A stretch of 60,089 bases of DNA, from the NCBI GenBank assembly GCA_016181895.1, contig JACOYL010000014.1:1-60089 (forward strand), read 5' to 3'. The translations under genes were made by a program, and so were the position numbers. Of this stretch, positions 1 to 60,089 are shown one piece after another (within the stretch, counting starts at the first letter, position 1; each line of letters begins with the position of its first letter). The DNA is from Candidatus Pacearchaeota archaeon (GTDB taxonomy: Archaea > Nanobdellota > Nanobdellia > Pacearchaeales > GW2011-AR1). The notes beneath the pieces were generated by a model. It was not told the origin of the DNA, made no database searches, and saw only the letters and a program-made list of their open reading frames with translations.

Positions 1-20
1 GTTGAGTATCCCAACTCAAC
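1..20. terminator. Short perfect hairpin at window edge
   Basis: Perfect inverted repeat GTTGAGT / ACTCAAC around a 6-nt loop. A second hairpin, ATCCGTC / GACGGAT, lies at 59-82. Both are upstream of the tbp promoter, so they may be 3' ends of whatever lies left of the window. No gene is seen in 1-140. Confidence 0.35.
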
Positions 21-147
21 TTCATAATCAAACTAGAAATAAAAATCAAACGCAATTCATCCGTCGGCTAAAGCGGACGGATTTCTTGCGAAGATTTAAC
101 CAATTTTATCTCGTTTAATAAGCCATAAAATTCATCATTTAAAAACC

Positions 148-155
148 TTTATAAA
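148..155 (+). promoter_or_regulatory. TATA box of tbp
   Basis: CTTTATAA-type box centred about 25 nt before the tbp ATG, with no Shine-Dalgarno site between. The same geometry recurs at mcm (about 1671), aIF2beta (6179), aIF1A (8492), the KH gene (9427), msrB (10620) and S8e (53672). It fits leaderless transcription, in which the start codon lies at or near the RNA 5' end. Confidence 0.7.
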
Positions 156-176
156 TGATTTTTATTTATAAAGCCC

Positions 177-731
177 ATGACTAAGTCTACAAGCACTTAC
201 AACATACAAAACATCGTCGCCACTGCTTCTCTTGAAAAGCCGGTTCCTCTTGTAAAACTGGCAAGAACCCAGCCGAATACAGAATACAATCCAAAAACTT
301 TTCCGGGGCTTGTCCTAAGAGTGAAAGAGCCGAAATCCGCGGTTTTGGTTTTCTCCTCGGGAAATCTTGTCTGCACAGGCACAAAATCAATCGCGCAGGT
401 AAAGCAGGTTATCGGCGTTGTCATAAAGCAATTGAGGAAAATAAATGTCAACGTCACGATAAAGCCGAAAATTACCGTTCAAAACATCGTCGCTTCGGGA
501 AACATAAATCTGAAATTAAATCTTAATTTCCTGGCTTTGGAAATGGAAAACACGGAATACGAGCCCGAGCAGTTTCCGGGATTGGTTTACAAGTTGAACG
601 AACCGAATGCAACTTTCCTCTTGTTCAGCAACGGAAAGCTTGTTTGCACCGGCACGAAGAACAAGCAGCAATTGGAAGATTCCATGGCGCAATTGTTGAA
701 AAACGTGAAATCCGCGTTGAAAAATTATTGA
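177..731 (+). CDS. tbp: TATA-box-binding protein TBP
   Basis: General transcription factor that binds TATA boxes and recruits TFB and RNA polymerase. The 184-residue protein has the expected two-fold repeat. Repeat 1 (about 8-95) carries NIVATASL, FPGLVLRV and SGNLVCTGTKS; repeat 2 (about 100-184) carries NIVASGNI, FPGLVYKL and NGKLVCTGTKN. The length is normal for an archaeal TBP. The start is set by the TATA box 25 nt upstream. It stands alone ahead of a minus-strand toxin-antitoxin pair. Identification is secure. Confidence 0.97.
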   Translation: MTKSTSTYNIQNIVATASLEKPVPLVKLARTQPNTEYNPKTFPGLVLRVKEPKSAVLVFSSGNLVCTGTKSIAQVKQVIGVVIKQLRKINVNVTIKPKITVQNIVASGNINLKLNLNFLALEMENTEYEPEQFPGLVYKLNEPNATFLLFSNGKLVCTGTKNKQQLEDSMAQLLKNVKSALKNY

Positions 732-754
732 ATATATTATTAACTTTCACCCAT

Positions 755-1174
755 TTAATAATTATTTAAAAATTTCAAGATTTCTTTTTTAAATTTTTCA
801 AAATCCTCCAGATTTTCGCTTATATTTTCAAATGCCTGTTTATCATCAAGTTTACCGTACCGATGAACAAGAATATTTCTAAAACCTTTCATAATAATTA
901 TTTTATTCGCCGTTTCTCCGCTAATTATTTTATTATCTTCTAAATTCTTGATTATGCTGTCTTCATCCGAGGGTATGCCAAGTTTTAAATCGGAATTTAT
1001 CATTGAACATATTTTAATAACATCCTCAATTGCAGATTCTATTAACTTGTAAATCCCGTGTTTACTTATTCCGCTTTGCAAAAAATCTTCAATGTTTGAA
1101 GGCAAATATTCTTCAATAATTTCCGAAAGTTTATGTTCTATGTCTTCTTTTCGTATTTTCTTATTTGAGTGCAT
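755..1174 (-). CDS. HEPN-domain toxin of HepT type
   Basis: 139-residue all-helical protein of the HEPN/HepT family, which are RNases paired with MNT nucleotidyltransferase antitoxins. The catalytic RX4HXY motif is present as R99-NILV-H104-R-Y106; in this family the tyrosine is the residue AMPylated by the antitoxin. It lies downstream of and overlaps the nucleotidyltransferase gene by 14 bp, so the two are co-translated. Codon use is AT-rich compared with tbp and mcm, as expected of a mobile module. The role in this cell is inferred from the family. Confidence 0.85.
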   Translation of the reverse strand: MHSNKKIRKEDIEHKLSEIIEEYLPSNIEDFLQSGISKHGIYKLIESAIEDVIKICSMINSDLKLGIPSDEDSIIKNLEDNKIISGETANKIIIMKGFRNILVHRYGKLDDKQAFENISENLEDFEKFKKEILKFLNNY

Positions 1175-1544
1175 TTTTTATATAACTTCTGTAAATTTCT
1201 TTAAAATCGTCAAACTCTTTTATTGTGGAAAAGGCGATTTCATAAAGCAACTCTTCATTTTTGCAAATTAGAATTTTTCCTTCTTCAAGTATTCTTTTTC
1301 TTATATAAACAGGCAATTGCTGAAATATCTTGACATCAAACTTGTCTGGAAGCAAGGAAGAATATTTAACTGCCTCTTTAAACATCTCTTTACCGGAATA
1401 TTTTTTGTCTAAAACAATGCAGATGTCAATATCCCTGTAATTTTCTCCCCTCGCATAAGAACCGAATAAAAGCACGGCTATGATTTTCTTGTCATTATTG
1501 ATTTTTTCAATAATCTGGGATTTTAACAAATTCCTGTGATTCAT
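1161..1544 (-). CDS. Minimal nucleotidyltransferase antitoxin, MntA type
   Basis: 127-residue MNT-fold protein. The polymerase-beta-like motif GSYARGENYRDID (about residues 28-40) supplies the GS and DxD catalytic elements. In HepT/MntA pairs this enzyme AMPylates the HEPN toxin and neutralises it. It is the first gene of a two-gene minus-strand operon, with a TATA-like box (TTTATATA) about 24 nt upstream of the ATG. The order here is antitoxin first. Other MNT proteins act outside toxin-antitoxin systems, but the overlapping HEPN gene makes that unlikely. Confidence 0.85.
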   Translation of the reverse strand: MNHRNLLKSQIIEKINNDKKIIAVLLFGSYARGENYRDIDICIVLDKKYSGKEMFKEAVKYSSLLPDKFDVKIFQQLPVYIRKRILEEGKILICKNEELLYEIAFSTIKEFDDFKEIYRSYIKNALK

Positions 1545-1698
1545 AAAGAAAATTACAATGCCAAATTTATATACCTTTCTTAAATTAATAATAAAGTTAG
1601 AACTCTTTTGATTTCACCCCTCCCAAATAATCATCTATTTCTCAACAATTCTTAAAATTCACAACAAACTATAAAAATACCTTGCTTATCCCATATCA

Positions 1699-3723
1699 AT
1701 GGTTGCGGGAGGGGGGAAACAAGGAAAAGAGGAAATCGTTCTTGAAACTAAGAACTTTTTCGATTCCTACAAGAAAGAAGTCGGCGATTCTTTAAGAAAA
1801 GGAAATAACGTGATTTACCTGGATTTCCTGAAACTTTCGGAATTTTCAAACAAGCTCTCCGACGAAATTCTTTCAAATCCCGAAGACACTTTAAGGCTTA
1901 TGGAACTCGCGATTGAGGAATCCGGTTTGGTTTCAAATGTAAGAATAAGGCTTTACAGTCTTTCGGAAAGCCAGCAGTTAAAAGTGAGAAACATACGTTC
2001 CAAGCATCTCAATGAATTGATTGTCATAGAAGGAATTATTCGACAGGCAAGCGATGTCCGTCCTCAAGTCGTGAACGCGAAATTCGAATGCCCTTCCTGC
2101 GGAACCGTGATTTCTGTTTTGCAAATGGAAAAAAAATTTCACGAGCCTTCAAGATGTTCCTGCGGTCGAAGAGGAGGATTCACATTGAAAAGCAAGGAAA
2201 TGGTTGACACCCAAAGGCTTGTCATTGAAGAGTCCACTGAATCTCTTTCCGGCGGCGAACAGCCGAAGAGAATAAATGTTTTTGTAAAAGAGGATTTGGT
2301 TGAACCGAGAATGGAGGAGAAAACAACCCCCGGAAGCAGGGTAAAGACAATAGGAATCTTGAAAGAAGTTCCCGTGCCATTAAGCACAGGCGGGCATTCA
2401 ACCAGATTTGAATTGGCGATTGAAGCCAATAATTTAATTCCATTGGAAGAAACTTTCGAGGAGCTTGACATAAACGAGGAAGACGAAAGGCAAATTTTGG
2501 AAATGTCAAAAAATCCCGAAATTTTTGAAAATCTTTCAAAAAGCATAATACCAAGCGTTTGGGGCTATGACGAAATAAAAAAATCACTTGTTCTTCAATT
2601 GTTTGGAGGAGTGAAAAAAATCCATACAGACGGGCAAAGATCCAGGGGAGATATTCACATTCTTCTTGTCGGAGATCCCGGGGTTGCAAAATCAGTCATC
2701 CTCGGTTTCATGGCTGAAATCTCGCCAAAGGGAAGATATGTCGTCGGTAAAAGCGCAAGCGGCGCGGGTTTGACAGCCACTGTTGTAAGGGATGAATATC
2801 TCAGAGGCTGGAGTTTGGAAGCGGGAGCCATGGTTCTTGCCAACAAAGGTTTGGTTTGCATTGACGAACTTGAAAAAATGGACTTCCAGGACAGGAGTTC
2901 CATGCACGAGGCGATGGAGCAGCAAACGATAACAATTTCAAAGGCAAATGTTCAGGCGACATTAAGAGCAGAGACATCTGTTCTCGCGGCGGCAAATCCG
3001 AAATTCGGAAGATTTGACCCTTATCAATCCGTGGCTCAGCAAATCGATTTGCCTCCGACTTTGATTAACAGGTTTGATGTCATCTTTACATTAAGGGACA
3101 TTCCGGACAAGGAAAAAGACAAGCAAATTGCATCTCATGTTTTGCATGAACACATAAAAGAGGGAAAAGACATGCTCATCCCGAGGGAATTGTTCAGAAA
3201 ATATGTCGCCTATGCAAAACAAAAAATTCATCCGAAATTAAGCAAGGAAGCCGTGGAGGAAATCCAAAATTTTTACGTTGATTTGAGAAATCGTCCAGTC
3301 TCCTCTGAATCGGCGTTGCGTCCGATTCCAATTTCGGCAAGGCAGTTGCAGGCATTGATAAGAATGTCAGAGGCGTCTGCAAAAGTCAGGCTGAGCGACG
3401 AAGTCTCAAAAGAAGACGCGAAAAAATCCATAGAGTTGATGAAATATTATCTCATGCAAGTCGGCTACGATTACGAATCAAACGTCTTCGACATCGACAA
3501 AATTTATACTGGAATGACGACTTCAAAAAGAAGCAAGGTTCTTGTCGTAAGAGAGGTGATTTTCAGGTTGAGGGAAAGGTTGGGAGATTTGATTCCGATA
3601 GAGGAAATAGAAAAAGAACTCGACGGAAAATTGGGAAAGGAGGAAATCGAGGATTCAATCAAGGAATTGATAAAAAACTCGGTCATCTACGAGCCGAGGC
3701 GTGGATATGTTCAGAAGATATAA
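1699..3723 (+). CDS. mcm: Replicative helicase MCM
   Basis: Archaeal minichromosome-maintenance helicase, the hexameric 3'-5' replicative helicase. The 674 residues give an N-terminal OB domain with a zinc site (CPSCG and CSCG, about 130-155), an AAA+ core with Walker A GDPGVAKS (about 325), Walker B CIDELEKM (about 388), sensor 1 AAANP and the arginine finger in LINRFDVIF, and a C-terminal winged helix. There is no intein. A TATA-like box lies about 26 nt upstream of the ATG. It is followed by a MazG-like gene and an RPA32-like gene on the same strand. Confidence 0.97.
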   Translation: MVAGGGKQGKEEIVLETKNFFDSYKKEVGDSLRKGNNVIYLDFLKLSEFSNKLSDEILSNPEDTLRLMELAIEESGLVSNVRIRLYSLSESQQLKVRNIRSKHLNELIVIEGIIRQASDVRPQVVNAKFECPSCGTVISVLQMEKKFHEPSRCSCGRRGGFTLKSKEMVDTQRLVIEESTESLSGGEQPKRINVFVKEDLVEPRMEEKTTPGSRVKTIGILKEVPVPLSTGGHSTRFELAIEANNLIPLEETFEELDINEEDERQILEMSKNPEIFENLSKSIIPSVWGYDEIKKSLVLQLFGGVKKIHTDGQRSRGDIHILLVGDPGVAKSVILGFMAEISPKGRYVVGKSASGAGLTATVVRDEYLRGWSLEAGAMVLANKGLVCIDELEKMDFQDRSSMHEAMEQQTITISKANVQATLRAETSVLAAANPKFGRFDPYQSVAQQIDLPPTLINRFDVIFTLRDIPDKEKDKQIASHVLHEHIKEGKDMLIPRELFRKYVAYAKQKIHPKLSKEAVEEIQNFYVDLRNRPVSSESALRPIPISARQLQALIRMSEASAKVRLSDEVSKEDAKKSIELMKYYLMQVGYDYESNVFDIDKIYTGMTTSKRSKVLVVREVIFRLRERLGDLIPIEEIEKELDGKLGKEEIEDSIKELIKNSVIYEPRRGYVQKI

Positions 3724-3724
3724 A

Positions 3725-4042
3725 ATGAAATCAATAGATTTAAAATTAATTCAAACTCTTCAAAATGAATTTGACAAACAGTATTTTGACAGAGATTATT
3801 CTCAATTTAATACTCCAGAATTGGAAAAATTAAGTCACATTAATTTACATCTTGAAAAAGCCCTAGGAAAAATAGCAATATATCTTGAAAAAAAACAGCA
3901 TGGCGAAGAATGTTCTGCAGAACAAATTATTAAAGAAGTGATTCCTGATTTGTTAATATATTCTACACAAATTGCAAATTTATTCAATGTGAATTTGGAT
4001 GAAGCTTATACTAAAAGATTGGAAGGTAATAAGAAAAAATAA
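3725..4042 (+). CDS. MazG-like pyrophosphohydrolase, probable
   Basis: About 105 residues. The C-terminal stretch EVIPDLLIYSTQIANLFNV, followed by LDEAYTKRLEGNKKK, resembles the helical end of MazG-like NTP pyrophosphohydrolases, which typically read DvLiYl..la..lgidleeay..Kl..N. The N-terminal catalytic EExxE helix is weak (HINLHLEKALGKIA), so activity is uncertain. I chose the ATG 2 nt after the mcm stop; an in-frame ATG at 3701 inside mcm is possible. Codon use is more AT-rich than in the flanking replication genes, so it may be an insertion in the mcm-RPA operon. Confidence 0.45.
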   Translation: MKSIDLKLIQTLQNEFDKQYFDRDYSQFNTPELEKLSHINLHLEKALGKIAIYLEKKQHGEECSAEQIIKEVIPDLLIYSTQIANLFNVNLDEAYTKRLEGNKKK

Positions 4043-4060
4043 TTAAACAATACAAATAAA

Positions 4061-4684
4061 ATGCCGGACGAACAATTCAAAAGAAACATTGCTTACAAGC
4101 TGAGGATTTCGGATTTGACAAACGGAAATCCGATTCTTGAAGGGGAAAGATTTTCCTTTCTTGATTTGAACGGAAAAAAAATAATCCGCGTGAATGTTAT
4201 AGGAAGTATAGTTGACAAATATTCCAGCGAGGGGGAAAAAAGATTTTTGTTTCTTACTTTGGACGACGGCTCCGGACAGGTAAAGTTGAAATCCTTCGGC
4301 GACGATTCAACTCGGTTTTCATGGATTTCGCAGGGGCAAATCGTCGCAGTGATAGGAGTCTTGAGATTTTTCAACAACGAGGTTTACATCTCTCCAGAAA
4401 TCGTGCGTGAGTTGGACTCAAAATATCTTCTCGTAAGAAGATTGGAACTTGAGAAAAACAAAAAGTCGGTTCCTGAAAAAAAAGAAGGGGTTCCATTTTC
4501 AGTCAAGGAAAAAATCATTGATTTGATAAAAAACGCGGAAATCAACGGGGGAATTGACTTGGAAAAATTGATTTTCGATCTTAATGGAAATCCTCCTGAA
4601 TTAATCAACTCGGAAATTCAAAAACTTCTCGAGGAAGGCGTTGTCTTTGAACCCCGCCCAGGAAGAATAAGGTGGTTGGGGTGA
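4061..4684 (+). CDS. RPA32-like single-stranded-DNA-binding protein
   Basis: 207 residues with the layout of RPA32: a single OB fold (about 35-125; RVNVIGSIVDKY, FLTLDDGSGQVKLKSFG, VIGVLRFFNNEVYI) and a C-terminal winged helix (about 145-207). The likely role is ssDNA binding at the fork, close to MCM. The last 13 residues (VFEPRPGRIRWLG) resemble the end of the MCM winged helix (VIYEPRRGYVQKI), which suggests a shared domain type. The stop overlaps the next gene's GTG by a GTGA junction. Confidence 0.75.
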   Translation: MPDEQFKRNIAYKLRISDLTNGNPILEGERFSFLDLNGKKIIRVNVIGSIVDKYSSEGEKRFLFLTLDDGSGQVKLKSFGDDSTRFSWISQGQIVAVIGVLRFFNNEVYISPEIVRELDSKYLLVRRLELEKNKKSVPEKKEGVPFSVKEKIIDLIKNAEINGGIDLEKLIFDLNGNPPELINSEIQKLLEEGVVFEPRPGRIRWLG

Positions 4685-4971
4685 AATCTCTAAAAGTTGA
4701 TACAGGAGACCAAGAAGAAGTTTATAGAAAAATTAATGAATTTTTTAAAGAGATAGTTAATAAATTAGAACCCAAACCACTAAAGAAACCGTCTGAATTA
4801 GAAATAAGAGTTAATGCATTGGGAAATCAAATAGATGGCATAATAACAGATGATTTTGTTCACAGGTTAATTTACAAACAAAGAGTAATTGCAATAGTTA
4901 CTGAAACGCGAGACGATTTAAATTACATTGTTTTTGATTTTTTTGATAATTCAGATAAAAATGGCTATTAA
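4681..4971 (+). CDS. Conserved-looking small protein, unknown
   Basis: 96-residue protein I do not recognise, read from the GTG that overlaps the stop of the RPA32-like gene (GTGA). An alternative GTG lies at 4672. It is acidic and lysine-rich, and the middle (IRVNALGNQIDGIITDDFVHRL) could be a small beta-rich fold. Overlap coupling suggests co-expression with the ssDNA-binding protein. Codon use is AT-rich. Confidence 0.5.
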   Translation: MKSLKVDTGDQEEVYRKINEFFKEIVNKLEPKPLKKPSELEIRVNALGNQIDGIITDDFVHRLIYKQRVIAIVTETRDDLNYIVFDFFDNSDKNGY

Positions 4972-4972
4972 T

Positions 4973-5536
4973 TTATTTCCCCCTGAACAATCTTTTCCAG
5001 AAACCTTTTTCTTTTTTGTTAAACCAATAAGCCGCGTAAATCAAGATAATCAATCCCGCGAGCGAAAGAACAAATTTCATCCAGTCGTCTGTAAATCTCC
5101 AATAAGTTCCTGTTCCGTAAACAATCATTCCAACTCCTCCGAGCATCAATCCCGCGGAAACAGATTCCAATACAGGAATCAATGCACCTGCAAGAACAAT
5201 CAAAATTCCCAAAGGCAATGCTGTAAGGAAAATTTTCTTGAAATAAACTTTCTCTGCATTTTCAAAATCTTTTTGGCACGGAGTATAATCATATTGGCAA
5301 TATCCTCCACTAACAGGAACTGCTTTTATTCCATCCCTTTCATCAGTCACTAATCGAGTGTTTTCAACCCAAACTCCTCCTTCGCTCTCGCAAACAGATT
5401 GATTAAACAAATTTTCAGGGCAATAGTCTCCGTATTCTGGAGCTTCGCCATAAAGAGTTGACAGTCCGTAAATTCCCACGAATATTGTAAGAATGAAAAT
5501 CGCAAATCCGAATATTATGTTTTTTATGTTGAGCAT
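4973..5536 (-). CDS. Four-helix membrane protein, unknown
   Basis: 187-residue integral membrane protein with a helix near the N-terminus (about 7-27) and three more after residue 105. Between the first and second helices is a cysteine-containing extracellular loop (YCPENLFNQSVCESEGG, later YCQYDYTPC). The chosen ATG is 25 nt from the TTTATAAA box at 5557-5568; an upstream ATG at 5551 would sit too close to it. I cannot assign a function. It converges with the gene before it, the two stops being almost adjacent. Confidence 0.6.
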   Translation of the reverse strand: MLNIKNIIFGFAIFILTIFVGIYGLSTLYGEAPEYGDYCPENLFNQSVCESEGGVWVENTRLVTDERDGIKAVPVSGGYCQYDYTPCQKDFENAEKVYFKKIFLTALPLGILIVLAGALIPVLESVSAGLMLGGVGMIVYGTGTYWRFTDDWMKFVLSLAGLIILIYAAYWFNKKEKGFWKRLFRGK

Positions 5537-5573
5537 TTTTGAAATATGCAAATAAGATTTATAAATTTTGTCA

Positions 5574-5600
5574 AGCGCTCGCCTTCGGCTCGCTTATTAA
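5574..5600 (+). repeat. REP-like GC-rich element, copy 1
   Basis: GCTCGCCTTCGGCTCGC followed by TTATTAAT. The core GCC-TTC-GGC is a short hairpin. Near-identical sequence occurs at 14517-14549, in inverted orientation at about 18000-18034, and partially at 32861 and 44835, always outside genes. Confidence 0.55.
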
Positions 5601-5746
5601 TATGAATGATAATGTAAAGTCTAATTTTATAATTTGATGAAAGTTGTTTGGAGTTAACTCTGTTCTTTTGGAGGCGGGTGGGAAACTTTGCGAGAGAAAT
5701 TTATTAATTCAAAACCAAGCGGGTTGCGAGTTGGTGGGAAAACTTG
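5601..5746 (+). repeat. GGGGTGGG-family intergenic repeat, copy at 5.6 kb
   Basis: Contains the family's signature pieces in order: an AATGTAAA start, a GTTGATGAAA-like centre, GTTAAC, TTTTGGAGGCGGGTGGG, AACTTTGCGAG and GGGTTGCGAGTTGGTGGG. It fills the gap between two minus-strand genes. Confidence 0.6.
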
Positions 5747-5747
5747 A

Positions 5748-6158
5748 TTATTCCTCGTATTCTTTCTTAATTATAAATTCGCCGAAATTTCCAAAACGTC
5801 CAAATTCTGCTTTCTCATATGCTTGAGCTAATCTAAGTGCTTCATCTAAATATTTTGGATCCTTTACATATATAAATCCTTCATAATGGGTTGTAATTTT
5901 TATTTTTCCGAAAGAAAATAAATGTCCTTTTATAAAAATTTCTCTACAAAAGTCAGGATAGGGCCCATCATTGGATAATCCATCAGGACCATAGCTTGTT
6001 GTTGAAGCCATAATCATTCTAGATCCTCCAACTATATTGCGAGTAATTCTAACAAATTCTTTTTGTTTTTTAATATCTTTTAGTCTTCCTTCTTTCCATT
6101 TTTCATCCGCTCTAATTTTACGAACTTCTTCCTCCGCCAATCCTTCAAGTTTTACCAT
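5748..6158 (-). CDS. Hypothetical protein
   Basis: About 136 residues, not recognised. The first third is a charged helix (EEEVRKIRADEKWKEGR) and the remainder looks beta-rich, with KIKITTHYEGFIYVKD near the C-terminus. Starts at 6161 or upstream at 6179 are possible; 6158 places the ATG 24-25 nt from the palindromic TATA box shared with aIF2beta. Low GC, like the other orphan genes here. Confidence 0.5.
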   Translation of the reverse strand: MVKLEGLAEEEVRKIRADEKWKEGRLKDIKKQKEFVRITRNIVGGSRMIMASTTSYGPDGLSNDGPYPDFCREIFIKGHLFSFGKIKITTHYEGFIYVKDPKYLDEALRLAQAYEKAEFGRFGNFGEFIIKKEYEE

Positions 6159-6178
6159 CATTAAATTCTCAAAATACA

Positions 6179-6186
6179 TTTATAAA
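6179..6186. promoter_or_regulatory. Shared palindromic TATA box, divergent pair 1
   Basis: TTTATAAA is its own reverse complement. Its centre is 25.5 nt from the aIF2beta start (6208) and 24.5 nt from the minus-strand start at 6158. A single TBP site could serve both leaderless genes. Confidence 0.6.
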
Positions 6187-6207
6187 CTCTTTCTTTGATT
6201 TCTTTTC

Positions 6208-6618
6208 ATGAGCGAATACGAAAAACTTCTCGATGAAGCATACAAAAAAGTAAAGCAAGTGGCTTCTTCCAGCGAGAGATTTGAAATCCCGAAAGTCGAG
6301 GGGCATTTCGAGGGGAAGAAAACAATAGTGAGTAATTTTTTCCATATTGCAGAACACATAAGAAGAAACCCGGAGCATTTTCAAAAATTCATTCTCAGGG
6401 AATTGGCTGCTTCAGGACAAAGAGAATCCGATAGGCTGGTTTTGAACAACAAAATCCCGAGCGAAAAAATAAATCAGAAGATAGAACAATACATGAAGGA
6501 ATTCGTGATTTGCAGGGAATGCGGAAAGCCCGACACTGAATTAATCAGGGAAGACAGGTTGACGTTCATAAAATGTTCGGCGTGCGGAGCGAGGCACAGC
6601 GTTAGGGGAAAGATTTAA
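6208..6618 (+). CDS. Translation initiation factor aIF2 subunit beta
   Basis: 136-residue aIF2beta, part of the aIF2 heterotrimer that delivers initiator Met-tRNA to the small ribosomal subunit. The N-terminal helix leads into the alpha/beta domain (IRRNPEHFQKFILRELAASG) and a C-terminal zinc ribbon: C-x2-C in VICRECGKPDTELI and C-x2-C in KCSACGARHSVRG. The length is normal. A TATA box lies 25 nt before the ATG. The gene end overlaps the minus-strand hypothetical at 6615 by 4 bp. Confidence 0.95.
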   Translation: MSEYEKLLDEAYKKVKQVASSSERFEIPKVEGHFEGKKTIVSNFFHIAEHIRRNPEHFQKFILRELAASGQRESDRLVLNNKIPSEKINQKIEQYMKEFVICRECGKPDTELIREDRLTFIKCSACGARHSVRGKI

Positions 6619-6971
6619 ATTCCCCTCAAATATTCTATGCAAAGTCTATCATATTTGCATCTTGAATCTATCGCGTCGTCGTTGTAATCAAATCGTCCAT
6701 TGACGAGCTTTTCAAAAATATCTTTGGACAATCTTATAACCCAAAATTGTTTTCCTCTGTAATCATAAGGAGAAATATTTTCAGGATATCTTCTTATATT
6801 TATTCCAGGCTCACAACTATGTCCAACGGAAATTTTTCTGTCAACAACGCTTATTCTTAAAACTCCATTGATGTTTGAAAAATCAAAATCAGAATATCCA
6901 TTTTCCCGAATAAATTTCACATCTCTTTCAAGAAGAGATATGTTTGGTCCATTGCTAAAAAATGCCCTCAT
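6615..6971 (-). CDS. Hypothetical protein
   Basis: 118 residues, unrecognised; no membrane segment or motif stands out. It begins 5 nt after the stop of the gene at 6977-7255, so the two form a small minus-strand operon. Its end overlaps aIF2beta tail to tail. AT-rich codon use matches the other orphan genes. Confidence 0.5.
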   Translation of the reverse strand: MRAFFSNGPNISLLERDVKFIRENGYSDFDFSNINGVLRISVVDRKISVGHSCEPGINIRRYPENISPYDYRGKQFWVIRLSKDIFEKLVNGRFDYNDDAIDSRCKYDRLCIEYLRGI

Positions 6972-6976
6972 AGAAT

Positions 6977-7255
6977 TTAATTCCTGTATCCTTCCATAAA
7001 TTCCTGATTTAATGTCTTGGTCAAAATCGCGGGAAAATTATCCTCTGTTATTTCCTGCAAATCTTTTATTGATTTTCTGGCTTCCTCCATTGAAGAACCC
7101 CGATATCTCACATCAAGGATTCCTTTTTCTAATCTTCCATATATCTTCATACTTTCAGAAATATTTTCTTTCGGATTAAAAGAAATAATTGCTCCATAAG
7201 TTCTCGTTCCTTCATTGTTTCTTCCAAATGCAAGAGCAATATAAATTTCTGCCAT
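6977..7255 (-). CDS. Hypothetical protein
   Basis: 92 residues (MAEIYIALAFGRN start). It resembles a small ribonuclease-H-like or reverse-transcriptase-like alpha/beta start (YIALAFGRN, TYGAIISF), but no catalytic residues can be identified. I chose the ATG at 7255 because the TTAAATAAAT box centres about 27 nt upstream; 7270 would be too close. The preceding ATCACGG resembles the upstream element seen in other orphan promoters. Confidence 0.5.
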   Translation of the reverse strand: MAEIYIALAFGRNNEGTRTYGAIISFNPKENISESMKIYGRLEKGILDVRYRGSSMEEARKSIKDLQEITEDNFPAILTKTLNQEFMEGYRN

Positions 7256-7368
7256 AAAAATACCAATCAATTCCCCTTAAATAAATTTCCGTGATTTTTG
7301 AACAAAACAAATCTTTAAAAACGAATTTTAACTTATATTAAATCTTAAATCCGAAAGGAGGTATCAAA

Positions 7369-7536
7369 ATGGCTTTAGAAGGAAGATGCATGAGGTGCAA
7401 AACCAACAGAGAAATGAAGAGCTTGAGATTGGAAAAGACAAAGAGGGGAACTTATTTGGCTCGTGGAATTTGCACAAAGTGCGGAACAAAAATGGCTAAG
7501 ATTTTGTCTGTAGAGCAGGCTCAGAAATACAAATAA
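7369..7536 (+). CDS. Small zinc-ribbon protein, DUF5679-like
   Basis: 55-residue protein: a CxxC knuckle (GRCMRCKTNRE, residues 5-15), a central RGTYLARG, and a second knuckle (ICTKCGTKMAKIL, 34-46). This pattern matches the small DUF5679-type zinc ribbons found in archaea and some bacteria; the function is unknown. A strong Shine-Dalgarno AAAGGAGG sits 7 nt before the ATG, unlike its leaderless neighbours, which suggests high expression or a 5' leader. The gene is short but convincing. Confidence 0.8.
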   Translation: MALEGRCMRCKTNREMKSLRLEKTKRGTYLARGICTKCGTKMAKILSVEQAQKYK

Positions 7537-7573
7537 TCTGAGAATTTAAAAAGTAAGATTAAATCAATCTTAC

Positions 7574-7801
7574 ATGTTTATAAAAATACACAAGTCTTAC
7601 AGGAATGTTGTCGCGGTTTGCGATTCCGAATTGATCGGGAAAAAATTCGAGGAGGAAAAATTCCAGCTTGATGTGAAGGAGAATTTTTTCAAGGGCGACA
7701 AAGTCTCTGAAAATGAAGCCATTTTGATAATGAAAAAAATGTTGGTTGAAGATGCGACATATCCTTTTTTATGCCTAAATTTAAAATTAAGGGTTTTGTG
7801 A
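7574..7801 (+). CDS. DUF424-family protein, C-terminally truncated
   Basis: Residues 1-62 match the start of the DUF424 (COG2412) family: MFIKIHKSYRNVVAVCDSEL, then KEEKFQLDV-type strands and KGDKVSENEAI. Family members run to about 95-100 residues and continue ATxNIVG...GVPHAQ. Here the frame departs after EDATY and ends after 11 unrelated residues. The next gene starts inside this altered tail. I infer a 3' deletion or replacement; the missing end is not found downstream. Confidence 0.7.
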   Translation: MFIKIHKSYRNVVAVCDSELIGKKFEEEKFQLDVKENFFKGDKVSENEAILIMKKMLVEDATYPFLCLNLKLRVL

Positions 7802-8478
7802 TTGAAGAATTACCTGAATTAGAAATTGAAGCAGAAGATAGAGAAAAAGCCGAAGGGATATATGAAGATAAATATTATGATGATGAAATAGAAGGAGATT
7901 TAGAAGTTCAATTTGAAAAGGAAGATGAAGAATATGATGGAACACCACGAATTATAGAAATTAATGGAAAAAATTATCCCCAAGATATTTTAGGTATAAG
8001 TGAATCTCCTCTTGAAGAAAGCAAGATATATAATATAAAAGACGAAAATTTACCAGATAAGATATGGGACAATATTGAATACTCTATTTATTATCAACAG
8101 CGAGGATATAGGATTATTGAAGGAGGTAACACTAAAACAGATAACGCTATGAATATGCTTTATCAGAAAATTAAAAAAGCCGAATTTTGTATTGATTGTA
8201 AAATTGAATTGACTGATTTTGATTTAGAAAAAGTAAAGAGAGAAAGTAGATGTCTTAAATGTCAATCGGTTATTTGGGCTGAGGAAAGGAAAGAACTTAA
8301 AGACAAAGCAGAAAAGATTGCATTAGAAATATCAAAGATTAGTGAATTTATCAAATTACCAAATATTCCAACAAAAAGGATTTGGATTGAAAATAAGTAT
8401 CCAGAACTTAAATCAAGAAGTAGAATGATTGTAGATAAAGCAAATAATTTAATTTATTTAGCTAAATCTCAATTATAA
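7771..8478 (+). CDS. Hypothetical zinc-knuckle protein, likely inserted
   Basis: 235 residues. The first 50 (IEELPELEIEAEDREKAEGI, then YEDKYYDDEIEGDLEVQF) loosely resemble the small DpnD/PcfM-type domain found on mobile elements. A CIDCK...CLKCQ zinc knuckle is at about 137-160, and the C-terminus is helical. Very AT-rich codon use contrasts with aIF1A just downstream. It overlaps the truncated DUF424 gene by 31 bp. Function unknown; context suggests an acquired gene. Confidence 0.55.
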   Translation: MPKFKIKGFVIEELPELEIEAEDREKAEGIYEDKYYDDEIEGDLEVQFEKEDEEYDGTPRIIEINGKNYPQDILGISESPLEESKIYNIKDENLPDKIWDNIEYSIYYQQRGYRIIEGGNTKTDNAMNMLYQKIKKAEFCIDCKIELTDFDLEKVKRESRCLKCQSVIWAEERKELKDKAEKIALEISKISEFIKLPNIPTKRIWIENKYPELKSRSRMIVDKANNLIYLAKSQL

Positions 8479-8520
8479 ATCCACACCAACTTTTATAAAC
8501 AAATTTTTTCTTCCATATTA

Positions 8521-8856
8521 ATGTCCTATAATTTCAAAAATAAAAACAATTCCGATGAGGAAGAGCAAAAAGTCTCCCGCGCGCCCTTGCCGAGAAAAAA
8601 TGAAGTCATCGGAATTTTGGACCAAAGACTCGGGGGAAACAAGATGATGGTTAGTTGTTTGGACGGGAAAAAAAGAAACTGCCGAGTCCCAGGCAGATTG
8701 AAAAGAAAACTCTGGCTTCGCCCAAATGACGTCGTGATTGTCGAGCCATGGGAACTTGATTTCAACAAAGGAGACATAATTTTCAAATATCGTCCGAATC
8801 AAATTGAATGGCTGAAACAGAATGGATATCTGAAAACGGAAACCGGAGGGTTTTAA
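8521..8856 (+). CDS. Translation initiation factor aIF1A
   Basis: 111-residue OB-fold factor that helps open the small ribosomal subunit A site and scan for the start codon. Recognisable elements are NEVIGILDQRLGGNKMMVSC, DGKKRNCRVPGRLKRKLWLR and NDVVIVEPWE, followed by KGDIIFKYRPNQIEWLK. The length is normal for archaea. A TTTATAAAC box lies about 25 nt upstream, so the transcript is probably leaderless. Confidence 0.95.
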   Translation: MSYNFKNKNNSDEEEQKVSRAPLPRKNEVIGILDQRLGGNKMMVSCLDGKKRNCRVPGRLKRKLWLRPNDVVIVEPWELDFNKGDIIFKYRPNQIEWLKQNGYLKTETGGF

Positions 8857-8908
8857 TTATATTCTCCAGAAGAATAAATATTATAAACTAAAATAATTTA
8901 ATTAGAAG

Positions 8909-9082
8909 ATGAATAGAGGCTTTTATGGATATGTTGGTAGAGATATGGAACCTTTAAAAAACAAAGAAGAAATATTATATAATCAGGTTAAAAAATTTGG
9001 GCTTTTTTCTAGGATAAAATTATATGTGATTAGTACCATTTCACAGTTCAAAAAGCAAAAAGACATTTCTTCCAGGCTTTAA
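8909..9082 (+). CDS. Small hypothetical protein
   Basis: 57 residues (MNRGFYGYVGRDMEPLKNKE start), basic at the C-terminus, with a possible amphipathic helix FSRIKLYVISTISQF. A TTATAAAC box starts 28 nt upstream of the ATG, which supports expression. No family recognised. Confidence 0.4.
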   Translation: MNRGFYGYVGRDMEPLKNKEEILYNQVKKFGLFSRIKLYVISTISQFKKQKDISSRL

Positions 9083-9093
9083 TCAAAAACTTT

Positions 9094-9405
9094 TTAACTT
9101 AAAGAGTAAAAAGTATTTCTGCTTCCGGCAGGAATAAAAGAAGGCAAAGGCATGTTATATAGATAAGGAACTTGAATTCTAACTTTTCGAGTAACCTTTC
9201 CTGATCGTCTCAATTCAGCCAAGGCATAAGGAATCTTTATTTTTAATGCAAGATGAATCAGAGAGTTCGGATCATAACCCCTAAGAATTTCATTTGTTAT
9301 ATCAAACGAGTTTATCTCTTCTCTTTCTTTAAGTAATTTCGTAATGTCTGTTTTACATCCCTCAAACATTTCTTTTTCTCTACGAGCAAATGCTGCAGAT
9401 GGCAT
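9094..9405 (-). CDS. Hypothetical protein
   Basis: 103 residues, not recognised; a basic helical N-terminus (FARREKEMFEGCKTDITKLL) and LALKIKIPYALAELRRSGKV, which could be a winged-helix-like segment. It is transcribed away from the KH gene from the shared TTTATAAA box 25.5 nt from its ATG, with ATCACAATAAT just upstream of the box. AT-rich orphan gene. Confidence 0.5.
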   Translation of the reverse strand: MPSAAFARREKEMFEGCKTDITKLLKEREEINSFDITNEILRGYDPNSLIHLALKIKIPYALAELRRSGKVTRKVRIQVPYLYNMPLPSFIPAGSRNTFYSLS

Positions 9406-9426
9406 TTCTTATAAAAGAATGAATCT

Positions 9427-9434
9427 TTTATAAA
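9427..9434. promoter_or_regulatory. Shared palindromic TATA box, divergent pair 2
   Basis: TTTATAAA centred at 9430.5, exactly 25.5 nt from both the minus start at 9405 and the plus start at 9456. Confidence 0.65.
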
Positions 9435-9455
9435 GATTATTGTGATTGTTTTCAT

Positions 9456-9983
9456 ATGAAAAAACTAATCTCTGAAAAACTCCCGAGAATTTTGAAAAAC
9501 AAAAGAACTCTTGAAAAGGAGCTCAATGTAAAGATAACAAACTCTGGAAAGGAGATATCAATTTCTGGAGAAAGCGTTGACGAATATGTTGCCGAGAAAG
9601 TGATAGATGCGATAAACCTTGGTTTCCCTCTTTCCGTCGCACTGGAAATAAAATCAGAGGATTTTACATTTGAAGTAATCAACATAAAAGATTACACAAA
9701 AAGAAAAGACATGGGAGCAATCAAAGCCAGAATAATAGGCAAGGAAGGAAAAACACTTAGGACATTGAATAATCTTACTGATTGCAATTTCGAAATTTTA
9801 GGGCATGAAGTCGGAATCATAGGAGATTCGGAAAACATCGAAGCCGCGAGGCAGGCGATTATTTCATTGATTCAAGGCGCAAAACAGGCAAATGTTTATG
9901 CGTATCTTGAAAAGCACCATCCATTGCCTGTTTTTGATTTGGGGTTGAAGGAAGAAAAAAAGAAAAGGAAGAACAAACTTTAA
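9456..9983 (+). CDS. KH-domain ribosome-assembly protein, Pno1/Dim2-like
   Basis: 175 residues with two KH-like modules, as in archaeal Dim2/Pno1 proteins that act in 16S rRNA 3' end maturation. The first (about 1-80) is divergent. The second contains MGAIKARIIGKEGKTLRTLNN (about 85-105), with the nucleic-acid-binding GxxG as GKEGKT. It ends in a lysine-rich tail. It is immediately upstream of the tRNA-Asn gene on the same strand. The family call is firm; the precise step is inferred. Confidence 0.88.
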   Translation: MKKLISEKLPRILKNKRTLEKELNVKITNSGKEISISGESVDEYVAEKVIDAINLGFPLSVALEIKSEDFTFEVINIKDYTKRKDMGAIKARIIGKEGKTLRTLNNLTDCNFEILGHEVGIIGDSENIEAARQAIISLIQGAKQANVYAYLEKHHPLPVFDLGLKEEKKKRKNKL

Positions 9984-10009
9984 ATAACGAATTCTATTAA
10001 AATTTTTGA

Positions 10010-10152
10010 GTCCCGGTAGCTCAGACTTTTCCGAGCGCTAAAACGCGAAGAAGGGAGCAATAGGTAGAGCACATGACTGTTAAATTTATGTCCTACTTTT
10101 GGTAGGCTCCACGGAAATCATGGGGTCGTAGGTTCGAGTCCTGCCCGGGACG
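10010..10152 (+). tRNA. tRNA-Asn(GTT) with two insertions
   Basis: Acceptor GTCCCGG / CCGGGAC, D stem GCTC / GAGC, anticodon stem CATGA / TCATG with GTT at 10079-10081, T arm GTAGG TTCGAGT CCTGC, discriminator G. Two segments interrupt it. A 34-nt insert (10083-10116) lies at the canonical 37/38 position and holds a CCTAC / GTAGG hairpin. A second, about 38 nt (10025-10062), interrupts the D loop between AG and GGTA and can fold through CTTTTC / GAAGGG and GCG / CGC. No CCA is encoded. It would depend on EndA, whose gene is at 51221. Confidence 0.88.
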
Positions 10153-10188
10153 TTTATCTTTTTCTCCTTACAAAATTTCCTAGAAATT

Positions 10189-10596
10189 TTATCTTTTATT
10201 TTCCCTAAATCCCAAGGCGATGGAATTTATGCAATATCTTTTTCCGCTTGGACATTCTCGGTTTTTCGGATGATTGAAAACATGCCCTAAATGGCTTCCG
10301 CATCTTGCACAAAAAACTTCCGTCCTCGGAATAATCATCCTAAAATCCCTTTTCAATTTTATAGAATTTTTCCTTGCATCGTAAAAACTCGGCCATCCTG
10401 TTCCCGAATCAAATTTTGTCTTTGATTCAAATAATGGATTTCCGCACGCGCCGCAGACATAATTTCCCTTTTTCTTGTTGTAAAGCAGGCTTCCTGAAAA
10501 AGGCCGTTCGGTTCCTTTTTTCCTCATGACATAAAACTGTTCCGGAGAAAGTTTTTCATGCCAATAGTCCTCGTTCTTTTTCAGCTCTTTTTTCAT
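10189..10596 (-). CDS. msrB: Peptide methionine-R-sulfoxide reductase MsrB
   Basis: 135 residues, a full-length MsrB that reduces methionine-R-sulfoxide in proteins. Zinc-binding CxxC pairs are at CGACG and CARCG. FDSGTGWPSF and GHVFNHP are typical of the fold, and the catalytic cysteine is in RYCINSIAL (about 125-133). The CTTTATAAAA box lies about 25 nt upstream of the ATG. Sporadic in DPANN archaea, so horizontal origin is plausible. Confidence 0.93.
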   Translation of the reverse strand: MKKELKKNEDYWHEKLSPEQFYVMRKKGTERPFSGSLLYNKKKGNYVCGACGNPLFESKTKFDSGTGWPSFYDARKNSIKLKRDFRMIIPRTEVFCARCGSHLGHVFNHPKNRECPSGKRYCINSIALGFRENKR

Positions 10597-10719
10597 ATAA
10601 AGACAACTAATATTTTCTTTATAAAATTTGTCCGCAAATTTTATTATGCAAGAACAAGAAGTTAATTTTATGTAACTTTCCTTTCAATAGAAAAAAAAGA
10701 AGTTTAAAATTATTCTAAT

Positions 10720-11508
10720 TTATCTATGATTAAGGATGTCTTGTACCTCTCGGTTCTTTTTTAAAAAAAGAGTAAAATCAATTGTTTCATAAAATCTCAT
10801 AACATCATGAGCCTGCTCTTCGCTTCTCTTGTCTCCATTAAGCAGTTTTGCTAAAGATTCCAGCCCTTTATCGCTTTGCAACATTTTTATAGCCCATGCA
10901 TCTTGGTCTTCTGCCCTTTCCCTTATGTTTCTGTAAATATCATTTGAAATTTTCCCCCATTCAAGCAATTTATCCCAAGCCCATCCATCAAGCGGAACAA
11001 CAGAATAACTTTTAATTCTAAGTTCTTCCAGAACCTTTACTCCTCGTTCCAACCTGTCGACATAGGACAAGTAATGCTCAATTGTGCCCTTTGCATTTCT
11101 GATTGAAGGCACCCAATAATCCTTCGGAGAAGAACCTTGATTATTCAAATCAGAAACGTGCAAAACTCTTTTTCCTTTCACATTCGCGCCGAGCATCCTT
11201 CCGTCTTTGTAGATTTTTGAATGAGGAGATATCAATGTGACTGCAAGCGGATTTGAGAAATCCCAATCGCGGCTTTCTCCCCCTGAAATAACATTAAATT
11301 TATCTCTCCCAATTTGTTCCGTGACTATGCTACATAAAGATTGTATGGCATAAAAATAAGCCTCTCCGTCTTTTGTAACAGATTCCGCATGCACAAAAAA
11401 GGGGCTGATTTCTCCGGAAGCACAAGGAATAAAAGTGTCTGTAAATTGAAAACCGTCATTTTTAAGAATTAACCCTAGATTTTTTTCCTGCAAATCCCTT
11501 TCAACCAT
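10720..11508 (-). CDS. Phosphoribosyltransferase-like protein, divergent
   Basis: 262 residues. The middle resembles orotate phosphoribosyltransferase-type folds: ISPFFVHAESV, FNVISGGESRDWDFSNPLA, a hydrophobic strand, then VLHVSDLNNQGSS (about 125-137) where a PRPP loop (vlivDDvittGgS) would sit. The two acidic residues of that loop are reduced to one and TTG becomes NQG, so the substrate or activity has probably changed. The C-terminal 90 residues are helical. TATA box about 25 nt upstream. Confidence 0.5.
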   Translation of the reverse strand: MVERDLQEKNLGLILKNDGFQFTDTFIPCASGEISPFFVHAESVTKDGEAYFYAIQSLCSIVTEQIGRDKFNVISGGESRDWDFSNPLAVTLISPHSKIYKDGRMLGANVKGKRVLHVSDLNNQGSSPKDYWVPSIRNAKGTIEHYLSYVDRLERGVKVLEELRIKSYSVVPLDGWAWDKLLEWGKISNDIYRNIRERAEDQDAWAIKMLQSDKGLESLAKLLNGDKRSEEQAHDVMRFYETIDFTLFLKKNREVQDILNHR

Positions 11509-11530
11509 CCCCCAATCAAATAAAAATTAA

Positions 11531-11538
11531 TTTATAAA
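11531..11538. promoter_or_regulatory. Shared palindromic TATA box, divergent pair 3
   Basis: TTTATAAA centred 26.5 nt from the minus start at 11508 and 24.5 nt from an ATG at 11559 of mnmA. Confidence 0.55.
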
Positions 11539-11558
11539 AATTATGAAGATAAAAAGCA

Positions 11559-12920
11559 ATGTTTTTTAATCATCATTTTTCAAATTTAATCATGAAAACA
11601 AAACCAAAAGTCTTGGTCGCGATGTCCGGCGGCGTTGATTCCTCTGTCGCCGCCTTGATGATGAAAAATCGCGGATTCCAAATTCTTGGGGTTTTCATGA
11701 AAAACTATTCTGATTCAAAAAATGATTTTACAGGGGATTGCCTTTGGAAAGACGAACGTAGGATTGCAATGAAAATCGCAGCAAAACTTGGAATTCCCCT
11801 TATCACTTTGGATTTTGAAAAACAATACAAAAAACTCGTGATTGAAAAAATGTTCTCTGATTATAGAAAAGGAATTACCCCAAATCCAGACATTGACTGC
11901 AATCAAAAAGTGAAATTTCCTTTGTTAATCAAAGCAGCGAAAAAACTCGGCTGCGATTTCGTTGCAACAGGGCATTATGCGAGGATAAAAAAAATAGTGA
12001 CAAAGAATGATAACAATAAAATTTCTAATGTAAAAAACAAATTATTTAATAAAAATCACAAAGATTTAATCATTAATTCTCATGGGGCGGGCTGGCGGGA
12101 AGCGAAAAAGTGGAATGAAAAAAAAGTGAAATATCAACTCCTCCGCGCAACCGACGAATCAAAAGACCAGAGTTATTTTCTCTACAGATTAAAGCAAGAT
12201 GAATTGAAGCATTTGATATTTCCAATAGGAGATTACACAAAAAAACAAATAAGAGAAATAGCAAGAAAAAATCATTTCCTGAATTACGACAAAAAATCAA
12301 CAGTAGGAATTTGTTTTGTCGGAAAAGTCAACCTGAAAAAATTTCTTCAGGCTCGGATTGCACCAAAGAAGGGAAAAATCCTGAATCCTCAAGGAGAAAT
12401 CATGGGAGAGCACGACGGAATTTATTATTATACAATAGGGCAAAGAATCGGGATGAGATTTGGAATTGATGTTTCAAAAAAGCATGATGATAAAAACCTC
12501 ATGAAGCGCTGGTATGTCGCAAAAAAAGACGTAAAAAAGAATACCATCATCGCAGCGCCGGAAGGACATCCTTTAAACTACAGAAAGGAAATTTGGCTCA
12601 AAAACCAAAGTTGGATTAATGCCGATGAAATAATTAATACCAAAACAAAAAGGTTAACAAATAAACAAATCATTGATATTAATTTAAATTCTCGCGGGCG
12701 GGCGGGCGAGAATAAGACAAAAAAACAAAATGAAAATTCCAAGAAAATCCTAGCAAGAATCCGTCAAGTAGGAGAATTGCTTTCTGCAAAAATTGAAAAC
12801 AGAAGCGGAAAAATAAAAGTCATTCTCGACAAGGCAATAACAGGAATTTCAGAAGGACAGGCAATAGTTTTATATGATGGAAAAGAAGTCCTCGGCGGCG
12901 GAGAGATTAGATTTAACTGA
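11559..12920 (+). CDS. mnmA: tRNA-specific 2-thiouridylase MnmA
   Basis: Enzyme that thiolates U34 of tRNAs. The PP-loop SGGVDSSVA follows the start. Catalytic cysteines are in GDCLW..NPDIDCNQKVKF and VGICFVGKV; GHYARI and DQSYFLYRL are family hallmarks. The conserved start is ATG 11592, but 11559 lies 25 nt from the TATA box and adds 11 residues. Two low-complexity in-frame insertions (about 12005-12115 and 12635-12730) occupy positions where the family has short loops, and the first matches the intergenic repeat. MnmA is uncommon in archaea, so horizontal origin is likely. Confidence 0.9.
   Translation: MFFNHHFSNLIMKTKPKVLVAMSGGVDSSVAALMMKNRGFQILGVFMKNYSDSKNDFTGDCLWKDERRIAMKIAAKLGIPLITLDFEKQYKKLVIEKMFSDYRKGITPNPDIDCNQKVKFPLLIKAAKKLGCDFVATGHYARIKKIVTKNDNNKISNVKNKLFNKNHKDLIINSHGAGWREAKKWNEKKVKYQLLRATDESKDQSYFLYRLKQDELKHLIFPIGDYTKKQIREIARKNHFLNYDKKSTVGICFVGKVNLKKFLQARIAPKKGKILNPQGEIMGEHDGIYYYTIGQRIGMRFGIDVSKKHDDKNLMKRWYVAKKDVKKNTIIAAPEGHPLNYRKEIWLKNQSWINADEIINTKTKRLTNKQIIDINLNSRGRAGENKTKKQNENSKKILARIRQVGELLSAKIENRSGKIKVILDKAITGISEGQAIVLYDGKEVLGGGEIRFN
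12018..12105 (+). repeat. Intergenic-repeat module inside mnmA
   Basis: Reads TCTAATGTAAAAAAC, then TTTAATAAAAATCACAAAG, ATCATTAAT and ATGGGGCGGGC. Order and spacing match the intergenic copy near 44890. The frame stays open across it. Confidence 0.5.
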
Positions 12921-12961
12921 AAGACAATCAAATTTAAATAAGATATTTTAAATGAAATTTC

Positions 12962-13351
12962 ATGAATGGAATTAATCTTAAAGAATTGGCTAAAAAGAGG
13001 GGAAATGGTTATAGATGTCTTGTTGAAGCAACAATAGACCATGAAATTTGTCCAGAAGATCCTCTTACTGAAACCTTAAGAAAAGGTGCGCAAGGTGTCG
13101 CATATGATTTTTGGGAATATGGTTATGACAGAAGAATGATAGCCATGGTTGTTGAATGGGAAAAAGGATTTGGTTGTGTGTATATAGAAAAATATGTGGG
13201 AAAGAGTAATATTATAAGAGAACCTATAACTGAAATAAAGTTTGTTCGAGAATTTATGCCGAATGAACAAGTGCAAGTAAAAAACCCTCTTCTTGAAAGA
13301 TGTAAATTAACACTTGAAGAATATTTAGAACAACAAAAACAACAATTTTAA
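12962..13351 (+). CDS. Hypothetical protein
   Basis: 129 residues, unrecognised. It contains a mixed alpha/beta region with two cysteines near the start (YRCLVEATIDHEICPEDP) and an aromatic middle (VAYDFWEYGYDRRMIAMVVEW), and ends in a glutamine-rich helix (LEEYLEQQKQQF). AATTTAAATAAG upstream is a plausible promoter box. AT-rich compared with mnmA and the nitroreductase on either side. Confidence 0.5.
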   Translation: MNGINLKELAKKRGNGYRCLVEATIDHEICPEDPLTETLRKGAQGVAYDFWEYGYDRRMIAMVVEWEKGFGCVYIEKYVGKSNIIREPITEIKFVREFMPNEQVQVKNPLLERCKLTLEEYLEQQKQQF

Positions 13352-13375
13352 AAACTTCTTCCTCTTTAATAAAAA

Positions 13376-13930
13376 ATGCACCTCAATGACGCGATAAAAA
13401 ACAGAAAAAGCACGAAAAAATTCTCCCACAGAAAACCAGATTGGAGGGATATAATTGAATGTGTTGAAGCCGCAAGGCATGCGCCTCTTGCGGGAGGAAT
13501 TCCAACATTAAAATTTATCTTGGTTTCAGGCAAGGAAAAAATTAACATGATTGCGGAAGCCTGCCAGCAGGATTTTGTCTCGGATGTTCGCTACATTGTT
13601 GCCGTCGCTTCAAATCCTTCTCTTGTAAAAAAATCCTTCGGAGAAAGGGGTGAAATCTATGCAAGGCAACAAGCAGGCGCTGCAATACAAAATTTTCTTT
13701 TGTCAATTGAAGAGAAAAAAATGGCAGCCTGCTGGATAGGACATTTCAATGAAAATCAAATAAAAAGGGAACTGAAAATTCCCGACAATGCAAATTTGGA
13801 AGCAGTCATTCCTGTTGGATATGAATTCAAAAAAGAAAAACCAAGCAAAAAACCTTCCATGGATTTCACTCTGAATTTTGAAAAATACGGGAACAAAAAA
13901 ATGAAGGGGATTAAGAAACTGGATGTTTGA
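13376..13930 (+). CDS. Nitroreductase-family flavoprotein
   Basis: 184 residues. The FMN-dependent nitroreductase fold is shown by the N-terminal KNRKSTKKFS (FMN phosphate contact), RHAPLAGGIPTLKFILVSG, the dimer-interface helix ARQQAGAAIQNFLLSIEEK, and AACWIGHFNENQIKRELKIPDN followed by AVIPVGYE. The substrate cannot be told from sequence; members reduce nitro compounds, quinones or act in cofactor metabolism. It starts 24 nt after the stop of the preceding gene. Confidence 0.85.
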   Translation: MHLNDAIKNRKSTKKFSHRKPDWRDIIECVEAARHAPLAGGIPTLKFILVSGKEKINMIAEACQQDFVSDVRYIVAVASNPSLVKKSFGERGEIYARQQAGAAIQNFLLSIEEKKMAACWIGHFNENQIKRELKIPDNANLEAVIPVGYEFKKEKPSKKPSMDFTLNFEKYGNKKMKGIKKLDV

Positions 13931-13984
13931 AATAAAAAACGAGTTAATGATAAAACTACCTATCAATTTTTAATTTTTAGAGAA

Positions 13985-14165
13985 AATTTCTTGAGATAAT
14001 TCTGATAAAAAATTTGTTCGATATTAATTCTTTGTTCATAGGCGGTGATAGTGAGCAAAATTCGTAGTAATTATTTAAAGAGGTTGATGTGCAATCCCAA
14101 TTTTAAAAGTTGATGAAAACTGTTTTTAGTTAAAATCAGTTCTTTGGGTGGTCGGGGGATTAGAG
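13985..14165 (+). repeat. GGGGTGGG-family intergenic repeat, copy at 14 kb
   Basis: Lies between two convergent genes. It contains GTTGATGTGCAATCCC, TTTTAAAAGTTGATGAAAAC, TTAAAATCAGTTCTTTGGG and GGTCGGGGGATTAGAGGCGGGG, aligning piece for piece with the 54.4 kb and 32.9 kb copies. Confidence 0.65.
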
Positions 14166-14171
14166 GCGGGG

Positions 14172-14483
14172 CTAAGAATACAATTTCACTCCATTAAATA
14201 ATTTTGCCGAAATGTTGTATACAAAGGCAAAAATTCCTCCGAGAACAAATCCCAAAACCAAATCCAAAAGAGGCAGGATAATCAATGAATAATAAACCCA
14301 TGAAGAATAATCGCTGATGTAAGGATTAACTGTTGGAAACATTGAATTGGCAACTGAATAAATTATAACCAAAAATATTCCCGTAATCAAGCCGATAAAA
14401 ATTCCAAGGATTGCAGAAAAAATTGCGGCTGAAAGAACACCCACTTTTCTTATCACAACCTCTTGCATCTCACCTTCTTCCAT
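14172..14483 (-). CDS. Small membrane protein, DUF3566-like
   Basis: 103 residues from the ATG that lies about 25 nt from a TTTAAA box. It has three hydrophobic segments, the first two with small-residue motifs (VGVLSAAIFSAILGIFIGLI; LDLVLGFVLGGIFAFVYNI near the C-terminus). The pattern resembles DUF3566-type membrane proteins, but the match is by eye only. It converges with the nitroreductase across a repeat-filled gap. Confidence 0.5.
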   Translation of the reverse strand: MEEGEMQEVVIRKVGVLSAAIFSAILGIFIGLITGIFLVIIYSVANSMFPTVNPYISDYSSWVYYSLIILPLLDLVLGFVLGGIFAFVYNISAKLFNGVKLYS

Positions 14484-14516
14484 GAAAAATATAAGGGAAA
14501 AGAGTTTAAAAGAATT

Positions 14517-14580
14517 ACGCTCGCCTTTCGGCTCGCTTATTATTAATGGCTTATCATCAGCGTTCCGCACGATGCTTCGC
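14517..14580 (+). repeat. REP-like element, copy 2 (long form)
   Basis: ACGCTCGCCTTTCGGCTCGC, then TTATTATTAATGG and GCGTTCCGCACGATGCTTCGC. The same two blocks in the same order occur in inverted orientation at 17973-18034. Confidence 0.6.
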
Positions 14581-14748
14581 TAATAAAAATTGTTAATCCA
14601 ATATCACTTTAACGTCTGATGCAACTCTCGAATAAACTGGAAAATTCTTCATATTAAAACTTGTTCTCTTGGGCGGAACAAATTTCCAATTAATCATTAA
14701 AAAATAAAAAGATAACAAAAAATAAAAAAATCAATGGTTGCGGGATTC

Positions 14749-14773
14749 GTAAAAACCGGCTGGCGGTTTTTAC
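14749..14773 (-). terminator. Hairpin at the end of ftsZ
   Basis: Perfect 10-bp inverted repeat GTAAAAACCG / CGGTTTTTAC around 5 nt. It begins at the ftsZ stop codon and is followed on the minus strand by T-runs at about 14720-14734. Probable 3' end signal. Confidence 0.6.
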
Positions 14774-21927: not shown

Positions 21928-23247
21928 TCATGGAGTCAGCCTGTCCCTGTCCCTCGGAAACAGAACCGCTTCGCGAATGTTTTTTTCTCCGACGATTAAT
22001 TGCGTAAGTCTTTCCAAGCCTATGCTCCATCCAGCATGAGGCGGAGCCCCGAAACGGAAGCTGTCGATGTATGCTTTGAAATGTTTCGGATTCAAACCCT
22101 TTGCTTTTATTCTCTTTTCAAGCAATTCAGGAATGTGAATTCTCTGCCCTCCGGAAGTTATTTCCAATCCCTTGTAAATCGCGTCAAAACCTTCGGACAA
22201 TTTTGCATCTGCTTTTGCATCTTTCGGCATGATGTAAAACGGCTTTATGCTCGCAGGCCAGGAATGGGCAAAAACAATCGTGTCCGGAAATTTCTTGTCA
22301 AGCTCTTTTTCATTCTCAGGACTAAAATCCTCGCCGTGTTTTATTTTCAAAAGTTTCACGGCTTCGTCATAACTGAGATATTTTGCTTTCGGAATTTTTA
22401 GGTTGACTTTCAAAATCTTCAATTCTTCCCCGCATTTCTCAACCACTCTTTTAATGATGTGCTTCACAACTTCCTCTTCATATTCCATTATCTTCTGTTG
22501 GTTTGCAAACGCAACCTCAATGTCCATTTGCCTTGACTCGTTCAAATGCCTAATTGTATTGTGTTTCTCAGCCCTCCAAACAGGAGTTATTGTGAAAACT
22601 TTTTCAAGAGGAGAACAGGCGAGCATCTGCTTGTATAATTGCGGACTTTGCGCCAGATACGCCTTTTGCTCGAAATACCTCACTTCAAACAAATCAGTGC
22701 CGCCCTCGCTGGAACTGGAAATTACCGACGGCAGAAAAACCTCAACAAAGCCTTGTTTGTAAAAATATTCGCGAAAAGAATTTGCAATTTCACTTTGGAT
22801 TTTAAAAATCGCCTGGATTTTTTTCCTGTGCAAGTCCAAAAACCTGTAATCAAGTCTCTTCGGCAATTCTGTTTTTGAATCGTCGCTTGGATTGAACGGA
22901 ACATCTATCGGAAGTTCTTCTGATTTATTAATAACAATCAATTCTTCCGGATTTATTTCTTTTCCTCCCGGCGCCTGTTTTGAATCAACGATTTTACCGC
23001 TTACATAAATCACAGATTCTCTCGGGATTTTTTCCATGTCTTTGAATATTTTCTCGTTGGTTTTTCCCTTTATTCCTGTTATTTGAATAATTCCAGAAAA
23101 ATCCCGCAAAATAATAAATTTCACTTTACTCAAGTCCCTTGAGTTGTGAACCCAGCCCGCGACTTCAACGGTTTTATTTTTGGATTTGAAAACATCGTCA
23201 ATAAGGATTCTTTTTTTGTTAAAATCGGATAAATTGAATTCTTTCAT
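21928..23247 (-). CDS. aspS: Aspartyl-tRNA synthetase, predicted non-discriminating
   Basis: 439-residue archaeal-type class II AspRS: N-terminal anticodon-binding OB fold, catalytic core with motif 2 (VWRAEKHNTIRHLNE) and motif 3 (GWSIGLERLTQ). In the anticodon-binding region, discriminating enzymes such as that of Thermococcus have Trp26 and Lys85. Here the equivalent positions are His (AGWVHNSRD) and Pro (KQAPGGKEI), the pattern reported for non-discriminating AspRS. With GatCAB genes nearby it would charge both tRNA-Asp and tRNA-Asn with Asp. A TATTTAAAGG box is about 25 nt upstream. Confidence 0.93.
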   Translation of the reverse strand: MKEFNLSDFNKKRILIDDVFKSKNKTVEVAGWVHNSRDLSKVKFIILRDFSGIIQITGIKGKTNEKIFKDMEKIPRESVIYVSGKIVDSKQAPGGKEINPEELIVINKSEELPIDVPFNPSDDSKTELPKRLDYRFLDLHRKKIQAIFKIQSEIANSFREYFYKQGFVEVFLPSVISSSSEGGTDLFEVRYFEQKAYLAQSPQLYKQMLACSPLEKVFTITPVWRAEKHNTIRHLNESRQMDIEVAFANQQKIMEYEEEVVKHIIKRVVEKCGEELKILKVNLKIPKAKYLSYDEAVKLLKIKHGEDFSPENEKELDKKFPDTIVFAHSWPASIKPFYIMPKDAKADAKLSEGFDAIYKGLEITSGGQRIHIPELLEKRIKAKGLNPKHFKAYIDSFRFGAPPHAGWSIGLERLTQLIVGEKNIREAVLFPRDRDRLTP

Positions 23248-23359
23248 TTTTCAGAAAGAAAGAAGAAATATTTAAAGGTAACGAAATCTCTCCATCACAA
23301 TAATGGATGATGATTCTTAAGTTGAATGTGAGTAACAAGCCACTTTTATCTTTCATAAA

Positions 23360-24073
23360 TTACGGTTTCTCAATTCTTTCCATCACTCCAGGACAATTTT
23401 CTTTCACAAAATTGTAGACTTCAGCACTTGACTGATAAGTCTTATTTTTCCAATAAACAGTTGTAGTGCTGGTTTCGGGAGTCTCTCCTATCTCTTCAAC
23501 CAGCCGATCGGGGCAGGTATTAGTTGGTAGCATTTGCTGACTATAGGAATTATGTAAATAAAAAATTTGATAGGCAAAAAATCCCAGAAGCAAAAGATTT
23601 ATTGCGATTGCAATTAGAATGGCATTGCGCTTGCCTTTCTTTCCCCATTTGTAATCGACGGCTCTATAAATGAAATATGGAACTAAAGTGAGAACAATCC
23701 AAAAAGTAAATGTAAAAAATAGTATGTTTGATATCGACGGGCGCTGATCTAACGGAGTTAGAAACGATTGCTCCAATGCCCAAAGAGATGCCCCAATAAT
23801 CCAAGCAAGAGGCCAAGTAAATATTCTGAAAAGAATCCAAATTACTGTGCCAATCAAGATATAAGCAATAGGGCGATGAATAGCATCAGGAAAACTTAGG
23901 TCTAGTATATGAAGTTTATCAGGACCGTCCCCGCTTAATCCAGACCCAAATAAATAAGTTGGCAGGGCTGGAAGTTGTTCGCCGATAAGAAAAAAAGCCA
24001 GTACAAAAAATAGAATAAAACTAACAGGCAGTTTGTAACTACTTTTCCACCAATGTTTTTTGAAAAATTTCAT
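23360..24073 (-). CDS. Multi-pass membrane protein, unknown
   Basis: About 237 residues with an aromatic basic N-terminus (FFKKHWWKSS) and five hydrophobic segments, including VSFILFFVLAFFLIG, YILIGTVIWILFRIF and AILIAIAINLLLLGFFAY. The C-terminal 65 residues are soluble, with TNTCPDRL and VKENCPGVMERI, perhaps a disulfide-bonded outer domain. No family recognised. An upstream ATG at 24082 is also possible. Confidence 0.6.
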   Translation of the reverse strand: MKFFKKHWWKSSYKLPVSFILFFVLAFFLIGEQLPALPTYLFGSGLSGDGPDKLHILDLSFPDAIHRPIAYILIGTVIWILFRIFTWPLAWIIGASLWALEQSFLTPLDQRPSISNILFFTFTFWIVLTLVPYFIYRAVDYKWGKKGKRNAILIAIAINLLLLGFFAYQIFYLHNSYSQQMLPTNTCPDRLVEEIGETPETSTTTVYWKNKTYQSSAEVYNFVKENCPGVMERIEKP

Positions 24074-24143
24074 GTTAATCATAATTTCCCATATTAAGGA
24101 CTTTTATATTTGGAGGCTATTTCGCATATTTTTTAATAAATTC

Positions 24144-24530
24144 TCACCAAATTTCAGTTCGTATATTTATCTTCTTAAAATCCTTGTCTCTTGTTATTAA
24201 AATAAGATTATTAACTTTAACAATAGATGCAATAAATAAATCAGATTCTTCTATCATCTTGCCTGTTTTTTTTAATTCTGAATACATTTTACCGAACTCC
24301 TCGCATATTTTTTCATTTAAATTTAAAAAACCAAAAGAAGAAACAAGATTTTTAATATCAGATATTTTTATCACAGAATCATGATAAGAATAAGCGCCTT
24401 TGTACAACTCACACAAAGTTATGAAGGTTATATAAATCAAGGAACTGGATAAATTTTGCAGTTTTGAAGCAAGTTTTTCATCTCCTCTAAGAATGTCAAT
24501 AAGAATGTTTGTGTCGATGCAGTACATCAA
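24144..24530 (-). CDS. VapC-type PIN-domain toxin
   Basis: 128-residue PIN-domain ribonuclease. The acidic residues are present: Asp in CIDTNILIDIL, Glu in LCELYKGA, Asp in EESDLFIASI and Asp in LITRDKDFKKI. VapC toxins cut tRNA or rRNA when freed from VapB. Its start overlaps the antitoxin gene by 4 bp, so the pair is co-translated. A second ATG codon follows directly. Confidence 0.9.
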   Translation of the reverse strand: MMYCIDTNILIDILRGDEKLASKLQNLSSSLIYITFITLCELYKGAYSYHDSVIKISDIKNLVSSFGFLNLNEKICEEFGKMYSELKKTGKMIEESDLFIASIVKVNNLILITRDKDFKKINIRTEIW

Positions 24531-24760
24531 AACTTTACCTCTCTCAATTTAAATTTTTTCCTGTCTCTTTCAATCATTTTCTTCATTTTATCAACTTCTT
24601 CTTTTCTATCAGCCCAAATCCCGCAAAAATCCATTATATTTCTCTTTTCTTTTTTTTTGTTTTCAATTAAATCAGTGATAGCTTCTGAAAAAGATCTTTC
24701 AAATTTCAAGGCTTTCAATTTCTCATATGCTTCATTTGACAAAGAGATGACTTTTACCAT
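24527..24760 (-). CDS. VapB-type antitoxin, COG1753-like
   Basis: 77 residues; the ribbon-helix-helix-like N-terminus (VKVISLSNEAYEKLKALKFE, then RSFSEAITDLI) matches the archaeal COG1753/DUF217 antitoxins, followed by a basic tail that would wrap VapC. An 18-bp palindrome overlaps its start codon, as expected for autoregulation. The TATA box TTTATATA is about 25 nt upstream. Confidence 0.85.
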   Translation of the reverse strand: MVKVISLSNEAYEKLKALKFERSFSEAITDLIENKKKEKRNIMDFCGIWADRKEEVDKMKKMIERDRKKFKLREVKF

Positions 24761-24776
24761 GCATATGCATATGCAT
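24759..24776. promoter_or_regulatory. Palindromic operator of vapBC
   Basis: ATGCATATGCATATGCAT is an 18-bp perfect palindrome that includes two overlapping ATGCAT units. It lies between the TATA box (about 24783) and the vapB start codon. A VapB or VapBC complex bound here would block initiation. The binding is inferred. Confidence 0.6.
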
Positions 24777-24794
24777 ACACCTATATAAATTTTT

Positions 24795-26240
24795 CTATTT
24801 CACATATTTCTTAATAATTTCCATGGCTTCCTTCCCAGAAATCTTTCCTTTAAGTTCCTTCATGACCAAACCCATGTACGCATTCTCGGACAATCCGGGT
24901 TTCTCCCTTATTATCTTGTGAATTTTCTCTTCAAGATTGTTCAAATCCTCTTTTTCAATTTTTATTGCGCTTCTCGGGCTTTCTCCATTTGCAATCTTTT
25001 CAAGAACGTGTTTTACCTCTGATTCCTTTATCTTTTTTTCCTTCAAGGATTTGATGACAAACAACAATGCAGAAGCATCAAGAAGTTTTTCAATTTTCTC
25101 CATTGGAATCGTCTCTCGGCTTGCAATTTCTCTCGGAAAAACCAAAAGAATTTTCGCGATTAATTTCGGATTGTTCAATACCGCAAGAAGCTCCTTGAAT
25201 TCTTCGACTTTGTTTTCCGAAAAAAGCAGCTTTATCATTTCCTGATTCAATTCGAGTTTTCTCAATTCTTCCTCGGATTCACCTATCAATTTCGGCAAAT
25301 CTTTCTTGACTTCGTTTATCATGTCTCTGGAAATTTTCAGCAAAGGCAAATCCGTCTCGGGATACATTCTCGCATTTCCAGGCATGGGACGCAAAAATTC
25401 CGTCTCTCCGTTTAACAAAACTTTTCTCACTTCAGAATCGACTTTTCCTTCCATGCTGATTATTTGAAATTGTCTTTCTGCTTCCTTCTCAACAGCTTTT
25501 TCAATCAACTCCGGTTTCTGGACGCCCTTTATCTCAACTCTTGCTCCTTTTTTTATCGAAACGTTGACATCCTGCCTTATCGTGCCCAAACCACGACGAA
25601 CATTGCAGCTTCTCAAAATTTTTCCAATTTGCAAAGCAACCTCTTTTGCTTGTTCGGGATTTTTTATGTCTGGTGCGGTTGCAATTTCAATCAAGGGAAT
25701 TCCCAACCTGTCAAGACGGTAAAAAACCTCGTTTTCCGTTGCTCCGATAATTCTTGCCGAGTCTTCTTCCAAGCAGATTGATTCTATTCCGACTTTTCCG
25801 TGGCTTGTTTGAATGAATCCGTCGCGTGCAATTAAAACAGTTCTCTGAAATCCAGAGGTGTTTGAACCGTCAATGACTGTTTTTCTCATTATCTGCGTTA
25901 TCGGAAAAATTTTCGCGTTCAGCAAAATTGAAATCTGCAAAACAATTTTCAAAGCCTCGTTGTTTACAGGATGCGGCGGCTCCTCGTCAATTTCAACAAG
26001 GCAGGTTGTTTTGTATCCCTCGTAAACGAATTCTTTTTTCAAGGAAACCTGGTGCATTACTGCGGGGTCGATTTCCCCTGTTTCTCCAGCAACCGCATGA
26101 AGTTTCCTGTGAATTGTAAAATCAGGATTGTCCTGCCTCAACATCGAAGGACAGGAACAAAATAATTTTTTCGTGTCCAATTGCTGATGTATTTCAAGCC
26201 CGACTTTCAGTCCGACTTTATCGTAATTAATTTCAGGCAT
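24795..26240 (-). CDS. gatE: Glu-tRNA(Gln) amidotransferase subunit E, short form
   Basis: 481 residues. GLKVGLEIHQQLDTKKLFC, then CPSMLR, is the GatE signature, distinct from GatB (IGLEIHGYLNT). With GatD it makes Gln-tRNA(Gln). Canonical GatE is about 620 residues because a GAD domain sits between the kinase-like core and the LRPLPGAARMYPETDIP motif. Here EAERQFQIISMEGK runs almost directly into LRPMPGNARMYPETDLP, so the GAD domain is absent. The C-terminal YqeY-like tail is kept. gatD and a fic gene lie just upstream on the same strand. Confidence 0.92.
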   Translation of the reverse strand: MPEINYDKVGLKVGLEIHQQLDTKKLFCSCPSMLRQDNPDFTIHRKLHAVAGETGEIDPAVMHQVSLKKEFVYEGYKTTCLVEIDEEPPHPVNNEALKIVLQISILLNAKIFPITQIMRKTVIDGSNTSGFQRTVLIARDGFIQTSHGKVGIESICLEEDSARIIGATENEVFYRLDRLGIPLIEIATAPDIKNPEQAKEVALQIGKILRSCNVRRGLGTIRQDVNVSIKKGARVEIKGVQKPELIEKAVEKEAERQFQIISMEGKVDSEVRKVLLNGETEFLRPMPGNARMYPETDLPLLKISRDMINEVKKDLPKLIGESEEELRKLELNQEMIKLLFSENKVEEFKELLAVLNNPKLIAKILLVFPREIASRETIPMEKIEKLLDASALLFVIKSLKEKKIKESEVKHVLEKIANGESPRSAIKIEKEDLNNLEEKIHKIIREKPGLSENAYMGLVMKELKGKISGKEAMEIIKKYVK

Positions 26241-26278
26241 TGAAAAGAAAAATAAGAGAATTATTTAAAGTTAATCAA

Positions 26279-27253
26279 TCAGCAATATTTTCCTGTCAAA
26301 ACAAATTTTAAACTATATCTTGAACAAAATCTTTCCAGAGATTCCCTAATTTCTTCCTGCCCTATGTCTCCTGTAATCCTTAAGGATTCGCCGTGCTTGT
26401 GTCCGTTTTTTTTATTTATGGAAACTACAATTCCCCCTTCCCTTGTCTGCCTTCCAATCCCCCTAATCATTTTTGCAACAGTTCCAACCATTCCGGGATT
26501 GGAGACATTTGCCAGTTTAACCTCGTACATTCTTTTTTTTCTTAATTCTTTTTCCAATTCTTTGGAAGAAAGAAGAACGCCTTGAGCAACAAAATCATAA
26601 AAACCATTTTCAGCGTCGGAAGGAGAATATAAATTTGTCTTCTCATGAAGTCTTTCATTTAAGACTTTTCCAAGTGTCGTTAAATATTCGTTTCTGTTCC
26701 CTGCAAGTATAAGTGCGGGAGGATAATCCATTTCCTGAAGGCAAAAATTTTGCAGCAATCTTGCGGCCCTTCCGTTTCCATCCATGTAGGGATGTATTCT
26801 GACTAATTCCAAGTGCGCTTGTGCTGCTCTTACAACAGGATGACTTTGAAAATGTTTCAAAAAAATCACAAGGTCGTTTATCTCAAAAGGAATTTTCTCT
26901 GATTCTGTTCCATAAAAACCACCGAAACCGACAAGAATGTTTCTAAATCCTGAAGAGGGATTTTTATCTGGTTCTGTCTCATAACCGAGTCTTGATAGAG
27001 AATAAGGTGAAATGCCTTCTCTGGCCAAAAAATTCTCTGCGCCGTTTAATCTTTTCAAGAAAGATTCCCTTTCTTTTCTGCTGATTTTTTTTTCGTCAGC
27101 CAGAAGTTCAATGTCAAGGGAGTGTTTCGCAGCCTCTTCCATTAAAGCGTGATATTTTTCCCTCCAAACGCATCCCGAATATTCCGGATGAGTATTTATT
27201 CTCGATACAAGGTTGTCTATTTCCGACAAAGTTTGATTTAACATAAAATCCAT
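26279..27253 (-). CDS. Fic-domain protein
   Basis: 324 residues. The catalytic Fic motif HPYMDGNGRAARLL (about 158-171) is intact with His, Asp, the anion-binding GNG and Arg, so AMP transfer is plausible. LVGFGGFYGTESEKIPF precedes it, with a basic domain after. It lies between gatD and gatE with gaps of 29 and 38 bp, so it is probably in their operon. An inhibitory (S/T)xxxE(G/N) helix is not obvious. Target unknown. Confidence 0.88.
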   Translation of the reverse strand: MDFMLNQTLSEIDNLVSRINTHPEYSGCVWREKYHALMEEAAKHSLDIELLADEKKISRKERESFLKRLNGAENFLAREGISPYSLSRLGYETEPDKNPSSGFRNILVGFGGFYGTESEKIPFEINDLVIFLKHFQSHPVVRAAQAHLELVRIHPYMDGNGRAARLLQNFCLQEMDYPPALILAGNRNEYLTTLGKVLNERLHEKTNLYSPSDAENGFYDFVAQGVLLSSKELEKELRKKRMYEVKLANVSNPGMVGTVAKMIRGIGRQTREGGIVVSINKKNGHKHGESLRITGDIGQEEIRESLERFCSRYSLKFVLTGKYC

Positions 27254-27282
27254 AAAAAATTCCGCTTTAAAAATCCTTCTAA

Positions 27283-28563
27283 TTAAATTTCCTGAAATTC
27301 CAATTTTTCATTCAATTCCCCCGCAAAATTCGTGAGCATCAATTTTTTGACTTCTTCCCTGTTTTTTGTCCTTGCAAGAATCCAGCCGAGTTTTACAAAA
27401 GCAGTTTCAGCCAGCATGTCTTCCAAATAAATCGCTCCCGATTCAAACAGTTCCCGCGCGTTTGAATACACAAAAGGATCCACTCTTCCAAAAATCGTCT
27501 GACTCGTGATGCAAACAACAATTCCTTTTTTCTGAATTTCTTTTATTTTTTTCAGCCATGATTTTTTTCCGCTTGAAGGAACATGTCCCAACCCCGAACA
27601 TTCCAAAACCAAGCCCTTGTATTTTTTCTTCGAGTAAAAATCCAGCAAGTCTGGATTTTGTCCCGGATAAATTTTTATCAAAGCAATCCGAGGCTCGAAT
27701 TTTGAGTCAATCTTGGTTTTGCCTTTTTCTCTTTTCTTATGATGTGAAATAATTTCAATTCTGTCGCCGTAGATTTTCGCGAAGGGTTTTCCGTTGATTG
27801 TCTTAAAAGCGTCCCTTGCAGAAGAATGCATTTTTCTTGTTTTTGTTCCGGGCATTGCATAACAATAATCATCGTTTGTGGTTGCATGTCCCACAATCAT
27901 GACTTCCGCAATGTCGCTGATTGCAGCCAAAGCCGCGCAACGCAAATTCAAATTTGCATCAGAACTCGCCCTGTCTGAACTTCTCTGGCTGTAAGTCAAA
28001 ACAACGGGTTTGCTTAAATTTTTCAAGAAAAAGCTCAAGGCTGCCGAAGTGTAATGCAAAAAATCAGTTCCATGAGTTATTATGATTCCCTTTATGTTTC
28101 CGTCGTTTAAAAACCCAGACGCAATTCTTGCGATTTTTTGCCAGTCTTTGAAATCCATGTCTTCCGAGGCTTTCATGAAAGGGATTTCAATCTTGGAAAC
28201 GTTGACCAATTCAAATAGTTCAGGATAATATTTGAACAACTCCTCGGGCTTTGTCAAAGGCTTGACGCCTCCTGTTCTTGAATCGTATCTTGACGCTATA
28301 GTGCCTCCCGTGATTATCATCGCGATGTTCGGCTTCTCGGAAGATTTCTTTATCTCAAAATTTTTCTCGTCCGATTTTATTTTTCTCAGAAATTTTATTT
28401 TCAAAATATCTTTCCTGTTGAAACCGACATTGTATCCGGAATCCAATTTCAGCAAAACCACGCCTTTTTCATTTCCAGGAACTTCCAATAAAATCCCAAG
28501 ATAAATCAGCTTTGAAAGATGAATTTCAACATAGTCGCCTGTTTGCGGTTTCCTGTCCGGCAT
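27283..28563 (-). CDS. gatD: Glu-tRNA(Gln) amidotransferase subunit D
   Basis: 426 residues: an N-terminal beta-barrel (GDYVEIHLSKLIYLGILLEV) and an L-asparaginase-like domain with TGGTIASRYDSRTGG (first catalytic Thr, about 90-105) and THGTDFLHYTSAALSF (second catalytic Thr-Asp). It releases ammonia from an amide donor for GatE. The length is normal for GatD. It is transcribed divergently from the LysM-like gene at 28649. Confidence 0.95.
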   Translation of the reverse strand: MPDRKPQTGDYVEIHLSKLIYLGILLEVPGNEKGVVLLKLDSGYNVGFNRKDILKIKFLRKIKSDEKNFEIKKSSEKPNIAMIITGGTIASRYDSRTGGVKPLTKPEELFKYYPELFELVNVSKIEIPFMKASEDMDFKDWQKIARIASGFLNDGNIKGIIITHGTDFLHYTSAALSFFLKNLSKPVVLTYSQRSSDRASSDANLNLRCAALAAISDIAEVMIVGHATTNDDYCYAMPGTKTRKMHSSARDAFKTINGKPFAKIYGDRIEIISHHKKREKGKTKIDSKFEPRIALIKIYPGQNPDLLDFYSKKKYKGLVLECSGLGHVPSSGKKSWLKKIKEIQKKGIVVCITSQTIFGRVDPFVYSNARELFESGAIYLEDMLAETAFVKLGWILARTKNREEVKKLMLTNFAGELNEKLEFQEI

Positions 28564-28648
28564 AATTCAAACAATATAAAAGACTATAAAAATATAATCA
28601 TATGTTGAAGAGAATAAAACTTATAAAGGAAAAACCACGAATACGCTC

Positions 28649-28999
28649 ATGAGTTTAAGGAAAGTTCTCGGGATTTCCGTGGGGGTGATTGCCGCCGGTT
28701 TAATCGGACTTTATGCGGTTAGTGAGGTAAAAAGTTATCAAGAATCTGTTAGAAGAAATGAGAGATTAGAAGTTTTAAAGAGTCACGAAAGTCTCAAAAC
28801 AATTGAAATAGACAAAGGAGACACGTACTGGAAACTTGCACAATCTGTTGGAAACCATCCTTGCTTGAGAGATATAAGCGTGGGGGATATAATGAATTAT
28901 CTTCAAAAAGTCAATAAAGGAAAAAATTTAATAGCCGGTCAAACTCTTCAATTTCCGCATTATAATCCTCAAAAGTGCAAGAGACTGGAAAATAAATAA
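28649..28999 (+). CDS. Membrane-anchored LysM-like protein
   Basis: 116 residues. One N-terminal membrane segment (VLGISVGVIAAGLIGLYAV, about 6-24), a short helix, then a LysM-like module (about 48-108): IEIDKGDTYWKLAQSVG, a DI..YLQKVNKG helix and NLIAGQTLQFP. LysM binds N-acetylglucosamine-type polymers in bacteria; archaea lack murein, so the ligand here is unknown. CTTATAAAGG box about 25 nt upstream. Confidence 0.65.
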   Translation: MSLRKVLGISVGVIAAGLIGLYAVSEVKSYQESVRRNERLEVLKSHESLKTIEIDKGDTYWKLAQSVGNHPCLRDISVGDIMNYLQKVNKGKNLIAGQTLQFPHYNPQKCKRLENK

Positions 29000-29083
29000 T
29001 TTAATAAATCGGTTCTTCTTTTTCCTGAGTTCACGATGGAAACTTGAAAAAAAGTTTATTAACTTATTTTTCTTTTTTTCTCA

Positions 29084-30445
29084 ATGGTAAAAATAGGTTT
29101 GGAAATTCACGGTTATCTTAACACGAACGAGAAACTTTTCTGCCGTTGCAAATCTTCCCATGGAATGAAATTTTCAAAGCCAAATACAAACATTTGCCCT
29201 GTCTGCACAGGACAACCCGGAGCCAAGCCAATGCTTCCAAACAAGACTGCGATTAATCAAGTGATACAAATATCTTTGATTTTAGGATGCAGGATTAATT
29301 CCAGATTTTCATGGCAGAGAAAGCATTATGACTGGCCTGACTTGCCGAAGGGATTTCAATCTACGATTTCGGGAACTTACGCGATTCCAATTTCTGAAAA
29401 TGGGAAATTTCTCGGAATAAGAATAAGGGAAACTCATCTCGAAGAAGATCCCGCGGCCTGGAATCCCCAAACAGGAGAGGTGGATTACAACCGCTCTGGA
29501 AGCCCGTTGATTGAAATTGTAACAGAGCCGGATTTCAAAAATTCAGAAGACGTTGTTTCCTGGATAAGGCAATTAATCACAACTCTGGATTATGTGAAAG
29601 CCATAGACAAAAACTCCGGAATAAAAATCGACGTCAACGTTTCCCTTCCCGAATTCAAGACAGAAAGGGCCGAGATAAAAAATATAAATTCCCTTAGCAA
29701 TGTAAAAGCCGCGATAGAATACGAAATACAAAGGCAAAAAAAAGAAAAGCCGATAAGAAAAGAGACAAGAACATTCGACGACCTTTCCGGAAAGACGATA
29801 AAAATGCGCGAGAAGGAGCAGGCGGAGGATTACAGGTTTATCTCCGAACCTGATTTGCCGGTGATTAAAATAGACAAATCAAGAATTGCGCAAATAAAAT
29901 CCTTGCTTCCTGAAACGCCTCATGAAAAATTGCAAAAACTTGTCAAGAAGCACAGGATAGAAAAAAAATACGCCAAAATCCTGGTGAAAAAACTTGAAAT
30001 CGTCGAGTTCTTTGAAAAAATCGTGGCTCGGGTTTCTCCGATTCTTGCCACGCATTGGGTTGCCGGCGAGCTTTTAAGGGTTTTGAATTACGCGAAAAAA
30101 GAGCTTGAAGAAGTCGACATAAAAGCAGAACATTTCATAGAACTTTTGAACATGATCGAAAAAAACATGATAACAGCGTTGAAGGCAAAGGAAATTTTAA
30201 ATCGGTTTGTTCCAAAATCTTTTTCTCCGAAAAAGGAAATTTCAAAGCATTCCGTGATCGGCTCGGAAAAAGAAATCGGAAAAATCATTTCATTGGTTTT
30301 AAAGGAAAATTCAAAGGCTGTCGGGGATTACAAAAGTGGAAAGCCAGAAGCGATGAATTTTCTTCTCGGACAAATTATGAAGCAATCGGGAAAAAGAATC
30401 AATTCAGAAGTTGCAAGGGAAATTTTGAAGAAAAGATTGAATTGA
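29084..30445 (+). CDS. gatB: tRNA amidotransferase subunit B
   Basis: 453 residues. IGLEIHGYLNTNEKLFC marks GatB; a zinc site is formed by CRC near the start and CPVC (about 18-42). SGSPLIEIVTEPDF and ETRTFDDLSGKT are family motifs. The C-terminal YqeY-like domain ends MKQSGKRINSEVAREILKKRL. It transamidates Asp-tRNA(Asn) with GatA and GatC. It stands apart from gatA and is followed by a repeat-filled gap. Confidence 0.95.
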   Translation: MVKIGLEIHGYLNTNEKLFCRCKSSHGMKFSKPNTNICPVCTGQPGAKPMLPNKTAINQVIQISLILGCRINSRFSWQRKHYDWPDLPKGFQSTISGTYAIPISENGKFLGIRIRETHLEEDPAAWNPQTGEVDYNRSGSPLIEIVTEPDFKNSEDVVSWIRQLITTLDYVKAIDKNSGIKIDVNVSLPEFKTERAEIKNINSLSNVKAAIEYEIQRQKKEKPIRKETRTFDDLSGKTIKMREKEQAEDYRFISEPDLPVIKIDKSRIAQIKSLLPETPHEKLQKLVKKHRIEKKYAKILVKKLEIVEFFEKIVARVSPILATHWVAGELLRVLNYAKKELEEVDIKAEHFIELLNMIEKNMITALKAKEILNRFVPKSFSPKKEISKHSVIGSEKEIGKIISLVLKENSKAVGDYKSGKPEAMNFLLGQIMKQSGKRINSEVAREILKKRLN

Positions 30446-30772
30446 TTGAAGATCTTGTTGTGGAAAAATCAAAAGAGATTTTATCATTAACATTTGGTTT
30501 AGGGTGGGCGGTAAGCAAATTCATGAAAAAAATTGATATAGGAAAAGATTAATGCTAAAATTTTATCGTGAGTAAATAACTTATGAAACTCGGTTTTTAC
30601 ATTAACACTTTGTTTTTGGGGTGGGCGAACGCTTTGATTTTGACTATCTTTAAAATTAACAACAAAATCGGGGCGTGAGTAGGGTTGGGGCAAATTAATT
30701 AAAAGAAAAAATTCACAAACGAGTGGGGTCGCGAGTTGTCGGGGGATTGGTGGTGGGGCGATTAAAATTTAT
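30446..30772 (+). repeat. GGGGTGGG-family intergenic repeat, copy at 30.5 kb
   Basis: Fills the 339-bp gap between the converging gatB and transporter genes; no gene is seen. Order of pieces: AAGAGATTTTATCATTAAC, GGGTGGGCGG, AAAAGATTAATGCTAAAATT, TTATCGTGAGTAAATAA, GGTTTTTACATTAACAC, GGGGTGGGCGAACGC. Then comes the hairpin module (30629-30676) and a GGGGGATTGGTGGTGGGG end. Confidence 0.7.
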
Positions 30773-30784
30773 TCAAGAATTTTC

Positions 30785-31903
30785 TCACAAAAAACCATGC
30801 AGCAATTCAAGAAATATTCCAGCCAAAAATATCAGGGTTAAAATCCAAAATATGAGCCAGTTCATCGGCACTGAAAATTCAGGCTTTCTGTTTCCTTTCT
30901 TTTTTGATTTCATGTGAATAAGCATGATGAGAATTATGGTAAATCCTCCTGTAATAACTCCCCCGATTCCTATGATGTTCACGAAACTCGCCATGTTGAA
31001 AAATGAAACAATAAGATACAAAATCAAAGGAACCAGTGAAACATAAGTGAGAACGTGCGGATTTTTCTTCAAGTCATAAACGAAAACATCCAGCAATGAA
31101 AAACTCAAAACAAAATAGGCGGCCATCATCGTGAAAATTCCCAAAACAGGTATAAAACTGTCCGAAGAGATTGTTGCAACCTGGCTTACATTTTTTCCAA
31201 AAACCCCCAGAAATGTCAGGCTGAAAATAAAATACAAAACAATCGGAATCAAAGTTCCAAGAATTATCGCCTTTCTCATGAGTTTTTCTTTTTTCATGAT
31301 TTCAATTCTCATCTCGGGAATCGCTGAAAACCCGAGAACGGCGAAGAGAACAACTCCGAACGGAAAGAAAAAACCATTATAATCAATGTAAGATAAATTG
31401 CCGATGCTTACATCGTCGACGAAATAAAAAAACATGAAGAGGATTATTGCTGTTACGAGTAAAATCCCCCGTGATTCGATTTTTTTCAGTCCCTCCAACC
31501 CTTCCCTTAAAAACAGCGTCATGACAAACCAAAAACCGACTGCAAAAAAAACGCTGTAGTTGAGGTTTCCAAAAAACAAGATTGAAAAGCTCTGCCCTTC
31601 TCCTATGAGATACGCAAGCAGAGCCGCGTAAATCCCGAAGATTTTTATGAGCATCATTATCTTTTTTCCGTTTTTTCCAAGATACAAGCCGGCATATCCC
31701 GGAATCTGGTGTATTTTCTTCGTTCTCAATGTGATTTCGCCGAGACAGAGATTTATGTAAAGCGTTATCAATCCCAAAAAAACAAGCCAGAAAACTCCTA
31801 CTAAGAAACCTGATTTTGAAAAAACATACGGCAGTCCCAAAATCCCCGCGCCGATGATTGCTCCGCTAAGCGTCAACGACGTCGCCCAAAATTTTTTGTC
31901 CAT
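30785..31903 (-). CDS. Amino-acid permease, APC superfamily
   Basis: 372 residues with about eleven transmembrane helices. The first, ATSLTLSGAIIGAGILGLPY, carries the GAGI(L)G unwinding motif of the amino acid/auxin permease branch (SdaC/tryptophan-type, COG0814). The substrate cannot be read from the sequence. DPANN cells usually lack amino-acid synthesis, so import of host-derived amino acids is a plausible role. The gene converges with gatB. Confidence 0.85.
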   Translation of the reverse strand: MDKKFWATSLTLSGAIIGAGILGLPYVFSKSGFLVGVFWLVFLGLITLYINLCLGEITLRTKKIHQIPGYAGLYLGKNGKKIMMLIKIFGIYAALLAYLIGEGQSFSILFFGNLNYSVFFAVGFWFVMTLFLREGLEGLKKIESRGILLVTAIILFMFFYFVDDVSIGNLSYIDYNGFFFPFGVVLFAVLGFSAIPEMRIEIMKKEKLMRKAIILGTLIPIVLYFIFSLTFLGVFGKNVSQVATISSDSFIPVLGIFTMMAAYFVLSFSLLDVFVYDLKKNPHVLTYVSLVPLILYLIVSFFNMASFVNIIGIGGVITGGFTIILIMLIHMKSKKKGNRKPEFSVPMNWLIFWILTLIFLAGIFLELLHGFL

Positions 31904-31961
31904 CCAATCACCTTTTTATTTTAAATAAAATATTTTGGGATATAAAAAGGTTTCAGAATTA

Positions 31962-32498
31962 TCAAGGCAATTGTAATTTCATTTCCCAAGTGCCGCCCAT
32001 GAATTTGAAATTACGTCCATTAACCACGTATTCCCCTTTAGCGCTAAATTCATTCCCAGAAGTTAGCCAATGAATCCCGGAATAAAATACACTAAAAAGA
32101 TTATTTCTAAAATCTCGTTCAGGTCCAATTTCTCCCCCTCTTCCGGCAAGAGAATCTTCACCGCGAACGTAACTCTTCTGAAAAGTCATTATCCCCGCAT
32201 ATTCTCCCTGTTGTTTGCCCATCAACCCGACAACCCCGGATTTTCCAAAATCATCGTTGCATCCGGCAACAAATAATCCCGTTTCAGAATCAAGAGAAAA
32301 CATATCCAAAGAAAAATCATATGGTTTCCGGTCTCTTTCTATCGCAATTCTTTTTTGTTCTCTTTCTTCATCGGAACAATAAATAAATTCTGGGCTCAAT
32401 GCTTTGAGGTCATTTTCAACGCCTTCAACATTCCTAAGAAATTGTCCTGAAATACGAACTTTGATTCCGGAATTTACCAGCCGAGCCAAATATTCCAT
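31962..32498 (-). CDS. Hypothetical protein
   Basis: 178 residues, unrecognised and apparently soluble. The second half is beta-rich with many glycines (GVVGLMGKQQGEYAGIMTFQ; GRNFKFMGGTWEMKLQL at the end), possibly a beta-barrel or lipocalin-like fold. The TTTAAAAA box about 25 nt upstream is preceded directly by ATCACAATAAT. Confidence 0.5.
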   Translation of the reverse strand: MEYLARLVNSGIKVRISGQFLRNVEGVENDLKALSPEFIYCSDEEREQKRIAIERDRKPYDFSLDMFSLDSETGLFVAGCNDDFGKSGVVGLMGKQQGEYAGIMTFQKSYVRGEDSLAGRGGEIGPERDFRNNLFSVFYSGIHWLTSGNEFSAKGEYVVNGRNFKFMGGTWEMKLQLP

Positions 32499-32589
32499 GT
32501 CGGAAAGTATATATTTTCCTTTTTAAAAATTATTGTGATGAAATTTTATTTGTCATTAGCATGGATTTTTAAGGATTGTTATAGTGAAA

Positions 32590-32661
32590 CGAACCCAGGA
32601 GGAATCGAACCTCCATCCTCGGGGCCGAAACCCGAGATTCTGTCCATTAAACTATGGGTCC
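32590..32661 (-). tRNA. tRNA-Arg(TCG)
   Basis: Acceptor GGACCCA / TGGGTTC, D stem GTTT / GAAT (with wobbles), D loop AATGGACA, anticodon stem TCGGG / CCCGA around TTTCGGC, T arm GGAGG TTCGATT CCTCC, discriminator G. 72 nt, no intron, no encoded CCA. Stems pair throughout. Confidence 0.9.
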
Positions 32662-32721
32662 ATGAAGATAAAACAAAATTTGTGCTTATTTAATTTTCCG
32701 TTCAAGAGATTGTCGCATAAT

Positions 32722-32768
32722 CGGGAGGTAATAGAAATTTACCGATGAGAAAAATTAAACAACTCCCG
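32722..32768. other. Nested inverted repeats in a gene-free stretch
   Basis: CGGGA (32722) pairs with TCCCG (32764), and GGTAA (32727) with TTACC (32739). The region 32662-32860 between tRNA-Arg and the repeat holds no gene. It may be a small structured RNA or a chance fold. Confidence 0.25.
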
Positions 32769-32860
32769 TAGATTAGACATCCCCTCCGTTCAAAAACATG
32801 CTCGCCTTCTACTCGTACCACGACTTTATATTAATAAAAATAAATTTGTCAAAGTCAAAA

Positions 32861-33092
32861 CACTCGGCTCGCTTAGATTAATGTAAAATCTGCTCATAAG
32901 TTGATAAAAGTTGTAAAAGATGGTTAACGATTAAAATTGGATTTTTAGGGGCGGGCGAGCAAGATTGCGAGTGAAATTGATATTCAATGGGAAAAGATTA
33001 ATGCGAAAATTTTATCGTTGGTAAATAATTAATGAAATTTGGTTTTTACATTAACACTTGTTTTTATGGGTGGGTGGGAACAAATTTTCAAA
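32861..33092 (+). repeat. GGGGTGGG-family intergenic repeat, copy at 33 kb
   Basis: Starts with CGGCTCGCTTAGATTAATG and contains two units. The second (AAAAGATTAATGCGAAAATT, TTATCGTTGGTAAATAATTA, GGTTTTTACATTAACACTTG) is nearly the same as the 30.5 kb copy. GAGCAAGATTGCGAGTGAAA links them. Confidence 0.7.
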
Positions 33093-33096
33093 AACC

Positions 33097-33312
33097 TCAC
33101 AAAATCTCGGTTTCAACAGATATGTTTTTTAGATCTTTCAAATCGCCTAATGAAAGATAATTTAAAACCTCAAAACCAATAACTTTTCCACTTTTGTTTC
33201 TTATTAAAATTATCTCCTCGGAAGTTTCCTCTGAAATAGATTCATTTTTAGGGTCATCAAACCATACATTCAAAGTATTTCCTGTCTTGTCAAAAAAGAT
33301 CTTAATTGGTTT
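33097..33312 (-). CDS. DUF2283-family protein
   Basis: About 71 residues: MKPIKIFFDKTGNTLNVWF..., ISEETSEEIILIRNKSGKVI, GFEVLNY. This matches DUF2283, small proteins often encoded beside a DUF4258-type partner in toxin-antitoxin-like pairs. It overlaps its upstream partner by 11 bp. Function is inferred only from this pairing. Confidence 0.75.
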   Translation of the reverse strand, partial: KPIKIFFDKTGNTLNVWFDDPKNESISEETSEEIILIRNKSGKVIGFEVLNYLSLGDLKDLKNISVETEIL

Positions 33313-33616
33313 CATATTTTTCTCCAATCTTAATTTTGTCAGTTATATATGCAGTAATTATAAAACCACCTCCATTTAAATGTTTTGCTACAACACAACA
33401 ATATTTTCCATTTAATTTTTTATAATATAAAAACACTGTAGAATCCTTTTTGCTCATTCTTAATTCATCTGGTTTTCGAAGTGCTTCTTTGACCAGATTT
33501 TCTTTGTTTTCCATTATTTTATGTTTAGTTTTAATGATTTTATTCCAATAATTTTTAGTCACCCTTATATTTTTATTTAAAACAGATACAATTTCAAAAT
33601 GAATTTTTGAATCCAT
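33302..33616 (-). CDS. DUF4258-like nuclease-type protein
   Basis: 104 residues from the ATG at 33616. VTKNYWNKIIKTKHKIMENK, VKEALRKPDELRMSKKD, VFLYYKKLNGKYCCVVAKHL, then GGGFIITAYITDKIKIGE match small proteins related to RelE/colicin-type nucleases that pair with DUF2283. Likely the toxin half of the pair, but no activity can be confirmed. AT-rich compared with the pyrophosphatase next to it. Confidence 0.6.
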   Translation of the reverse strand: MDSKIHFEIVSVLNKNIRVTKNYWNKIIKTKHKIMENKENLVKEALRKPDELRMSKKDSTVFLYYKKLNGKYCCVVAKHLNGGGFIITAYITDKIKIGEKYETN

Positions 33617-33640
33617 TTTAAAAAATAAACTAAGCAATAA

Positions 33641-34186
33641 TTAAATCTTTCTAACCCCAAAAAATTTCTTCTTATACATCTCAATTCCCTTCTTTATCGA
33701 TTTCAAAGCCTCTTCCTTTCCCTTTATTCCCAATACCTTTACCTCTTTTTGTTCCAATTCCTTGTATGTCTCGAAAAAATGCTTCAGCTCTTCAAGAAAA
33801 TGCGGCTGCAAATCAGTGATTGAATTTATTTTTTTATATCTTGGATCCTTGTCATAAACACCAATGATTTTGTCGTCGCTCTTTCCTTGATCTGTCATGT
33901 GCAAAACTCCTATGACTTTCACCGCAACAAGAGTTCCGGGGTAAACAGGCTCTCCCGTAATGATTATTATGTCCAAAGGATCCCCGTCATCCCAATGTGT
34001 TTGCGGAATGAATCCGTAGTCTCCCGGATAATGCATCGAAGAAAAAAGAAACCTGTCGAGTTTTATCATTCCCGTTTCTTTGTCAATCTCGTACTTGATT
34101 TTGGAGCCTTTTGGAATTTCCATGATAGCATTTACGATTTCCGGCGCGTTTTTTCCGGGAGAAATGTCGTGCAAAGGGTTTTTCAT
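33641..34186 (-). CDS. ppa: Inorganic pyrophosphatase, family I
   Basis: 181 residues. Soluble Mg-dependent pyrophosphatase that removes PPi from tRNA charging and nucleic-acid synthesis. EIPKGSKIKYEIDKETG, DRFLFSSMHYPGDYGFIPQT and the metal-binding DGDPLDIIIITGEPVYPG are all intact, as is DKDPRYKKI later. The ATG overlaps the stop of a 16-codon leader ORF (TAATG), with GGAG 14 nt upstream. Confidence 0.96.
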   Translation of the reverse strand: MKNPLHDISPGKNAPEIVNAIMEIPKGSKIKYEIDKETGMIKLDRFLFSSMHYPGDYGFIPQTHWDDGDPLDIIIITGEPVYPGTLVAVKVIGVLHMTDQGKSDDKIIGVYDKDPRYKKINSITDLQPHFLEELKHFFETYKELEQKEVKVLGIKGKEEALKSIKKGIEMYKKKFFGVRKI

Positions 34187-34236
34187 TATGTAAAATCTCC
34201 GGATTTTATATGCTTGAAAAATTTCTTATTTTTCAT
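34186..34236 (-). CDS. Leader mini-ORF, MKNK-type copy 2
   Basis: 16 codons, MKNKKFFKHIKSGDFT. The first 9 residues are the same as in the mini-ORF at 17191-17298, and 28 of its first 29 or so nucleotides match. It has the same TGAAAAAT / ATTTTTCA inverted repeat over its start, the same TTTAAA box 24 nt upstream, and ends in TAATG on ppa. Confidence 0.6.
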   Translation of the reverse strand: MKNKKFFKHIKSGDFT

Positions 34237-34287
34237 AAGAAAGGATGTTAATTTTCGCTTTTAAATTTTATTGTCTAAAAAGAAAAA

Positions 34288-34734
34288 TCAATCGTATTCA
34301 TCTCTGTTCATCGTGCGCTCAAAATTCTGTTCTGCAGTTTTTTCGCCTAGATAACTCAAAAAATTTTGCAACTCAGCATAAGATTCTCTATCTACATTAA
34401 CAATGCCGTAACCGTGAATTTTGAGATTTTTAACAAGCCCGGAAAATTCCAAAATTTTCTTACCCATCAATTCATCGTCGTATTTTCTGTCGGAAAAATC
34501 TTTTATCGCTTTTCCCAAAAAAAGATAGTGTTTGTTTTCTTCATGCAAATCTTCGTGTTCAGGCAAAATCGCCCTCAAAGCAGTATCAAAAAGTTTATCT
34601 ATTTCAGGCAAAATCGCTGGTGAAAAATTCATGGTTTCACCTTTTAAGATTTCTTCCAAGATGCCAGATGTTACAGATAATGAATAAGAAAATCTAGATG
34701 ATATATCAATCTCTGCTCCAACAACAACCGACAT
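34288..34734 (-). CDS. Hypothetical protein
   Basis: 148 residues, unrecognised; mixed alpha/beta, no membrane segment. FSPAILPEIDKLFDTALRAI and LVKNLKIHGYGIVNVDRESY are its clearest stretches. The TTTATTAAC box is about 23 nt upstream and preceded by ATCACAACAAA, as in other orphan promoters. Divergent from the protease gene. Confidence 0.5.
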   Translation of the reverse strand: MSVVVGAEIDISSRFSYSLSVTSGILEEILKGETMNFSPAILPEIDKLFDTALRAILPEHEDLHEENKHYLFLGKAIKDFSDRKYDDELMGKKILEFSGLVKNLKIHGYGIVNVDRESYAELQNFLSYLGEKTAEQNFERTMNRDEYD

Positions 34735-34821
34735 CCCATAAGATAAAACTCTCAGTTAATAAACTTTGTTGTGATTTCGTGATTTCAAAAACTTAATAAA
34801 CAAAAAAACATTCAAATAGGC

Positions 34822-35691
34822 ATGCAACTTGAAAGACACCACAAGATTCTCATCGGAAGCTTCTCTACGATTGTAATAATTTTCATGATTTCAACGAGCG
34901 TTTTTTTATATCTTCTTTTCGTGAAAACAAACGTGAATTACTCGACGCTGAACAAAAAAATAGACGGCATCGAAAAGGACACGAATTCAAAAATAACGGA
35001 TTTGTCCGCAGGGCTTATTGACACAAATAATTTGATCGGTTCTGAACTCGGTTCTTTAAGCAAGGAACTTGATTTGCTGAAAGCCTCGGCAGGCGAGGAT
35101 TTCTCAGGAATAATTGAATCTGCAATTGAATCCGTCGTTACGATAAGGACAAATTCAGGACAGGGAACTGGATTCATTGTTGATTCCGAAGGATACATCG
35201 TGACAAATGCGCACGTTCTCGCGGATTCAAACGGAAACTTAGCTTCGGGAATCCAAGCAATTACATCAGATGGAAACGCCAGAAGCGCGGAATTCATCGG
35301 CTATGACGGAGATTTGGATATTGCTTTGCTGAAAATTTCCGGAACATGGGATGCTTTGAAATTTGGAGATTCAAACGATGTTCAAGTCGGAGAAAAAGTA
35401 ATAGCGATTGGCAATCCTTTAGGATTGCAATTCTCGGTTTCGCAGGGAATTGTCTCGGCAATTCACAGGCAAGGAAGCAATGGATTGGATGCATACATTC
35501 AAACAGACGCCGCCCTAAATCCTGGAAATTCAGGAGGACCTTTGATAAATGTTGAGGGAAAAGTAATCGGAATAAACAATTTCAAAATCGGCGGCGGGGA
35601 AAACCTCGGCTTTGCATTGGAATCAAATTACATTGTTGATGCCGTGAATGGAATTTCGCAGGAAGAATTAAATCAGATTTTGATAAGTTAA
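34822..35691 (+). CDS. HtrA/DegP-like serine protease lacking PDZ
   Basis: 289 residues, anchored by one N-terminal membrane helix (about 8-34), then a short coiled coil and a trypsin-like protease domain. The triad is His in IVTNAHVLAD, Asp in GDLDIALLKI and Ser in LNPGNSGGPLINVEGKVIG. The chain ends soon after the domain (IVDAVNGISQEELNQ), so the usual HtrA PDZ domain is absent. It probably acts outside the membrane in protein quality control. The next gene starts directly at its stop. Confidence 0.9.
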   Translation: MQLERHHKILIGSFSTIVIIFMISTSVFLYLLFVKTNVNYSTLNKKIDGIEKDTNSKITDLSAGLIDTNNLIGSELGSLSKELDLLKASAGEDFSGIIESAIESVVTIRTNSGQGTGFIVDSEGYIVTNAHVLADSNGNLASGIQAITSDGNARSAEFIGYDGDLDIALLKISGTWDALKFGDSNDVQVGEKVIAIGNPLGLQFSVSQGIVSAIHRQGSNGLDAYIQTDAALNPGNSGGPLINVEGKVIGINNFKIGGGENLGFALESNYIVDAVNGISQEELNQILIS

Positions 35692-35877
35692 ATGGTAAAC
35701 GCGGAATTTTTTGACATATTTGGATTTTTAGGATTTATTTATATCACAGGCATAAGTCTGTGGATGTTAAAGAATAACAAGAAACTTCCAAAACCGGCGA
35801 TAATTATTTTATTGACGATAGGAATTTTAGGTTTGCTGATAGACGGATTTATAATAATTAAAACATATTTGATATAA
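35692..35877 (+). CDS. Small two-helix membrane protein
   Basis: 61 residues with two membrane segments (FGFLGFIYITGISLWML; AIIILLTIGILGLLIDGFII). It starts at the base after the protease stop and ends one base before proS, so it is in an operon with both. Function unknown; a protease partner is possible by position. Confidence 0.6.
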   Translation: MVNAEFFDIFGFLGFIYITGISLWMLKNNKKLPKPAIIILLTIGILGLLIDGFIIIKTYLI

Positions 35878-35878
35878 A

Positions 35879-37336
35879 ATGCCAAGCAAAAAAAACCAGG
35901 AAGGAATCACGGCAAAGAAAAACGAGAATTTCAGCGAATGGTACACTCAAGTTGTTCAAAAATGCGAACTTGCGGATTTAAGATACAATGTAAAGGGATT
36001 TCTTGTTTTCCAGCCGTGGTCTGTTTTGTCGATGGAAAAAATGTACAGGCACATGGAAAAAAATCTGCAAAAAAAAGGACACAAACCATATTGGTTTCCT
36101 ACAGTGATTCCGAAAAGCAATTTTGAAAAGGAATCCTCGCATGTGAAAGGATTTACTCCCGAGGTTTTTTGGATTACAAAAGGGGGAAACACAAAACTTG
36201 AAGAGCCTCTTGCCCTTAGACCGACGAGCGAAACAGCGTTTTATCAGATGTTCAACCTATGGATAAGAAGCTACAAAGATTTGCCATTTAAAACATATCA
36301 AAGAGCTCAGGTTTTCAGATATGAAACAAAAGCCACAAGGCCATTTCTTAGGGGAAGGGAATTCCATTGGATAGAAACTCATTGCGTGCATGCGACAATC
36401 GAGGATGCAATGAAGCAAGTAAAGGAAGACATGCAAACAAACAAGGAAATTTTGCACGATATTTACGGTTTGCCGTTCATCTTTTTCCAGAGGCCGGAGT
36501 GGGACAAATTTGCAGGGGCTTACAGGACATTTGCTTCCGATGTCTTGAATCCCGACGGAAAAGTAATACAGCAGCCGTCAACGCACATCATCTCTCCGAG
36601 TTTTGCAAAAGCGTTCAACATAACTTACAAGGACAAGGACGGAAAGGAAAAGCCTGCTTACACGACTTGCTACGGCCCTGCAATATCAAGAATTTTTGCA
36701 AGCGTCGTGATTGTTCATGGAGACGACAAGGGATTGAAATTTCCCTGGGAAATTGCCCCGATTCAAGTGATGATAATTCCAATAGACATTGAAAACAAGG
36801 AAATAATGAAAAAGGCGGAATCGATAAAAAAACAGATTGAAGGTTTTGCAGATGTTTCCCTTGATTCAACTGAAAAAAGGGCGGGGGAAAAATTCAACCA
36901 TTGGGAAATGAAAGGTGTTCCGATAAGAATTGACATAGGATTGAATGACATAAAAAAGAAAAAAACCACGATTTTCAGAAGGGATTTGGATAAAAAAGAA
37001 GTGATAAATGAAAAAGATTTGATGAAAAAAATAAACCAAATTTCAAAGGAGTTCACGAAAAATTTGATTAAAAAAGCAGACAAGATTTTTGAAGGAAGGA
37101 TAAAAAAAGCGAAAAGTTTGGGCGAAATAAAAAAAGCCATTGAACAAGGCTTGATAGCAAAATGCAACTTTTGTTCTGTAAACAAGGAAGGAATTTCATG
37201 CGCGGAAAAAATAGAAAAGGAAACAGGAGCACAGATAAGAGGAACAAAACTTGATGAGAAATCTCTGGTTTCGGGAAAATGCGTGATTTGCGGCAGGAAG
37301 GCGAATGAAATTGTTTACGTAGCCAGGAGTTATTAA
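35879..37336 (+). CDS. proS: Prolyl-tRNA synthetase, archaeal type
   Basis: 485-residue class II enzyme of the archaeal/eukaryotic type: no bacterial editing insertion and an extra C-terminal zinc-binding domain (CNFC ... CVICG, about 433-474) that ends in Tyr. Catalytic motifs include LRPTSETAFYQMF, FRYETKATRPFLRGREFHWI and TCYGPAISR. It is last in the run after the protease and small membrane gene. Confidence 0.96.
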   Translation: MPSKKNQEGITAKKNENFSEWYTQVVQKCELADLRYNVKGFLVFQPWSVLSMEKMYRHMEKNLQKKGHKPYWFPTVIPKSNFEKESSHVKGFTPEVFWITKGGNTKLEEPLALRPTSETAFYQMFNLWIRSYKDLPFKTYQRAQVFRYETKATRPFLRGREFHWIETHCVHATIEDAMKQVKEDMQTNKEILHDIYGLPFIFFQRPEWDKFAGAYRTFASDVLNPDGKVIQQPSTHIISPSFAKAFNITYKDKDGKEKPAYTTCYGPAISRIFASVVIVHGDDKGLKFPWEIAPIQVMIIPIDIENKEIMKKAESIKKQIEGFADVSLDSTEKRAGEKFNHWEMKGVPIRIDIGLNDIKKKKTTIFRRDLDKKEVINEKDLMKKINQISKEFTKNLIKKADKIFEGRIKKAKSLGEIKKAIEQGLIAKCNFCSVNKEGISCAEKIEKETGAQIRGTKLDEKSLVSGKCVICGRKANEIVYVARSY

Positions 37337-37367
37337 CTGAAGTTATCTGTTGATGTTAATTACAATA

Positions 37368-37517
37368 TTAAATACTCCTAAAAATGCTAACGAGGTCAAA
37401 CAACCAGCAATAAGAACCGTCCATCAACCAAATCGCCCAAATTAAAGAAATAATAAACCAAGCGGCTAAGAATATTATTAATTGTCCTGAAAGATTTTGT
37501 CCTTTCCCGTTCGTAGA
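37368..37517 (-). pseudogene. Possible remnant of a membrane-protein gene
   Basis: An open minus-strand stretch without a good start codon encodes GKGQNLSGQLIIFLAAWFII followed by SLIWAIWL and ends at TAA. It looks like the C-terminal helix of a membrane protein. The only ATG is near the end. It lies in the 585-bp region after proS that has no long gene. Confidence 0.3.
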
Positions 37518-37554
37518 TTAATCTAAATAGTGCTGTTTAAATTTTTGTGTTATT

Positions 37555-37728
37555 CTAACTTCTTCTTTTCATCACGACATTGTTCAGCTCGTCTTCAAGT
37601 CTCAATGTTATTTCCATCAAAACCCCGAGTTCTTCCTTTACTTTTTCGTGTTCTGTTTCTTTTTCTTTCATCATTAAAAAATCTGAACAGAAATCCTGCC
37701 TGAATTGTTTTTTAGAAGTTTGCTTCAT
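37555..37728 (-). CDS. Small coiled-coil protein
   Basis: 57 residues, MKQTSKKQFRQDFCSDF at the start, then a heptad-like charged helix (EKVKEELGVLMEITLRLEDE). An internal ATG pair at 37674 and 37671 could give 39 or 38 residues. No TATA box is clear. Codon and amino-acid make-up look protein-like, but the call is tentative. Confidence 0.4.
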   Translation of the reverse strand: MKQTSKKQFRQDFCSDFLMMKEKETEHEKVKEELGVLMEITLRLEDELNNVVMKRRS

Positions 37729-37775
37729 TCAATTCAGGTAAAAAATCTGAATCAAATCAAGCTTTAATTGTTGGG

Positions 37776-37832
37776 GCAAAGACCAGATTAAACCTTTGAT
37801 AGTGCAAACCTTCGCAAGCTAATCGTCTTTGC
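37776..37832. other. Structured element, possible small RNA
   Basis: GCAAAGAC (37776) pairs with GTCTTTGC (37825) across 41 nt, and inside it TTTG (37795) pairs with CAAA (37805). It lies in a gene-free gap, upstream of the 57-residue gene on the minus strand and the 109-residue gene on the plus strand. Confidence 0.3.
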
Positions 37833-37921
37833 ATGAAAAGAACAAGGAAAGGGGGTTTTTAAAATTTATGATACTTTTGTAGAATATAAATGAATATAAA
37901 GTAGAATGTAAAATACAGTTT

Positions 37922-38251
37922 ATGAATAATCAACAATCACCAGCTTATGAAAATTTAAAATTTGACGAAATTCAAAAAGTTCTCGATGATGAAAATGCCC
38001 ACGAACTAAATTTATGTTTAATTCATAGAGAGACATCATCTTTCCCATGGATTATGAGGCCAGAGCCGGTTTTTCTTTTGTCAGAACTTGCAAAAAGCGG
38101 ACCAAGAGTCTTGACTAAGATAGAGAAATTTTTGTTGAATAATCTGCCCGCGCCGGGTTTTGTAACAGAGACATACAGATCTCCACAAAAAGAAGTTATG
38201 CATGGAGTGGAAGAAATAGCAAGAAAATCAACTTATTCTTTTTATTACTAG
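37922..38251 (+). CDS. Hypothetical protein
   Basis: 109 residues, unrecognised, helical and soluble, with the proline-rich FLLNNLPAPGFVTETYRSPQ near the C-terminus. Stops 2 bp before the convergent disA stop. The region upstream (37860-37921) is very AT-rich and holds TATAAA-like sequences. Confidence 0.45.
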   Translation: MNNQQSPAYENLKFDEIQKVLDDENAHELNLCLIHRETSSFPWIMRPEPVFLLSELAKSGPRVLTKIEKFLLNNLPAPGFVTETYRSPQKEVMHGVEEIARKSTYSFYY

Positions 38252-38253
38252 AT

Positions 38254-39357
38254 TCATCTCATATCCTTTCCCATCAAAACCCTTTCCCTCAATCTGTTGA
38301 TTTCCTTGTTGAAAAATTCAATGGTTTCCTGCTTTTCAAAAATTGCAATCAAATCGTCGTTCCTTGCCGACAGGATTTCGTTGAGATTGCTGAACTTTAC
38401 AATCAATTCATTGACATGCCTTTCCGGAATCTTTGTTTTTCCCAGCAATCTTATTCCCTGGGGGGAAATCGGCTTGTCATACAATTCCTCGAACAAAAGC
38501 CTGGAAATGTTCCCGGATTCCAAAAGAAAATCAAAATTCATTTTCTCCAGCATGTCCATCGCGGACAAATATTTCGATGAAAAATAATCCCTCAAAATTA
38601 TTTCTTCGTCCTTGCTCAGATTCCCGATTAATTCTTTGAGTCGCATGCTTATGATGATTCCCTCTTTTCCAAGTTCAATCAAATACCTCCTCACGATTCC
38701 GGAAATTCTTTTTATTATTTCCAGCCTCTGAATTACATTGCATACGTCATTTACTGCCACAAGCCCGCCCATTTCCAAAATGTTCAAATTTGTAAGAAGA
38801 TAATCGTAAATTTCCCTCTGTTTTTCCAGAACTTGCAAAGTTTCCGAGGCTCGTCGCAAAATCTCGGAACTTTCCTTAAGTTCATATTTCACGTCGCCCA
38901 AATAAACCGTGATTTTATTTTTTCTCTCGGAAACCGCGATTACAAGAGCCTTTGTTTGTTTTGAAGTTCTCTCGGCGGCTTTGTGCCTTGTTCCAGTTTC
39001 TTTCGTGGGAATTTCAACGCTCGGAAACAGCAACGCGTTTGCGTGAAGAATTTTCTTTCCGTCCTTCGACAAAATTATCGCTCCGTCCATCTTTGCAAGC
39101 TCGACAAGCCTTTGCGAGGAAAATCTGGCGTTTATCCTGAATCCTTTTTCCGTGACGTTCGGAGTAAAATCGTTCTCGTATACAATCAACGCCCCCATTT
39201 CCGCATTCAGCAAATCGTCGAGCGCGGAACGTATCGAAGTTCCCGGAGAAATCATTTTCAAAACCTCGAGAAAATCCTTTTCAAAATCTTTTTTTTCCGC
39301 AATCTTGGTCTCGGAAATAACCAATTCCTTTACTTCCTTGTCCTTTACCTCTGTCAT
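38254..39357 (-). CDS. disA: Diadenylate cyclase DisA
   Basis: 367 residues with the full bacterial DisA layout: DAC domain (about 28-165), helical linker, and a C-terminal HhH-like region (IRLLGKTKIPERHVNELIVK, about 300-325). DisA makes cyclic di-AMP and scans branched DNA. Catalytic DGA is at 91-93; the RHR triplet is RHK (124-126, GTRHKAAER), a conservative change. Euryarchaea known to make c-di-AMP use the shorter DacZ, so a full DisA suggests transfer from bacteria. Monocistronic, convergent with the gene at 37922. Confidence 0.9.
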   Translation of the reverse strand: MTEVKDKEVKELVISETKIAEKKDFEKDFLEVLKMISPGTSIRSALDDLLNAEMGALIVYENDFTPNVTEKGFRINARFSSQRLVELAKMDGAIILSKDGKKILHANALLFPSVEIPTKETGTRHKAAERTSKQTKALVIAVSERKNKITVYLGDVKYELKESSEILRRASETLQVLEKQREIYDYLLTNLNILEMGGLVAVNDVCNVIQRLEIIKRISGIVRRYLIELGKEGIIISMRLKELIGNLSKDEEIILRDYFSSKYLSAMDMLEKMNFDFLLESGNISRLLFEELYDKPISPQGIRLLGKTKIPERHVNELIVKFSNLNEILSARNDDLIAIFEKQETIEFFNKEINRLRERVLMGKDMR

Positions 39358-39424
39358 TTATCACCCTATTAAAAAATAATTCAATGTACAAACTCATTAA
39401 TTAAAATAACGTATATAAATCTTA

Positions 39425-39860
39425 TGAGATAAAAAATGTTTTTTTGCCCCGAAAAAATTCTCCATTAAAACTCGGTTTTTGAATGGGAGAGCAATTTCAC
39501 GAGTGAAATTGATATCCGACGGGAAAAGATTAATGCAAAATATTTATCGTCAGTCAATGGTTTCACAAGACGCAAATGGTTTATCATTAACTTTGGCTTG
39601 GTTTCTGGGGTGGGCGAACGCTTTGATTTTTAGTATCTTTAAAATTAATAATAAAGTCGGGCCGTGAGGAGAGCAACTTCGCGGGACAAATTTATTTTGG
39701 TTAGGTTAACGTGCAAAAGTTCCTTATCATTAGTTCATCAATTTCTCAAAATCGGATTTGCCATTAGCATGGATTTTTAAGGGTGGGAGAGCAATTTCGT
39801 GGCAGGTAGTATAATTAAGACATCAATAAGCTGTATGAGATTGCGAGTGGGTGGGAATAA
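39425..39860 (+). repeat. GGGGTGGG-family intergenic repeat, copy at 39.5 kb
   Basis: The longest copy (about 430 bp) filling the disA-DHS gap, with no gene seen. It shows four units separated by GGGNGGGAGAGCAAYTT boxes. A perfect CAATTTCAC-GA-GTGAAATTG hairpin is at 39492-39511 and the covarying hairpin module is at 39618-39665. A short reading frame (39479-39667) lies wholly in the repeat and is not taken as a gene. Confidence 0.7.
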
Positions 39861-39867
39861 AATAAAT

Positions 39868-40854
39868 TTACTTCGCAAAAGTTTCCGCTACTAAAAGTGG
39901 AAAAATCATTGTAGCATCGCCAAAAATCTTGACGGCTTTTCCTTGGGGTTTAATTTTTCCCCATGAAACAGCCTCGTCTGGATTTGCTCCGGCGTCGCTT
40001 CCGTCGAATTCCTGCGAATTGTTTACAAAAACAGCAAAGTCCGCGCCGTTCCTGTATAGGTGGGCATTAAGGATGCTGTGTTTTACCGTTCCCGTTCCAA
40101 GAACAATCAATCCTGATTTCCTCAATCCGGATGTTTCATCATTGAGCATTTTCATTTCGTTTGAAATGTCAATCAAAAAATCCTCGTGTTTCGACTTGAA
40201 AAAATAAACCATGTCCCCGAAACTTCCGTCGAGAATCGCATAACTGTAAACTCGGATTTGATTTTTCCATGCCCAGTAATAAATGCTTTTTTCATTGTTG
40301 ATTTTTTCCCCGAGTTTCCAAATCAAGTCGCTCGGCGTGAATATTTTTCCGGTTTTCTTCTGTTCTTCATAACACTCTTCCAGAACAGGCATCACGAATT
40401 CTTCGAATTTTATGTATCTTGAATTCGGCACAAAAATGTTTCCTATCCTGTTTATTGCTTTTTCCCTCAATTTTTTCCCCTCTGCCTTGAAATCTCCGAG
40501 AACAAAATTCCCGAGGCATTTTATCATGTCTTCCTCAATCCCCCCTCCGGTAGTCACAAGAACATCAACCTTTTTCTTTTCGACAAGGAATCTTATCACG
40601 TCCCTCAATCCCGAACTGATAATATTTGACGTGAAGCCGAGAAAGATTTTTGATTTTTCAGAAATCATTTCATTTATTATTTCAACGGCTTTTGAAAAAT
40701 GCGACGCCTGAAATCCGGTGCTTCCGAAACTTTCCACTATCTTCTTAAAATCATTTCCCTTGCTGAAATCATATCCTTCTATGTTTTTTCCGGAAATCTC
40801 GGAGGATTTTTTCAGGATGAATTCTTTCGGATTTTCAGATATTTTATTTTTCAT
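39868..40854 (-). CDS. Deoxyhypusine synthase
   Basis: 328 residues. Transfers a butylamine group from spermidine to aIF5A lysine. NAD-binding and core motifs are FLGFTSNIISSGLRD, VDVLVTTGGGIEEDMIK and FVNNSQEFDGSDAGANPDEA, followed by the catalytic lysine in VSWGKIKPQGKAVKI. Length typical. aIF5A itself is not in this window. Confidence 0.95.
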   Translation of the reverse strand: MKNKISENPKEFILKKSSEISGKNIEGYDFSKGNDFKKIVESFGSTGFQASHFSKAVEIINEMISEKSKIFLGFTSNIISSGLRDVIRFLVEKKKVDVLVTTGGGIEEDMIKCLGNFVLGDFKAEGKKLREKAINRIGNIFVPNSRYIKFEEFVMPVLEECYEEQKKTGKIFTPSDLIWKLGEKINNEKSIYYWAWKNQIRVYSYAILDGSFGDMVYFFKSKHEDFLIDISNEMKMLNDETSGLRKSGLIVLGTGTVKHSILNAHLYRNGADFAVFVNNSQEFDGSDAGANPDEAVSWGKIKPQGKAVKIFGDATMIFPLLVAETFAK

Positions 40855-41045
40855 GGTTATTGTTAGATGAATTAATAAAAAAGTGCAACTAGGTTCAGAA
40901 AACAGGTATTGCCAATTTCACGAGCAGTTTTTCCAGATGCATGATTTTCGTTGGATTGGTTAGTTTAAAATCTTTTTGATGTGTTAAATGAAAACATTCA
41001 TTGGAAAATAGAAGACTTTTTAAATAATGATTTTTATACCTTTTC

Positions 41046-41261
41046 ATGAACAAATGGACAGAGCTTTTCGCGGGACTTGTCATTGTCATTGGAATGATTC
41101 TGGTTGCATGGGCGTCCTCGTCATACGGTTGGACGATAATGGGAAAGGATTTCAATTTGCTTAATGCGGCTTGGGTTTTTTTCAAAGGCGGTTTGTTCTG
41201 GCTTGCATTGATGATTGGGGCGTTGTTTATCCTTCTCGGAATTTCAGATATAAAGGGATAG
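41046..41261 (+). CDS. Small two-helix membrane protein
   Basis: 71 residues with two membrane segments (FAGLVIVIGMILVAWASSSY; GGLFWLALMIGALFILLGIS). A CTTTTTAAATA box is about 25 nt upstream. Small membrane proteins of this sort are common in DPANN genomes; no function known. Confidence 0.6.
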   Translation: MNKWTELFAGLVIVIGMILVAWASSSYGWTIMGKDFNLLNAAWVFFKGGLFWLALMIGALFILLGISDIKG

Positions 41262-41299
41262 TTATCTAAAAATCAATTCACAAATTTCCAACTAGATAA

Positions 41300-41374
41300 T
41301 TATTCTAATAAATCAAACAATGAAAAATAAAAATAAATTTTTTTAATCGGGGACTTCTTCCAATCATTAGCCAT
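41300..41374 (-). CDS. 24-residue small protein with strong Shine-Dalgarno
   Basis: MANDWKKSPIKKIYFYFSLF then DLLE. AAAAAGGAGG lies 5 nt before the ATG, nearly the same leader as ftsZ, and a TTTATAA box is about 26 nt upstream of the ATG. The coding potential of such a short frame cannot be proven from sequence. Nothing else is seen in 41262-41467. Confidence 0.4.
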   Translation of the reverse strand: MANDWKKSPIKKIYFYFSLFDLLE

Positions 41375-41467
41375 TTTAACCTCCTTTTTGATTTAGTTAT
41401 AAATTAAATTTGTGCTTCTTGTTTTAATTTTTTAGCTCATTTTATTAGAAAAAACAAGTATATAAAA

Positions 41468-42085
41468 TTAACCTTGAAAGATTATCAGGATGCCTTCAAT
41501 GATTGCCGCAATTACAAGCAAAGGCAGGACTACGAACAAAAAGGTTTTCAATGAATTCCACAAATAATTCCTGAAACTTTCGGATTTGTTTTTCTGGAAA
41601 ATAAATGTCCCGAATTTCAACCCCATGCCGAGGGAAATGAAAACAGCGGGCAATTCAAAAATCCCGTGTGGAAAAAGCCTCCACAGAACAAAGAAACCTT
41701 CGCTTCCGACGCTCATCAATGCGACGAATCCGAGAATGTAACCGTTAACCATTGCTATAACTATTGGAAAAATTCCGAGGAAAACCCCGAAGAGCATTCC
41801 TGTAATGGAACTTTGCAGATTGTTCAGAAAAATAAATCTCGTGATTTCCGATTGGCTCATGTTTTCAGTTTGCTTAAAAAGTTCCTCTATGAATTTCAAG
41901 ATTTGTTCCGCAATTTCTTTTGGCACGGGAAGAAAAAATCCTATCAGGAAAAATGCGAGAAAAACAAGAATTATCGAATAAATGAAATTCCTTGAATCTT
42001 TTATGTAATTCCAGCTGTCTGAATAATTCTTAGCAATAAAATCTCCTTTTTTTCTTATAATTTTTTTGGATTTTTTCTTTTTCAT
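41468..42085 (-). CDS. SpoIIM/DUF95-family membrane protein
   Basis: 205 residues, about five membrane helices. The family signature is LFPHGIFELPAVFISLGMGL, with GMLFGVFLGIFPIVIAMVNG before it. A basic N-terminus (KKKKSKKIIRKKGD) faces the cytoplasm. Archaeal members are of unknown function; in Bacillus SpoIIM acts in membrane remodelling during sporulation. It overlaps the rhomboid gene by 4 bp and is last in a three-gene operon. Confidence 0.88.
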   Translation of the reverse strand: MKKKKSKKIIRKKGDFIAKNYSDSWNYIKDSRNFIYSIILVFLAFFLIGFFLPVPKEIAEQILKFIEELFKQTENMSQSEITRFIFLNNLQSSITGMLFGVFLGIFPIVIAMVNGYILGFVALMSVGSEGFFVLWRLFPHGIFELPAVFISLGMGLKFGTFIFQKNKSESFRNYLWNSLKTFLFVVLPLLVIAAIIEGILIIFQG

Positions 42086-42897
42086 TGGAAATGTCTGCTT
42101 AACATCCTTGTTTTATTTGGAAATCTTTGTCTTAAATAAAATCCGTACAGCAAACCGACAAGCAAGCCCCCGATGTGTGCACTGTTTCCAATCGGAAGCG
42201 GGACAAAAAAGCTGATTATCACAAGGGGAACAATCGCGATTATCGGAAGAAGCCACATTCTCAATTCAACAGGAACCGCGATTCTTCTTATTCCAGGATT
42301 TAGGGAAAACAGGGAAAAAATCATCAGAAAAATCAAGATGTTCATTGTCATGTCAAAAATCGGGGCAAATCCCGACGGAATAAAGGGATTCAAAACAACG
42401 TTCAGCAAAATCAAAATCAAAGGTCCTGCAATCAGGTAAATTTTGGAATAAGGCACAAGAACCGCCAAAACTCCCAGCAACCCGAAAATCGCCCCGCTTG
42501 CTCCCACTCCTGAAATGTCATTGTTGAAAATCAATCCCGAAACGACAAAAAACATCCCCCCAATCAACCCTGAAATAAGGTAAACAAGAAAAAATCTTTT
42601 TCTTCCGATTATCCTCTCAAGAAAATTCCCGATGAAAAACAAAGAAAACATGTTCGCGAAAACATGAAAAAAAAGCAGGTGCGAGAACATGCTCGTTATC
42701 AAAGTCCAGAGTGTCTTTCCCTGTAAAATCAAGCCAGGAGTCAGGGCAAAATTATCAAGGAAAAATTGTTCGCCAAAAGAAGTTATTATAATTATTGAAG
42801 CAAAATAAAAAACAACATTGGCAATGATTAATTGATTTGTCGCGCTGATTCTGCTGAAAAAATTTTTTCTTTCGGGGATTCCATAAGCCCTTATCAT
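42082..42897 (-). CDS. Rhomboid-family intramembrane serine protease
   Basis: 271 residues, six or more membrane helices. Catalytic Ser134 is in GVGASGAIFG and the partner His in NSAHIGGLLVGLLYG; the HxxxN-type helix is FFHVFANMFSLFFIG. It should cleave membrane-embedded substrates; none is known. It overlaps the TFE gene upstream and the SpoIIM gene downstream by 4 bp each, so all three are translationally coupled. Confidence 0.93.
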   Translation of the reverse strand: MIRAYGIPERKNFFSRISATNQLIIANVVFYFASIIIITSFGEQFFLDNFALTPGLILQGKTLWTLITSMFSHLLFFHVFANMFSLFFIGNFLERIIGRKRFFLVYLISGLIGGMFFVVSGLIFNNDISGVGASGAIFGLLGVLAVLVPYSKIYLIAGPLILILLNVVLNPFIPSGFAPIFDMTMNILIFLMIFSLFSLNPGIRRIAVPVELRMWLLPIIAIVPLVIISFFVPLPIGNSAHIGGLLVGLLYGFYLRQRFPNKTRMLSRHFQ

Positions 42898-43697
42898 CTT
42901 CTTTTTTTCTTTTTTTGAATTTTTTTAGTTTTAACTTTTATTTTTTTCCTTGATTTAACGTTTCGTGTTTCTTTTTTCTTTTGCGGTTTTTTAACAATTG
43001 CCTTTTTCGGAACTTTCTTTGCCTGCTTCATCTCCTTTGCTTTTAATTTATCCCTTTCTTTTTTCTTTTCAAGCCTTTTTTTCAATTTTTCCTTGACTTC
43101 CTTTTTTATTTCCTTGACTTTCTTTTTGTCGTCTTTTTCCTTTTCCTTTCTTATTTCATTGTTTATGATTTCAAGTTCCTTTTGGGATTTATCAAGATTT
43201 TTTCTGAATTCCTTTATGACTTTAGTATTGTCCTTCACAATAAAGACATTTCCGCATTCGCTGCACGTGAAATCATGCAACAAGGCGTTTTCCTCGTTGT
43301 ATTCGATGTTGCATCTTTCGCAAACGTAAAATGTCTTGACCTCTCGGCTTTGAATTTGGTGTTCAATCTGTGAAATTCTTTTTTTCAGCATTTCCTTTAA
43401 AAATTCCAGCGTTCGCAAAGCCTCGAGCCTCCAAAAATAGGTGTACCATCCCTTTTTCTTGTCCTTTTTTCTCGTCGACGAAACCAATCCATGCTCCGAA
43501 AGCCTGTAAAGCAGGTTTCTCGTTTGATTTATGTTTATGTCGAGTTTTTTCGCTATGATGAATTCGTTGATGTATTTCTCTGTATCGAGAAATTTTATTA
43601 TTTCTTCTCCTTGTTTCCCTATGACTGACGAAATCGATTCCTGAAGAAAATTTTTTGTTATTTTCTCGTCGTTTTTTTTCTCAATTTGTATTGACAT
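42894..43697 (-). CDS. Transcription factor E (TFE) with long lysine-rich tail
   Basis: 267 residues. A winged-helix domain (about 10-100: EEIIKFLDTEKYINEFIIAK ... NLLYRLSEHGLVSS) and a zinc ribbon (CERCNIEYNEENALLHDFTC then SECG, about 125-150) match archaeal TFE-alpha, which stabilises open promoter complexes. Canonical TFE is about 170-180 residues; here about 90 more follow, almost all Lys/Glu/Arg repeats. The tail may bind nucleic acid. First gene of the operon with rhomboid and SpoIIM genes. Confidence 0.9.
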   Translation of the reverse strand: MSIQIEKKNDEKITKNFLQESISSVIGKQGEEIIKFLDTEKYINEFIIAKKLDININQTRNLLYRLSEHGLVSSTRKKDKKKGWYTYFWRLEALRTLEFLKEMLKKRISQIEHQIQSREVKTFYVCERCNIEYNEENALLHDFTCSECGNVFIVKDNTKVIKEFRKNLDKSQKELEIINNEIRKEKEKDDKKKVKEIKKEVKEKLKKRLEKKKERDKLKAKEMKQAKKVPKKAIVKKPQKKKETRNVKSRKKIKVKTKKIQKKKKRR

Positions 43698-43822
43698 TTT
43701 TTTAGAAATTAATGATTTAAATGAACAAAGGCGTTATAAACTTTATTTATTGAATAAAAAACAAAGTTTTTAAACTTATATTTTGTATTATGCATATCAT
43801 AAAATAAATTTACAATTATACA

Positions 43823-44389
43823 ATGGGGTGGTTTGGAAAAAAAGAGGAGAAGCGCGAAGGCATTTCATTGCCCGAGTTGCCGAAAATTCCAGAATTGCCT
43901 TCATTGGGAAAATCCAAGGATTTTGACAGAATAACTTTGCCGAATCTTCCTTCTTATCCCAACAGTTCGTTCGGAAAAAAATTTTCTCAGAATGCAATTA
44001 AAGACGCGGTTTCTGGGGAAGAAGAGGATGAAATCGAGGAGGACTTTGAGGAAAACGAATTTCCAGAGAAAGAGGAAACATCAAAGTCCGTTCCCGGTTT
44101 TGTAAAAAGGCAAACAATACCCGAGGAATACACTTCGCGTGCTTCCGCGAATTCGTTCAAAAGGGGCGGAAAAATGGAGCCTGTTTTTATAAGGATAGAC
44201 AAATATGACGATGCCCTAAGAATGTTCGAGGACGCGAAAAAGAAAATCCTGGAAATGGAAGACACCTTGAGGCACATTAAAAAAATAAAAGAAGATGAAT
44301 ACAATGAATTAAAGGAATGGGAAACTGAAATTCAAAAAATAAAAGGGGATTTTGAAAGGGCAAACAGGGACATTTTCTCAAAACTTTAA
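43823..44389 (+). CDS. Unknown protein with acidic and coiled-coil regions
   Basis: 188 residues: N-terminal MGWFGKKEEKREGISLPELP with LPELP-type repeats, an acidic stretch (GEEEDEIEEDFEENEFPEKE), a small folded part (MEPVFIRIDKYDDALRMFED) and a C-terminal coiled coil. The last two parts look conserved in spirit with DPANN proteins of unknown role. It starts 11 nt before the next gene, which is also coiled coil; the two probably form a complex. Confidence 0.6.
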   Translation: MGWFGKKEEKREGISLPELPKIPELPSLGKSKDFDRITLPNLPSYPNSSFGKKFSQNAIKDAVSGEEEDEIEEDFEENEFPEKEETSKSVPGFVKRQTIPEEYTSRASANSFKRGGKMEPVFIRIDKYDDALRMFEDAKKKILEMEDTLRHIKKIKEDEYNELKEWETEIQKIKGDFERANRDIFSKL

Positions 44390-44400
44390 AATAATCAATT

Positions 44401-44817
44401 ATGAACCACGAAAATCTCATTCACGTGAAATTCGAATATGCAGAGGCTTTGGAAGGAAAAAAAGACATGCTGAATCTTGAAAGAAATTTTCTCAGAACGT
44501 CGGAAACCATTGACAGATTCAATTCCCTAAGAAGCGAGGAAATGAAGGCGAAGCTCAGGCTTCAAAAAAAGATGAAGGAAACCGCGGAGATATTGAAAAA
44601 TTTCAAGAAAATGCTTCCAGAAGCAAAAATGCCTCATGTAAAAGAAGAAAAAATTGCAAAGCCTGTTCTTGAAAAATCAAAACAAGAAACAAGTGAAAAG
44701 CCCAAGACAATTGAAAAAAGAGCTGTTGAAACAAAAGTGAAAACTTCCCGTGCTTCAAACGACCTGGAATCTCAAATCCGCGAGATACAGGAAAAATTGA
44801 ATTCTTTGCGGGATTGA
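44401..44817 (+). CDS. Coiled-coil protein, unknown
   Basis: 138 residues, nearly all helical. An N-terminal helical domain (HVKFEYAEALEGKKDMLNLE), a Lys-rich linker and a short C-terminal coiled coil (LESQIREIQEKLNSLRD). Same operon as the gene before it. No family recognised. Confidence 0.55.
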   Translation: MNHENLIHVKFEYAEALEGKKDMLNLERNFLRTSETIDRFNSLRSEEMKAKLRLQKKMKETAEILKNFKKMLPEAKMPHVKEEKIAKPVLEKSKQETSEKPKTIEKRAVETKVKTSRASNDLESQIREIQEKLNSLRD

Positions 44818-44834
44818 ATTTAACCTTTTTCTGT

Positions 44835-45215
44835 CGTCGGCTCGCTGAAATTGGCTTATTCTATGAACTCGCATTTCTGTATAAATGATGATGAAAAATT
44901 TTAATGTAAAAAATTTATCTTCGGTTAATAGTTGCACAAAACATTAAAGATTTTTATGGTTAATATTGGTTTCTTTAATTAGGAAATTTGTGAAAAAAGA
45001 TTAATGTAAAATTCAGCATTAAATTACCATGATAAAATTTATTTGATAGTTAAATGGATTGCTGGGGTGGGAGAGCAACTTTGCGAAAATTATTTGAAAA
45101 AGGCTAATGTGCAAAATTCTTTACGGATGATTAATAATTGCTAATTGTTTTGTCATTTAACTTTTTTAGGGGGTGAGTGGTTGGGGGATTGGCGGCGGGG
45201 CGAATTGATTTGCAA
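44835..45215 (+). repeat. GGGGTGGG-family intergenic repeat, copy at 45 kb
   Basis: Fills most of the 461-bp gap before alaS. Contains TTTAATGTAAAAAATTTATC, GGTTAATAGTTGCACAAAAC, a GATTAATGTAAAATTCAGC unit, GGGGTGGGAGAGCAACTTTG, GGCTAATGTGCAAAATTC and a GTTGGGGGATTGGCGGCGGG end. No gene seen. Confidence 0.65.
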
Positions 45216-45278
45216 ATTAATGTATTGAAAATTTCATTAACATAAATTTTTAAAATAGTTCTTCTTTTTCTTTTTACG

Positions 45279-47045
45279 ATGAAACGCCACGAACTTATAA
45301 AAAAATACTTGGATTTTTTCAAAAGCAAAGGACATAAAATAATTCCTTCCGGTTCTTTGGTTCCAGAGAACGATCCCACTGTTTTATTCACTACGGCGGG
45401 AATGCATCCTTTAGTTCCATACCTACTTGGACAACAGCACAGTTTAGGAAGAAGGCTTGCAAACGTGCAAAAGTGCATAAGAACGACGGATATCGACGAA
45501 GTCGGAGATGAAACGCACCATACTTTTTTCGAGATGCTTGGAAATTGGAGCCTTGGAGATTATTTCAAAAAAGAAGCGATTGAAATGTCTTTTGAATTTC
45601 TCACAAAGATTTTAAAAATTCCTGCTGAAAGATTGGCTGTTTCTGTTTTTGCAGGAGATGATGATGCTCCTCGGGATTTGGAAGCAGCGAACACTTGGTT
45701 GAAACTCGGAATTCCAAAATCCCGCGTTGCTTTCTTGGGAAAAGAAGACAACTGGTGGGGACCTGCTGGATTGACAGGGCCTTGCGGTCCCGATACAGAG
45801 ATGTTTTATTGGAAATCAAAAAAAGAAAAGCCTCCGAAAACCTTTGATCCCAAAGACAATAATTGGGTTGAAATATGGAATGATGTTTTGATGCAATATG
45901 TCAAGGATGAAAATGGAAATTACAAGGAAGCAAAGCAGAAAAACGTCGACACTGGGATGGGTGTTGAAAGAACAGTCGCTGTCTTGAATGGATTGGAAGA
46001 CAATTATCTCACGGATTTATGGCATCCAATTATAAAAGAAATTGAAAAACTTTCCGTAAAAAAATATTCTGTCGCAAAGCATAACGACGAAAATATAACC
46101 AAGGCAATGAGAATAATTGCAGACCATATAAGGGCAAGTGTTTTCATAATTGCCTCTGGGATTCTACCAAGCAACACTGAAAGAGGTTATGTATTAAGAA
46201 GATTAATCAGAAGGGCTGTTCGTTATGCTCGTGAGTTAAGAATGAAAAATTTCACAAAACAAGTTGCAGCCCATGTTTTCCAAATGTACGATGTGGATTA
46301 TCCTGAATTGAGAAACAACGAGAAACAAATTCTTTCTGAATTGGAAAATGAAGAAAACAGGTTTTTGGAAACAATCGAAAGGGGAATGAAAATTTTCCAA
46401 GAACTTGTGAAAAACAAAAAAGCCCTTTCCGGAAAAGAGGCTTTTTTGCTGTATCAGAGTTTCGGCTTTCCGCTTGAAATGATTGTTGAAGAATGCAAAA
46501 ACAGGAAAATAAAATTCAATGAAAAGGATTTTTTCGCCGAAGAAAACAAGCACAAGGAACTTTCCCGTTCAACCAGCAAGGGAAAATTTGCCGCGGGCTT
46601 GGCAGACCATTCAATTGAATCAACGAGATATCACACTGCAACGCACATGCTTCACAAGGCATTGAAGCTGGTTTTGGGGCAGGAGGTTCAACAAATGGGA
46701 AGCAACATAACTCCAGAGAGAATGAGGTTTGATTTTTCTTTTCCGAGAAAATTAACAAACGAGGAATTGAAAAAAATTGAATCTGTTGTAAATAGGGAAA
46801 TAAATCGCGGATTAAAAGTTTCGTTTGTTGAAATGCCATATGCCCAAGCGGTTAAAACAGGCGCGCTTTCTTATTTCAGAGAACGTTATCCTCCGATTGT
46901 AAAAGTTTATTCTGTGGGAGATTTCTCAAAAGAGATTTGTACAGGACCTCATGTGAAAAATACAAAGGAAATAGGAAAATTCAAAATCATCAAGGAAGAA
47001 TCCGTCGCGCAGGGAGTGAGAAGAATAAAGGCGGTGCTGGAGTGA
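45279..47045 (+). CDS. alaS: Alanyl-tRNA synthetase lacking the C-Ala domain
   Basis: 588 residues against about 870-920 for most AlaRS. The class II core (SGSLVPENDPTVLFTTAGMH; TFFEMLGNWSLGDYF) and the editing domain with its metal site (YHTATHMLHKALKLVLG and CTGPHVKNT) are complete, but the chain stops at the end of the editing domain. The C-terminal oligomerisation and tRNA-elbow domain is missing, and no separate gene for it is seen here. The start resembles bacterial enzymes more than the long archaeal N-terminus. Confidence 0.94.
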   Translation: MKRHELIKKYLDFFKSKGHKIIPSGSLVPENDPTVLFTTAGMHPLVPYLLGQQHSLGRRLANVQKCIRTTDIDEVGDETHHTFFEMLGNWSLGDYFKKEAIEMSFEFLTKILKIPAERLAVSVFAGDDDAPRDLEAANTWLKLGIPKSRVAFLGKEDNWWGPAGLTGPCGPDTEMFYWKSKKEKPPKTFDPKDNNWVEIWNDVLMQYVKDENGNYKEAKQKNVDTGMGVERTVAVLNGLEDNYLTDLWHPIIKEIEKLSVKKYSVAKHNDENITKAMRIIADHIRASVFIIASGILPSNTERGYVLRRLIRRAVRYARELRMKNFTKQVAAHVFQMYDVDYPELRNNEKQILSELENEENRFLETIERGMKIFQELVKNKKALSGKEAFLLYQSFGFPLEMIVEECKNRKIKFNEKDFFAEENKHKELSRSTSKGKFAAGLADHSIESTRYHTATHMLHKALKLVLGQEVQQMGSNITPERMRFDFSFPRKLTNEELKKIESVVNREINRGLKVSFVEMPYAQAVKTGALSYFRERYPPIVKVYSVGDFSKEICTGPHVKNTKEIGKFKIIKEESVAQGVRRIKAVLE

Positions 47046-47093
47046 AATCAAATCATTCATAAGACTTAAAAAAGAAAGTAAATAATATTAATA

Positions 47094-47402
47094 ATGATTA
47101 TAGAACTATTAATTTTCTTAGTAGCAATTTTTTTATTATCAACAATCTTTTCTTTTATATTAAAGGGGGCTTTGAATGTCCATAAATTCTGGATTTATTT
47201 TGATGAATTTTTAGGCTTTATATTTATTTTTGGAATAATATATTCATTTGCATTTTTTATCAAACATCCAACTTTTAGTTTTATAATAGAGTTAACTCAA
47301 CTCGCTTGGGGATTAATTTTATTAACTTTAGCATTTGTAGTATTCATTATTGTAATCGGAATAGAAATAGGAAACTTTCTTGAAAAAATTATATTAAAGT
47401 AA
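47094..47402 (+). CDS. Small three-helix membrane protein
   Basis: 102 residues with three hydrophobic segments (LLIFLVAIFLLSTIFSFIL; FIFIFGIIYSFAFFI; LILLTLAFVVFIIVIGIEIG). AT-rich and unrecognised. It converges with the transglutaminase-like gene, with 2 bp between the stops. Confidence 0.5.
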   Translation: MIIELLIFLVAIFLLSTIFSFILKGALNVHKFWIYFDEFLGFIFIFGIIYSFAFFIKHPTFSFIIELTQLAWGLILLTLAFVVFIIVIGIEIGNFLEKIILK

Positions 47403-47404
47403 TT

Positions 47405-48454
47405 TCACCCCGCCTCATACTCCTTCACCAATCCATATTTGTTCTCAAGCCTCTTGAAATCAACAAGTTTCTTCGGATTGAAGAAAAAACTGTCGCCGTT
47501 TATCGTTTCCCTTATATCAATCAAATTTTCAGCATCTTCATATTCATAAATATCTGATGACAAAGACTCCCCATCGGAAATGAAAAGAATTTGCGGCTCC
47601 GATTCCAATTTCAAGCCGCCAACATAATTTATCTCCGTGTCTGTTATTATCGATGGCCCTGTTGTTTCGACAAAGCAGTATCCTGAATTTTTCCAGCTTT
47701 CTTCCATTGGACATTTTATTCCAATCGCTTCGTGATTTTCTTCCTGATTGTAAAAAAACACAACGCCGTAATCGATTTCCCGAAGCAAAAATGCAAGCAA
47801 CTCTGATTTCTCCCCGCAAACTCCCTCGCTGTCATAAAGAACCTCGTAGGGATATCTTGAATAATCCAAAACAGTTCCTCCGAATCTGGTTGTCTTGTTG
47901 CTTTTTCCCCATTTAATATTCTGAACCAAACTGATCGCGATTCTCGCCTGGTCTTCCTTGTCCTTTGCCTGGTTTTGAATTTCAACAACAAGAGGCATGA
48001 GCAAAAACCTCTGATCTTCCTGATTTATATTTTTCAGTTTGAAATCAACTCTCGACGGAGTTTGATTTCCGTTTGATTTCAAATAAATCGGCAGTTCGGA
48101 AAGATGCTCAACCATTCCCTCATAAGCAGTATAATTGAAAGTGTATTCATTTCCCCTTAAGATGTATTTTAACTGAATGCTTTTGGAATTTGTCTGAAAC
48201 TCAGATATGCATGAGTCTTTGCTTTTTGTTGTATTTGCAGGACAGCCGCAAACCTCTGCCCTTGCAATTAAAGTTCCATTTGAACAAAAATAAGGCTTGT
48301 TGATTGAGCATTTTCCCTCCAAACTTCCGTCGCCGCACATTGAATTGTCAAACGGAATTTCTTTTGGAGTTTCAACCAAATCAGAAAAAAGCCATACGAA
48401 TCCTATGAAAAATACCGCAAAAAAAATCGACAAGATAATCATCACCTTTGACAT
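47405..48454 (-). CDS. Membrane-anchored transglutaminase-like protein
   Basis: 349 residues. An N-terminal anchor (MIILSIFFAVFFIGFVWLFS, about 4-23) precedes an extracellular cysteine-containing module (CGDGSLEGKCSINKPYFCSN ... CGCPANTTKSKDSC) and a transglutaminase-like cysteine-protease fold. Its triad is Cys in YDSEGVCGEKSELLAFLL, His in NHEAIGIKC, and an acidic residue in YCFVETTGP. It probably acts on surface proteins; the substrate is unknown. Confidence 0.75.
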   Translation of the reverse strand: MSKVMIILSIFFAVFFIGFVWLFSDLVETPKEIPFDNSMCGDGSLEGKCSINKPYFCSNGTLIARAEVCGCPANTTKSKDSCISEFQTNSKSIQLKYILRGNEYTFNYTAYEGMVEHLSELPIYLKSNGNQTPSRVDFKLKNINQEDQRFLLMPLVVEIQNQAKDKEDQARIAISLVQNIKWGKSNKTTRFGGTVLDYSRYPYEVLYDSEGVCGEKSELLAFLLREIDYGVVFFYNQEENHEAIGIKCPMEESWKNSGYCFVETTGPSIITDTEINYVGGLKLESEPQILFISDGESLSSDIYEYEDAENLIDIRETINGDSFFFNPKKLVDFKRLENKYGLVKEYEAG

Positions 48455-48489
48455 TTTTCAACAAGGCAAGTGAATTATAAAAATGTAAC

Positions 48490-48700
48490 TGAAAATTGAA
48501 AATATTAATGTACAATCCCCTTATAAAAGTTGATTGATAGTTAACCTTGTTTTTTAGGAGCAAACAACTTCATAAGAATAATCTGAAAGGGATTAATGTG
48601 AAAAAGATTTAGAGTCGTTTAATAGTTGCACAAAGGTTAAATTTTTTATATTAATATCGAGTGGGGTTGCGAGGAGGGTGGGAAAAAATTAATTCAATAA
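48490..48700 (+). repeat. GGGGTGGG-family intergenic repeat, copy at 48.6 kb
   Basis: ATATTAATGTACAATCCCC, TATAAAAGTTGATTGATAG, TTAACCTTGTTTTTTAGGAG, then GGGATTAATGTGAAAAAG, TTTAATAGTTGCACAAAGG, and a GGGGTTGCGAGGAGGGTGGG end. Lies between two minus-strand genes. Confidence 0.6.
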
Positions 48701-48705
48701 TAATT

Positions 48706-51168
48706 TCATTCCAAATAAATCGCAGGCTTTCCTGGTTTTGCTTTCTTTGATTTTCCGTCGGGATCATGCTTGCCTTTCTCATTCACGGCAAAAACCTTTG
48801 TCTGCAAATTTGTTCTTCTTTCAATTTCATCGATATTGTTTGCATAGATTTCTTTTTCTTTCGGAAGAGTGTAAACAAATAATTTCTTCGGTTTCTTTTC
48901 CCTTTCCCTTACAATCCTTAAAACATTGAGAACATCGCCAATCAAATCCTCGACATCTTTTTCCTCTTTCTCAAACTCCTTGCTTATTTTTTTCTCGTCG
49001 TATTTCGGCCATTCTGCGAAGGAAACAAAGTTTTTATTTCCAAGTTTCTCCCAAAATTCCTCTGCAACATGCGGCGTGAAAGGAGCAAGCATTTTGATAC
49101 AGGTTTCCAAATCTTTCCTGCTTATTTCTCTTTCATGAAGATATTCAAACAAATTCCTGATTTTAATTATCGCAAGATTGTATTTCAGATTTTCAATTTC
49201 TTCTGTAACATTTTTTATTGTTCCGTGAATTTTGTTCTCTGTTCTCGGATTTGATTTTCCTGTTTTTACTTTTGAAAAATATTCAAACAATTTTCTGACA
49301 AATCTATGCATGCCTTCGATTCCCTCCTGATTCCATGAAAAATCGCTGTCCGGAGATGCTATAGAAACCAAAAAAAGCCTGAGAGTATCTGCGCCGTATT
49401 TTTCAGCCATTTCCATCGGATCAATTACATTACCCTTTGATTTTGACATGACAAATCCGTCTTCCGCGTGAACCATTCCCTGATTGAAAAGTCTCTTGAA
49501 AGGCTCGTTTAACTTTTTTCCTACAAGATTTAAATCCCTCAAAACCTTTGTAAAAAATCTTGCGTAAATAAGATGCATGCACGCATGCTCTGCTCCGCCG
49601 GTGTAGAAATCAACAGGCATCCAGTAATCCGCCTTTTTCATATCAAACATTTTCCCTTGATTTTTTGAATCAATGAATCTCAAAAAGTACCATGAGGAAT
49701 CAAAGAAAGTGTCCATTGTGTCTGTTTCCCTTCTATAGATTTTTCCGTTTTTCTTGACTGTTAAAAATATTTTTGAAGTCTCAAGAGGATTTCCCTTTCC
49801 GAATTTTACATCATTTGGAAGTTTTACAGGCAACTCGCTTTCAGGAACGGGAACAATGTTTCCTTTCTCATCGTAGAGCATTGGAATGGGTGTTCCCCAA
49901 TATCTCTGTCTTGAAATAAGCCAGTCCCGCAATTTGTAATGGATTTTTTTCCCGCCGAGTTTTTTTTCGCGAAGAACTTTTGTAATATGCTCTTTTGCCT
50001 CTTCCGAGAACAAGCCGTTAAATTCAAGGGAATTAATCAATTTCCCGCTTCCAGTATAGGCCTCGTCCATGACAAGACTTTGAATTTTTTCATTTTCAGG
50101 ACGAATTACAATTTTTATCGGCAATTTGTATTTTCTCGCAAATTCAAAATCTCTTTTATCATGGCTTGGAACACCCATGACAATCCCAGAGCCGTATTCT
50201 GCAAGAACAAAATTTGCAATCCAAACAGGAATTCTTTCTTTTGTAAGGGGATGTATCGCATAGCTTCCTGTGAAAACCCCTGATTTTTCCATTTTGTCAA
50301 TGTCTTCCTGTTTTGTTGATTTTATTTTCTTCAGGAATTTTTCAACTTCCTTCTTTTTTTCTTTTGTTATCAAATGTTCCAAATCAATATACTGCGGACT
50401 TATTGCAAGAAAAGTAACTCCGAAAAGAGTGTCAATTCTTGTTGTAAAAACAAAGAATTTCTTCTTGTTTATTTCAAAAACAGCCTCTGCTCCCTCGGAT
50501 TTTCCAATCCAGTTTCTCTGCATTGTCTTTATTTTTTCAGGCCAGTCAAGAGAATCAACATCCTTCAGAAGTTCTTCCGCGTAATCTGTAATTTTCAAAA
50601 ACCATTGTTCGAGATGCTTCACTTCAATCTCTGTGTCGGTATGTCGCCAGCATTTTCCATTATGAACTTGTTCGTTAGCAAGAACAGTATCGCATTTCCT
50701 GCAATAATTAACAACTGCCTTTTTCTTGTATGCCAATCCTTTTTCAAACATCTTAAGAAAAATCCATTGATTCCATTTGTAATAATTCTCGTCGTGACTT
50801 TGTAAAATCCTGCTCCAATCATAACTAAAACCTAACTCTTTTTGCTGTTTTATGTAACTCTTTATTGCCTCGTCTGTAAAAACCCGAGGATGAGATTTTG
50901 CCTTTATCGCCGCGTTCTCCGCGGGCAAGCCGAAAGAGTCATATCCCATTGGATGCAGAACATTGAATCCCTGCATTCTCTTGAATCGCGCATAAACATC
51001 TCCGATGGTGTAATTGAAGGCATGCCCCATGTGCAATCCTGTTCCCGAGGGATATGGATACATTTCAAGAACGTAAAATTTCTTTCCTTTTTCCTTGGCT
51101 TCAAAAACCTTTTTCTCTTCCCATTTCTTCTGCCATTTTTTCCCTATTTGTTTGAAGTTGTAAGCCAT
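48706..51168 (-). CDS. leuS: Leucyl-tRNA synthetase, bacterial type
   Basis: About 820 residues. Class I core with HMGH (in GTGLHMGHAFNYTIGD) and the KMSKS loop as MSKSKGN. Its N-terminus (PYPSGTGLHMGH; FGLPAENAAI), zinc site (CRKCDTVLANEQVHNGKCW) and placement of the editing domain (FTTRIDTLFGVTFLAISPQ) before it are those of bacterial, not archaeal, LeuRS. Horizontal acquisition is likely. The start at 51168 lies 26.5 nt from a TTTAAA box shared with endA; 51189 is too close. Confidence 0.95.
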   Translation of the reverse strand: MAYNFKQIGKKWQKKWEEKKVFEAKEKGKKFYVLEMYPYPSGTGLHMGHAFNYTIGDVYARFKRMQGFNVLHPMGYDSFGLPAENAAIKAKSHPRVFTDEAIKSYIKQQKELGFSYDWSRILQSHDENYYKWNQWIFLKMFEKGLAYKKKAVVNYCRKCDTVLANEQVHNGKCWRHTDTEIEVKHLEQWFLKITDYAEELLKDVDSLDWPEKIKTMQRNWIGKSEGAEAVFEINKKKFFVFTTRIDTLFGVTFLAISPQYIDLEHLITKEKKKEVEKFLKKIKSTKQEDIDKMEKSGVFTGSYAIHPLTKERIPVWIANFVLAEYGSGIVMGVPSHDKRDFEFARKYKLPIKIVIRPENEKIQSLVMDEAYTGSGKLINSLEFNGLFSEEAKEHITKVLREKKLGGKKIHYKLRDWLISRQRYWGTPIPMLYDEKGNIVPVPESELPVKLPNDVKFGKGNPLETSKIFLTVKKNGKIYRRETDTMDTFFDSSWYFLRFIDSKNQGKMFDMKKADYWMPVDFYTGGAEHACMHLIYARFFTKVLRDLNLVGKKLNEPFKRLFNQGMVHAEDGFVMSKSKGNVIDPMEMAEKYGADTLRLFLVSIASPDSDFSWNQEGIEGMHRFVRKLFEYFSKVKTGKSNPRTENKIHGTIKNVTEEIENLKYNLAIIKIRNLFEYLHEREISRKDLETCIKMLAPFTPHVAEEFWEKLGNKNFVSFAEWPKYDEKKISKEFEKEEKDVEDLIGDVLNVLRIVREREKKPKKLFVYTLPKEKEIYANNIDEIERRTNLQTKVFAVNEKGKHDPDGKSKKAKPGKPAIYLE

Positions 51169-51191
51169 GATAAGAAAACCAATCAGCAACT

Positions 51192-51197
51192 TTTAAA
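51192..51197. promoter_or_regulatory. Shared palindromic TATA box, divergent pair 4
   Basis: TTTAAA centred at 51194.5, exactly 26.5 nt from both the leuS start (51168) and the endA start (51221). Confidence 0.6.
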
Positions 51198-51220
51198 TAT
51201 TATCTTTGTTTATTTTTAAA

Positions 51221-51739
51221 ATGGAAAAAATCCAGGCTTATTTCCTTGGGCAAAACATTCAGAGCAATTCCTCGGAAGCCTTCTCGTTGTATGAAAAAAG
51301 CCATTTCGGCGAGAGGACAGAGGGAAAAATAAGATATTCTTTTTCAGAGGCTCTTTTTCTTGTGCAAAAGGGAAAAATGGAAATCCTTTCAAAAAACAGG
51401 AAAATTTTGCACAAGGACTTGATGAAAAAAATCCAAAAATTCGACAAGAGAATCCAGATAAAATATCCTGTCTTCAGGGATTTGAGGGAAAAGGGATATG
51501 TCGTCAAAACAGCATTGAAATTCGGAGCTGATTTCCGCGTTTATGAAAAGGGAAAGAAAATTTCAGAGGTTCACGCAAAATGGGTTGTTTTCTGCGACAG
51601 CGAAACGCAAAAATTGACGTGGCATGAATTCTCTGCGAAAAATCGCGTCGCTCACTCAACGAAAAAAAACCTTCTTCTCGCGATTGTCGACGAGGAAAAC
51701 GACGTGACTTACTATGAAGTCAAGTGGATTAAGCCTTGA
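51221..51739 (+). CDS. endA: tRNA-splicing endonuclease EndA
   Basis: 172 residues. Cuts pre-tRNA and pre-rRNA at bulge-helix-bulge motifs. The catalytic Tyr (FGADFRVYEKG), His (SEVHAKWVVF) and Lys (AHSTKKNLLLAIVDEE) are in the usual order in the C-terminal nuclease domain. The size fits the single-gene (alpha4) form or a catalytic subunit. The two-insert tRNA-Asn in this window is a likely substrate. ATG 51221 is favoured by the TATA box 26.5 nt upstream. Confidence 0.92.
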   Translation: MEKIQAYFLGQNIQSNSSEAFSLYEKSHFGERTEGKIRYSFSEALFLVQKGKMEILSKNRKILHKDLMKKIQKFDKRIQIKYPVFRDLREKGYVVKTALKFGADFRVYEKGKKISEVHAKWVVFCDSETQKLTWHEFSAKNRVAHSTKKNLLLAIVDEENDVTYYEVKWIKP

Positions 51740-51779
51740 AATAAATGATTCTAAATCTTTGAACTCGGAAAAAGATGCT

Positions 51780-51955
51780 CTTCTAAAAAAGGATAGTCGC
51801 AAAATAATTTACAAGTTGATTAAATCGGTTTTGACATTAATAGCCGTCTTCGGGGTGGGCGAGCAACTTGACTTTGACAATCTTAAAATTATTAATAATA
51901 AAGTCTGGTTGCGAGTTGGTCGGGGGATTGGTGGTGGGGAAGCAAAACACACTAA
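51780..51955 (+). repeat. GGGGTGGG-family intergenic repeat, copy at 51.9 kb
   Basis: Lies between endA and the next gene. Contains TTGACATTAATAGCCGTCTT, CGGGGTGGGCGAGCAACTTG, the hairpin module (51863-51912) and GTTGGTCGGGGGATTGGTGG. It happens to be open in the frame of the downstream gene, which produces a spurious 91-residue N-terminal extension. Confidence 0.65.
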
Positions 51956-51986
51956 AATTTATAATCCTCTTCTTTCTCTTTCACTC

Positions 51987-52892
51987 ATGGCTCAAAGGAA
52001 CGCGCTTGAGATAAAAGAAAAGATACTTTCCATCTTCAAGGCCAGGGGCCCAAGCCTTCCCGTCCATATTGCAAAAGAAACCGATTTGAGCATTCTCTTC
52101 GCCTCTGCTTTTCTTTCCGAACTTATTGCCGAAAAAAAAATGAAATACAGCATCATGAAAATCGGCAGTTCCCCCCTGTATTTTCTTCCCGGCCAGGAAA
52201 ACATGCTGGAAAACTTCTCGGAACATTTGAAAGGCAGGGAGAAAGAAGCATTCAATCTTATCAAGGAAAAAAAATTTCTCAAAGATTCCGATACAGAGCC
52301 GGCGATAAGGGTTGCATTGAGGGAAATAAAAGATTTCGCCATTCCGTTCAGGATTGACGACGAGGTTTATTGGAGGTATCTTACTGCCGAAGAATCAGAG
52401 TTCATAGAAACAAAATTCAAGGAAACGGGAAAGCCGAAAATGTTTCACAAAGTCCAGGTTGTTGAAAAGCAGCAAAAACCGGTTGAAGCAAAGGAAGAAA
52501 TGCAAAAAGAGTTGTTTGAAGAAAAAGAGGAAAAAAAGCAGGCAAAGCCGAAGGCGAAAAAAATCCCTTCAAAAAGAAAAAAATCAAGGGAAAATGAAAA
52601 GTTCCTTGAAATGGTAAAGGAATTTCTTGCAAAATCCTCGATTGAAATAATAAGCATCGAGGGATTCAAAAAAGACGAGCTTATTCTCAAAGTCAAAATC
52701 AATGGAGACGAACAATTGCTGGCTGCCTACAACAAAAAGAAAATTTCCGAGAAAGACATAATAAAAGCCGCGAAAAAAGCCGCGGAACAAAATCTGAAAT
52801 ACTCGATTCTCTCCCTGGGAGAATTGCCGAAAAAAATTTCTGATTTGATAGAAGCCCTTAAAGACATAAAGGAAATAGAAAAAATCGAATGA
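51987..52892 (+). CDS. Winged-helix protein with nuclease-like C-terminus, unknown
   Basis: 301 residues from MAQRNALEIKEKIL. The first 75 residues form a winged-helix (IFKARGPSLPVHIAKETDLS; SELIAEKKMKYSIMKIGSSP), then a middle helical region, a Lys/Glu-rich linker, and a C-terminal alpha/beta segment (IEIISIEGFKKDELILKVKI, LLAAYNKKKISEKDIIKAAK). The last part recalls restriction-endonuclease-like folds, but a PD-(D/E)XK motif is not clear. The upstream ATG at 51714 is rejected because it would translate repeat DNA. Confidence 0.65.
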   Translation: MAQRNALEIKEKILSIFKARGPSLPVHIAKETDLSILFASAFLSELIAEKKMKYSIMKIGSSPLYFLPGQENMLENFSEHLKGREKEAFNLIKEKKFLKDSDTEPAIRVALREIKDFAIPFRIDDEVYWRYLTAEESEFIETKFKETGKPKMFHKVQVVEKQQKPVEAKEEMQKELFEEKEEKKQAKPKAKKIPSKRKKSRENEKFLEMVKEFLAKSSIEIISIEGFKKDELILKVKINGDEQLLAAYNKKKISEKDIIKAAKKAAEQNLKYSILSLGELPKKISDLIEALKDIKEIEKIE

Positions 52893-52899
52893 AAATGAA

Positions 52900-53025
52900 A
52901 AGTTTTAGTGTAATTAAAAGGTTAATGTAAAAAATTTATCGGGTTGGTTGATAGTTGAACAAAGCATTAAAGTTGTTTATTATTAAAATCTGTTTTTAGG
53001 GGGGAAAGAAATTAATTAATAAAAA
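52900..53025 (+). repeat. GGGGTGGG-family intergenic repeat, short copy
   Basis: AAAAGGTTAATGTAAAAAAT, TTATCGGGTTGGTTGATAG, TTGAACAAAGCATTAAAG and AATCTGTTTTTAGGGGGG. A single unit between two plus-strand genes. Confidence 0.6.
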
Positions 53026-53056
53026 CTCTTAAAAACTACCTTTTTTATGATTAATC

Positions 53057-53263
53057 ATGGGAAAGATAAAATCAAAATCAATAAGAAGAACGGCGAATGA
53101 GCTTATGCAAAAAGGAATGGTTTTCACCGAACAATTTGTGGAAAACAAGAAAATTCTCGGCAATTTTCTTCCAAGCAAAAAAATCAGGAATCAAATCGCA
53201 GGTTTGCTCGGAAAAACAGTGAAGAGGAACAGGCTTCATGAATTGAAACTTCTGAAAAAGTGA
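53057..53263 (+). CDS. rps17e: Ribosomal protein S17e
   Basis: 68 residues, typical of archaeal S17e of the small ribosomal subunit: MGKIKSKSIRRTANELMQKG, then VENKKILGNFLPSKKIRNQI and AGLLGKTVKR. It lies 4 nt before alba, so the two are co-transcribed. Confidence 0.94.
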   Translation: MGKIKSKSIRRTANELMQKGMVFTEQFVENKKILGNFLPSKKIRNQIAGLLGKTVKRNRLHELKLLKK

Positions 53264-53267
53264 TAAA

Positions 53268-53564
53268 ATGGATGACAGCGAAAAGAAAAATGACAATGTT
53301 GTTTTCATAGGAAGCAAGCCTTTCATGAATTACATAACAAGCGTCGTCATTCAGTTCACATCGAAAAATCGCGATGAAGTCATTGTCAAGGCGAGAGGGA
53401 AATGGATTTCCCGTGCTGTAGATGTTGTTGAAAGGGTGAGAAAAAGATTTCTGAAAGACAAAAACATACAAATCAAGCACGTGAGAATCGACAGCGACGA
53501 AGTTGAAAACAAGGAAGGCAAAAAAATCAACGTTTCCCTGATTGAAATAACGCTGGGGAAATGA
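53268..53564 (+). CDS. Alba DNA/RNA-binding chromatin protein
   Basis: 98 residues. Dimeric nucleic-acid-binding protein. The IF3-C-like fold is shown by VVFIGSKPFMNYITSVVIQF (with the lysine that is acetylated in crenarchaeal Alba), VKARGKWISRAVDVVERVRK and INVSLIEITLG at the end. Acidic N-terminal 10 residues. It follows S17e with 4 nt between. Confidence 0.95.
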   Translation: MDDSEKKNDNVVFIGSKPFMNYITSVVIQFTSKNRDEVIVKARGKWISRAVDVVERVRKRFLKDKNIQIKHVRIDSDEVENKEGKKINVSLIEITLGK

Positions 53565-53693
53565 TATCTCTTTATGCAATTAATGATAAAAAATTTGGTT
53601 GTGTTAATATTTTTCGGTAATTCTTGCAAATTTATTCATTTAAATAAAACTTTTCATAGAAAGCTATTTAAACAATTTTTTTTTGTCTAATGA

Positions 53694-54053
53694 ATGAACA
53701 TAGGAAGAAAAATTTCCGGAGGAAAGTACATAAAAAACAGAAAGAAAAAACTCTACGAAAGACTTGGACAAAAAAAGAATGTAAAACTCGGGGACGACAA
53801 GAGAAAACACAAAAGAGTTCGGGGAGGAAGTTTGAAAACCTTTTTGCTCAAGGCAAAAATCGTGAACGTTCAAATGAAGGGAAAAAGCAAAAAAGCCGAG
53901 ATAAAAAACGTCCTTGAGACGCCGTCAAACAGATTCCTTGCAAGGCAGAACATAATCACAAAAGGAACAATCGTTGAAACGGACATGGGAAAAGTCAGGA
54001 TAACAAGTCGTCCGACACAATCGGGAATTTTGAACGGGGTTTTAGTAAAGTGA
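53694..54053 (+). CDS. rps8e: Ribosomal protein S8e
   Basis: 119 residues, the normal archaeal S8e length: NIGRKISGGKYIKNRKKKLY, VKLGDDKRKHKRVRGGSLKT, KNVLETPSNRFLARQNIITK and GKVRITSRPTQSGILNGVLV. A TATTTAAAC box lies about 25 nt upstream. Confidence 0.94.
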   Translation: MNIGRKISGGKYIKNRKKKLYERLGQKKNVKLGDDKRKHKRVRGGSLKTFLLKAKIVNVQMKGKSKKAEIKNVLETPSNRFLARQNIITKGTIVETDMGKVRITSRPTQSGILNGVLVK

Positions 54054-54149
54054 ATAAAATCTACTCAAATAATCCTTCATCACGAAAAGATTTATAAACA
54101 ATTTTTTCGATAATACATCAACAAATATTCCACATATTTTGGATTTAAA

Positions 54150-54398
54150 ATGGCTACAGGAATTGAAAGACCGTTGGACTTGCTGAATAATTCTAAGCAC
54201 AAGGAAGTTCTTGTTCAATTGAAGGGCGACAAGCAATACGTCGGAACATTGCTGGCTTTTGACATTCACATAAACTTGGTTTTGGACAACACGAAGGAAA
54301 TGCAGAACAATGAAATCAAGAGAAACATCGGCTTGACTTTTTTGCGGGGCGACACGATAATATTCATCTCTCCGGCTTCGACGAGTTTAAAGAAATGA
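54150..54398 (+). CDS. Sm-like (Lsm) RNA-binding protein
   Basis: 82 residues. Sm1 motif: KHKEVLVQLKGDKQYVGTLL and AFDIHINLVLDNTKEM; Sm2 motif: GLTFLRGDTIIFISPA with the RGD-type RNA-binding loop. Archaeal Sm-like proteins form heptameric rings that bind U-rich RNA. It precedes a 320-bp gap that holds only repeat DNA. Confidence 0.94.
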   Translation: MATGIERPLDLLNNSKHKEVLVQLKGDKQYVGTLLAFDIHINLVLDNTKEMQNNEIKRNIGLTFLRGDTIIFISPASTSLKK

Positions 54399-54414
54399 TA
54401 TAATTTTCAGAAAA

Positions 54415-54695
54415 CATCTGGCAATTATTTGAATTAGTTTAATGTGCAATTCTATTTTTAAAAGTTGATAAAAGCATTTTACAGTTAACATGGTTTTTAA
54501 AGGAGGGAGTCCGGGGGTTTGGCGGGCAACTTCGCGAGAATTACTTGAAAAAGATTAATACAAAAATTTATCACAAGTTAATATTTTATGGATTGTGAAT
54601 TTATCATTAATCCTTTTTTTGGGAGGATGGGTGGGAACTGAATTGATATGTCAAAAAAACATTGTTGCGAATTAGGGTTGGCGGGATAATTATAT
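54415..54695 (+). repeat. GGGGTGGG-family intergenic repeat, copy at 54.5 kb
   Basis: GTTTAATGTGCAATTCTA, TTTTTAAAAGTTGATAAAAG, CAGTTAACATGGTTTTTAAA, GGAGGGAGTCCGGGGG, GGCGGGCAACTTCGCGAGAA, then GATTAATACAAAAATTTATC and GGGAGGATGGGTGGG. No gene in 54399-54719. Confidence 0.65.
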
Positions 54696-54719
54696 AAATC
54701 TCCCTTCGTTTTCCCCTGA

Positions 54720-55613
54720 ATGATTAAACTCACATTTCTCGGAACTTCGGATTCTGTTCCAAGCGCCGAAAGAAATCATACTTCAATCCTGCTGACTTAC
54801 GAGGGAGAAAACATATTGATTGACTGCGGCGAGGGAACTCAAAGGCAATTCAGGAAACTTGGATTGAATCCCTGCAAGATAACAAAAATCCTGTTAACGC
54901 ACAGGCACGCGGACCATTCCCTTGGATTGCCGGGTTTGTTAAAGACAATGGCTCTTACAGGATACAATAAAACACTTGAAATCTATGGGCCAAATGGAAC
55001 AAAAATTTTCATGGAAAACCTGTTCAGGACATTCGGAAAAATCGAGGAATATAAAATGAATATTCATGAAGTTTCCGGCAGGTTTTTTGAAAACAAGAAT
55101 TTCTTTCTTGAAGCGGAAAGAATGACTCACGGAGTTCCGTGCAACGCCTATTTGTTTGTAAAAAAAGGACAGATAAGAATCGACAAGTCAAAATTAAAAA
55201 AATACAAATTGCCGGAAGGAATTCATTTGAGGGATTTGAAACTCGGAAAAAACATAAGATACAAAGGCAGGATTTTTAAGGCAAAGGATTTCACTTTTGT
55301 TGAAAACGGAAAAAAAATTTCATTTGTCCTCGACACTTCGGAAAATAAAAACATTGTTCCTCTTGTGAAAAATTCAGATGTATTGGTTTGCGAGGCAAGC
55401 TTCTCTTCGGACATGGAAAAAAAAGCAAGGGAATTCCATCATTTGACTTCCAAGCAAGCTGGAGAAATTGCAAAAAAGTCAAAGTCAAAAAAGCTCTTGC
55501 TGACGCATTTAAGCCAGAGATTTGAAAAAAAGAAAGAAATTATTTTGAAAGAAGCAAGAAAAATTTTCAAGAATTCTCATCTTGTGAAGGATTTGGAAGT
55601 TGTGGAGGTTTAA
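54720..55613 (+). CDS. rnz: Ribonuclease Z (tRNA 3' endonuclease)
   Basis: 297 residues. Metallo-beta-lactamase enzyme that trims tRNA 3' trailers, needed here because the tRNA genes do not encode CCA. Motif HRHADHSLGLPGLL (metal ligands), FLGTSDSVPSAERNHTSILL near the N-terminus and the C-terminal LLLTHLSQRF supply the expected residues. It carries the exosite between motifs typical of tRNase Z short forms. Starts at 54720 after a TATA-like box. Confidence 0.94.
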   Translation: MIKLTFLGTSDSVPSAERNHTSILLTYEGENILIDCGEGTQRQFRKLGLNPCKITKILLTHRHADHSLGLPGLLKTMALTGYNKTLEIYGPNGTKIFMENLFRTFGKIEEYKMNIHEVSGRFFENKNFFLEAERMTHGVPCNAYLFVKKGQIRIDKSKLKKYKLPEGIHLRDLKLGKNIRYKGRIFKAKDFTFVENGKKISFVLDTSENKNIVPLVKNSDVLVCEASFSSDMEKKAREFHHLTSKQAGEIAKKSKSKKLLLTHLSQRFEKKKEIILKEARKIFKNSHLVKDLEVVEV

Positions 55614-55639
55614 TGAGTTCACGAGGAATTTAATTTACA

Positions 55640-55930
55640 TCTAAAATATTAATGTGTAAAACCATATCTCGATTATTAATAAAAAGGTTATAGATTAATA
55701 TCGGGATTAATATCGGCTTTCTTGGGGCAGGTGAGTGATTTGACTTTGACAATCTTAAAATTATTAAGAATAAAGTCGGGTTGCGAGGAGAGCAACTTTA
55801 CGAGGGAAATTTATTGGAATTAGGTTAACATGTAAAAATTCTTTTATCATTAATTTATCAGTTTCTCAAAGTTGGATTTGTCATTAACATGAATTTCTAG
55901 GGATGGGCGGTCGTGGTGATGGTGGTGGGA
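55640..55930 (+). repeat. GGGGTGGG-family intergenic repeat, copy at 55.8 kb
   Basis: AATATTAATGTGTAAAACC, GATTAATATCGGGATTAAT, GGCTTTCTTGGGGCAGGTG, the hairpin module (55735-55784), GGAGAGCAACTTTACGAGGG, GGTTAACATGTAAAAATTC, TTTATCATTAATTTATCAG, CATTAACATGAATTTCTAGG, then GGATGGGCGGTCGTGGTGAT. It runs into the 3' end of the tRNA-Cys gene. No gene in 55614-55916. Confidence 0.7.
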
Positions 55931-56019
55931 AAGGAGCGAATAAAGCGAGTGATTGATGAATTCGAACCCACGAAAAGTCGCTCTGCAGGCGACCGCAGTA
56001 GCCGCTGTGCCACCTCCAC
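55917..56019 (-). tRNA. tRNA-Cys(GCA), abnormal 3' half
   Basis: The 5' half reads as tRNA-Cys: acceptor 5' strand GTGGAGG, TG, short D stem GCA / TGC, anticodon stem GTCGC / GCGAC around CTGCAGA (GCA at 55984-55986), variable TTTTC. The T stem GTGGG and TTCGAA follow, but the matching CCCAC appears only about 36 nt later (55925-55929). A T-loop intron flanked by CGAAT / ATTCG would restore it. The acceptor 3' strand is then CACCATC, which does not pair well with GTGGAGG. The 3' end is therefore uncertain, and repeat DNA begins there. Confidence 0.5.
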
Positions 56020-56021
56020 AA

Positions 56022-56096
56022 CGCCCCCGACAGGATTTGAACCTGCGACCCTCAGATTAGAAGTCTGATGCTCTATCCAGGCTGAGCTACAGGGGC
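56022..56096 (-). tRNA. tRNA-Arg(TCT)
   Basis: Acceptor GCCCCTG / CGGGGGC, D stem GCTC / GAGC with loop AGCCTGGATA, anticodon stem TCAGA / TCTGA around CTTCTAA, T arm GCAGG TTCAAAT CCTGT, discriminator G. 75 nt, no CCA, no intron. Its 3' end is 2 nt from the tRNA-Cys 5' end. Confidence 0.92.
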
Positions 56097-56162
56097 TCAT
56101 AAAAACGAATAAGAAATTCTATTTAAAATCTTTTGTTATTGGAAAAATTTAGAAATCTAAAA

Positions 56163-56360
56163 CTATCTCAACTTCTTCGCCCGATTTATCAAAGAAATCG
56201 CCTTTTTTTCCCTGCTCATTTTTTTCCTTAATTCCGCTTCCTTGTTCCTGATTTTCGGCAGTTCTTTTTCAATATATTGCTTGGACTTTTCAGTCACTGT
56301 AAGCTTTCGTTTGAAATTTTTCAGTCTTGCACTTGTCAGCTCTTTTTTTAAATCTCCCAT
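56163..56360 (-). CDS. Small basic coiled-coil protein
   Basis: 65 residues, MGDLKKELTSARLKNFKRKL then continuous charged helix (KELPKIRNKEAELRKKMSRE). No family recognised. It follows the membrane gene at 56384 by 23 bp and could be part of the surface-protein operon. Confidence 0.5.
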   Translation of the reverse strand: MGDLKKELTSARLKNFKRKLTVTEKSKQYIEKELPKIRNKEAELRKKMSREKKAISLINRAKKLR

Positions 56361-56383
56361 TATTGTTTATTGTTTTTTTGCTT

Positions 56384-56806
56384 TTAATACTTTACGTTTT
56401 TTCTCAATTTCTTTTTGTAATCTTGGAACCATGCCTCTATTTTTCTTTCCTTGTTTTTATATCCTCTTAACCTTTCGCTTACCTTTATTCTGGACGCCGT
56501 AGGACTTACCGCGTCTGTAATTCCCGTAATTGATTTGTAAATAATATAAGTTGACAAGAAAAGCAGGATGGAGAAAAAAAATGACATCATGTCCCTGAAA
56601 TAAAGAATTGTTATCCAGTCGGACACAAAGAAAATGTATTCAATTCTTCCCAGAATAAGCACAATCACTCCAATTACGAGAAGAGTGAATGCGGTTTTCG
56701 CCTTTCCAATAATCCTCGCCCTTATCTCAAGCAAAAAGAAAAGTATCGTCAGATAGATTGACAGGATTGCGATTCCAAGCCCGACTACGATAAAATCAAG
56801 CGCCAT
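56384..56806 (-). CDS. Membrane protein, tandem paralogue 2
   Basis: 140 residues with three or four membrane helices and a basic C-terminal helix. MALDFIVVGLGIAILSIYLT, ILFFLLEIRARIIG aligns with MAFDYIGIGFSLFVLAIYLA, ALFFLFKIKARLTE of the gene at 56871, so the two are tandem duplicates. A 21-codon mini-ORF links them by TAATG overlaps on both sides. Function unknown; association with the surface proteins upstream is likely from operon position. Confidence 0.65.
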   Translation of the reverse strand: MALDFIVVGLGIAILSIYLTILFFLLEIRARIIGKAKTAFTLLVIGVIVLILGRIEYIFFVSDWITILYFRDMMSFFFSILLFLSTYIIYKSITGITDAVSPTASRIKVSERLRGYKNKERKIEAWFQDYKKKLRKNVKY

Positions 56807-56871
56807 TATGAAAGCTCCTTTTGCGATGCATATGCGTAATCGCTTTGTATGTTGAAAAATTTATTTTTCAT
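56806..56871 (-). CDS. Leader mini-ORF, MKNK-type copy 3
   Basis: 21 codons, MKNKFFNIQSDYAYASQKEL then S. The start matches the mini-ORFs at 17191 and 34186, and the end ASQKELS matches ASQKEFS of 17191. TGAAAAAT / ATTTTTCA repeat over the start is conserved. Here it is inside an operon: its ATG overlaps the stop of the gene at 56871 and its stop overlaps the ATG at 56806. Confidence 0.55.
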   Translation of the reverse strand: MKNKFFNIQSDYAYASQKELS

Positions 56872-57182
56872 TATCTGTTCCTCCTTGTTTTACCCTGGTT
56901 GTATATTGCATTGTAAAAACTGTAAAATGCCGCGAGCAAAAACAATGCAAGAATCAAAGCAAGAATTTCCTGAAGATAAGGCACCGCCAAAAAACCTTCT
57001 TTGGTTAAAATGGTTTGCACCCTGAGAATTATCAACAGAATTATCGCAATCCTGAAATAAATGATTGTTTCCGAAAGATTTTCAGTCAGCCTTGCTTTTA
57101 TTTTAAACAGAAAAAACAAAGCCGCAAGATATATCGCAAGCACGAACAGGCTGAAACCGATTCCAATGTAATCAAATGCCAT
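56871..57182 (-). CDS. Membrane protein, tandem paralogue 1
   Basis: 103 residues, three hydrophobic segments (FSLFVLAIYLAALFFLF; IAIILLIILRVQTIL; ILALILALFLLAAFYSFYNA). Paralogue of the 56384 gene. It starts 3 nt after the stop of the large surface protein, so it belongs to the same operon. Confidence 0.65.
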   Translation of the reverse strand: MAFDYIGIGFSLFVLAIYLAALFFLFKIKARLTENLSETIIYFRIAIILLIILRVQTILTKEGFLAVPYLQEILALILALFLLAAFYSFYNAIYNQGKTRRNR

Positions 57183-57185
57183 AAA

Positions 57186-58871
57186 TCACCTCTTTCTTAT
57201 GATGCTGCCAATGCCAACCTTCTTTTTAATTCTTTTGAACGACTTTGTCCTTTCCTGAATCAAATGATATGCAAACATCGCGAATATTATGACAAAAACA
57301 ACAAGAAGCATGATGTATATTTTTTCCCTTGTCGTGACTTTGTACTGAACGATTTCAAAGCCGTCCGAGGCGCTTGCAACCTCGCCGTTGTATGTTGCTT
57401 TCACATAAAGAACGTAATTTCCGTATTTTGCATTTTCAGGAATGCTTATTTCCCTGATAAAATTCGCCTGTGTTTCTATTGCCAAGCTCTCGTGTTCAAC
57501 TTGGATTTCATTTCCGTCGTAATCCTTTATTATGTATTCCATGAGAACGTCAATCCTTCCAGTGTATCCGAGGTTGAACAGTTTTATCTCTGCCAGAATT
57601 TCCTCTCCCGGAAGAACCTCTTTGTATTCCCCCAATATTTCCGCCCTTGCGTCAAGCAATGATTTCAAGGATTCAACCTCAATCGCGACAAGGATTTGCT
57701 TTTCTTCATATTCTGTTTTCACAAGCAGGGTTCCAAGGTACAAATCAGGCTTTGTATCCCCTCTGGCTAAAAAGTCAAGTGTAACTTCCATTGATTCTCC
57801 CGGGTTCAATTCAAAAAAAGGTTCTCTGACTACGAGAAAATCTTTCAATCTTGAATTCTCAATTGTTATTCTCAATTTTTTTGTGTCGTCGTTTTTTATT
57901 GTGATTTTCTGCGTAAAAACCGAGCCTTGTTTCAATGAAACGCTTATTTGTTCGTCACTTATCGTGATTCCTTTTTTCAGTTTCGGCAAAACCAATCCTC
58001 CACCCCCTCCGCCTCCCGAAGGCGCGGCTGCTTCCTCTCCTGCCTCTGAAGGCGTTTCTTCTGTCGTGTAAGTTGAAAAAGAAGTTACATTAAAATTAAA
58101 GGTTCCTCCTGAATAATTTATCTCTGTACAGATTGCTGAACTGCAAACACTCCCATCTCTCAAAACTCTTGGGTTGGTAAAAGTCAGATTATAAAGCGCC
58201 AGCGTCGCGGATTTGTTGAAATTTCCGATTGCTGTTGAATTTATATGAATCCTGTTAAAAGAAATATTTGTATTTGAATCCAAGTCAATCTGATTGTCCT
58301 CGGGATTTTCATCGTCAGTCAAGTTGATTATATTGTTGTTGAAATTTATTTTCCCAAAATTTGTATGCTCTAAAATTACTCCGGTCATGTTTTGCGCGTC
58401 TTCATAAGAAGTGGAATTAAAATTAGTGGAACTGCCTTTGTATGAATTGAAATAATTTTCGTATTTTATTGTAAATTGTGTTGAATTAACAAAAAATGTG
58501 ACATTTCTTATTGTAAGTCCTTCAGTGTTGTTTGCGTAAAGAAAAAGGCTGTGGCTTCCCTCTGTCGTGTTGAATTTTATGTTTCCAGTGATTGTTGTGT
58601 TTGCCGCACTATCAATACTATATGATATTGTTTCTTCATCAGCCACTGTAAAATTTAATTGCAGATTCTGGCTTGAGAAATAAGTGTGATTTTTCGGATG
58701 CAAAATGGACAATTGCGGCGGTCCTGAAACAGTTATGTTCAACACAAGCAGATTCGTAACCTCTCCCGTAACAGTGCTTCCTGTTATCGTGTTATTTTCG
58801 GCATTTATTAAATAAAATGTGGAAAATATTATGACAACCAATAAAAATACAAAAACCCCTTTTTTCATCAA
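57186..58871 (-). CDS. Large surface protein with C-terminal anchor
   Basis: 561 residues. Signal peptide (GVFVFLLVVIIFSTFYLINA), an Asn/Thr-rich first half with many N-x-S/T sequons, a glycine linker (PSGGGGGGGLVLPK, about 285-300), two Ig-like/NEW3-type beta domains (about 305-405 and 410-500) and one membrane helix (IMLLVVFVIIFAMFAYHLI) with a basic cytoplasmic tail. The layout resembles archaeal PGF-pre-PGF/CARDB-type surface proteins. Probably glycosylated and exposed. Confidence 0.8.
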   Translation of the reverse strand: MMKKGVFVFLLVVIIFSTFYLINAENNTITGSTVTGEVTNLLVLNITVSGPPQLSILHPKNHTYFSSQNLQLNFTVADEETISYSIDSAANTTITGNIKFNTTEGSHSLFLYANNTEGLTIRNVTFFVNSTQFTIKYENYFNSYKGSSTNFNSTSYEDAQNMTGVILEHTNFGKINFNNNIINLTDDENPEDNQIDLDSNTNISFNRIHINSTAIGNFNKSATLALYNLTFTNPRVLRDGSVCSSAICTEINYSGGTFNFNVTSFSTYTTEETPSEAGEEAAAPSGGGGGGGLVLPKLKKGITISDEQISVSLKQGSVFTQKITIKNDDTKKLRITIENSRLKDFLVVREPFFELNPGESMEVTLDFLARGDTKPDLYLGTLLVKTEYEEKQILVAIEVESLKSLLDARAEILGEYKEVLPGEEILAEIKLFNLGYTGRIDVLMEYIIKDYDGNEIQVEHESLAIETQANFIREISIPENAKYGNYVLYVKATYNGEVASASDGFEIVQYKVTTREKIYIMLLVVFVIIFAMFAYHLIQERTKSFKRIKKKVGIGSIIRKR

Positions 58872-58921
58872 TTAAAATAAGAAACAGGATATTTAAAATT
58901 TGTTGGTTTATTGTAAAATTA

Positions 58922-59479
58922 CTATCTTTTCCATTTAGGTTTCATGTTTCTTCTTTTTCTCAGATAAAATATGAATATTGCCGCACATGCTATTACCAAT
59001 GCAATTACTACATAAGCTATCCATGAAAGATTTGTCTTTAAATTTCCATTTTCATCAAAATCAGAAGGGGCTCCAATGACAAGATTAAATCCCTTTCCAA
59101 TACTTCCGCTAAGAGCAATAGGTCCCTCACCACTTGTTATTGTTCCGAACATTATTGTAACAGGAAAACTATCTCCTTTCTTTGCACTTGCGGGAGCGGT
59201 TACTATAAAATTAACCCTTGTTTTTTCTCCTGCAGGCACATCATATATGTCGCTGGAATCTGTCATTTCAATGATATCAGCGCCTTCTGTTATTCTTGCC
59301 TGCAAACGCACGTCTTCAGAACTGGCAAGATTTTGCAAAGTGAAAAATGTTTCCATGCTTTCTCCTGGTTGCAAATACAAGGGATTGTTTCCATAATACT
59401 GGGATGAAACGGCAAAGGCAAGAACATTGCTACTGATTAAAATTACACCAATCATAACCGAAAAAATTTCTTTGTACAT
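58922..59479 (-). CDS. Secreted, membrane-anchored surface protein
   Basis: 185 residues. Signal peptide (IFSVMIGVILISSNVLAFAV), a beta-rich domain (LQPGESMETFFTLQNLASSE ... VNFIVTAPASAKKGD), then a C-terminal membrane helix (WIAYVVIALVIACAAIFIFY) and basic tail. The start at 59479 is 26 nt from the TTTATAA box at 59501-59509; 59494 is also possible. It has the same kind of layout as the larger surface protein after it. Confidence 0.7.
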   Translation of the reverse strand: MYKEIFSVMIGVILISSNVLAFAVSSQYYGNNPLYLQPGESMETFFTLQNLASSEDVRLQARITEGADIIEMTDSSDIYDVPAGEKTRVNFIVTAPASAKKGDSFPVTIMFGTITSGEGPIALSGSIGKGFNLVIGAPSDFDENGNLKTNLSWIAYVVIALVIACAAIFIFYLRKRRNMKPKWKR

Positions 59480-59666
59480 TGTCTTTTGCCTCATTTTGTA
59501 TATTTATAATATTTAAATTTATTATATATTTATTGGTTTGCATTTAATTGATTTATTTTTATATAACTCTTCTTTTCTTTTTCCTTTTGGAAACTTGAAA
59601 ATCTTGATTTTCTTTTTCTTATTTCCTTATAAGAACTATAAAATAACAATATAGACAAGATCTGAA

Positions 59667-59692
59667 CCTGCCACGGACCGTAGGCAAGCGTG
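59667..59692 (-). terminator. Hairpin after the surface-protein gene
   Basis: CCACG / CGTGG stem around a 13-nt loop, 17-42 nt downstream of the stop of the last (partial) gene. On the minus strand it could mark the end of that transcript. Confidence 0.35.
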
Positions 59693-59708
59693 GAATAGGA
59701 TTGTGAAG

Positions 59709-60089
59709 TCAATTCGCTTCCAACGGTTTTAATGCAAAAGTAAAAATCTTCCTGTCCCGTGTCAAATTTGCAAGCGTTATGTTTACAAAAGTTGTATTGC
59801 TCATGTTATTGGCTCTTGTTCCATCGCCGCCACTTGCATCGCATGCTTCAAGTGAAGTGGCATCCCAGCTTACAGAGATATTATTAGCAAAAATCCAGAA
59901 GGTTGTTGTTGTTTCTCCACGAAGGTTTGTCGCATTTATCTGGGTTGTGTTTGCACTCATGTTCTTGTTTCCGGTGTTGTTCAGTCTTAATGCGGCAGTG
60001 GCTGTTTGATTTGTCGTTCCAGGAGCCAATGAACTCCATCCTAATGCACCCATTTCAAAACCTGTTGTCTCTCCGACGCTGAAATTTGT
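59709..60089 (-). CDS. Partial surface protein (C-terminal part)
   Basis: At least 126 residues, open to the right end of the window, so the N-terminus is outside. Thr/Asn/Ala-rich and beta-like, with many sequons (NQT, NNT, NMS, NTT, NIT, NLT), ending AN. The make-up resembles the N-glycosylated surface proteins next to it. No membrane anchor is seen before the stop. Confidence 0.65.
   Translation of the reverse strand, partial: TNFSVGETTGFEMGALGWSSLAPGTTNQTATAALRLNNTGNKNMSANTTQINATNLRGETTTTFWIFANNISVSWDATSLEACDASGGDGTRANNMSNTTFVNITLANLTRDRKIFTFALKPLEAN

Follow-up and report, generated by a model that had tools for sequence, protein, structure and literature searches.

A short hairpin with fixed ends, probably a discrete insertion element, in polar intergenic repeats of a Pacearchaeota archaeon

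Although much work exists on the small palindromic repeats of bacteria, little is known of such repeats in Pacearchaeota and relatives, whose genomes are reduced. Rickettsia palindromic elements (RPEs), which are clearly longer than 54-57 nt, are short palindromic sequences inserted between genes and also, with the frame preserved, within coding regions. Pneumococcal BOX elements are modular composites, in which end modules enclose a variable number of an inner unit; to our knowledge, chromosome polarity is not a feature of theirs. REP families are tagged with GTAG or CGTC beside the palindrome (PMC3733652). The PATEs and small mobile repeats (SMRs) of Haloquadratum are archaeal, transposase-free and nested, show no target duplication and are built with near-terminal palindromes or as inverted-repeat units of ~110 bp, PATEs being derived from IS605-type ends (PMC3119063). 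Insertion of a single strand, coupled to replication, is described for IS608 and ISDra2 (PMC6006769), and AIMS are leading-strand octamers that increase toward the terminus (PMC5993296).

The window, a stretch of 60,089 nt, belongs to a genome of 736 kb in 24 contigs that is about 90% complete (G000) and whose LeuRS has its nearest relatives in Candidatus Pacearchaeota; its sister species is G001, and the stretches analysed amount to about half of G000. A preliminary description of the window had proposed four hairpins, all of which are present where it placed them. Two are of alpha type and 55 nt long, at 30626-30680 (+; covariance model match, E 2.1e-16) and at 39615-39669 (+; E 1.8e-13), the latter with a C-C mismatch. 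Two are of beta type and 57 nt long, at 55732-55788 (+; E 2.4e-15) and at 51860-51916 (+), the copy under study, whose assignment draws on the model match (51858-51916, E 6e-17), the stem counts and the ends CGAG..CGAGT. A reversed hairpin, of gamma type, occupies 32811-32866 (-; match 32811-32868, E 2.6e-13), immediately 5' of a unit A. With a probability of roughly 0.6, we regard this hairpin as a discrete, non-coding insertion element of ~54-57 nt that has spread as a folded single strand and lies within composite repeats pointing toward the replication origin.

The fold is supported by covariation within the genome and beyond it. The 14 copies of G000 share a 14-bp stem with 94.4% of the cells paired, and double-change cells number 24, where shuffles give 9.3 and none of 500 reaches 24; structures slid along the same copies pair at most 45% of the cells. 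RNAalifold, unprompted, gives the identical stem. Alignment of more copies preserves the pattern: in a set of 20 from two species, to which further gamma copies and four from G001 contribute, 96.1% of the cells are paired and double-change cells reach 36 against 12.6 in shuffles. Across 62 distinct sequences, in an alignment fitted to the covariance model and hence leaning toward it, 94.8% of the cells are paired, with compensatory changes in 13 of the 14 pairs (175 cells, against 43 in shuffles). An independent MAFFT alignment displays the same covariation by eye. Folded singly, three of the four window copies are better than shuffles (z -2.9, -4.1 and -3.6), and the 39.6 kb copy is no better (z +0.2).

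Most details of the pairing as first proposed were borne out. The 51.9 and 30.6 kb copies do differ by the four double changes, and every position of the 55.7 kb copy pairs when G-T wobbles are used. The claim of a single mismatch needs amending, as the 39.6 kb copy has, besides its C-C, a T-T at the innermost pair, and the 51.9 kb copy also contains a T-T. The asserted one-strand bias of the wobbles holds, with 15 G-T against 2 A-C cells outside the fixed UUU/GGG block; another count outside the U block gives 43 against 9. On the folding strand the stem reads a-YUU-b / b'-GGG-a', where the block is UUU/GGG, UUU/AGG or UUU/AAG depending on lineage, and most copies end CGA/GAG. The CGAG/CGAG ends could close the stem through the pairs C-G, G.A, A.G and G-C, that is, with tandem G-A pairs. 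Since such end pairing is stable in RNA and likewise in DNA, the fold leaves the two equal. The strand-biased wobbles fit a form in which one strand folds, and a single-stranded DNA intermediate would leave an identical signature.

A discrete unit is indicated by the ends and by empty sites. The hairpin is about 54-57 nt long, up to ~63 nt in one relative, with fixed ends CGAG...CGAGT. In one genome with 24 copies (G017), near-identical 54-nt copies stand in unrelated contexts, their flanks differing and their agreement confined between CGAG and CGAGT. When exactly this stretch is excised and its flanks are joined, the product is a sequence that occurs uninserted elsewhere for about 8 of 37 sites; displacing the cut by 15-30 nt lowers this number to 0-1. 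At the clearest of these, a 54-nt insert lies within a duplicated tRNA 3' end, of which 28 of 29 nt equal the intact copy. The joined flanks of the window copy at 30626-30680 equal an uninserted copy at C22:16555-16514 (88% over 42 nt, gapless), and those at C20:5891 agree with C10:69547 over 92% of 51 nt. Such matches leave little or no extra sequence and no clear target duplication. Insertion is deduced here from paralogous sites, as no strain-level presence or absence was seen. A further interspersed repeat, AGCGAAAAACCTGACGAAG..GTTTTGAGCATATCAATAAGCGAG, is a target of gamma hairpins (G000 C20:5.9 kb, C10:57.6 and 69.5 kb).

Copies are also found inside genes. At six loci in other genera (G014, G015, G016, G037, G038) open N-terminal coding sequence contains the hairpin in antisense orientation; lengths of 57, 54, 57, 57 and 111 nt are divisible by 3, one of 56 nt is not, and the frame is open through the element. 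The coding copies end at KRS, before Q or T and then a hydrophobic stretch, a junction that presumably resembles a class III signal peptide cleavage site. Compared by description only, the hairpin is like RPEs in being intergenic and, at five of the six coding loci, in frame, and differs from them in being archaeal, in its length of 54-57 nt, in its CGAG ends and in its wobble block. Insertion into N-terminal leaders would have a parallel in another domain of life.

A descriptor of the hairpin finds 14 copies in G000, where shuffles give 0.75, and 9 in G001, where they give 0.25. The covariance model matches 16 of 56 genomes, nearly all from one archaeal family and spread over several genera. 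Seven of these have matches at E<1e-6 (G000, G001, G008, G015, G017, G038 and G040); in the remaining nine the matches are weaker and some perhaps due to chance. The hairpin is a structured repeat family common to several genera of one archaeal family. In some relatives copies adjoin tRNA genes. Tandem head-to-tail copies occur at L250 (G009 C18), L268, L290 and L251, and in G008 and G009 the hairpin stands at the 3' end of a gene that appears to be shared by the two and, by eye, is Dph2-like. Phage, plasmid and viral-contig sources yielded nothing by blastn or by one exact pattern, and the open-access literature that we searched holds no description of the element. It is apparently one of the smallest insertion elements known. 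With a covariation-supported fold, defined ends and empty sites, an element of 54-57 nt offers a concrete object for asking how elements without genes move.

In G000 the hairpins sit in composite intergenic repeats made of a unit A, a G-run, hairpins and a G-rich end. Unit A is about 90 bp long, has inverted ends GATTAATGT..ACATTAAC and terminates in GGGGTGGGCG. At E 0.1 or better its profile R1 matches G000 121 times, which corresponds to about 100 to 115 units because some matches are the palindrome read on both strands; among the 37 genomes searched, only G000 and G001 contain it. On the plus strand of the window, units A lie at 14078-14155 (R1 E 2.6e-9), 30543-30628 (7.2e-17), 32874-32959 (1.8e-10), 32992-33078 (4.4e-18), 39524-39617 (1.3e-11), 39702-39791 (7.9e-16), 52916-53004 (7.2e-11) and 55818-55910 (4.3e-16). 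Three stand in tandem at 44894-45180 (5.3e-8, 5.2e-7 and 2.2e-10), two are found at 54432-54632 (7.2e-8 and 1.3e-10), and two degenerate ones at 48499-48661 (4.3e-5 and 9.1e-6). The 3' part of a unit directly precedes the 51.9 kb hairpin (51799-51863, 3.8e-8), and another unit precedes that at 55.7 kb (55643-55735, 6.5e-5). The G-rich end module GGTCGGGGGATTGGTGGTGGGG, of repeat family D5, was located by pattern scan at 51918-51939 (+) and also at 14150, 30737 and 45179. RNAalifold predicts no structure for unit A, and a hairpin following every unit A was rejected (mean z -0.24 over 69 units). As a pair of inverted ends of ~90 bp, unit A recalls REPINs, and the composite with its end modules recalls BOX, a likeness drawn by description only. 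Within a genome the copies form mosaics and have been partly homogenised. Orthologous gaps of the two species hold degenerate composites with conserved orientation, the degeneration indicating that much of the repeat family is old.

Along each contig the composites run in one direction, irrespective of how the genes are oriented. Neighbouring unit clusters on one contig share their orientation in 38 of 41 cases in G000 (p=1e-8) and in 20 of 22 in G001; the three cases that differ in G000 come from a single flip inside C1 and a single reversed cluster on C9. Module polarity counts are 43/8 for the five-half, 15/0 for the three-half and 30/3 for GGGGTGGGCG, and the G-rich end module in the pattern scan is oriented five times with contig polarity and never against it. 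Hairpins of alpha and beta type are oriented with the polarity of their contig, whereas those of gamma type, just 5' of a unit A, face the opposite way, so that no constant relation holds between the folding strand and replication. Genes between the units are housekeeping genes on both strands, and the gaps that hold composites (26 codirectional, 11 convergent, 9 divergent) show no dependence of orientation on the flanking genes. A general role as transcription terminator or UTR element was rejected, as the gap types match background and the orientation ignores genes.

This orientation is likely toward the replication origin. A probable origin lies beside Orc1/Cdc6 at C13:19.75-20.55 kb of G000 (L207), with a counterpart at C9:0-0.75 kb of G001. 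Directly upstream of orc1/cdc6, both species have a 27-bp inverted pair and repeated TTTTCCTGTGGAAAA-like dyads, which we take to be what archaeal origin boxes should look like. By synteny, contig C9 of G001 joins the left ends of C13 and C22, and all units on C22 point back toward the origin, a reading that assumes G000 to have the G001 order at that region. On the other side of the origin, three GGGNGGG motifs on C24 of G001 also point back. Fourfold-site skew leans the same way, weakly (0.17 and 0.20 for the single measures; 0.003 when they are combined in a score that was chosen afterwards). The orientation of the composites provides a testable case of archaeal chromosome polarity marks.

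We hypothesize that the hairpin, as the unit CGAG...CGAGT, would spread as a folded single strand, either ssDNA or RNA. A putative enzyme, supplied in trans, may recognise the hairpin by its shape, so that the sequence could drift without loss of the fold. The larger intergenic composites that contain the element in this genus likely point toward the origin, and their polarity may arise either from selection or from replication-coupled insertion; coupling of single-strand insertion to replication would explain it. A Y1/RAYT enzyme is unsupported as the mover. The Y1 transposase (PF01797) is absent from G000, itself about 90% complete, and the two Y1 genes of G001 (145 aa; L233, L234) are ordinary IS200-type ones with end hairpins of their own; unit-like sequence near these loci falls outside the IS. 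The hairpin resembles REPs and REPINs as a high-copy intergenic palindrome folding on one strand, and differs from them in the lack of a RAYT in G000 and of a GTAG/CGTC-type tag, its ends being CGAG..CGAGT in most copies. Like PATEs and SMRs, it is nested in repeats and inserted without clear target duplication; unlike PATEs, it has no relation to IS200/IS605 ends that we could find in G000 or G001, and it is about half the size of SMRs.

The preliminary description had read the covariation as selection on a plus-strand RNA. One part of this stands, as covariation, wobble asymmetry and the CGAG/CGAG ends point to a folded one-strand form that is selected or repeatedly regenerated. The identity of that strand as RNA does not follow, and a small mobile hairpin is the better fit to the empty sites, to the copies in coding sequence and in the tRNA duplicate, and to near-identical copies whose contexts are unrelated. 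A functional RNA motif, in which the hairpin works at the RNA level, in a plus-strand transcript, as a protein-binding, processing or termination signal, therefore seems to us rather unlikely. G-U pairs with few A-C pairs, the possible tandem G-A pairs and the copies adjoining tRNA genes would suit it, whereas the discrete empty sites, the antisense copies within coding sequence and the indifference of composite orientation to flanking genes would not. Nor does any Rfam family match: a covariance-model search of 51780-51960 gave no match up to E 5, and the whole window at the gathering threshold gave two tRNAs and nothing else.

It is improbable that the composites are polar G-rich DNA signals, read by a translocase or by repair or replication machinery in the manner of KOPS or AIMS and kept in direction by selection. 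Their orientation would follow replication as that of AIMS and KOPS does, every module is polar, the polarity is strong in two species and conserved in orthologous gaps, and the apparent direction is toward the origin. However, unit A is confined to one genus, the elements are long, mosaic and repeat-like (structured repeats of 50-100 bp), and their G-rich strand, apparently pointing to the origin, would have lagging-strand sense, opposite to known KOPS and AIMS. We give still less weight to a mutational origin, in which template switching or gene conversion corrects imperfect palindromes time and again and paired double changes accumulate without function or mobility. The mosaic, partly homogenised copies would agree with it; yet correction predicts Watson-Crick pairs, whereas a UUU/GGG wobble block has been retained together with GA ends that do not pair; the fixed boundaries and the empty sites also speak against it. 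The insertion element that we favour could also be taken further, as an independent mobile element of ~55 nt, recognised by structure as single-stranded DNA or RNA and the smallest of its kind in archaea, which together with its host repeats marks replication polarity, and whose peptide in the N-terminal leader of membrane proteins might be cleaved before a KRS|Q-type signal site. This extended version we hold to be doubtful.

Two other features of the window deserve mention. A pair of 59-nt inverted repeats, 75% complementary and with GCTCGCC..GGCTCGC-type ends, lies at 14517-14575 and 17973-18031 and represents another repeat family. At 38254-39357 (-), this Pacearchaeota genome encodes a DisA-type protein with DAC and DisA linker domains.
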